In this document: positions 1 through 32,823 of the stretch, piece by piece
Position numbering within the stretch: the stretch's first letter is position 1
Layout of the letters: every line of letters begins with the position of its first letter
Assembly: GCA_020720045.1 (NCBI GenBank)
Contig: DYPH01000059.1
Coordinates: 1-32,823 of the forward strand
Length of the DNA stretch: 32,823 bases
Reading direction: 5' to 3'
Source of the DNA: Sorangium cellulosum
GTDB taxonomy: Bacteria; Myxococcota_A; Polyangia; Polyangiales; Polyangiaceae
The notes under the pieces: generated by a model
Seen by the model: only the letters and a program-made list of their open reading frames with translations
What the model was told of the DNA's origin: nothing
Databases searched by the model: none
Position numbers and translations under genes: made by a program

Positions 1-55
1 ACAAACGCGTCCGTCCGCGAAGCGGGAGACGGCGCGGAGTTCTCCACAAACGCGT
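1..55. repeat. 45-bp minisatellite, left-edge copy
   Basis: One full unit (4-48) and the first bases of the next (49-55, AACGCGT) of a 45-bp tandem repeat whose unit begins AACGCGTCCGTCCGC. The same family forms a four-unit array at 31468-31654 and another at the right edge. This copy ends in GAGTTCTCCAC, like the right-edge units, where the internal array has GAGGTCTCCAC. The array is cut by the window edge. Confidence 0.9.
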
Positions 56-792
56 TCTTGGCAAACCCGTTGGCGTCGATCGACCTCCCGCTCGCCCCCT
101 TCGCTGGCGCGGCGGTGGTCTCGATCGCGCTCGCCTTCCTCGCACGCGGCGGAATTTCCCCGCGAAAACGCCCACGCGCGGCACCACGCTGGCCCTTCGC
201 CCCACGGACCGACCTCCTCGCCGACCGCGCCGCTGGCCTGTTGCTCGGTGGGGCGGTCCTCGTCGCGGGGACGGCATCGCTTCTTTTACTTGGAATTTCT
301 GGAATTTACCGCGGTGGGGTCGCCGGCATCCCCCCGACCCTCGCGACGACGCTTGGCCCCGCCGTCGCGGTTGGCGTCGGTCTTGTGGCCCTCGATGGCG
401 TCCGCCGCTACCGGGCCTTCCTCGCCCGCCACCGGCGCTCCGACGGCGAAAAGCGCCGCGAAGACCGCGAAGCGAACGGGAGCCCCGAGGCGGCACGCGC
501 CCGCGACCGGTTCCGCGCGGAGGCTGCCCTGTCGGGCGACGCCGATGGCGCGCCGGCAGCCGTTGTTGTTGCCGATGGCGCCGCAGACTCGCCTGCATAC
601 TGCATCTATTTTCGCAGCGTCGATCGTGCGCCGTGGGTCGGCGCCGTCGTCCCCCAGCGGGACCTCCCCAGCGCCGCCCCAGCCCCTTTTCACGACCGAG
701 AACTCGCGAAGAACCTTGCAGATCTTCCGCTACGGGCACCGATTCCCGAGGCCCATTTTGCCGTGCTCGCGCGGGCCTTCCCGCGCGCCTAG
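1..792 (+). CDS. Predicted membrane protein, 5' partial
   Basis: The frame is open from the first base to TAG at 790-792. A TTG at 58 would give 244 aa, but no ribosome binding site precedes it, so I read the gene as cut by the window edge with one 45-bp repeat unit translated as NASVREAGDGAEFST. Three hydrophobic stretches look like membrane segments, at roughly residues 13-30, 60-82 and 94-113 counted from the TTG. They are followed by a basic/acidic linker and a soluble tail of about 110 residues. GC at third codon positions is high throughout, which supports real coding. It converges with the gene ending at 806, with a 13-bp gap. I do not recognise the family. A minus-strand reading of the repeat is also open here but has no convincing start. 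Confidence 0.6.
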   Translation, partial: TNASVREAGDGAEFSTNAFLANPLASIDLPLAPFAGAAVVSIALAFLARGGISPRKRPRAAPRWPFAPRTDLLADRAAGLLLGGAVLVAGTASLLLLGISGIYRGGVAGIPPTLATTLGPAVAVGVGLVALDGVRRYRAFLARHRRSDGEKRREDREANGSPEAARARDRFRAEAALSGDADGAPAAVVVADGAADSPAYCIYFRSVDRAPWVGAVVPQRDLPSAAPAPFHDRELAKNLADLPLRAPIPEAHFAVLARAFPRA

Positions 793-805
793 CTCCAACT
801 CACCA

Positions 806-3265
806 CTAGGCGCGAGCGCGTTTTCGGCCTTGATCGACGAGCTTCGCAGCGGCGTCTTCGCGACCGACCCCCGCGTAAAGCCGGCCGAGGACGAGGAGGG
901 ACGCCTGCTCGCCACCGGCGTCGTCGCGCCTACGGGCGGCGGCGAGGGCATCCATCGCCTCGACGAGCGCCTCTTGCTCACGACCGCACTGGGCGAGGAC
1001 AAGGGCGAGGGTGAGTGCAACCTGCACCCGTTCGCCGCTCTCGGCGGTGACGACGCTTCGGGCGCGACGGAGGAGTCGAAGCGCTTCGTCGGTGTCGCCG
1101 CGGCGCGTGCAGGCGAGCGCGCGCAGCCGATCGATGTAGGTCCGCGCGCCGCCGCTGGCGCGCAGCGCTTCGATCCAGCGCTCAAGGGCGACCAGGTCGG
1201 CGTCCAAAAGCGACTCTTTGACCAATCGTTTTAGACGCTTACGGAGTGCTACCCCGTCCTCGATGGGCGCTTCAACGCGCCCGACCGACGGCACCGGGCG
1301 CTCACCACTCGGCGATGTTCGAATCGCGTCGTGGAAGGGATTGGACATTCGCCGCTGCTCGGGGCGCGCGGCGTCGATGCGCGCCGGCGGCTCCAGGAAC
1401 CGAGGCGCCGCCGGGGACGCCGGGACGTGGGAGACCGGCGCCATCTGGATGAGCGTCGGCCCATCGCCGTCGCTCGACGGGGGGGGCGTCGTTCGCCGCA
1501 CCGGGGCGGGCGGGTGGGAAAACGGCTCCGGGATCGAGGAGAGGATCGCCCGGCGCGCCTCTTCTTCACAGGTCGGGTCGCAGGTGCGGGCAAAGGCGAC
1601 GAGCGGCGTCGGATCGAGGCCGACGGTCGCCACCTCGCGGCTCGCTTCGAGGGCCACTTCTGCGGCGCGACGGCCATTCCCGGAACGTGCGAGGCAGGCA
1701 GCCGCTTCGACGCGGGACAGCGCCCCCGGCCGGGCGAGCAGGCGGGTCGCGGCGATGTCGAGGATTTTGGTGCGCATTTCCTCGGAGACGATGGCAGCGC
1801 CGACCGCCAAGTAGCTGCGCGCGCGGAGCGCGACGATGCCCCCCTTGGGGACGGTCATCCAGCGATTCTCGCGGAGGCGCACGATCGCCGCGTCGCGAGC
1901 CGCCGCCGGGTGGCCGATCTCCGCAGAGACCGCCTCGACGAGGGAGAGCTCCGCTTGGCCGCCGAGGAGGGAGAGGATCGCAAGAATTCCGCAGGTGGTT
2001 TCGTCTTCAAGGCGCACACGACGACGCGTCCAGCGGACCGACGGCTGGGAAAGCTCGTTTCGGCTGAAGCGCTGGGGGATGCCCCCCGAGCGACCGCCCG
2101 AGAAGAACGCGTGCGCGATTGCCTCTGCAATTCCAAGCGGTTGACCGCCGCCTCGGCGTACGAAGCGGAGCCGCGCATCTTCGTCGAGGGGGCCATCGAC
2201 GAAATTCTGGACGAGGGTCTCCGCGCGACGGGGCCCGAGGGGCCCGACGGTGAAGAGCGCCCCTTGCGGCATCGTGGCGAGCGCTGGCGGCGGGTGCACG
2301 TCGTTTTCGAGGCGCGCGACGAGGTTCAGGCGGTGGGTGATCGCTGCTCGCGCGAGGACGTCGAGGGTCGCGGCATCGATGTTCTCCGCGTCGTCAAGAA
2401 GGAGCGCCGGGCGGAGGCCGTCCTGGTTTGCGGCGCCGAGGACCTTCGCAACGAGGTTGACCGCCGCCTCAGGGGCGATCCCATTTCCGCGAAGCAATTC
2501 TTCCAGTTCGAGCGCTTCGTCGTGGACGTTCGTCGCGAGCTGCATCCCGCCCGCGCGCAAAAACGCATGGCGAAGGGCGCCGAGCGGCTCCAGGCCGGAG
2601 AAGGCCGGGGTGACGAGGAGCGACGGCACCGGTGCGATCTGCCCGGCGAGCTCGGCGAGGACCCGCGTCCCGCCGGAGCCGCGGTTGGCGCGGAGGATCG
2701 AGAGGGCGGCCGGCTTCGCAAGGAGGGCGCGAATGTCGCCAACCGTCACGAAGCTTGGGTTTTTGATGCGTCGTGCCCGCTGCGAGGGCAAGAGCGGGAG
2801 CGGCTGGCCGGCATCGAGACGCCCACCGCGGACGAGGACGCCGTCGATCTTTCGGGCGCGCGACCCAAGCGTGCAGAATACACCGGCATCGACGAGGGCC
2901 GGATCGACGAGCGTTTCGCCGGAGCGCGCGAGGGTAGCGAGGGCGGTGACGCGCGCGGTCGTCTCGCCGAAGTGGAGGCCGCCGAGGGCGCGCACTGGAA
3001 TTCCGGGCCCTTGCGAGACGGCGCTGGAGAAGGGGACCTCGCCGCGAGCGGTCTCTTCGCCGGCCCTTAGGAGAGCGACAACCGCTTCTGGCGTCGCTTC
3101 GGGGAAGGCAAACACGACGGCGCGCCCGCCCCCACCGACGACACTTGCCCCCGCTCCGAGGACGCGTCGCGCGAGAAGATCCAGGCGCACGTCCGGCGAC
3201 CGCCCTGTCGGGCGCTCCCATTCGGTCGCAGCGAGCGCGAAGGCGCAGTACCAGCCGTTCTTCAA
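806..3265 (-). CDS. Degenerate cyclase-fold / STAND-like ATPase with TPR tail
   Basis: About 819 aa from a TTG at 3265, chosen because GGTGGAGA lies 6 nt upstream; an ATG at 3322 exists but its coding would run through a terminator-like hairpin. The N-terminal 150 residues resemble a class III cyclase fold (pattern GGLHFGET ... ARSGETLVDPALV) without recognisable catalytic aspartates. Next comes an ATPase-like region with a broken P-loop (RGSGGTR at about residues 195-201, lacking the usual GKT/S) and a Walker-B-like LLLDDAENID at about 288-297. A Pro-rich linker and C-terminal TPR-like helices follow. Cyclase-AAA-TPR arrangements are common in myxobacterial signalling proteins; this one looks like a non-catalytic scaffold or sensor. 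That role is inferred. No partner is evident nearby. Confidence 0.7.
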   Translation of the reverse strand: MKNGWYCAFALAATEWERPTGRSPDVRLDLLARRVLGAGASVVGGGGRAVVFAFPEATPEAVVALLRAGEETARGEVPFSSAVSQGPGIPVRALGGLHFGETTARVTALATLARSGETLVDPALVDAGVFCTLGSRARKIDGVLVRGGRLDAGQPLPLLPSQRARRIKNPSFVTVGDIRALLAKPAALSILRANRGSGGTRVLAELAGQIAPVPSLLVTPAFSGLEPLGALRHAFLRAGGMQLATNVHDEALELEELLRGNGIAPEAAVNLVAKVLGAANQDGLRPALLLDDAENIDAATLDVLARAAITHRLNLVARLENDVHPPPALATMPQGALFTVGPLGPRRAETLVQNFVDGPLDEDARLRFVRRGGGQPLGIAEAIAHAFFSGGRSGGIPQRFSRNELSQPSVRWTRRRVRLEDETTCGILAILSLLGGQAELSLVEAVSAEIGHPAAARDAAIVRLRENRWMTVPKGGIVALRARSYLAVGAAIVSEEMRTKILDIAATRLLARPGALSRVEAAACLARSGNGRRAAEVALEASREVATVGLDPTPLVAFARTCDPTCEEEARRAILSSIPEPFSHPPAPVRRTTPPPSSDGDGPTLIQMAPVSHVPASPAAPRFLEPPARIDAARPEQRRMSNPFHDAIRTSPSGERPVPSVGRVEAPIEDGVALRKRLKRLVKESLLDADLVALERWIEALRASGGARTYIDRLRALACTRRGDTDEALRLLRRARSVVTAESGERVQVALTLALVLAQCGREQEALVEAMDALAAARRRDDAGGEQASLLVLGRLYAGVGREDAAAKLVDQGRKRARA

Positions 3266-3284
3266 AACCGATCTCCACCGAAAG

Positions 3285-3311
3285 CGAGCCCCCTTTTGTG
3301 AAGGGGGCTCG
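3285..3311 (-). terminator. Hairpin after pspA
   Basis: An 11-bp perfect stem (CGAGCCCCCTT / AAGGGGGCTCG) with a 5-nt loop, starting 18 nt beyond the pspA stop on the minus strand. The following U-tract is weak (GCTTTC), so termination may be partial. It lies upstream of the TTG start at 3265 and argues against a start at 3322. Confidence 0.6.
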
Positions 3312-3329
3312 ACCCAATCCATCGCACGC

Positions 3330-4019
3330 TCAGATGCGAATTCGCTTCTTCAGGGCCTCAAGCTCATCGTCGATTTCGGTCTTCCCACCGGCGACGCCCC
3401 CCTCCCCTTTTTCCAGGGCGCGGAACTTCGCGTCGAGGTCCCGATCACTCGGACCATCCTTGAGGGCCGCTTCGACCTCCGCCATCGCGAGGCCTTCCTG
3501 TTCGCGCCCTTCGATCTTCTCTTCGAGCGCCTTGAAATTCGCGAAAGCCGAGCCGCCGGAACCGTTTTCGTCGGCCTGGCGCGTCTGCTGGGCGCGGGAG
3601 ACGAGCGTCCCTTTGCGCATCGAAAGCTCTTCGTGCTTCGCTTCCATCCGCTCAAGTTCCGCCTTGAGCTTCAACGCCTGATCGCGCGCTTCTGAGCGGG
3701 CCTTTTCCGCGTGGTCGGCCTCGGTGCGGGCGCGCTTTTTCTGTTTGAGCGCTTCGCGGGCGAGCGCCTCATCGCCGGTGCGGAGGGCGAGCTCGGCGCG
3801 TTTGTCCCACTTCTCGGCTTCCGCTTCGAGGTCGGCAGAGCGCTTCTTCAGCTGCTTGTCGACGGCGACCGCCGAGACGACCTCCTGTCGAGCCGCTTTG
3901 AGCTGCTCCTTCATTTCGTCGAGCGAGAGATGGACGAGCTTCTCGTCATCTTCCGCTCTGTCGAGCAACGAGTTGACGTTGCTCGAGATCACCTTCCCCA
4001 TTCTGTCGAAGATGCCCAT
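3330..4019 (-). CDS. pspA: PspA/IM30 family phage-shock protein
   Basis: 229 aa, close to the usual 220-230 of PspA/Vipp1. It begins MGIFDRMGKVISSNVNSLLD, the amphipathic helix typical of the family, followed by EDDEKLVHLSLDEM and a long Glu/Lys/Ala-rich coiled coil through about residue 150. A Gly/Ser break (ENGSGGSAF) precedes the last helices. PspA proteins polymerise on the inner membrane and help maintain it under stress. ATG at 4019 was chosen because it opens the conserved helix. The gene is divergent from the zinc-ribbon gene at 4069 with 49 bp between starts, so the two probably share control. No pspBC or pspF is seen here. Confidence 0.92.
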   Translation of the reverse strand: MGIFDRMGKVISSNVNSLLDRAEDDEKLVHLSLDEMKEQLKAARQEVVSAVAVDKQLKKRSADLEAEAEKWDKRAELALRTGDEALAREALKQKKRARTEADHAEKARSEARDQALKLKAELERMEAKHEELSMRKGTLVSRAQQTRQADENGSGGSAFANFKALEEKIEGREQEGLAMAEVEAALKDGPSDRDLDAKFRALEKGEGGVAGGKTEIDDELEALKKRIRI

Positions 4020-4068
4020 GGTGGGCGCTAGGATAGCCGAGCGGGCGCCCCGCCGAGGAGAAAGAACG

Positions 4069-4218
4069 ATGCCGACATGCAAAGAGTGCAACGACGAGGT
4101 CGACGCCCTCGTCACGGTGAAGGTCGACGGCAAAGCGAAGAAGCTCTGCGAGGACTGCGCCGACCGCGCCCGGGAGGCGGCGGAGATCGCCGAGGCGAGT
4201 GAGTCGTCCAGGGGATGA
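4069..4218 (+). CDS. 49-aa zinc-ribbon protein
   Basis: MPTCKECNDEVDALVTVKVD at the N-terminus, with two CxxC pairs (CKEC at 4-7, CEDC at about 27-30) separated by a Val/Lys-rich strand and followed by an acidic Ala/Glu helix. The pairs could form one tetrahedral zinc site. GGAG lies 8 nt upstream of the ATG. The gene is divergent from pspA (49 bp) and convergent with lpdA across a two-way terminator. The family is unknown to me. A role as a DNA-, RNA- or protein-binding adaptor is possible, and the shared promoter region hints at a link with envelope stress. An in-frame extension upstream runs through pspA antisense and is not credible. Confidence 0.65.
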   Translation: MPTCKECNDEVDALVTVKVDGKAKKLCEDCADRAREAAEIAEASESSRG

Positions 4219-4259
4219 TGGGCTTCAAGGGCCGACGCTAGACAAGCGGTAGACAAAAC

Positions 4260-4299
4260 GAAAACGCCGCCGGCGCTCGTTGGCGCCAGCGGCGTTTTC
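4260..4299. terminator. Bidirectional terminator between zinc-ribbon gene and lpdA
   Basis: Inverted repeat with arms GAAAACGCCGC / GCGGCGTTTTC around a GC-rich loop that itself can pair. T-runs occur on both exits. A second imperfect inverted repeat, rich in CGCG and A/T-runs, follows at about 4300-4333. It sits between two convergent genes, as expected. Confidence 0.8.
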
Positions 4300-4346
4300 C
4301 TCGTTTTTCGCGAGGAACGCGAAAAACGCGAGGAAGAGCGGCGAAA

Positions 4347-5786
4347 TCAGCGATTCATGATGTGGATCGCGTGACCCATCGCGTGCATCGACGCTTCCAT
4401 CATCCCCTCACCGAGGGTCGGGTGCGGGTGGATGGTGAGGCCGATGTCGTCGAGGAAGGCGTGCATCTCGAGGGCGAGCGCCCCTTCGGAGATGAGGTCG
4501 GTCGCCGAGGGGCCGACGATGTGGATCCCGAGGACCTTCTTGTTGGCGTCGGAAATCACCTTGATGAAGCCGTCGGTTTCGCTGACAGCGAGGGCGCGGG
4601 CGAGCGCCGAGAACGGGAACTTGCCGACCTTGATCGTGAGCCCCTTCTCCTTGCACTGCTGCTCGGTGAGGCCGACGGTCGCGACCTCCGGATCGGTGAA
4701 GATGGCGCCGGGGATGCCGACCCAGTCCTTCGCCGACTTGTGGCCGGCGATGACTTCTGCAACGACTTCGCCCTCTTTGCTCGCCTTGTGGGCGAGCATC
4801 GGCTGGCCGCTGACGTCGCCGATCGACCAGATGTTGGGGACGTTGGTGCGGCCGACGATGTCGCTCGGGACGAAGCCGCGCTCGACCTTGACGCCGATCT
4901 CTTCGAGGCCGAGGCCGGCGCCGTTCGGGCGCATACCGACAGCGACGAGGACGACGTCGCAGACGACCTGCTCGGTCTTTCCGCCGACTTCGATGTTCAC
5001 GGTGACCGAGCCGTCGGCGTTCTTCACGTGGCCGAGCGCCTTGGCGCTCTTGAAGAACTTCGCGCCGTGCTTCGCCATCTTGCGCTCGACGACGGAGGCG
5101 ACGTCGGGATCGACGCCGGGGAGCACCTGATCGGCCATTTCAACGACGGTCAGTTCGGCGCCGAAACGCTGATAGACGCCGCCGAGTTCGAGGCCGATGA
5201 CGCCGCCGCCGATGACGACGAGGCGCTTCGGGATCTCGGTGAGGCTGACCGCCTCTTTGGCGCCGATGATCTGCGTGCCGTCGAACTTGAAGGTCGGGAT
5301 CTCGACGGTCGTCGAGCCGGTCGCGACGACGATGTTCTTCGTCGAGAAGCGCTTCGTGGTGCCGTCGGCCGCACGGACCTCAACGGTGTTTTTGTCGACA
5401 ATACGGGCATTTCCCGCTTCGAGCTCGACGCCGTTCCCGCGGAAGAGGCCGCGGATGCCGCCGGTCATCTTCTTGACGATACCGGCCTTCCACTCCTGCA
5501 TCTTCGTCGGCTCGACGGAGACAGACCCTTCGAGCTTGAGCCCCATCGTCCCCGCGATGTGGAACTTTTCGTAGGTGTGGCTCGCGGCGATCAGCGCCTT
5601 TGAGGGGACGCAGCCCCAGTTCAAACAGACACCACCGACCTCCTCTTTTTCCACACAGAGGACCTTCAGCTTCAATTGGCCAAGGCGGATCGCGCAGACG
5701 TACCCGCCGGGACCGCCGCCAATGACGATGGCGTCGTAGGTTTTGTCGCCGGGCAACGCTTCGGAGGGATTCGATTGGGTGCTCAT
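4347..5786 (-). CDS. lpdA: Dihydrolipoyl dehydrogenase (E3)
   Basis: 479 aa, the normal length. It is an FAD flavoenzyme that reoxidises lipoamide in the pyruvate and 2-oxoglutarate dehydrogenase complexes and the glycine cleavage system, in the cytosol. FAD-binding GGGPGG is at about residues 23-28. The redox disulfide motif CLNWGCVPSK has Cys54 and Cys59. The NAD-binding GGGVIGLELG and the second FAD motif (SIGDVSGQPMLAHKA) are present, as is the C-terminal catalytic pair His455-Glu460 in HPHPTLGE (usually HAHPTLxE). AAGGAA lies 4 nt upstream of the ATG. No E1 or E2 gene is adjacent, so it is a stand-alone lpd. Confidence 0.97.
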   Translation of the reverse strand: MSTQSNPSEALPGDKTYDAIVIGGGPGGYVCAIRLGQLKLKVLCVEKEEVGGVCLNWGCVPSKALIAASHTYEKFHIAGTMGLKLEGSVSVEPTKMQEWKAGIVKKMTGGIRGLFRGNGVELEAGNARIVDKNTVEVRAADGTTKRFSTKNIVVATGSTTVEIPTFKFDGTQIIGAKEAVSLTEIPKRLVVIGGGVIGLELGGVYQRFGAELTVVEMADQVLPGVDPDVASVVERKMAKHGAKFFKSAKALGHVKNADGSVTVNIEVGGKTEQVVCDVVLVAVGMRPNGAGLGLEEIGVKVERGFVPSDIVGRTNVPNIWSIGDVSGQPMLAHKASKEGEVVAEVIAGHKSAKDWVGIPGAIFTDPEVATVGLTEQQCKEKGLTIKVGKFPFSALARALAVSETDGFIKVISDANKKVLGIHIVGPSATDLISEGALALEMHAFLDDIGLTIHPHPTLGEGMMEASMHAMGHAIHIMNR

Positions 5787-5900
5787 AGGGTTCCTTGTGC
5801 GCCGTCTTAGTGCGCTTCATTCGCCGCGAGAAGGGCAAAGGGTCCGCCGTTTGTCACGAGGCCATTGCCAGCAAATTCGCTGGCGGTCGCAAACGGACGA

Positions 5901-6704
5901 TTACCGGCGACCGACGCAGAGGACGGTGCCGACGTTCACGAAGCGCGCGGTGGCGTCGACTCCCGTGCAGGCTGCATCGATCTCCGCGCGCTTGGCCGCG
6001 AGGGCGGCGCCGCAGGGGGAGCTCGGCGCGAGGACGACCGGCGCGCAGGCGCCGAGAGGCCCGTCACCGTCTTCGTCGAGGGCGGCGGCCCGTTCGCAGG
6101 CGCCGAGTTCGCCGCCGTCGCAGGTCGCGCAGGTCCCAAGGAGGCAGTCGCTCTCCTGGGCAAACGCATCTCCGCACCCTTCGGGCGCTCCAGCGACGGC
6201 ACCGAGCAGGAGCGCCTGGCAGGCTTCGACGTCGGGCCGAAGGAGCGTGCCGCGCACCGCGATCGCCGGGCGGATCGGGAGGCCGTCGCCGTCGAAGCGA
6301 CTTGTAGAATACAAGCATTCCGTGCATTCCGTCGACGCGCCGACGCCATCGCAGGCGGCCTGGGACGCGTTTGCGCCGATGCACGCGGCGGCGAGCTGAG
6401 CGACTTCACCGGCCGTGCAGGCGCCCGGCGTCGCTACGGCGATCGTCCCGGAAGGGCCTGGCGCCGGTGCCGCGGCGGCGGCGTAGCAGGCCGGGGTGCC
6501 ACCACCGTCGACGCTGCTGTCGGCGGAGGAAGTTGCATCCTGCACGCTTCCCCCTTCGAGCACGACGGTCCCGCCGTCGTTCCCGACCTTCGGCTCTTCA
6601 TCGACGTCGCCGCCGCACCCGGCGGCCGGGGCAAAGAGGGCAAACAGGGCGAGCGGGGCTGCGAAAAGAGCGGAAGAAGGCGAGGCGCGCATGGCGGCGT
6701 CCAT
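5901..6704 (-). CDS. Cys-rich lipoprotein, family copy 1
   Basis: 267 aa. Signal peptide with lipobox APAAGC (Cys30 from ATG 6704; an ATG at 6692 is an equally good start). A low-complexity Gly/Asp/Ser linker follows. The ectodomain has about 16 cysteines in the order PAC, C, C, C, TECxxC, AC, GC, C-x4-C-x2-C, C, C, CGxA, C and a final VLC near the C-terminus. The same order recurs in the genes at 17177-17869 and 18171-18932. The protein is presumably surface- or periplasm-exposed and disulfide-stabilised; its function is unknown. It shares no operon with lpdA (115-bp gap). Confidence 0.8.
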   Translation of the reverse strand: MDAAMRASPSSALFAAPLALFALFAPAAGCGGDVDEEPKVGNDGGTVVLEGGSVQDATSSADSSVDGGGTPACYAAAAAPAPGPSGTIAVATPGACTAGEVAQLAAACIGANASQAACDGVGASTECTECLYSTSRFDGDGLPIRPAIAVRGTLLRPDVEACQALLLGAVAGAPEGCGDAFAQESDCLLGTCATCDGGELGACERAAALDEDGDGPLGACAPVVLAPSSPCGAALAAKRAEIDAACTGVDATARFVNVGTVLCVGRR

Positions 6705-6806
6705 GACACACCTGCGCCTACGTGCCTACCTTCTTGGGAGGCATCGCGTCGGAGCGAGGCGCTCGCAAGGTCTCAGCGCCGTCGAGCGACGCAAAGGCCC
6801 GGCCAT

Positions 6807-7517
6807 TCACCAGTCGTTCGGCATTTGAGAAATGAGGAGCCGAAGTTGCGAGGCGGGCTCTGGCATAGACGGCACCACGAACCCCTGCCCGCGAAGGCTC
6901 TTCAACAGCGCTTTGCCATCGACGCGCGTCCAAAGCGGGTGCCGCTCAAAATCGACCTTGACTTGCGTCAACTCGGTTGAGCAATCCACGAGCGAGCCGA
7001 GGTTCTCAAAGAATGCGCGCAGCGAACAGAGCGCCGAATTCTCGTCGGTCACGCCTTCCGTATCCAGCGGAGGCTCGACTTTACGGTTACGAATTTTGTA
7101 CACGCCCGTTTCCTTGACCGCGCGCGCGATATCAAGCCATTTTCTCGACGCTGCTTCTTGGTCGCGCAGCGCTCGCTGATTGTCAGTGAGAGCGGCGTCG
7201 TCGAGCAGATAGCTTTCCATGCAATGGCGCTGAAGCGACCGTGCTTTCGCATTCCCAAATGGGTTCGCACTTCGCTCGCTTACGAGTTCTTCTGAAAGAA
7301 AGTCGCGGTCACGGATGGCAAAACACAGCTCCCCTTTCTTGCGAGCTTCTGCGAGTGTACCGTCTATGATCGTTTTTGAACCAACCCCTTCGACTTTGAT
7401 CCGGTTGTTGAACTCAGAGAACTGGTTATCGAAGACGCGTTGCAAGATTTGTTTCGACAGCCCACTCGGCACATCTTCGCAAAACAGCGTAATGTCTCTG
7501 GTACCTCGGCGGCTCAT
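6807..7517 (-). CDS. DUF4435/Toprim-like nuclease subunit (AriB-like)
   Basis: 236 aa from the ATG at 7517, which overlaps the stop of the upstream ATPase gene (ATGA). Motifs match the DUF4435 branch of Toprim/OLD-type nucleases: an early Glu in TLFCEDVPSG (Glu14), a GSK turn (46-48), the acidic pair in IRDRDF (Asp70, Asp72), and the family-typical RHCMESYLLDD (about 98-107). In PARIS anti-phage systems the DUF4435 protein AriB is the effector released by the ATPase AriA. The close pairing here suggests the same logic. The protein is shorter than AriB as I recall it, so a related but distinct system is possible. The product has no signal peptide and should be cytosolic. Confidence 0.65.
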   Translation of the reverse strand: MSRRGTRDITLFCEDVPSGLSKQILQRVFDNQFSEFNNRIKVEGVGSKTIIDGTLAEARKKGELCFAIRDRDFLSEELVSERSANPFGNAKARSLQRHCMESYLLDDAALTDNQRALRDQEAASRKWLDIARAVKETGVYKIRNRKVEPPLDTEGVTDENSALCSLRAFFENLGSLVDCSTELTQVKVDFERHPLWTRVDGKALLKSLRGQGFVVPSMPEPASQLRLLISQMPNDW

Positions 7518-8560
7518 GGCGCGACCTCTTGACCGAAGGGTGTAATGGTCACGAGCGACTCCGACGGGCAGAGGTTCATCAGCTCCTCCGAATGGGTAGT
7601 GACCAGGAATTGATTGTTGGCCTCGCCGCCCGCTTCGCAGAAACGGAGCATCGCTCGCTGCCACCGTGCGTGGAGATTGAGCTCCACCTCGTCGATAAGA
7701 ATCACCGAGTGGAACGGCCGCTCGTGCACAAAATTTGCGACGAGTTTCAAGACTTGGCGCTCGCCCCCGCTGGTGCCGATCATCGAGTAACGGGAAGCAT
7801 CACCGTCGCGGGTGAATTCAAGGTCGACGCCATCGTCCGCGTAGGGGGAGTCCTTCAGCTCCACGGGGGGCGCAAGTCGCGCGATCAGGCGCTGCGCGTA
7901 AGCCCATGGGTTCGCCCCACGGCTCTCCGCGTCCCACCTGGTTCCAGCGACGAACGCTTGGCTAAGCCTACTCACCTCCCGCTCAAGAGGCACCCCGGGA
8001 GCAGCCGTGATTCGCAGGTTTTCGTTTCCGGCCAATACGCCTGCGCGCGCCTGGTCCAAGTAGAGGAGTCCCCCGACATTTTCGAGTTCGCGCTCGACGC
8101 GGAAGCCCCGCGAAAGTGCCACTTTCAGTCGGGCTCTTCCACGAAGCGCCTGGGCGTCCCCCTCCACGGAGTGCGTCCCGTCGGGCATGAAGCGCACGGT
8201 AACCCCGTACGCGCTCTTGGGGCGGATCGGCACTTCCCGTCCTGACAACAGCTTTTCAACCCTGCTATCTGCCGATATCTCATCGTCGGTAAGGGAAAAT
8301 CGGAGTGTAACCGACCAAGGTTCGTTGACACGAGGGCGAAGGCGAGGGTTGAACGGGTCGAGATCGACACGCCATCGAGGCGAGTTTGCCTGCGAGATAC
8401 CGGCGTAGGCGCAATGAATTGCGTCCAGCACCGTCGTTTTTCCGTTCCCATTCGGCCCAGCCAACACTGCTAGCGTGAGGGGCCGCCCCGAGGAGTCGCA
8501 GAAGTCGACGTCAATCCGAGGATGGCGGAAATTCGCGACGGAAACGTGGTGGAGCCGCAT
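7514..8560 (-). CDS. ABC/SMC-type AAA ATPase of a PARIS-like pair (AriA-like)
   Basis: 348 aa. Walker A GPNGNGKT at 35-42, ABC signature TSGGERQ at 263-269, Walker B VILIDEVELNLH at 286-297, and H-loop TTHSEEL at 321-327. This is the compact AAA_15/AAA_21 arrangement found in OLD, Gabija-like, retron-associated and PARIS defence ATPases. There are no membrane segments, so it is not a transporter subunit. Its stop overlaps the start of the DUF4435 gene, so the two are translationally coupled. The 125-bp gap to hipA upstream can hold a promoter. Sensor and inhibitor of the downstream nuclease is the likely role, by analogy with AriA. Confidence 0.75.
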   Translation of the reverse strand: MRLHHVSVANFRHPRIDVDFCDSSGRPLTLAVLAGPNGNGKTTVLDAIHCAYAGISQANSPRWRVDLDPFNPRLRPRVNEPWSVTLRFSLTDDEISADSRVEKLLSGREVPIRPKSAYGVTVRFMPDGTHSVEGDAQALRGRARLKVALSRGFRVERELENVGGLLYLDQARAGVLAGNENLRITAAPGVPLEREVSRLSQAFVAGTRWDAESRGANPWAYAQRLIARLAPPVELKDSPYADDGVDLEFTRDGDASRYSMIGTSGGERQVLKLVANFVHERPFHSVILIDEVELNLHARWQRAMLRFCEAGGEANNQFLVTTHSEELMNLCPSESLVTITPFGQEVAP

Positions 8561-8685
8561 GGGCGCTGGCTAGCAGGGAACTCCGTCGCGGGAACAGCGC
8601 AAGCCAGTCCCATTCACGATTTTTCGCAGCGCCGCCCCACGGGCGAGGTGAGCGATACTCGCATGAGGAGGATCGTCGGCCCAGG

Positions 8686-9942
8686 TTAGAGCTTGGCGTT
8701 TGCCAGGTGCGCGTCGACGGCCCGGCGAACGAGGTCGGGCACCTCCGGCGCCATCGCCTTCCACGTGGCGCGCGCATGCGCGACGAACGCTTCGAGGGCG
8801 TCCGCAACTTCGTCCTCGCCCGCTGGCGCGGATCGAGGAACAACCTCCAGCGTCCCTCCCCCTTCCGTGAACGACGCGACTGCCAGGAGGTCGTCGAACG
8901 TCACGGAAGCCAGGTCGGGGCCGGGGTCCACGGTCGGTGCGTCAGCGGGCAGGAGCCGAAGCGCGAGGTTTCGCTGGATGCTCGGGTAGGCCACCGTCGC
9001 GACGACGTCGTACAGCGGCGTCAATCGCGCATGGAGACCGTCCGGGTAGAACAATGCCCAATTTTTGAGGTGGGCGTCGGCGTTGCCGCAGAGGACGGAA
9101 AACGCCACTCGCTTGAGGTATTCGAGGAAGTCATCCGCGCCGCAGAGCCCGTGGACGACGCCACCGATCGCCGCGTGGTGCACCCAATCGAGCTCAAGGA
9201 TCTCGGGGGCGTATTTCCACGCCGGCGGGACGTCGAAAACCTGGGCGAAGTCCTCTTGGTGGATGCGGGCCTTCGCTCCCACTCGGCCAGCGACTCGGTC
9301 GTAGCGACGCACGAGCAGCACGTCTTGATCGCCGTCAAACTCCTCGGGAAGGTGTTCGATGCTCGTCCCGCGGACGATGCGATGCTCGGGCACGACGAGA
9401 CCGCTCCGTTCCGCCCAGGTCAGCATCGCGTGCTCGTTCCGGACGAGCTCGGTGTAGCTCGGGGAGCCGAACTTTGCGATCCACGCCCCCTCTTCGCCAG
9501 CAAACGGGACGGTGAGGCGATTCTGGTCGTCCGACAGCGCTAGCTTCGCTTGAACGCCGGTCAGCGCAAAACGGTAGGGGCCGAACGGGCTCGCGGCATC
9601 GGCGGGGCCTTCGCCAAACGAGTCGGCGGCCACCCGCACGGCGCCGGGGAGATCGCCCCCCAAGCGCAGAAGCATCGCGTAGTCCCGGTTCGGGACCGCC
9701 CCGAGCGCCCCCTCCACGATTTTCCGCAGTGCCCCCTCCGGCAGGAGATTTTGAAAGAACGGGGGGAGCGGCTTGCCGTGGAAGGAGGGCGCCTCGCTGT
9801 CCTCAAACACGCGACCGAGGACCGGGCGACGGGGGTTGGCCAGGTAACTCTTGGCGAGCGTAAACGCGGTCTCCCCCGACGGCGACGCCGGGGTGAGTTC
9901 GCCGACGGCCACCTCCCCGAGATCGACGCGCGCCGGCGTCAT
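8686..9942 (-). CDS. hipA: HipA-family Ser/Thr kinase toxin
   Basis: 418 aa, full length for HipA (E. coli about 440). The N-terminal coupling domain is present (FFQNLLPEGALR near 62-73). The ATP-binding part includes ALTGVQAKLAL (126-136) and Lys157 in WIAKFG. Then come LLVRRYDR (209-216) and HQEDFAQVFDVPPAWKY (228-244). The catalytic loop is GNADAHLKNW with Asp289 and Asn294, and the metal-binding Asp312 lies in LTPLYDVV. All kinase residues I can check are intact, so the enzyme should be active. HipA kinases phosphorylate tRNA synthetases or other targets and are normally held by HipB, a Cro-type HTH encoded just upstream. Here the upstream, ATGA-overlapping gene encodes a DUF262 protein instead, and no HTH gene is visible. 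Confidence 0.9.
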   Translation of the reverse strand: MTPARVDLGEVAVGELTPASPSGETAFTLAKSYLANPRRPVLGRVFEDSEAPSFHGKPLPPFFQNLLPEGALRKIVEGALGAVPNRDYAMLLRLGGDLPGAVRVAADSFGEGPADAASPFGPYRFALTGVQAKLALSDDQNRLTVPFAGEEGAWIAKFGSPSYTELVRNEHAMLTWAERSGLVVPEHRIVRGTSIEHLPEEFDGDQDVLLVRRYDRVAGRVGAKARIHQEDFAQVFDVPPAWKYAPEILELDWVHHAAIGGVVHGLCGADDFLEYLKRVAFSVLCGNADAHLKNWALFYPDGLHARLTPLYDVVATVAYPSIQRNLALRLLPADAPTVDPGPDLASVTFDDLLAVASFTEGGGTLEVVPRSAPAGEDEVADALEAFVAHARATWKAMAPEVPDLVRRAVDAHLANAKL

Positions 9943-11618
9943 CGGCCGCCCCCACCACGCGCGAGATGGGCGACGCTCGGGGCGTCGTCGCGCTCCCGTT
10001 CGGTGCGCGCGTCGACGAAAGCGGCAACCCACCCCTCAAGCACGGCGGCACGGCGCGCCACGAAGGCGTTAGCGTCCCCGCGCAAGAGGCTGTCGCGCGC
10101 CGCCTCATCGATGCCGTGAGACGCGAGCGCCCCGACATCCGCCTCCCCGATCGCGACGCGCCAATTCCGTACCGGCGGATGAATCAGCTTCGTGGCCAAG
10201 CTCGGGAACCAGTTCTCTGTCTGCGGAACGACGCGCTGAAGCAGGCCAGTCGCGCCGTCGCGCTCGCCTTCGACGCCGAACAGGTCGTCGAGCGTGAGCA
10301 CTTCGCCGGTCCGAAGGTCGCGGGGCCGTTGGTGGAGCAGCGCGCACGCGTGGACCTTTCCACGCGCGCCGTTGAGCGAAAACGCGCCGCTGGATGGGCG
10401 TACGCTTCGATCGGGCGCCTCACCGCCGTGCCGCAGGAGCCGCGCGACCGAGCCTTCCTCGTCGCCGTCACGGATCTCGTCGAGGTGCCTCTGCGCGGCA
10501 CCGGATGCGCTGCCGTGGCGCTCGTCAACGGCGCCGCGCCAGTACCAGCGGGCGAGCAAGCGCCGACTGCGGTCGGATGGGCGCGGAAACAGCGCCCAGA
10601 AGCGCGCGAGCACGATCAGCGGCAGTTCGTACGCGCAAAGGCTGGCGTGGGGGACGCCGTTCGCCTGGAGGAACTCCGCCACCGCACCGAGCGCCGGGCG
10701 GAGCGTCTGAAGCGCGACTGCCGCGTCTTGAACGGCAAAGGTATGCGGGTCGAGCCCGCCGACGCGCGTTCCGTGGATCCCTTCGAGGGCGTTCAGGAGG
10801 GTACCGGCCTTGATCGCTCCGAAGCCTCGTTCGACGGTCGCCCGCGTTGACCACGCGAGGTCACGCCCCTGGCCAATTTTGGACCCGACGAGGGCGTTAA
10901 AGACCTCGTCGCGCTCCATGGGCTTTCCAGATGTATTCACGCGGTCAAAGACGTGTCGAAGGGTCTCTTCGTCGGCGCCGTCGACCTCGTAAAGCGGGAG
11001 CTGATACTCGCGGAGCTGTTTGCCGAGGTCAAAGTAGGCCCGCTTCGTTTCGCGCGGCAGCTCGGCGGGCACCCACTCAGACAGGGCAGTTGCGTCAAGG
11101 ACGACGTAGAGGGGCACGTCGGGTGCACGCCCGTCGGGCGCGACCGCAGGCCTCCCTTCCCGCTCGTCGGCGCGCAGCGCGCGGTAGCGGAACGAATCTT
11201 CTTGGACGGAAAACACGAGGGTGCGCTCGTCGACGTCCGGGCGACGCCCGAGCGCCTCCCAGAGCGTTGTGATCCGCTGCTGCCCGTCGACGACCAGGAA
11301 GCGGTCGCCGCTTTCGGGGGGATCCTCGACGCCGCGAAGCCCCCGTCCACCGGCCGTGGGCGGCGGGTTTTTCCAGAGGAGCAGCGTACCGATGGGGTAG
11401 CCGCGGTAGACGCTATCGGCCAAAGCGCGGCGATCGTTCCCGTCCCACTTGAGGCCCCGCTGGAAGTTCGGCATGCGAACGCGCCCTTCGCGGACGCGCT
11501 CGAGCAGGTCTTCCACCGTGATGGCGACGGCGCGGGCACGGGTTCTCCGAGCCGGCGTCTCGCCGGGCGGAGACACCCCCATCGTCATCTTCGGCGCCTT
11601 TGGGCGGCTCTCGTGCAT
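9939..11618 (-). CDS. DUF262 (GmrSD N-terminal type) protein coupled to hipA
   Basis: 559 aa. The DUF262 hallmarks are clear in the N-terminal half: FQRGLKWDGNDRRALADSVY with YPIGTLLLWK (about 53-86), the nucleotide-binding VVDGQQRITTLWEAL (about 113-127), and FDRVNTSGKPMERDEVFNAL (about 229-248). DUF262 is a ParB/Srx-like fold that hydrolyses nucleotides in GmrSD, BrxU and SspE. The C-terminal half is helical. I see no clear DUF1524 HNH motif (HxxP...N...H), so DNA cleavage is doubtful. Its last codon overlaps the hipA start, making a two-gene operon. It may sense invading DNA or nucleotides and control HipA, but this is inference. The start at 11618 has a weak RBS; ATG at 11588 is an alternative. 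Confidence 0.8.
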   Translation of the reverse strand: MHESRPKAPKMTMGVSPPGETPARRTRARAVAITVEDLLERVREGRVRMPNFQRGLKWDGNDRRALADSVYRGYPIGTLLLWKNPPPTAGGRGLRGVEDPPESGDRFLVVDGQQRITTLWEALGRRPDVDERTLVFSVQEDSFRYRALRADEREGRPAVAPDGRAPDVPLYVVLDATALSEWVPAELPRETKRAYFDLGKQLREYQLPLYEVDGADEETLRHVFDRVNTSGKPMERDEVFNALVGSKIGQGRDLAWSTRATVERGFGAIKAGTLLNALEGIHGTRVGGLDPHTFAVQDAAVALQTLRPALGAVAEFLQANGVPHASLCAYELPLIVLARFWALFPRPSDRSRRLLARWYWRGAVDERHGSASGAAQRHLDEIRDGDEEGSVARLLRHGGEAPDRSVRPSSGAFSLNGARGKVHACALLHQRPRDLRTGEVLTLDDLFGVEGERDGATGLLQRVVPQTENWFPSLATKLIHPPVRNWRVAIGEADVGALASHGIDEAARDSLLRGDANAFVARRAAVLEGWVAAFVDARTERERDDAPSVAHLARGGGGR

Positions 11619-11699
11619 GGGGGTAACCTACCAGAAAGGTTTGCTTGCGGGCCTTCTCTGACTTCGCCGCACGGCCGAAGGGAACGGCACGCAACCAAA

Positions 11700-11975
11700 C
11701 AAAAGGCCCTCGAAATGCCCCGCTGCGGCACCAAGTGTCACTGTAGGGCATTCGGAATGCTCTCTTCCGAGGGGGCGCGCTCCAAAAAGGCCCTCGAAAT
11801 GCTTTTTCGAGGCACTTGGTGCCAGTTTAAGGCATTCGGAATGCCTTTTTCGAGGGGTCACGCCCCCCAAACGGGCATTCGAAATGCCTTTTTCAGGCAC
11901 TCGGTGCCAGCTTTAGGCATTCGGAATGCCCAAATCGAAGGGGCACCGTCGAAAAAAAGCATTTCGACCCCCTTT
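11700..11975. repeat. 84-85-bp intergenic repeat made of nested palindromes (3 copies plus remnant)
   Basis: No gene lies in this gap of about 430 bp. Three copies each contain GGCATTC-G-GAATGCC (7-1-7 palindrome at 11747, 11831 and 11916; the first copy ends in T) and GGCAC-N3-GTGCC (11727 degenerate, 11811, 11896). Each also has a CGAAATGC half-site and a CTTTTT/CGAGG tract. Copy-to-copy distance is 84 then 85 bp. A remnant (AAAGCATTTCGA) lies near 11958. Reading frames through it differ between copies, so it is non-coding. Confidence 0.85.
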
Positions 11976-12049
11976 TGGCAGGCATTTCGGCGCCAAGGAG
12001 CGGCGTTTTGCCCTGGACAGCTCAAGCGGCGCCGATATCTTCGTTGCCC

Positions 12050-12877
12050 ATGACGATTTCCAAAGACAGTGACGAGCTCGGGTTCGACCGTGTTGCCAAC
12101 CTCATCCGCGCTGTGCCTGCGACGGCGCTCCGCCCGCGGAACCTCGATATTGGCCAGCTGGTGACGGCGGCGTTCCGCGTGAGCCCGCGCGTGCTGCAGT
12201 TTGAGGCCGACATCGCCGCGCTTCCGCATTCGAAGCATGCGTTGATTGCGGCGATCCCCGACCTCGCCCATGCGATGAGCTACGTCCTCGGGCGCGTCCT
12301 CGCGGCGTCGAAGCCGGTGTACGACGTCGCCGCGCTCGCCGAAGAAGGGGCGAAGGTCCTCGAACTGATCAGCGCCGACCTGCGGACGTTGATGCTCCGC
12401 GGCGTCCTCCCGGCCGGCGCCCTCGACGGCGTGGCGCCTTCGCCCGGCTACCAGGCGCTCGCGAAGAACCTTCGCACGATTTCGTCGGTCGCCCGCGACA
12501 ATTGGTCGCTCATTGAGGGGCGGTCGGGACTCGGCATTGAAGACGTCAAGCGCGCCTCCGAGATCAGCACCGCGATTTACCAACAGACCGCCGAGCGCAC
12601 GAACGACGACCCGGCCCTCGCCGCCCTCCATCTGCTCCGCGACCAGACCTTCACGCTCCTGATGGACGCCTACGAAGAGCTCCGTCGGGCGATTGAGTAC
12701 ATCCGCTTCCACGAGGGGGACGCCGAGAAGTTCGTCCCCTCCCTCTACCCGGGGCGCCGAGGCCGAAGCGCCCGCGACGAAGCGACCGACGAACCGCTGC
12801 AGGCCGATCGCCCCCAGATCGCCCCCGTCGTGCCCCAGGAAGAGCCCCCGATTTCCAAGGATGGTCCCTTCCGCTGA
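12050..12877 (+). CDS. Hypothetical helical protein
   Basis: 275 aa from the ATG at 12050, which follows the repeat cluster directly. The product looks soluble and mostly alpha-helical. It begins MTISKDSDELGFDRVANLIR and has repeated Leu/Ala amphipathic helices, with a disordered Arg/Pro/Glu-rich tail after about residue 235. No signal peptide, membrane segment or catalytic motif is visible. A strong bidirectional terminator follows 20 bp after the stop. I do not recognise the family. Codon use is like the neighbours and it stands alone as a transcription unit. Confidence 0.75.
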   Translation: MTISKDSDELGFDRVANLIRAVPATALRPRNLDIGQLVTAAFRVSPRVLQFEADIAALPHSKHALIAAIPDLAHAMSYVLGRVLAASKPVYDVAALAEEGAKVLELISADLRTLMLRGVLPAGALDGVAPSPGYQALAKNLRTISSVARDNWSLIEGRSGLGIEDVKRASEISTAIYQQTAERTNDDPALAALHLLRDQTFTLLMDAYEELRRAIEYIRFHEGDAEKFVPSLYPGRRGRSARDEATDEPLQADRPQIAPVVPQEEPPISKDGPFR

Positions 12878-12896
12878 AGAGAGAAGCCCCAAAGAA

Positions 12897-12935
12897 AAAG
12901 CGGCGCAAGGAGGGATCCTTGCGCCGCTTTCTTTT
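12897..12935. terminator. Bidirectional intrinsic terminator
   Basis: A 15-bp perfect stem (AAAGCGGCGCAAGGA / TCCTTGCGCCGCTTT) with a GGGA loop, flanked by A-runs on the left and TTTCTTTTTC on the right. It lies between the convergent genes ending at 12877 and 12954. Confidence 0.93.
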
Positions 12936-12953
12936 TCGTTTGCTTCGATACGT

Positions 12954-13421
12954 CTACTGAACGCGTGCCCGACGTGTGCGCGCAAGGCATGGCCAGGCTA
13001 ATGTACGAGGGGTGGGACCATCAAATCGATTGAGACTCCGTGCCAAAGAGAGAGCCCGATCGACGTCGAAGTGGAACCACAAGACGTGCGGCCTCGAGTC
13101 TCCTCGAAATGCGACGGTCCAGCGGCTGCGCGGGCTTGTGCGCCTACCAGAACGTTCGAAAGGGAAAAATGGCTCCGGGCTTGAGCTTACGTCGTCGAAA
13201 ACTAGGATCCCGAATCGATGCGCACGCAGGCGAAGCAGTCCCGCGTCGCGACGAAGTTCGTACCGTTGAAAGACGACTGAGCCTGCCAGAAGAAAGAAAA
13301 CAAGCGCGTACCCGAGAATCACGGGTCCGATCGAGGGCATCGAGGCAAGGGCGCAAAGCCCCGCGCTGAGCGCGATAATGGCGGCACGCGCATACAGCGA
13401 ACTCCGAATAGTCAGGGTCAT
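12954..13421 (-). CDS. Small membrane protein, candidate Rhs-tip immunity protein
   Basis: 155 aa. Two hydrophobic helices near the N-terminus (about residues 10-26 and 30-50, the second LGYALVFFLLAGSVVF) are followed by a cytoplasmic or periplasmic Arg/Phe-rich domain of about 100 residues. The start codon overlaps the TGA of the Rhs gene (AAATGACC), and AGGAA sits immediately before it. A small gene overlapping the end of an Rhs gene is the standard position of an immunity gene, and membrane-bound immunity proteins are known for periplasm-acting toxins. The assignment rests on position; I recognise no family. Confidence 0.6.
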   Translation of the reverse strand: MTLTIRSSLYARAAIIALSAGLCALASMPSIGPVILGYALVFFLLAGSVVFQRYELRRDAGLLRLRAHRFGILVFDDVSSSPEPFFPFERSGRRTSPRSRWTVAFRGDSRPHVLWFHFDVDRALSLARSLNRFDGPTPRTLAWPCLARTRRARVQ

Positions 13422-15520
13422 TTCCTGTCGATCCCAACTCCAAAGCCCGCCGAAGCGTGATCGCCAAACGCCCCTCCGTCAACAAAGCTGAATCCACCAA
13501 TCTCGGAGGGAGTGGAAAAACCACCGGCGCCGACCCCCAGTCCGCACACAAGGGGAACCTCAGCGCCAATCTTTCCTTCGCCGATGAAGATTGGCTCAGA
13601 GTCAATCACCGTTTTCCCGTTTTCGCGCGTAACGAGCGTTTCGACGCCGTAGAGTCCTGCGACGTAATTCTGTTCACCACCGAATTTCGCCCCGGCGGCA
13701 AGAATCGATCCCACGAAAAAGCCGTGATGACTATCGAACCCGGCAAGAACCGCTCCCTCGCCTTCCGGTGAAACCGGTAGGAACGGGAGGTGACCGCTGA
13801 ATGCGAAAAAATAGAAAATACTCCAATTGCCCGTAGGATCAATCCGATTAACCGGGTCCCCTTCCGCGTACTCATACAGATTCACACCCCCCTTGTGGAG
13901 GCTCGGATCGCGTTCGAGCCAGCGGCCGATTTCGGGGTCGTAGGTTCGCGCTCCGAACTGGACGAGCTTCGTCGTCGGGTCCCAGAGGCCGCCGGCGAAA
14001 CCGAAGATGAAGCGATCGCTCTCGGCAGTGCTCCCGGTGACGGCGACGATGTTCCCGAAGGCGTCGTAGCTGCGGGTGAAGACGGGGTTCCCGAAAGCGT
14101 CGGTGAGACCGATCACCGAACCGAGGTGGTCGGTGACGACGCGCCTGAGGCTCCAGGAGGAACCGCCCGTGGAGACGGCCACGAAATCGGGGACATGGCT
14201 GTGGGACGTGTAGAGGAACACGCGGTTGACAGTGTAGTTCGCGTTCAACTCGGCCACCGGGTGGAGGCCCCCGGCGTAGACGTAGCGGGTGACGACGCCG
14301 CCCTGCGTGCGCGCCGCGCGGCGACCGGAGGCGTCGAGGGTGTAGTCTACCGTCACGCCATTGGTGATGACTGTGCTGATCGGGCCGAGGTCGTGGTGCG
14401 TGTACGTGGCAGTCACCGGCCCCGACTTCGCCGCCAAGCGCCCTTCGGTGTCGTAGGTGTAGCTGGTCGTCGCACCGGCCACCGTCCGCGTAAGCAGGCG
14501 GTCGTCCTTCTCATTGGCGCCGTCCGAGTAGGTCATGGTCCCAACGCCGTCGGAGAGGCGATTGCCGTTGGCGTCGTAGCTGTACGTCGTCGTCGCGCCG
14601 TCGCGCGTCGCCGTCTGGATGTGACCCGCGCCGTCGTAGGTGTAGGTCGTCGTCGCGGAGACGAGCCCCGTCTCCGTTCGCGAGGAAATGCGGCCGATAC
14701 CGTCGACGCCGAGCGCCTCCGCGTACACCGCCGAGCCGCCGCTCGTCTTCGTGTACTCGAGTGAGGCGAGCGCCCCATAGCTGTCGAACGTGCGCGCCTC
14801 CGTGACGGCGCCGCCGGTCTGCGCCGTCACTTCACCGCGCGGGCCGCGGGTCATCCCGATGGCGGCACCACCGGCGGTGATGCCGGTCGTAAGGTCGTCG
14901 TTGTCCCGCGTCGCGGTGACGTTGAACGACGTGCTGCCGAAGGTCCACGTCGTGGCGGAAGGGGCGCCGTGCTGATCGTAGGAAATCCACTGAAAGCCGT
15001 GCTGGGTCGCGTCGTGGAGGAACTCTTGGGCGACCAGGTAGCGGCCGATGAACGTACGGTTGCGCGTCAGGTTGTTGTAGCTCTCCGTCGTCCGCCGTCC
15101 CCACGCGTCCACGGTGTACGTTCCGATACTGCCCGACTGTGTTTCGATCCCCGTCTGCACCCCCCGCGTCGCATCATAGGTGTTCATGAGCGTGCGGCCG
15201 GGCGACGAGAAGGACCACGGCTGCCCATCCTCGTTGTAGGTCCACTGGGACGCACTCGTGCTTGGTGCCGTGAACGACACAAGACGGTTGAGGGCGTCGT
15301 ACCCGAATCCGTTCTGGCTTGCGGCAGGCGCCGTGAGCGTCTGCAGGTTTCCGGCAGCGTTGTACGAGAAGTGGGTCTCACGCATGCCCATCGCCGCGTC
15401 GGTCGGCAGCGTCTCTGTGGTGACGCGACCGAGGCTATCCCGCGTGTACGACCGCGTGAGCGAGATGTCGCCGCCGGTCGTCGTGACCGAGGAGAGGAAA
15501 CCATCGGCCCCATACGCCAT
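13418..15520 (-). CDS. Rhs/YD-repeat protein, C-terminal part with variable tip
   Basis: 700 aa from the first ATG after the lesions. Many YD repeats are visible (for example TYSYDANGNRLSDG and TYTYDGAGHIQTATRDG). The core ends in the classical GARTYDPEIGRWLERDP ... NLYEYAEGDPVNRIDPTGN. The last roughly 130 residues after DPTGN are the variable tip: hydrophobic and Gly-rich, containing FDSHHGFFVGSILAAGAKFGG and ending FGVGIDRK. I recognise no toxin family in it. The same frame continues upstream to a TAA at 15563-15565 and would join the gene at 15435-16979 if a frameshift were corrected. As it stands this half has no signal peptide and no obvious RBS, so it may not be expressed. It overlaps the candidate immunity gene. 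Confidence 0.75.
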   Translation of the reverse strand: MAYGADGFLSSVTTTGGDISLTRSYTRDSLGRVTTETLPTDAAMGMRETHFSYNAAGNLQTLTAPAASQNGFGYDALNRLVSFTAPSTSASQWTYNEDGQPWSFSSPGRTLMNTYDATRGVQTGIETQSGSIGTYTVDAWGRRTTESYNNLTRNRTFIGRYLVAQEFLHDATQHGFQWISYDQHGAPSATTWTFGSTSFNVTATRDNDDLTTGITAGGAAIGMTRGPRGEVTAQTGGAVTEARTFDSYGALASLEYTKTSGGSAVYAEALGVDGIGRISSRTETGLVSATTTYTYDGAGHIQTATRDGATTTYSYDANGNRLSDGVGTMTYSDGANEKDDRLLTRTVAGATTSYTYDTEGRLAAKSGPVTATYTHHDLGPISTVITNGVTVDYTLDASGRRAARTQGGVVTRYVYAGGLHPVAELNANYTVNRVFLYTSHSHVPDFVAVSTGGSSWSLRRVVTDHLGSVIGLTDAFGNPVFTRSYDAFGNIVAVTGSTAESDRFIFGFAGGLWDPTTKLVQFGARTYDPEIGRWLERDPSLHKGGVNLYEYAEGDPVNRIDPTGNWSIFYFFAFSGHLPFLPVSPEGEGAVLAGFDSHHGFFVGSILAAGAKFGGEQNYVAGLYGVETLVTRENGKTVIDSEPIFIGEGKIGAEVPLVCGLGVGAGGFSTPSEIGGFSFVDGGAFGDHASAGFGVGIDRK

Positions 15521-16979
15521 CGTCTGCGTGCGGCCCCCCTGAGTCGCCGTGACCGGGCGATCTTAGGCGTCGTAGGTGAAGTCGATGGCCGAGGTTCCCC
15601 CCTGGGGCAGCGGGATCAGGCGCTGCGAACACCGGCTGGCTCCACTGGACGCCGTTCGGCAGCTCGTCGATCGTGTAGTCGGTCGCGTAGGTGAAGCCGA
15701 TCGACGACGGCAGGTCGAGCGGCATCGCTGCCGGCGAGCCGTCGGTCATCTCCGTCATTCGAACGTTCACGTTCGTGAGCCCGGGGGCGTTGGTGATCGT
15801 GGTGCCCGGCGGAATAATCAGGCGCGCGCGGCGCGGCTTGTTTCCCGTGACACCTGCGATGCCGTGAAACTTTTCCGCTTCGACGACAACGGCCGCCTCG
15901 CCCGCCGCCGGGAGCGTGACGTTCATGGCGGCTTCAAGCGGCGTCGTGACCACGTCGGGGAGTCGATCGCGGCTGCCCCAACGGGTTTCGACGACGCGAA
16001 GCACGCTCGAGATCCCCTCCTGGGCGAACTTCAGGGTGACCGGCTCGCCGCCTTCGATGGCAAAGCGGTACCAGCCATTCGCGTCGGTGCTCGTCGTGCC
16101 GGCCGCGGTGTCGCGCCCGAGCGCCGAAACGGTGACCCCAGCCACGCCGTTCCCTGCGGCATCCACCACGCGTCCGCTGAGAATCGACCCGTGGGACGCA
16201 TCGAAGGGGGTCCCCCCTTGCGCCGTGATCGCTGCCCCGATCTCGTCCGTCTTGCGCGGAAAGAGATCGCTGGGGCTCGGGGCACTCGGAGTGCTCGGGA
16301 CGCAAGCCGGGCTGGTCGACGTCGTGTAGGTAAAGGTCGCCTTCCCGTCGGGCCCGATGCTGCAGACATTGCCGGAACAGCCGTTCCAGGAACCGAGCCC
16401 CTGCCGCCAGATCCCGGGCCCCGACAGCATGGTCTGGCAGCCCTCCTGCGTGCAAGGGTCGCCGTCGTGGACGTCAGCGATAAAGTCGGTCCGATACCCG
16501 TTAAGCGAAAGGCGGCTGGTGGACCCTTGGGTCCACGTCGCGGTCACTCCCGAAAGCGGACGGTCGAAGGCACCGTCCAACTCAACCCTCGACGGGCTGG
16601 TGCAATCGTTGAGATAGATCGAAGCTCCGGTGCCCCCGTAGGCACATGTCACAGTCGACGGCGAGCCGCTTCCGAACGAAAAGGTCAGGTAGACGCTTTG
16701 GTAGGTCGTCGGGGCGGGGAATGCCGGAAAGCGCTTGCTGAACCAAGTAAGAGACGACGGTCGCAGAATTCGGCGGTTCGCATCGAAAGTACCCACGTTT
16801 CCGCTACTTCTCGATACGTTGATGCCGCCGCTGGTTCCGCAGGCGGCGAACGCGCCGTCGTTCACCGTCCACGCGCCGGTCGTGGTGGCAACATCGGGCG
16901 GCGAGGCGTTATCGGCGACGCAGGCGAGGAGTGGGAGGAGGGCAAGGGCAACTACAGTGGGTCTAAACAGGGTTCTCAT
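15435..16979 (-). CDS. N-terminal half of a broken Rhs lipoprotein
   Basis: 514 aa from the ATG at 16979. Lipobox LLPLLAC with Cys20. A Cys-containing beta-rich region follows, then a carboxypeptidase-regulatory/Ig-like unit (SGRVVDAAGNGVAGVTVSAL, GWYRFAIEGGEPVTLKF). Next is the ZU5-like region usual before Rhs repeats (ARLIIPPGTTITNAPGLTNV, MPLDLPSSIGFTYATDYTID, VQWSQPVF). After VFAAPDPAAPGG the reading leaves the Rhs frame at a run of six G (minus strand; + 15597-15602). With five G it would continue GTSAIDFTYDA, reach TAA (15563-15565) and then DRPVTATQGGRTQTMAYG. The jump from SQPVF straight to YD repeats also suggests an internal deletion. The tail after about residue 460 is out of frame and probably meaningless. 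Overall this is a pseudogene in two pieces. Confidence 0.75.
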   Translation of the reverse strand: MRTLFRPTVVALALLPLLACVADNASPPDVATTTGAWTVNDGAFAACGTSGGINVSRSSGNVGTFDANRRILRPSSLTWFSKRFPAFPAPTTYQSVYLTFSFGSGSPSTVTCAYGGTGASIYLNDCTSPSRVELDGAFDRPLSGVTATWTQGSTSRLSLNGYRTDFIADVHDGDPCTQEGCQTMLSGPGIWRQGLGSWNGCSGNVCSIGPDGKATFTYTTSTSPACVPSTPSAPSPSDLFPRKTDEIGAAITAQGGTPFDASHGSILSGRVVDAAGNGVAGVTVSALGRDTAAGTTSTDANGWYRFAIEGGEPVTLKFAQEGISSVLRVVETRWGSRDRLPDVVTTPLEAAMNVTLPAAGEAAVVVEAEKFHGIAGVTGNKPRRARLIIPPGTTITNAPGLTNVNVRMTEMTDGSPAAMPLDLPSSIGFTYATDYTIDELPNGVQWSQPVFAAPDPAAPGGNLGHRLHLRRLRSPGHGDSGGPHADDGVWGRWFPLLGHDDRRRHLAHAVVHAG

Positions 16980-17014
16980 GGCGCGCCTACGTGCCACTTC
17001 TGCGGCGACTCCAG

Positions 17015-17065
17015 CAAGTAAAAACGAGGAGTGTGGCATCATGCCACACTCCTCGTTTTTACTTG
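17015..17065. terminator. Long perfect inverted repeat / terminator
   Basis: Two 25-bp perfectly complementary arms (17015-17039 and 17041-17065) around a single central C. The arms start CAAGTAAAAACGAGG, giving T-runs on both strands. It lies 112 bp past the stop of the lipoprotein gene at 17177 and 36 bp before the start of the Rhs half at 16979. It could stop read-through or, as a cruciform or operator, affect Rhs expression. Confidence 0.75.
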
Positions 17066-17176
17066 ACTAAATGACGCTCGCCACCGCCGTGATTACGGAG
17101 CTGTTGGGTCGCCCGCAGGCCCGCTCCGCGAGACGGCACTGGCGGAGATCACCGGCATCCGGGGATTCAAGACGCT

Positions 17177-17869
17177 TCATTCGCAAAGCACGGCCGCGAC
17201 CTTCAAGAACGTTTCGCGCGCGGCTGTCCCAAGACACTGCTTTTCGATGGTCGCCTTCCCGCCTGCGAGGGCGAGGCCACATTCACCGTTCGGTGGCGGG
17301 ACAAACGCCGCACATACCGTTGCTTCTGCCGAGTCGATGCACGTACCGAAGCGCGCCACGGGGCAGGCGTCACACGCGGAGCGCGTGCAGTACTCGGCAT
17401 TTACATAGGCGACCCCACAGGCAGCCGCGTTCCCGAGAGCGACTGCCGCGCACGCCGGTACGTTCGGGATGTAGTCCTGGCTTGGGAGCTGGAGCAGAGC
17501 AGGGAGATAGAACCTGCCAGAAGCATCGGCGCTGGCGCCCGCAAGGCACTTCACACATTCGGTGTGCGCGTTGAGGAACGCTTGGCACCGAGCGACGTCG
17601 GCCGCCGCAGCGACGCAGGCGTCGTAAAAACCGCTCGCATCGCCAGCCGCGCACACCGTTTGGCGGCCGACGACTACGCGCGAAGGTTCGAAAGTCGCAG
17701 CCTTTTCGGCGTCAAGACAGGCAGGCACCGCCGCATCAAGCGCCGCATCGTCGACCGGAGGGGGGCCTGCGTCCCCTAGCGGCTGGTACACGTCATCGCT
17801 CGCGCAACTCGTTGTGCCGAGGCCAACGGTCCCAAGCAAAAGGGCGATGAGGTGAGGGGGAACGCGCAT
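17177..17869 (-). CDS. Cys-rich lipoprotein, family copy 2
   Basis: 230 aa from the ATG at 17869, chosen because it opens a signal peptide ending GLGTTSC (Cys22). An upstream ATG at 17944 would translate through a terminator. The ectodomain repeats the cysteine order of the genes at 5901 and 18171: PAC, C, C, C, TECVKC, AC, AC, CTRSACDAC, C, C, ECGLA, C and a final LCE. Sequence identity outside the cysteines looks low, so the copies are old or fast-evolving. Function is unknown; the lipid anchor and the many likely disulfides place it outside the cytoplasm. The start codon sits 7 nt after the U-tract of a hairpin, leaving little room for a promoter and leader. Confidence 0.8.
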   Translation of the reverse strand: MRVPPHLIALLLGTVGLGTTSCASDDVYQPLGDAGPPPVDDAALDAAVPACLDAEKAATFEPSRVVVGRQTVCAAGDASGFYDACVAAAADVARCQAFLNAHTECVKCLAGASADASGRFYLPALLQLPSQDYIPNVPACAAVALGNAAACGVAYVNAEYCTRSACDACPVARFGTCIDSAEATVCAAFVPPPNGECGLALAGGKATIEKQCLGTAARETFLKVAAVLCE

Positions 17870-17875
17870 AGGTAC

Positions 17876-17918
17876 AAAAAAAGAAGAACTCCCGCCGTCC
17901 GAAGGAAAGCGGGAGTTC
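17876..17918 (-). terminator. Intrinsic terminator directly before the lipoprotein start
   Basis: Stem GAACTCCCGC / GCGGGAGTTC (17909-17918 with 17886-17895) with a 13-nt loop. On the minus strand it is followed by TTCTTCTTTTTTT. It starts 23 nt after the stop of the small reading frame ending at 17941 and ends 7 nt before the ATG at 17869. Confidence 0.85.
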
Positions 17919-17940
17919 GCCTGGTAGGAGCGTTGAATGC

Positions 17941-18174
17941 TCATTGGGAGTGTGCGGAGGGCACGACGGCGGGACGAAAGCGCACTCCAGGGAGAAGACG
18001 CCCCCCCCCTGGATGCGCTTTAGGCCGCGCAAACTCGCCCGCAGATGCTTCCGACCCGGCGTCGAAAATGGCGGAGGAGTTCTCTACCGTAGTCGCACTG
18101 CATGACGAACACCCCTCAAGCGCACCGATCGCGAAGGCGATTGATGCCATCAAAGGAGCGCGCCTCAAGTTCAC
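17941..18174 (-). CDS. Possible small lipoprotein (77 aa)
   Basis: The GTG start overlaps the TGA of the Cys-rich lipoprotein gene (GTGA); an ATG at 18150 is an alternative. The N-terminus MNLRRAPLMASIAFAIGALEGC has a basic head, a hydrophobic core and a poor lipobox (LEGC). The mature part is short and ends after a run of nine G (+ 18001-18010 region), a likely frameshift hotspot. The intrinsic terminator after it fits a two-gene unit with the upstream lipoprotein. It could equally be untranslated 3' sequence or a decayed gene. Confidence 0.33.
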   Translation of the reverse strand: MNLRRAPLMASIAFAIGALEGCSSCSATTVENSSAIFDAGSEASAGEFARPKAHPGGGRLLPGVRFRPAVVPSAHSQ

Positions 18175-18932
18175 TTGCAGTAGTAGGCGCCGAGCTTCGC
18201 CGTGAAGTCGACGAGGGTCGTCGCGTCACCGCCACAAGCAGTCTTGGCGGCGGCGAGCTTCGCAGCGTCGTTCGCGGCGGCCGTGAACGCTTTGCCACAC
18301 GCGCTGTCGTCGGTGACAAGCACGCTTGCGCAGGGTCCATCCGCTGCGGCAGCCTGGCAGGACTTGTCATCCGCCTCGGTCGTGCAGTCCGTGCATGCCC
18401 CTTCGATGCAGATGTACTCAGACGCGAGAGGAGCCGCGCAAGCAGCCTTTACGCCGAGCTTGTCGGCGAGGCAGGCAATGTAGCCGGAGTTGTTCGTCGT
18501 AAACGCGCCGAGGAGGAGCTTTTTGGACGCGTCGACAGAACCGAGGAGGCACGTTCCGCAAGCCTTACGAGCAGCGTCCGCAGAGGTTTCACGCGTGTAC
18601 TTGTCGCACTCAGCAGTGTTTCCCCCCTGCGAAGAGCAGACCGTACCGAACTCAGTGAGCTGGGCATCCGTGCACTTACCAGCCTGGTTCTCAACCACAA
18701 TGGAACCCGCCGGAATGGCGACGCCGTTGGCCTCATCGTAGCACGCGGGTGCGTCGCCGCCGCCGTCGGGGGTCGTGACGGGGCCGCCATCGCCGGCATC
18801 CTTCTTCGCGGGGCCGGAATCAACCCCGCCATCCGCCTTGGGCGTTTCGTTGGGTTCCACCGTGCAAGCGCCGAGGGCGCCAGCGCCAACGAGACCGACG
18901 AGCGAGACGAGACCGAAGAACTTCTTGAACAT
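18171..18932 (-). CDS. Cys-rich lipoprotein, family copy 3
   Basis: 253 aa from the ATG at 18932, preceded by a strong AGGAGG (spacing 6-7). Signal peptide MFKKFFGLVSLVGLVGAG and lipobox ALGAC (Cys23), then a Lys/Asp/Gly/Pro linker (PKADGGVDSGPAKKDAG). The ectodomain shares the cysteine order of copies 1 and 2: PAC, GKC, VC, EC, ACGTC, ACLA, AC, CIEGACTDC, C, C, ACGKA, TACGG and a final YYCK. It also shares GYIACLA with the YIPNVPACAA of copy 2. It is the clearest member for defining the family. Role unknown; exposed, disulfide-rich envelope protein. Confidence 0.85.
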   Translation of the reverse strand: MFKKFFGLVSLVGLVGAGALGACTVEPNETPKADGGVDSGPAKKDAGDGGPVTTPDGGGDAPACYDEANGVAIPAGSIVVENQAGKCTDAQLTEFGTVCSSQGGNTAECDKYTRETSADAARKACGTCLLGSVDASKKLLLGAFTTNNSGYIACLADKLGVKAACAAPLASEYICIEGACTDCTTEADDKSCQAAAADGPCASVLVTDDSACGKAFTAAANDAAKLAAAKTACGGDATTLVDFTAKLGAYYCK

Positions 18933-19370
18933 GAGATGCCTCCTGCAGACGACGGCCGAAGCCGCTAAGGTAACGAAGCCACACCTGGCGAACCAAACTG
19001 CGAGACTTCGAACGAATTTCCGTGACCGGGTTGCTTCGATGCGGAACGCATCGATGTCGCTTGAGACCGGTGCCGCGAACGGACCGGTCGTAATCTTGTC
19101 GATGCACCCCGCGTCGCGGGTGTCCCGGATTCGGCGCCTTTCGGCAACCATCGCCAGCGGACGTGAGGCGGTTTAGCGGGTGAGTGGGGGGTCGTCAATC
19201 GCAAATCGTCACCCGATCGCCACGATCGGGAATACTTTTGTTACGCCGATTTTGACCGCGACTCCGCTGTCATAGCCCGCGATTCATGCTGCCGCACGTT
19301 GCAAAACGGTTAGGTGCATCCTGCACAGGCTTACAGATCGCGTGCATCATACACCGATCGCGCGCGTGCA
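18933..19370. other. Gene-free interval with clustered GTGCA-N3-TGCAC palindromes
   Basis: No convincing gene in 438 bp. A short inverted repeat CCCGATC/GATCGGG (19212-19230) could be a weak terminator for the DUF4149 gene. At the far end lie three 13-bp palindromes: GTGCATCCTGCAC (19314-19326), GTGCATCATACAC (19342-19354, one mismatch) and GTGCATTATGCAC (19366-19378), the last covering the DUF4149 stop codon. The promoter of the Cys-rich lipoprotein gene at 18932 should also be here, but I cannot place -35/-10 boxes confidently. Confidence 0.6.
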
Positions 19371-19925
19371 TTATGCACCATTGTTTGGCGCCTCTTCCCG
19401 ACGGGCGATCGTCGCCTTGGCGCCGCCCGGCGAAGCGCCGGATCGGAGAACGAGTTGGAGGAGGATGTAGGCAAAGCCCAGATAGACCTCCGCTTTTGCG
19501 ACCGCCTCGGCGCGGCGGTGGTTCTGCTCGAGCTCCTCGCCCGCAGGGCCGATGTGGCGAATCGCCCCCTCCCGGTGGAGGCGCGCGATCGTCGGCGTGA
19601 ACACGAGCGCCCCCGCGAGGAGCCCGGTGAAGGCGATGCCGAGGCAGACACGGCGTGCCACCGCGATCCGCCCGGTTTCGCGGAGGCGTAGCAGTTCGGC
19701 GACGATGGCGATCGTGCCAGCCACGAGCGCGACCTTGTCGAAGCGGGCAAATACGAGCGTCATCGCGTCGGCGGCCCACGGCGCCGGGACCGTCCGGAAG
19801 ACGATCGGCGCGACGATCGCCCCGAGGGTCGCAAAGCCGAACACCCAGACGGAGACGGCGATCGTCCCGAAAATAAAGGGGTAGTGGACGGCGGTTCCGG
19901 GAGGACGGGCAACAGGCTCAGTCAT
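19371..19925 (-). CDS. DUF4149 (TMEM205-like) membrane protein
   Basis: 184 aa from the ATG at 19925, which overlaps the stop of the HEAT-repeat gene (ATGA). Four hydrophobic helices: about residues 18-40 (FIFGTIAVSVWVFGFATLG), 55-78, 90-115 and 152-164. The family pattern is present, with GAIVAPIVFR after helix 1 and the acidic/His segment near GPAGEELEQNHRRAEAVAKA before the last helix. DUF4149 proteins are small inner-membrane proteins of unknown function. Coupling to a HEAT-repeat protein suggests the two act together. Confidence 0.75.
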   Translation of the reverse strand: MTEPVARPPGTAVHYPFIFGTIAVSVWVFGFATLGAIVAPIVFRTVPAPWAADAMTLVFARFDKVALVAGTIAIVAELLRLRETGRIAVARRVCLGIAFTGLLAGALVFTPTIARLHREGAIRHIGPAGEELEQNHRRAEAVAKAEVYLGFAYILLQLVLRSGASPGGAKATIARREEAPNNGA

Positions 19926-21025
19926 GGTTGCTGCCCCTTTTGGGCCTTCGCCCAGAGTTCGGCCACCTCGGCGATCGCCTTTTCGTCGCCCAGCCGGGCC
20001 ACCACGGCGTCGACCCGCGCTTCCAAGGGCAAGAGCCCGGCGCGGGCGGCGGAAATCGCTGCCGCGAGCGCTTTTCGGGGCTCGTCGCCGAGGTCGGCTT
20101 CGATCGAAGCGCAGGCGCGGGCGTCGCCGAGGTGTGCAAGGGCGGTACGTGCTTGCAGACTGCACGTATCACGCACATGGCGAAGGATCCCAAAGGCACG
20201 GCGCTGGAGGGCCGGAATGCAACCGGTGAGACCGAGGGGGCCGGCCAGCTCGACGGCCTCGGCTTCGTCTTCGGGGGCCGGTTTTTCGTTTCGAATTTGA
20301 CGGTTTACGATGACGTTCGTGACGAGCGGTACCGCCCGCCGATCGCCGATCCCTCCGAGCGTGATCGCCGCCGCGAGGGCGACCGCTTCGCTGGCGTCCT
20401 CGAGGAGCGGAACGAGGACCTCCCCCGCCGAAGCGCCTAGGCTCGTGGCCCGAAGGCGCTCTTCGAAGATACGGACGGCGACGTAGCGAACTTCCGGATC
20501 TTCATCGGAAAAGCGTGCGCGATGGCGGGCGAGCCAGAGGGCGTCGTTCTCTTCGAGGGCGGTCCAGCCGATGGTCGCCTGGTAGCGGAGCTCGGGGCGA
20601 TCGTCGGCGAGGGCGCGGAGGACGGCGTCGCGGGCGCGATCGACGAGCGGATCGGCGGCGTTCGCGCCTTCTTGAACAGCGGTGGCGATGGTGACCGCGG
20701 CAACGAGCGCAAATTGGGCGACGTGGGGGTGTTCGTCGTTCTGGGCTCGGAGGAGCGCCGGCATGGCGCCGCGGGCCGCCGGGAGGGCGGCAAGATCGGC
20801 GAGGGCGGTCGCCGCTTCGACGCGCACGATGGCGCTCGGGTCGCCAAGGGTGCGGATGACTGCATCGACCTCGGCGTTCTCCAGGCCGGCGTCGCGCCGA
20901 CCGGCGGCGGCGAGCAGGTGGGGGACGAGGTCACGGAGCGCGGCGACGCGGGTCGCCTCTTTTTCCGAGGCGAGGTCGCGGAGGGCAGCGGCGCGGGTGC
21001 GCGGGAGCGGCGAAGGGACGAACAC
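19922..21025 (-). CDS. HEAT-repeat protein
   Basis: 367 aa from a GTG at 21025. Successive helical pairs with the HEAT signature are easy to see: LGDPSAIVRVEAATALADLA, LADDRPELRYQATIGWTAL, SDEDPEVRYVAVRIFEERL, LEDASEAVALAAAITLGGIG, and others, covering most of the chain. There is no signal peptide or membrane segment. HEAT solenoids bind proteins or, in PBS-lyase-type members, tetrapyrrole carriers; no specific ligand can be read here. It is translationally coupled to the DUF4149 gene. A 57-bp gap separates it from the permease gene at 21083, so a longer operon is possible. Confidence 0.8.
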   Translation of the reverse strand: MFVPSPLPRTRAAALRDLASEKEATRVAALRDLVPHLLAAAGRRDAGLENAEVDAVIRTLGDPSAIVRVEAATALADLAALPAARGAMPALLRAQNDEHPHVAQFALVAAVTIATAVQEGANAADPLVDRARDAVLRALADDRPELRYQATIGWTALEENDALWLARHRARFSDEDPEVRYVAVRIFEERLRATSLGASAGEVLVPLLEDASEAVALAAAITLGGIGDRRAVPLVTNVIVNRQIRNEKPAPEDEAEAVELAGPLGLTGCIPALQRRAFGILRHVRDTCSLQARTALAHLGDARACASIEADLGDEPRKALAAAISAARAGLLPLEARVDAVVARLGDEKAIAEVAELWAKAQKGQQP

Positions 21026-21082
21026 GCGGCCTGCCTACCAGGGGAAGAAAGGGCCGGGGCCGCTTTCGTAAAACAAAAAGGA

Positions 21083-21898
21083 TTACCCGCGCTTGCGTGG
21101 CGAAAAGACCGTCGACGCACGCACGAGTGCCGCGCTCCCCAGAAAGACGGCGAGCCCGGCGACGCCAAGCAGGAGCGGCGCGCGGAAGACCCCGGCGACC
21201 GCCTGGTCGAGGGCGCCGCCGAGCGAAACGCCATCGCGCGGGCCGAAGCCGACAAAGGCGAGGCCCGCCTCCCCGACGATCGTCGCCGCGGCGCTCGCCC
21301 CAAGCTGCACGGCGACCGTCGGCAGGACGTTCGGCAGGATATGCACACGCGCCGTCCCCAAAAGGCCGCGGCCGAGGGCGAGCGACGCTTCGACGAAGGC
21401 AGCCCCACGAAGCACCCGCGTCTCCATCGCCGCGAGCCGCGCAAACGGCGCCCAAGCGGTCACGGCGAAAACACATGCAAGATGCACCCGACTCGGCGCT
21501 CGCACGGCAGAGAGCAGCACCATCGCCAGCAGAAAGCTTGGAAATGCCTGCAGAAGATCGCAGGTACGCAAGAGCACCCGCTCCAGGGCGCCCCCGCGGA
21601 GCGCTGCGCCGACGCCGACCGTGGTGCCGACGGAGAAGCCAAACAGGGCGACGACGACGGCGAGCCCGAGGCCGCGAAGGAGCCCGACGCCGAGGAGCGC
21701 CGCGAAGTCGATGCCGGTCTCCGCGCAGCCAAACGGATGGCGCAGGCTCGGCGCGGCGAAGGCGTCTTCGGGGACGAGGTAGGTCGCCGATCCTCGGCTC
21801 GCCGCCACGAGCGCCAGCGCCACCACGAGCGCCAAGGGGAGCAGGCGCGGCGCCGATCGTTTCCAAGAAAAATCGGCCTTTTGTGCGGCGGAGGTCAT
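21083..21898 (-). CDS. Peptide/nickel-type ABC transporter permease (DppC-like)
   Basis: 271 aa with about six hydrophobic helices. The cytoplasmic EAA loop, which contacts the ATPase, is visible as VEASLALGRGLLGTARVHIL with PNVLPTV following (about residues 170-195). The DppC/OppC signature GEAGLAFVGFG is near 210-220. Together with the overlapping DppB-like gene it would form the inner-membrane channel for oligopeptides or similar solutes. No ATP-binding or substrate-binding subunit gene is in the window, and the gene after it on the same strand encodes a HEAT protein, so the partners must be elsewhere. The start overlaps the upstream stop (ATGA). Confidence 0.85.
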   Translation of the reverse strand: MTSAAQKADFSWKRSAPRLLPLALVVALALVAASRGSATYLVPEDAFAAPSLRHPFGCAETGIDFAALLGVGLLRGLGLAVVVALFGFSVGTTVGVGAALRGGALERVLLRTCDLLQAFPSFLLAMVLLSAVRAPSRVHLACVFAVTAWAPFARLAAMETRVLRGAAFVEASLALGRGLLGTARVHILPNVLPTVAVQLGASAAATIVGEAGLAFVGFGPRDGVSLGGALDQAVAGVFRAPLLLGVAGLAVFLGSAALVRASTVFSPRKRG

Positions 21899-22881
21899 CG
21901 AGCCTCTCGGGCGCGCGGATCGAGGATCCCTTGGAGGAGCGAGGCGAGCGTCTGCACGGCGACGAAGAGGAGGCCGCTCGTGACGACGGTCGCCTCGAGG
22001 ACCGGCAGATCGCGCCCCGCGTAGGCTTCGAGGAGGAGCGTGCCGAGGCCCCGCCGCTCAAAGAGCTTTTCAAGGACGACAGCGCCGCCGAGGAGGGCGC
22101 CGAGCTGAGTCGCGACGACGGTCAGGATCGGGGCGGAAACCGCCGGCAATGCATGGAAAAACTGGGCACGGAAGACGCTCGCCCCCTTCGCGCGGGCGAC
22201 GCGCACAAACAGAGCGTCGGTCGTGGTGCGCAGGGCGGTGCGGGAGGTGCGTGCAAGATGCACGGAAAGTGGGAACGCGAGGAGGGCGCCGGCAAAGAAG
22301 AGCCCCCCAAAGCCAGCATCGGGATCGCCGGGGAGTGGAACTACTGGAAATCGCACGGCAAGGAGCCAGGTGATCGCCGGCGCGACGGCGAGGAGCGGCA
22401 CCGCGGCGGCCCCGTCGAGGAGGCGCGACAGGCGGGTCCGCGCCGGGGGCGGGAGCCAGGGGCCGCTCGTGAGGAGCCCGAGGGCGACGCCGACCACCAA
22501 TGCGATCCCGGTCGCCAGGAAGGCGAGCGAGGCGGTCGCCGCAAGCGCTTCCCCAACGCGGGCGAAGGCGCTCGTCCCCGGGCGGCGGAGCGACGACCCG
22601 AGATCGAGGGTTGCAAGACCTCGAAGATACTGAAGATATTGCAGTAGAAGCGGTCGGTCGAGGCCAAGCTCGGCGCGCAGCGTCGCCAACGCGGCTGGAG
22701 AGGCCTGATCGCCGAGGACGAGGGCGGCGGCGTCGCCGGGGATCACGCGCAACGCAAAGAAGACGGCGGTCGCCAGCAGGAGGACGACGAGCCCCCCCTC
22801 CCCGGCCCGCTGGACCGGCGACGCGATGAAGCCGAGGGCGCGAGCGAGGCGCCCTTTAGAGACCGCTGTCGACGGCGCCAT
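21895..22881 (-). CDS. Peptide/nickel-type ABC transporter permease (DppB-like)
   Basis: 328 aa from the ATG at 22881. Earlier in-frame ATGs up to 22944 lie deeper inside the lipoprotein gene and are less likely. The first helix (GGLVVLLLATAVFFALRVIP) is followed by GDAAALVLGDQASPAALATL and LGLDRPLLLQYLQYLRGLAT, the extracytoplasmic signature of DppB/OppB. The EAA loop is near FVRVARAKGASVFRAQFFHA, then LPAVSAPILTVVATQLGALL and VLEKLFERRGLGTLL. It is overlapped at its 5' end (26 bp) by the Cys-rich lipoprotein gene and at its 3' end by the DppC-like gene. Confidence 0.85.
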   Translation of the reverse strand: MAPSTAVSKGRLARALGFIASPVQRAGEGGLVVLLLATAVFFALRVIPGDAAALVLGDQASPAALATLRAELGLDRPLLLQYLQYLRGLATLDLGSSLRRPGTSAFARVGEALAATASLAFLATGIALVVGVALGLLTSGPWLPPPARTRLSRLLDGAAAVPLLAVAPAITWLLAVRFPVVPLPGDPDAGFGGLFFAGALLAFPLSVHLARTSRTALRTTTDALFVRVARAKGASVFRAQFFHALPAVSAPILTVVATQLGALLGGAVVLEKLFERRGLGTLLLEAYAGRDLPVLEATVVTSGLLFVAVQTLASLLQGILDPRAREAR

Positions 22882-23524
22882 CTTGCGCGCTGCCCGCATC
22901 GGCGGCCCCGGCGTCATTCGCGCCGGCATCCTTCGCGCCGGCATCGGCGGGCCCCGCGTCGAAGCTTCCGCCGTCGTAGCGCCCGTCGTCGGCCAGGCAG
23001 ACGCCGGCGTCGGGATCGCGGACGGCGGTCGGGGTCTTTACCTTGTCGATTTCAAAACTTGCGGCAACCACGCAGACGCGCGGGCGCCCGTCATCGAGGA
23101 CGACGGCGTTCCACGGCGCCTTCGTCGGGTCTTCGCAGATGTAGCCGTCGCGGCAGTCCGAGTTCCCCTCGCACTCCTTCAAGCAGAAGCTGCGTGCCGT
23201 GCGCGGGAGGCGGCGGTCGTCGTAGCCACAGCCGGGGATGCTCGTGCCGTAGGCGACACAGCGCGCTTCGCTCGGACACGTCCCGCGGCTGCAGGAGAAG
23301 ACCGTGCAGTAGCCGCTCGGCTGGGTCGTGTCGCAAATGCGGTCGGAGGTGCTCCCGTTGCAGTCGGCGTTCACCGTGCAAGGGTCGCCGATCTCCTTGG
23401 CGCAGCCGGTCGCCCCGAAGGTGCAGATCGCCAGCAAAATCGCTCGGCCGCGCGCCGTCGAGGGGGGCGTCGCGAAGAGGCGCCGAAGACGGCGAGCAAG
23501 ACCAGAGAGCCACATAAGAAGCAC
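22856..23524 (-). CDS. Cys-rich lipoprotein with Asp-Ala-Gly tail
   Basis: 222 aa. A long basic N-region, then a hydrophobic core and lipobox FGATGC (Cys41); the ATG at 23515 is an alternative start. The mature part is Cys-rich with small-module patterns (GDPCTVNADCNGSTSDRICD, CSRGTCPSEARCV, CLKECEGNSDCRDGYIC). It ends in a repetitive DAGAKDAGANDAGAADAGS tail. Such modules are frequent in myxobacterial surface lipoproteins and differ from the 5901/17177/18171 family. It overlaps the DppB-like gene by 26 bp and could be co-transcribed with it, which raises the possibility of an accessory role in uptake. Function unknown. Confidence 0.8.
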   Translation of the reverse strand: MLLMWLSGLARRLRRLFATPPSTARGRAILLAICTFGATGCAKEIGDPCTVNADCNGSTSDRICDTTQPSGYCTVFSCSRGTCPSEARCVAYGTSIPGCGYDDRRLPRTARSFCLKECEGNSDCRDGYICEDPTKAPWNAVVLDDGRPRVCVVAASFEIDKVKTPTAVRDPDAGVCLADDGRYDGGSFDAGPADAGAKDAGANDAGAADAGSAQDGAVDSGL

Positions 23525-23543
23525 CGGCTTAGTCGGAAACGGC

Positions 23544-23577
23544 GAGGGCCGGTGCCGGAAACGCAGCGCCGGCCCTC
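23544..23577. repeat. GC-rich inverted repeat between lipoprotein genes
   Basis: Nine-bp arms GAGGGCCGG / CCGGCCCTC around a 16-nt loop, 37 bp past the stop of the gene ending at 23614. There is no T-run on the minus-strand exit, so it is at best a factor-dependent terminator or an mRNA-stabilising hairpin. Confidence 0.5.
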
Positions 23578-23613
23578 AAAAATATCGCGGTGGCAGCCAA
23601 CGCTACAAACCGG

Positions 23614-25533
23614 TCACGGGCAGACCGGCGGCGTCGGGTCGCAGACCGGCTTGGTCGCCTGGGTCGGGCCGTTGGGGCCGACGCAGTAGGTGCCGCTGCC
23701 GCACTGGATGGTGCCGTTCGCGAGGCCCGCTTTGCAGAAGACGGCGTCGTAGCCGAAGGTCCCGGTGCAGTAGAGGCCGTCGGCTTTGCCGGCGCAGAGC
23801 CCCGGCGGGACGGTCCCTGCGTCGCTGGCCGGGCGGGCGTCCTTCGGGCAGTCGGCGATGAGGGCGAAGTTCAGCTGGGTCCGCTTGACGCGCTCGCCCG
23901 CGTTCGAGAGCGGCGGGTTGCCGTCTTCGACAGTGATGTTGCGTTCGTGGGAGAAGCCCTCGATGCGGACGCCATTCAACGAGCCGAATTGGTTGTCGAA
24001 AATGTACCCGAAGCCGGCGCGATCGGTGAAGCGCGAGAGCGTGTACATGTGATCGGGGTGGCCCGCCCAGCCGGCGCGATCCTGGGCGACCATCACCGAG
24101 CCGCCGACCATCTCTTGGGGGTTGGTCGTCTTCCGCCAGCCGCGCTTGAGGAGCGCGTCACGGAGGCCGTCGGTCGTCTGGTACACGGGGATGTTGAGCC
24201 CGGAGAAACGGAGCGCGTAGGAGACGTAGGTCGTGCACGCCATGTGGTCGGCGGCCGGGTCGTTCTCGCGGCCACGACCGTAGAGGTGGGCGCGGGCGGT
24301 GCGGCGGATGAGCATGAACTGGGACTTGTAGGTCGCCAGCAATTTCGCGTTGATGCCGTCGTCGGGGCAGCTCCCGCCGTCGGTACCGGAGTCGCTCACC
24401 GCGGGGCCTGCGTCGCGGGGGATGCAGCGCCCGGCGTCGGAGCTGCCGCTGGAGCCGCTGCTGCTGCTCGTCGAACCGCCATCGGTGCCGCCGCTGCTGC
24501 TCGTCGAACCGGAGCTGCTGCTCGTCGAACCGCCATCGGTGCCGCCGCTGCTGCTCGTCGAACCGGAGCTGCTCGTCGAACCGGAGCTGCTCGTCGAACC
24601 GGAACTCGTCGTCGAACCGCCGTCGGTGCCGCCGCTGCTGCTTGTGGAACCGGAGCTCGTGGTGGAGCCGGAGCTCGTCGTCGAGCCGGAGCTCGTCGTC
24701 GAACCGGAGCTCGTCGTCGAACCGGAGCTCGTCGTCGAACCGGAACTCGTCGTCGAACCGGAGCTCGTCGTCGAACCGGAGCTCGTCGTTGACCCGGAAC
24801 TCGTCGTGGAGCCGGAGCTCGTGCCGCCGCTGGAGGAGCCGCCCGGCTCGCAATCGGTGGAGACTTGGCGCTTGGAGCCATCGCTCGGGCACGGGTAGCC
24901 GTAGGGGCTGTTGGGGCCCTGCTCTTCGGGGGCGTCGGGGCCGAGGGGGACGGTGTCGAAGTTGCTGACCGGCACCTTCATCGTGTCGCAGGTGGCGCCG
25001 CCGCCGTTTTCCTTGCACTCGGCGACGATCGTCTTGTCGAAGGGGCCGTAGGCGTAGGTGCCGTCGGTGCAGAGGCCGGTGCTGTCGACGGTCGTCCCGT
25101 TCGGGCAGACGCCATCGCCGCGCGAGGCGCCCGCGACGTCGGCCGGCCAGTCGGTCTGGTCACAAATCTCAGCAAAACCGAGCTTTTTGCACTCCTCGAC
25201 CATCCCCGCGGGGAACGGGCCGAGGGCGGTGCCGGGCGCGTTGCCGCGGACGCAGAAGGTGATCTTCTCGTCGTACTTGGAGCCGGGCGGGCAGACGGCG
25301 TTCGTCGAGTCGACGAGGCCGACGGCGTCGGTCAAGTTCGACTCGGTTCCGCTGGCGGGCGGCTCGAAGATATCGGAAGTTACCGGCTTTTTATCGGTGC
25401 CGCAGGCGACGGAGACGATGCCGCTCGTCACGATCCCGGCGACCGCGAGGACGGCGAGGACGGTGCCCCGCTGGCGACGGGCCCGGGGGGAGTTGCTGCT
25501 GAACATCTCGACGCGACCAGGAAGCTTCCGCAT
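23614..25533 (-). CDS. Lipoprotein with Ser/Gly/Thr linker and NlpC/P60- or CHAP-like domain
   Basis: 639 aa from the ATG at 25533 (ATG 25506 also possible). Signal and lipobox IVSVAC (Cys44). Residues about 65-230 form a Cys-rich module with repeated PPGS/PNGT, DGxCxxGT and GPF motifs. About 235-370 is a Ser-Gly-Thr linker of SSGSTT and SSGGTDGGS units. The last domain fits a papain-like cell-wall hydrolase or amidase: Cys433 in MACTTYVSYAL, His492/His495 in GHPDHMYTL, Asn514 in FDNQFGS. A second Cys-rich stretch ends the protein (CAGKADGLYCTGTFGYDA). Cleavage of peptidoglycan or another amide outside the inner membrane is plausible but inferred. Five palindromic 43-bp repeats lie upstream. 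Confidence 0.75.
   Translation of the reverse strand: MRKLPGRVEMFSSNSPRARRQRGTVLAVLAVAGIVTSGIVSVACGTDKKPVTSDIFEPPASGTESNLTDAVGLVDSTNAVCPPGSKYDEKITFCVRGNAPGTALGPFPAGMVEECKKLGFAEICDQTDWPADVAGASRGDGVCPNGTTVDSTGLCTDGTYAYGPFDKTIVAECKENGGGATCDTMKVPVSNFDTVPLGPDAPEEQGPNSPYGYPCPSDGSKRQVSTDCEPGGSSSGGTSSGSTTSSGSTTSSGSTTSSGSTTSSGSTTSSGSTTSSGSTTSSGSTTSSGSTTSSGSTSSSGGTDGGSTTSSGSTSSSGSTSSSGSTSSSGGTDGGSTSSSSGSTSSSGGTDGGSTSSSSGSSGSSDAGRCIPRDAGPAVSDSGTDGGSCPDDGINAKLLATYKSQFMLIRRTARAHLYGRGRENDPAADHMACTTYVSYALRFSGLNIPVYQTTDGLRDALLKRGWRKTTNPQEMVGGSVMVAQDRAGWAGHPDHMYTLSRFTDRAGFGYIFDNQFGSLNGVRIEGFSHERNITVEDGNPPLSNAGERVKRTQLNFALIADCPKDARPASDAGTVPPGLCAGKADGLYCTGTFGYDAVFCKAGLANGTIQCGSGTYCVGPNGPTQATKPVCDPTPPVCP
24440..24835 (-). 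repeat. Coding microsatellite for the Ser/Gly/Thr linker
   Basis: Two interlaced units on the coding strand: an 18-bp unit giving SSGSTT (about ten near-perfect copies, + 24640-24820) and longer units giving SSGGTDGGS and SSGSTS (+ 24450-24640). All lengths are multiples of 3, so copy-number change keeps the frame. Silent differences (CTCGTCGTC / CTCGTGGTG) are sparse, which suggests recent expansion. Confidence 0.9.
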
Positions 25534-25680
25534 ACCGGCAGCCTGACAAGCCTTTCGCGGGTGAGTCAAGCGACGAAGAACGCTCGCGCCGCCGCAATCG
25601 ACTGAAGAGACGTCGCGCCCCCTTCGCCTGGGGCGCCAACGTCCCACCTTCGCCCCCACGAAGGCTCACGGGCGCGGAAC

Positions 25681-25878
25681 CAAGGTCCGACCTTGAAAAC
25701 AGGGCTCGCCGCTGCCCCCAATTCAATGTCCGACATTGAAAACAGGGCTCGCCGCTGCCCTCAAACCAATGTCCGACATTGAAAACAGGGCTCGTCGCTG
25801 CCCTCAAACCAATGTCCGACATTGAAAACAGGGCTCGCCGCTGCCCCCAATTCAATGTCCGACCTTGAAAACAGGGCT
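25681..25878. repeat. 43-bp tandem repeat carrying a 15-bp palindrome (5 copies)
   Basis: GTCCGAC begins at 25685, 25728, 25771, 25814 and 25857, an exact 43-bp period. Each unit holds CAATGTC-C-GACATTG (7-1-7 palindrome) followed by AAAACAGGGCTCGCCGCTGC. In copy 1 both arms change together (CAAGGTC-C-GACCTTG), keeping the palindrome; copy 5 changes only one arm. A 43-bp period shifts the reading frame, so the array is non-coding. It lies between the kinase stop (25878) and the lipoprotein start (25533). Confidence 0.9.
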
Positions 25879-27626
25879 CACGGGGCGCGGTTTGCCAGGG
25901 CGAAGACCGGGCGGGTGCCGTCGAAGGTGAGCGTCGCTTTTTCGGGACCGCCGTCGCGGGCAAGCGTGAGCGTCGCTTTCTCGGCGGCACACAGGGGGAC
26001 GCGAAACGCCCCCGACCACGGTCCCTGGGAGAGCGGGCCTGCCGAGGCGATGTAGACGCGCTCAACGGTGCCGACCAGCGCCTGGCACCCAGAAGCAGGC
26101 TTGGCTTCCGGGGCGAGGTGGAAGGCGCCGACTTCGAGGCGCGATGTCGGCTCGCCGGGGAACAGCCCCCGCCAGTTCAAGTGCCCATCGCCAGTAAGGC
26201 GTGGACCGGTCGCCCAGACGGCGCCGTAGGTCGTCCGCCAGGTGTCGAGGGTCGTTGCGAGCGATTTCGCGTCGCCATCGACGTCGATCGCCATGCGTGG
26301 GAGTGTCAGCGGCGGCCCATCGTCGCCGGAGATCTCGAGGGAATCGGGGTGGATCGTGACCGCCGTCATGCCGAGCGGCGCGAGCTCCGACTGGGCGATC
26401 GTCACGCCGTTTCCGTGGGTCGCGATCGCGCCGCGCAGGGAGAACCCGAGGCGCGCCGCCGCTGCCACCGTCCGCCGCTCGGCGATCGCTTGCGTGGCGA
26501 AATAGCCGCCCGTGACGAGCGCAACGAGGAGGGCGCCGGCGACCAGAAGCGGCCACGGGGGGCGTCGACCCGCCGCCCCTTTGGGACGAAAATCAGGAAC
26601 GGGCGCGGCGACCGGAGCACGGCCACGGCGCGGCGCTTGGGCCGGTTCTTGGGCCGGTTGTTGGGTGGCGTCCTCGCGGCTCACATCGAACCGTGTCGCG
26701 GCCGTCGGAAGCGCCAGCGACGCGCGCGGCTTCTTGGGGAGCTCGGACGTGAGCTCCGGCGGATCAGAGAGGGTCGCCGGCAGCTTCGTAAGCGGCTTCA
26801 ACGCCTCCACAAATTCGGTCAGCGACGCGCGCTCGGGGAGATCGACCTGGAGCGCGTGGGCGATGATCGCGTCGAGGGGGGCGAAGGCCGGGTGGTGGCT
26901 GCTCGGCGGCTTGAAACGCCCGAGGAAAATCGCGCCGATGAGCTCGGACATCGTCCCCCCTTCAAAGGGGCGTTCACCGACGGCGAGCTCGTAGAGCGTC
27001 ACCCCGAGCGACCAGACGTCGCTCTTCGCCTCGACGTCCTTCGACGCCGCCAGCTGTTCCGGGCTCATGTACTGGGGCGTCCCGACGATGGCGTCGGCGC
27101 GGGTGATCGCCGCCTCCCCCTCCACCACGAGCTTGGAGATCCCGAAATCGACGACCTTGACGACGCCAGAGGCGCTCAAGAACAGGTTCGCCGGCTTCAC
27201 GTCGCGATGAACGATCCCGGCCGCATGCGCTTCGGCGACCGCCTCGCAGGCTTCGAGCAGGTAGCGCGCCGCTTCGGCGATCGGGAGCCGGCTGCGACGG
27301 GTGAGGACGGTGTCGAGATCCTCGCCAACGAGCCGTTCCATCACGATAAACGGGACGCCGTCGTCCTCGCCGACGGCAAAAATCCGAACGGTATGCGGCC
27401 CAAAGAGGCGCGAAGCGGCTTGGGACTCGCGGGCGAAGCGGGCGACCACTTCCGGCACGTCCATGAGATCGGCGCGAAGGCACTTGATCGCGATGGCGGT
27501 GCCGTTCCGTTCGTCAACGGCGGCAAAGACCTCCCCCATTGCCCCGGCGCCCAGACGCCCTTCCACGCGAAAGTGCGTGCCGATTCGCGTCGGAATTGGG
27601 CGTGACGATGGTGCGGAAGATTTCAT
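25878..27626 (-). CDS. Transmembrane Ser/Thr protein kinase (PknB/Hanks type)
   Basis: 582 aa from the ATG at 27626. The kinase domain is complete: Gly-loop LGAGAMGEVF (25-34), Lys48 in IAIKCLR, catalytic HRDVKPANLFL with Asp142, DFG at 160-162, activation segment GTPQYMSPEQ (182-191). A Pro/Gln/Ala-rich juxtamembrane linker (about 285-355), one membrane helix (357-376) and an extracytoplasmic domain of about 200 residues follow. The last has no PASTA repeats and ends in a Cys-containing beta-rich part (GCQALVG, VPLCAAE). It probably senses an envelope signal and phosphorylates cytosolic targets; these cannot be named. It is divergent from the lipoprotein gene at 27778 (151 bp), which may be its partner. 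Confidence 0.93.
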   Translation of the reverse strand: MKSSAPSSRPIPTRIGTHFRVEGRLGAGAMGEVFAAVDERNGTAIAIKCLRADLMDVPEVVARFARESQAASRLFGPHTVRIFAVGEDDGVPFIVMERLVGEDLDTVLTRRSRLPIAEAARYLLEACEAVAEAHAAGIVHRDVKPANLFLSASGVVKVVDFGISKLVVEGEAAITRADAIVGTPQYMSPEQLAASKDVEAKSDVWSLGVTLYELAVGERPFEGGTMSELIGAIFLGRFKPPSSHHPAFAPLDAIIAHALQVDLPERASLTEFVEALKPLTKLPATLSDPPELTSELPKKPRASLALPTAATRFDVSREDATQQPAQEPAQAPRRGRAPVAAPVPDFRPKGAAGRRPPWPLLVAGALLVALVTGGYFATQAIAERRTVAAAARLGFSLRGAIATHGNGVTIAQSELAPLGMTAVTIHPDSLEISGDDGPPLTLPRMAIDVDGDAKSLATTLDTWRTTYGAVWATGPRLTGDGHLNWRGLFPGEPTSRLEVGAFHLAPEAKPASGCQALVGTVERVYIASAGPLSQGPWSGAFRVPLCAAEKATLTLARDGGPEKATLTFDGTRPVFALANRAP

Positions 27627-27777
27627 GGCGGCGGCAAACCCTCCATTGTGCCTGGCCGTGGAGGCTCGCGGAATGCAAAAAGGATCTTTCCGGCGAGCGC
27701 CGGAGTGAAGGTTTGCGGGGCACCATCGAACTTCTGTGGCGGAACTGCGGCGGTTCCCCGCTAGCCTGCGCCCGCGT

Positions 27778-28950
27778 ATGCGCCCCGCCTTGCTTGCCCT
27801 CGTCTTCGCCCTTCCGGTCGCCTGCACGTCGCTCCCGACGATCACGGAGCCGCCCGTCGACGCCGGCGCCGACAGCGCCGTCGCTGACGCGGGCGCCGAC
27901 AGCGCCGTCGCTGATGGAGGCGCAGCCGACAGCGCCCTCCCGGACGGGGGCGATGCGGGAGCCATGACCGATAGCGGCCCTAGCGACGCAGGCCCGACCG
28001 TCGATGGACTCCGTGCAGGATGCAGCGGCTCGCGAGGCGTGCTGTCGCTGCCGCAAGTCGCCGTCACTGCGACGTCGGTCTACTGGGTCGGGCCGGCATG
28101 TGGCGCCAGCGACAGCAAGCCAGTCCTCCACAAGACCGCACGCACGCGGGTCGCTTCCGGCGCCCCCCTATGCGGCCAAGGGGCTGAATTTATGCTTCCG
28201 CTCGGCGCTCCGGCCTCTCTGCTCCCGACGAGCGAAGGGGTCGCAGTCGTGACGCACGCACGCGAGGTGATGCGGCTGGACGAACCGACAAGCACGACGT
28301 CGGTGCAGACGGTCGGCGCCGCACTCCCGCCGTCGAACGTGATCGGCGCTGCCGTGGCCATCGGTCCGACCGCCGACAAGCCGCTGGCGATTGCGTGGAT
28401 CTCCGCCAATGGGACACCGCACTACGAAGTCGCCGGAGGTACGCTGACCGGATTAAGCGGTCAGGGGCACGTCGGGATCGCGGTGACGGATACCCCTTCG
28501 GCCTACTTCGCCCAGATCCGCAATGGGCAGCTCAATATCGAAAAGAAACCGGGGCTTCTGCCCACTGCGAAGAGCGCAAACGTGACGCCGGTCGCCCAAA
28601 TCCACGTCGCCGGCGCGATGTTCCTCGTCCGTCAAGGGACGACGCTTTCGTCCAACGTCGGGGGGGACACTCTCGTTCCGCTCCCGAATATCGTCTCGGA
28701 GGGCCTCGCGCCGGCCGTCGATGCGCCAACAGACGTGGTCAGCTTCCGAACCGCTGGGGGCGTCACTCAGCTGTCGCTCGTCAGCCGAGTAGCGAACTCC
28801 TGGGAGGCCAGGCCGCTGGGAAGTGCGACCCGCTTCGAAGGCATCGGGAGCGCCGTCAGCGCCGCACCCGGCGCGATGATCGATGTTGCGACGACGGGGT
28901 CCTGCCCCATGGGCGAGTCCTTCATCAACTTCGAGCGTTTCGTCAAATAG
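27778..28950 (+). CDS. Lipoprotein with DAGADSAVA repeats
   Basis: 390 aa from the ATG at 27778, which opens a signal peptide with lipobox ALPVAC (Cys16). A low-complexity linker (DAGADSAVADAGADSAVADG, from a 30-bp DNA repeat) runs to about residue 70. The rest is a beta-rich domain with regularly spaced strands (VAVTATSVYWVGPAC, VHVAGAMFLV-type segments), which looks like a degenerate propeller of the kind in myxobacterial lipoproteins that start TSVYW. The family is inferred from pattern only. It diverges from the kinase gene, and its stop is 2 bp from the convergent nucleosidase-like gene. Confidence 0.8.
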   Translation: MRPALLALVFALPVACTSLPTITEPPVDAGADSAVADAGADSAVADGGAADSALPDGGDAGAMTDSGPSDAGPTVDGLRAGCSGSRGVLSLPQVAVTATSVYWVGPACGASDSKPVLHKTARTRVASGAPLCGQGAEFMLPLGAPASLLPTSEGVAVVTHAREVMRLDEPTSTTSVQTVGAALPPSNVIGAAVAIGPTADKPLAIAWISANGTPHYEVAGGTLTGLSGQGHVGIAVTDTPSAYFAQIRNGQLNIEKKPGLLPTAKSANVTPVAQIHVAGAMFLVRQGTTLSSNVGGDTLVPLPNIVSEGLAPAVDAPTDVVSFRTAGGVTQLSLVSRVANSWEARPLGSATRFEGIGSAVSAAPGAMIDVATTGSCPMGESFINFERFVK

Positions 28951-28952
28951 GC

Positions 28953-29549
28953 TTACGCGCCGAGCGCCTTTGCGAGGGCGCTTGCGAGGGTCGCCGATGC
29001 GGCCCGGTGGTGGGCGAGCCAGTCGGCGCGACCGCCGGGGCCGGTGGCGTTGGCGATCGCCAGAAGCGCCCCCGCGGGGACGCTCCGCGCGCGAGCCGCC
29101 GCGAAAACGGCTGCTAGTTCCATGTGTTCCACGGAATGCTCGCCGGTCACCAACGGAGGCTCCTGGGCGACGGTCACCCCCGGCGTCGTCGCGACCGAAA
29201 CACGCGGCAGCCCGGCGAGCGGCGCGCGGGAAAGCACGGCAAGCGGCGAAGCCGGCAACGGATCGCCGACCCCCGCCGGAAGCTCGGTGCCGACCGGCGC
29301 CGCGAGCGCTGCCTGTTTGGCGACGACGAGGTCACCGATCGCAAGCGGTACGCCCGGGTAAAAGCCTGCAGTCCCTACAAAAAGGAGCGACTCCGGCTGA
29401 TGGCGATCGAGGGCGGCGATCGTCCCGAGTGGCGCTTCCAAGAGCCCAATGCCGACGGCGGCAAGGACGACATGCTCGCCGAGCCGCTCGCCGAGGGCGG
29501 CACGAAGGGGGGCGAGCTCCGGTTCAAAGGCGGCAACGACGAGAAGCAT
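28953..29549 (-). CDS. Nucleoside phosphorylase/hydrolase-like protein (MTAN/PNP_UDP fold)
   Basis: 198 aa, short for the family. The N-terminus MLLVVAAFEPELAPLRAALG and the segment LLFVGTAGFYPGVPLAIGDLVV match the GxAG and GD-V-V patterns of the MTAN/futalosine hydrolase/PNP superfamily. EHMELAAVFAAA stands where the substrate-binding NxE(M)E-AA motif lies, and LLAIANATGPGGRADW resembles the usual RxISN segment. Substrate cannot be told: 5'-methylthioadenosine, futalosine or a purine nucleoside are all possible. It starts 13 bp after the VWA gene and is probably in the same operon. Confidence 0.65.
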   Translation of the reverse strand: MLLVVAAFEPELAPLRAALGERLGEHVVLAAVGIGLLEAPLGTIAALDRHQPESLLFVGTAGFYPGVPLAIGDLVVAKQAALAAPVGTELPAGVGDPLPASPLAVLSRAPLAGLPRVSVATTPGVTVAQEPPLVTGEHSVEHMELAAVFAAARARSVPAGALLAIANATGPGGRADWLAHHRAASATLASALAKALGA

Positions 29550-29562
29550 CCCGTCGTTCTAC

Positions 29563-30722
29563 TCAGAAAATCTGCACGGTGTCGCCGCTCGCGGTCGCGC
29601 AGAGCCCCTCGGGCGTTGGCGATCCCGTGGTCCGCAGGATGTCGGCCGGGGCGAGTGTCTTGGTGGTGCCGGCGAGCTCGCTCGCGAGGACGCGCACGAG
29701 GCTCCGCTGGAGTTTCGTCACGAAATAGCAAGGGATCTTCGGCTCTTGGTGGGCATTGCCGACGCCGGAATCGTCGGTCAAGAACAGGTAGCGACCACCG
29801 GTAACGAGGGCGGCGCTCCGCATGGTGCGCTCGAGGAGGTCGTCGACGCCGCTCGAAGCGACCGGATAAATGTGGATCCCCTGCTGGTGGGCGCCGACGA
29901 TCGCCTGCTTCATGGCGCCGGCGTTTTCCGTGTGGTGGGGCGCGTCGCCGACCCAAAAGGCGACCTTCGCGACGTCGCGGCCGCTCCGCCAACCGAGCTG
30001 GGAGAGCGCGGCGAGCCCCTTCTCCGGGCTCTCGGGGATGTCACCACCGCCGCCGGCCGCCTGCGCACCGAGGGTCGCCGTGAAGGCGCGCGGATCGCCC
30101 GTAAAATCGAAGCTTTTGACGACGTACTCGTCGCCCGCGTCCCGGTAGAGCACGAGGGACCAGCGCTGGCTCGCCCCGGGAACTTGTTCTCCGATCCGGC
30201 GCTTGGCCGGGCGGAGACGAAGTTGTCGGCGACCGCTTTGGAAATGCCCGCAAATTCGGCAGTCAAGTAGCGAATTTCGTCCCCCATGCTGCCGGTCGTG
30301 TCGAGGACGATGGCGGCGTCGACGGCGCTGTGGGGGCTCCGCTGGCCGGGGGCGAATTCGGCGGCGGCGGCGTCATACTCGGCGCTCGAAAAGGCGGGGG
30401 CGCCAGGGACGGCGGCGGTCGTCGCCAGATACTTGTCAAAAAACGAGTAGTTCAGCGCGTCGTCCCAGATCCCCGCCGTGAGCACGCCGGCGCCGACCTG
30501 GGCGCTCTGCGCGCCGCCGGCGCTCTCTGCGGGCGGCGGATCGCCCGGACCAAGGTCGACAAAATCATCCCCGGAACCGCCTGTGGAGCCGCCTTTGGCC
30601 GGCGAGCCAGGGGCGCTCGCGTTGGTCCGCGACAATCCCCCGGACGACGACTCGGACGTGCTGCAGGCAAGCAGCGGAACCCCAAGAACCAGCGCCGCGA
30701 GCACACCCAGGTAATTCTTCAT
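29563..30722 (-). CDS. VWA-domain lipoprotein, frameshifted
   Basis: The start at 30722 gives a signal peptide with lipobox VPLLAC (Cys20), a Ser/Gly linker (KGGSTGGSGDDFVDLGPGD), and a von Willebrand A domain opening AAIVLDTTGSMGDEI, whose DxTxS forms the metal (MIDAS) site. The frame is lost at a run of four C on the + strand (30174-30177). Adding one base joins ENKFPGA to SQRWSLVLYRDAGDEYVVKS, a normal VWA continuation through VAFWVGDAPHH and IHIYPVASSGVDDLLE to TVQIF at the end. The two pieces in the raw sequence are 30722-29910 and about 30153-29563. A homopolymer sequencing error is the simplest explanation; a real pseudogene is possible. Corrected length is about 386 aa. Probably surface-exposed, binding proteins through VWA. 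Confidence 0.8.
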
Positions 30723-30846
30723 GGCGGCCCTACTGCGGCGCGCGTGCCAGCGAAGATTTGCACCGTCACGCCTGGCACACGGCACAAAAGCGACAAAGGC
30801 CCGGCAGAACGCCGAGCCTTGGGATCCACGACGGTACCTTCCCGAA

Positions 30847-31820
<974 letters not shown>

Positions 31821-31863
31821 TCCTGCAAGTTCATGTCGGAACTCCCTTCGAGGGGGCAACCTA

Positions 31864-32655
31864 CTAGGGATGAAGCTCGGGCGAAGACCGGAGAACGAAC
31901 GAAAGCAGTTCATCGCGGGCGGTGGGGCGGAACCGGCGGGGGGCGCCGCCTCTTCGAAGCTCACTTGCCGCCGTTCGGGCACCGACGATCGGCATCGCGG
32001 CGACGATCGCCGAGAGCGCTGCGTGGAAAGCCTCCCACGCCGGTACCGGATCACGAGCCGTTTCCAGGGCAAAGGCGACGGCGCGGTCGACCACCTGCCA
32101 CGTCGCTGCGGCCCGCGTCGAAGGCGGTGAGGAAACGGCGAGCATTGATGCGGGTGCTCGTCCGCCCGGAACCGCCAACGGCGGTGAGGAAACGGCGAGC
32201 ATGGATGCGGGTGCTCGTCCGCCCGGAACCGCCAACGGCGGTGAGGAAACGGCGAGCATGGATGCGGGTGCTCGTCCGCCCGGAACCGCCAACGGCGGTG
32301 AGGAAACGGCGAGCACGGATGCCGGTACGTGGACGACCGGGACGACGAGCGGACCGCCGGCCCGAAGACTCCGTGCCGACGAACGAAGCGTCCGAGCCAC
32401 GCCATCCGACGACCCAAACGAGGCGCCCCAAACGACCCCGGCAAGCGAAAGCAACGCCGCCGCAAACCGCCCCCAATCGCCGTTTGCGGCGAGGAGGTAG
32501 GCGAGCGCGAGCGGCTCCGTGGAGACGTCCCAGCCGACATGGGTCGCGCACCAGAGCTCCGACGGCGAGAGCTCCCCCGAGAGCCACGCGCGGACGTTTG
32601 CGCCGAGCATCGGTTCGGTCACCTCATCCACATCGTCGCGCGTTCCGTCGGCCAT
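31864..32655 (-). CDS. Unknown protein with 19-aa repeats in its middle
   Basis: 263 aa from the ATG at 32655, with no clear RBS. The N-terminal 95 residues are helical (GANVRAWLSGELSPSELWCA, LALAYLLAANGDWGRFAAAL). A linker follows with about 3.5 copies of VPGGRAPASMLAVSSPPLA from a 57-bp DNA repeat. The C-terminal 85 residues are again helical (TWQVVDRAVAFALETARDP, WEAFHAALSAIVAAMPIVG). Helices appear to continue on either side of the repeat, as if it expanded inside a pre-existing domain. I recognise no family. It is upstream of the gene with 15-aa repeats, so both genes of this likely operon carry minisatellites. Confidence 0.65.
   Translation of the reverse strand: MADGTRDDVDEVTEPMLGANVRAWLSGELSPSELWCATHVGWDVSTEPLALAYLLAANGDWGRFAAALLSLAGVVWGASFGSSDGVARTLRSSARSLRAGGPLVVPVVHVPASVLAVSSPPLAVPGGRAPASMLAVSSPPLAVPGGRAPASMLAVSSPPLAVPGGRAPASMLAVSSPPSTRAAATWQVVDRAVAFALETARDPVPAWEAFHAALSAIVAAMPIVGARTAASELRRGGAPRRFRPTARDELLSFVLRSSPELHP
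32123..32345. repeat. 57-bp minisatellite (about 3.9 units)
   Basis: Units start at 32123, 32180, 32237 and 32294. The fourth is partial and diverges near its end. 57 bp is 19 codons, so the frame is kept. Five of six frames are free of stops; the third plus frame has TGA. Minus-strand reading is VPGGRAPASMLAVSSPPLA. Confidence 0.93.
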
Positions 32656-32721
32656 CGGAGAAAGTGTCGCACATCCGCGACAGTCGACGCCAATTCCGGC
32701 TTCGGCAACTCAAGCGTGCAG

Positions 32722-32823
32722 TTACGCGTCCGTCCGCGGAGCGGGAGACGGCGCGGAGTTCTCTGCAAACGCGTCCGTCCGCGGAGCGGGAGACGGCGCG
32801 GAGTTCTCTGCAAACGCGTCCGT
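32722..32823 (-). CDS. 3' end of a gene finishing in the 45-bp repeat (partial)
   Basis: The minus-strand frame entering from the right edge reads two copies of TDAFAENSAPSPAPR, then TDA and TAA (32722-32724), 33 residues within the window. The stop falls exactly at the end of the repeat, so the repeat would form the protein's C-terminus. A second open frame through the same repeat (LQRTPRRLPLRGRTR) runs on to 32619, so which frame is used is uncertain. Confidence 0.35.
   Translation of the reverse strand, partial: TDAFAENSAPSPAPRTDAFAENSAPSPAPRTDA
32723..32823. repeat. 45-bp minisatellite, right-edge array
   Basis: Units start at about 32723, 32768 and 32813, cut by the window end. They carry GAGTTCTCTGCA where the internal array has GAGGTCTCCACG, and GCGGAGCGG where the internal and left arrays have GCGAAGCGG. 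The last 13 bases equal bases 2-14 of the window. Confidence 0.93.

Follow-up and report, generated by a model that had tools for sequence, protein, structure and literature searches.

A nuclease-dead GmrSD homologue coupled to a HipA kinase: a probable two-gene switch, not yet described, with phage arrest as its most likely role

Introduction

HipA is the founding persistence toxin, a kinase normally encoded together with the small HTH antitoxin HipB, and its natural trigger is unsettled. In a stretch of 32,823 nucleotides from Sorangium cellulosum (contig DYPH01000059.1 of assembly GCA_020720045.1, positions 1 to 32,823, here called the window) a gene for a HipA kinase directly follows one for a DUF262 protein. 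This arrangement raises the question of what a relative of the GmrSD, BrxU and SspE defence proteins is doing where an antitoxin gene would be expected. A preliminary description, made from the sequence, had proposed that the two genes form an abortive-infection system in which the DUF262 protein restrains or triggers HipA. Here we ask whether the pair is a real unit, what has become of the two proteins within it, and which wiring best accounts for both.

The gene pair and its products

The coordinates given for the two genes in the preliminary description are exact when set against the open reading frames and their translations (Table 1), and the overlap that it reported is there as well, the TGA of the DUF262 gene being overlapped over 4 bp by the HipA ATG at 9942 (GGCCGATGACG; ATGA). 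Its reading of four intact kinase residues was upheld by alignment with HipA of E. coli K-12, which served as the reference for residue mapping, and these residues are present in every DUF262-linked kinase; the FQR and DGQQR motifs that it named are present, and a profile made from four HipB sequences confirmed that the window pair lacks a neighbouring HipB.

Table 1. Positions in the window of the two genes and of the residues discussed in the text
Feature	Positions	Strand	Basis
DUF262 (GmrSD-like) gene, first of the pair	9939..11618	-	559 aa; open reading frame and translation; Pfam GmrSD_N; PDC-M55C match; AlphaFold2 model
HipA Ser/Thr kinase gene, second of the pair	8686..9942	-	418 aa; translation; Couple_hipA and HipA_C; AlphaFold2 model
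FQR motif, DUF262 residues 52-54	11457..11465	-	Among 30 relatives, Q53 without exception, F52 and R54 in at least 90%
DGQQR motif, DUF262 residues 111-115, putative NTP site	11274..11288	-	Invariant in 30/30 relatives
DUF262 Q461-R462, place of the HNH histidine pair in active GmrSD enzymes	10233..10238	-	hhalign against 28 BrxU-like proteins
HipA Lys157 (E. coli K181), ATP binding	9472..9474	-	Alignment with E. coli HipA; 46/46
HipA Asp289 (E. coli D309), catalytic base	9076..9078	-	Alignment; 46/46
HipA Asn294 (E. coli N314)	9061..9063	-	Alignment; 46/46
HipA Asp312 (E. coli D332), Mg binding	9007..9009	-	Alignment; 46/46

The kinase has the complete architecture of its family. Pfam places Couple_hipA at residues 5-104 and HipA_C at residues 126-330 (6.9e-40), and the AlphaFold2 model (mean pLDDT 88.0) matches E. 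coli HipA (3dnt) over its full length in Foldseek (1.6e-21). N-subdomain 1, which corresponds to Couple_hipA and is absent in HipT, is thus present by both Pfam and Foldseek. The equivalent of E. coli S150, the autophosphorylation serine of the Gly-rich loop, is kept as serine in 38 of the 46 relatives; in the window kinase it is Ala126, and its two closest relatives (L042, L043) also have alanine there.

The DUF262 protein was assigned in the preliminary description to the GmrSD/BrxU/SspE type, and this assignment stands, with the qualification that the histidines of the HNH nuclease are lost. Pfam recognizes GmrSD_N at residues 35-243 (1.8e-26), and the PADLOC model PDC-M55C (PDLC04709) gives a full-length match (4e-47, residues 33-541). 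The AlphaFold2 model (mean pLDDT 86.7) was aligned with BrxU over residues 28-544 (Foldseek/VIA, Z 16.5) and also with SspE and DndI, its N-terminal domain resembling ParB and sulfiredoxin, while a profile of the family aligned over the full length with a profile of 28 BrxU-like proteins (hhalign probability 100, E 3e-42). The QR, DGQQR and F.R.N motifs are invariant or nearly so among the relatives; DGQQR has been described as an NTPase motif (PMC4619093, PMC12137116), and for GmrSD-type enzymes the proposed model has DUF262 as a sensor of modifications that is driven by NTP (PMC12137116). The 28 BrxU-like proteins conserve HH..P, N and N, and their histidine pair falls on Q461 and R462 of the window protein. 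No conserved histidine occupies the HNH columns in the family, and Pfam finds no GmrSD_C (the DUF1524 HNH domain) in the window protein. The loss of the histidines beside an invariant NTP motif indicates that this is a full-length GmrSD/BrxU homologue without the nuclease site, with its predicted NTP site intact. A HipB-like HTH domain within the protein would have told against the proposal of the preliminary description; none was found by Pfam or by a fold search with the model, in which the comparison covered mainly residues 25-399, so that a small unlisted domain farther towards the C-terminus may have escaped it.

Recurrence of the pair across genomes

Adjacency in one genome only would likewise have told against that proposal, but it is not limited to the source genome. 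The genome itself holds a second, 33%-identical DUF262-HipA pair on another contig, and the HipA genes of these two pairs are its only HipA_C genes. Across 379 genomes of the phylum, HipA follows on the same strand in 26 of 31 DUF262 hits of at least 112 bits, the window's own DUF262 being left out of the count. Of the five other hits, G357 is situated at the start of a contig, G159 is soon followed by a contig end, G233 has a HipA remnant at the expected place (tblastn, 40% over 52 residues), and G339 and G058:C11 belong to PDC-M55-like operons as their DUF262 component. Among 84,980 species, HipA follows 18 of 19 full-length DUF262 relatives (at least 397 bits against the family profile) and none of the 61 other DUF262 loci (at most 214 bits; Fisher p 5e-17). 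These 18 pairs come from Myxococcota, Pseudomonadota, Actinomycetota, Thermomicrobiales (Chloroflexota or Thermomicrobiota, depending on the source), Planctomycetota and Riflebacteria, so that the pairing extends over six phyla or more. Azospirillum sp. B510 has such a pair (WP_247894530.1, WP_042446031.1). The pair is also present on two annotated Azospirillum plasmids, the kinase being named in RefSeq 'type II toxin-antitoxin system HipA family toxin', and one pair-bearing plasmid is conjugative, with a recombinase gene adjoining.

The order is DUF262 and then HipA in all pairs; the HipA start, taken as the in-frame start nearest the DUF262 stop, lies between -23 and +10 nt from that stop in 47 of 48 pairs, and 27 of the 48 have the 4-base start/stop overlap. 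The pair is a real, conserved and translationally coupled two-gene unit. Viral contigs contained 15 DUF262 relatives (best 24% identity), for none of which a profile search detected HipA, and the DUF262 matches in phage records were partial and distant only.

Replacement of HipB and joint inheritance

Upstream of HipA there is either a DUF262 gene or a HipB-like HTH gene, and never both: the HipB profile detected no HipB-like gene beside the DUF262-HipA pairs, and the same profile found such genes upstream of many other HipA genes. In a careful IQ-TREE analysis of 68 HipA kinases, 46 DUF262-linked and four HipB-linked kinases form one clade (support 100/99.9). Most kinases outside this clade are HipB-linked, a few having no recognized partner, which argues that DUF262 took the place of HipB. 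The best tree nests the four HipB-linked kinases among the DUF262-linked ones, and a tree constrained to unite the 46 DUF262-linked kinases to the exclusion of these four is not rejected (p-AU 0.257); HipB may thus have been replaced once, or once with a later return, the tree being compatible with either course.

The two genes are inherited together. Pairwise distances of the DUF262 proteins and of the kinases correlate (r 0.72, with 0 of 2000 permutations as high; r 0.54 in 27 diverged representatives), and a tree of the DUF262 proteins unites all 48 of the HipA-linked ones in a single clade (support 100), which also takes in two PDC-M55C proteins and three single genes. The HipA tree mixes phyla, the Azospirillum plasmids grouping, for example, with Myxococcus and Thermomicrobiales, a pattern suggestive of horizontal transfer.

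Where a pair has decayed, it is the kinase that is damaged. Intact DUF262 genes were found beside a frameshifted HipA (L075), one with a stop (L099), a truncated remnant (L069) and no HipA at all (L093), and no intact HipA of the clade was seen beside a broken DUF262 gene. This asymmetry, which concerns four loci only, some of them in draft assemblies, is what one would expect if HipA is a toxin. The stop in L099, a Frankia HipA (6683-7927, plus strand), is a single in-frame TAA close to where N-subdomain 1 meets the core kinase, the point of the HipS/HipT split in hipBST; it may mark a pseudogene or a sequencing error.

Neighbouring genes

Directly downstream of the window HipA, on the same strand and after a gap of 125 bp, lies a PARIS-like gene pair. 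Its two genes (6807-7517 and 7514-8560, minus strand, overlapping by 4 bp) encode an AAA_21/AriA-like ATPase and then an AriB-like protein, the latter with a weak match to an AriAB fusion profile (1.4e-5). Proximity to defence genes, a point raised in the preliminary description, is nevertheless not general: when PADLOC models were applied to the two-gene flanks of 27 pairs (84 proteins) and of hipBA loci (67 proteins), the former showed no clear defence excess. Matches at E 1e-10 were few in either set (MADS, PARIS, GajA, AbiEii), and the PD-T4-6 kinase models respond to kinases in general. No third gene recurs from locus to locus except in a few near-identical neighbourhoods, which leaves the two genes as the unit.

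Comparison with known systems

The claim that no described system contains this pair holds for the searchable open literature, in that openly licensed full-text articles yielded no description of HipA paired with DUF262 or GmrSD; in its wider sense it has to be tempered, since a HipA kinase with a partner other than HipB is known from HipA-DUF3037 (HipAD/DS-6/PDC-M66), a validated anti-phage system (PMC13092281, PMC12548924). In that system defence disappears when the kinase is lost, and toxicity appears when DUF3037 is deleted (PMC12548924); HipAD with a catalytic mutation no longer defends against phage (PMC13092281). Both are two-gene operons of a HipA-family kinase and a non-HipB partner, but the partner is DUF3037/DUF1829 there and the unrelated DUF262 here: for the window DUF262 protein Pfam gives only GmrSD_N above its cut-off, with no DUF3037, and the PDC-M66 models do not match the window HipA at E 0.1. 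No complete system in PADLOC-DB 2.0.0 was matched by the two window proteins.

With classical hipBA the pair shares a kinase made up of N-subdomain 1 and the core, the four kinase motifs and an upstream gene that overlaps or abuts hipA, whereas the upstream gene encodes an HTH HipB of about 90-115 aa there and a 559-aa GmrSD homologue here. Gerdes et al. (2021) distinguished ten types of Hip operon by their partner gene, among which non-HTH partners do occur, namely HipS-HIRAN, a gamma-delta resolvase and a Stl-like protein (PMC8262856); DUF262 is the partner in none of these types. Compared with GmrSD, BrxU and SspE, the DUF262 protein has full-length homology and the QR, DGQQR and F.R.N motifs, but lacks the HNH histidines and has a separate kinase gene alongside. 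A nuclease-less DUF262 protein with a separate effector is also seen in ptuXYZ, where a DUF262 protein without HNH lies beside a toxin-like effector (PMC11980606).

The DUF262 component (M55C) of PDC-M55, a PADLOC candidate system of an AAA ATPase, an unknown B protein and DUF262, is homologous to the window protein over its full length, and the two groups are near each other in the DUF262 tree. The window pair differs in having HipA and neither M55A nor M55B, which were found only in other loci, for example L070, L071 and L081. In these, M55B-like proteins without a Pfam domain (L070 8557-9657, minus strand; L071 5581-6519, plus strand; L081 5231-6358, plus strand) are flanked by an AAA ATPase on one side and, on the other, by a relative of the window's DUF262 protein. 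In locus L066 a DUF262-HipA pair (6851-9954, minus strand) has nearby a divergent PDC-M55-like operon of an AAA ATPase, an unknown protein and DUF262 (12217-16142, plus strand).

Proposed mechanism and alternatives

The reading that we favour, and hold to be rather likely, is that the two genes constitute a stand-alone toxin-antitoxin-like module that stops phages, in which a nuclease-dead GmrSD homologue has the place of HipB and gates HipA as the effector. The DUF262 protein would bind HipA in a complex and keep the kinase off; with its ParB/sulfiredoxin-type NTP site and GmrSD-like architecture it would act as a nucleotide- and/or DNA-responsive switch, so that the arrival of foreign DNA, probably modified, or a change in the nucleotide pool would release HipA. 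Freed HipA, a Ser/Thr kinase that by homology may phosphorylate a component of translation such as a tRNA synthetase, would be toxic and would stop growth and phage production. A role for DUF262 as a restraint rather than a weapon is suggested by the loss of its nuclease, by its replacement of HipB and by the fact that the damaged partner is HipA; most likely it holds HipA inactive and releases it on a nucleotide or DNA signal. The anti-phage precedent of HipA-DUF3037 counts in favour of a sensor or antitoxin coupled to a kinase, as do the nuclease-less DUF262 proteins with separate effectors in PDC-M55-like operons and ptuXYZ, while the flanks, lacking a clear defence excess, and Ala126 in the window kinase count against the favoured reading. 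A more specific form of the proposal, in which the pair is a widespread immune module whose nuclease-dead GmrSD, a restriction enzyme made over into a sensor, would recognize modified phage DNA by way of its NTP cycle and, rather than cut it, free a translation-stopping HipA, we put forward only tentatively, as possible and somewhat doubtful.

The same flanks would suit an ordinary addiction or persistence module, in which the DUF262 protein is a mere HipA antitoxin serving plasmid or chromosome maintenance or stress tolerance; the plasmid-borne pairs, one of them on a conjugative plasmid with its adjoining recombinase gene, point the same way, and HipBA has been linked to persistence (PMC8262856). 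An antitoxin of 500-600 aa that retains the complete GmrSD architecture and an NTP site without variation, however, exceeds what an inhibitor needs, and the GmrSD relatives, like HipA-DUF3037, act against phages (PMC12137116, PMC13092281), so we think this account unlikely. The wiring could also be reversed, with DUF262 as an effector or activator that binds modified DNA and is regulated by HipA, which would phosphorylate or release it. DUF262 is indeed the first gene of the operon, the larger protein and the GmrSD-like one, and orphan DUF262 genes exist (L093); yet to our knowledge the HipA kinases so far described are toxins, the relatives of the HipA clade pair with HipB, and with the nuclease site gone the DUF262 family has no known effector activity, which together make this quite improbable. 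It is very unlikely indeed that the unit is a four-gene system that includes the PARIS-like ATPase and AriB-like genes (8560-6807): strand and the short gap favour it in the window, but PARIS-like genes adjoin no other pair and no flanking gene is conserved beyond the few near-identical neighbourhoods, and a four-gene operon was rejected on these grounds. Chance adjacency of two unrelated genes would be a fair reading of the window if it stood by itself; the probability left to it is negligible, as it is refuted by the contrast between 18/19 and 0/61 loci, by the conserved overlap and by the correlated distances.

On the favoured reading, HipA would be wired to a class of proteins whose known members sense modified foreign DNA through NTP hydrolysis, which provides a direct and testable candidate for its trigger. 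DUF262-HipA adds to the published classification a type of Hip kinase operon that is absent from it, and is the second case, after DUF3037, of HipB being replaced by an unrelated partner. It also lends weight to the view that restriction enzymes which have lost their catalytic activity find new use as sensors whose effector can be exchanged, the effector being HipA in this case and M55A/B elsewhere.

Repeat arrays

Between the DUF262 gene and a divergent gene the window contains a tandem array (11747-11930; period about 43/85 bp) with palindromes GGCATTCGGAATGCC, a motif that in this genome is almost confined to the array. The second pair of the genome likewise has a 42-bp palindromic array upstream (L002 1126-1377), of different sequence. 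Such arrays were considered as an operator and this idea was rejected: with an array upstream in 3 cases among 45 DUF262 genes and in 10 among 198 control genes, they are not specific. A further 43-bp tandem array (25678-25879; 4.7 copies, 91% matches), with the palindromic core AATGTCCGACATT, lies far from the pair.
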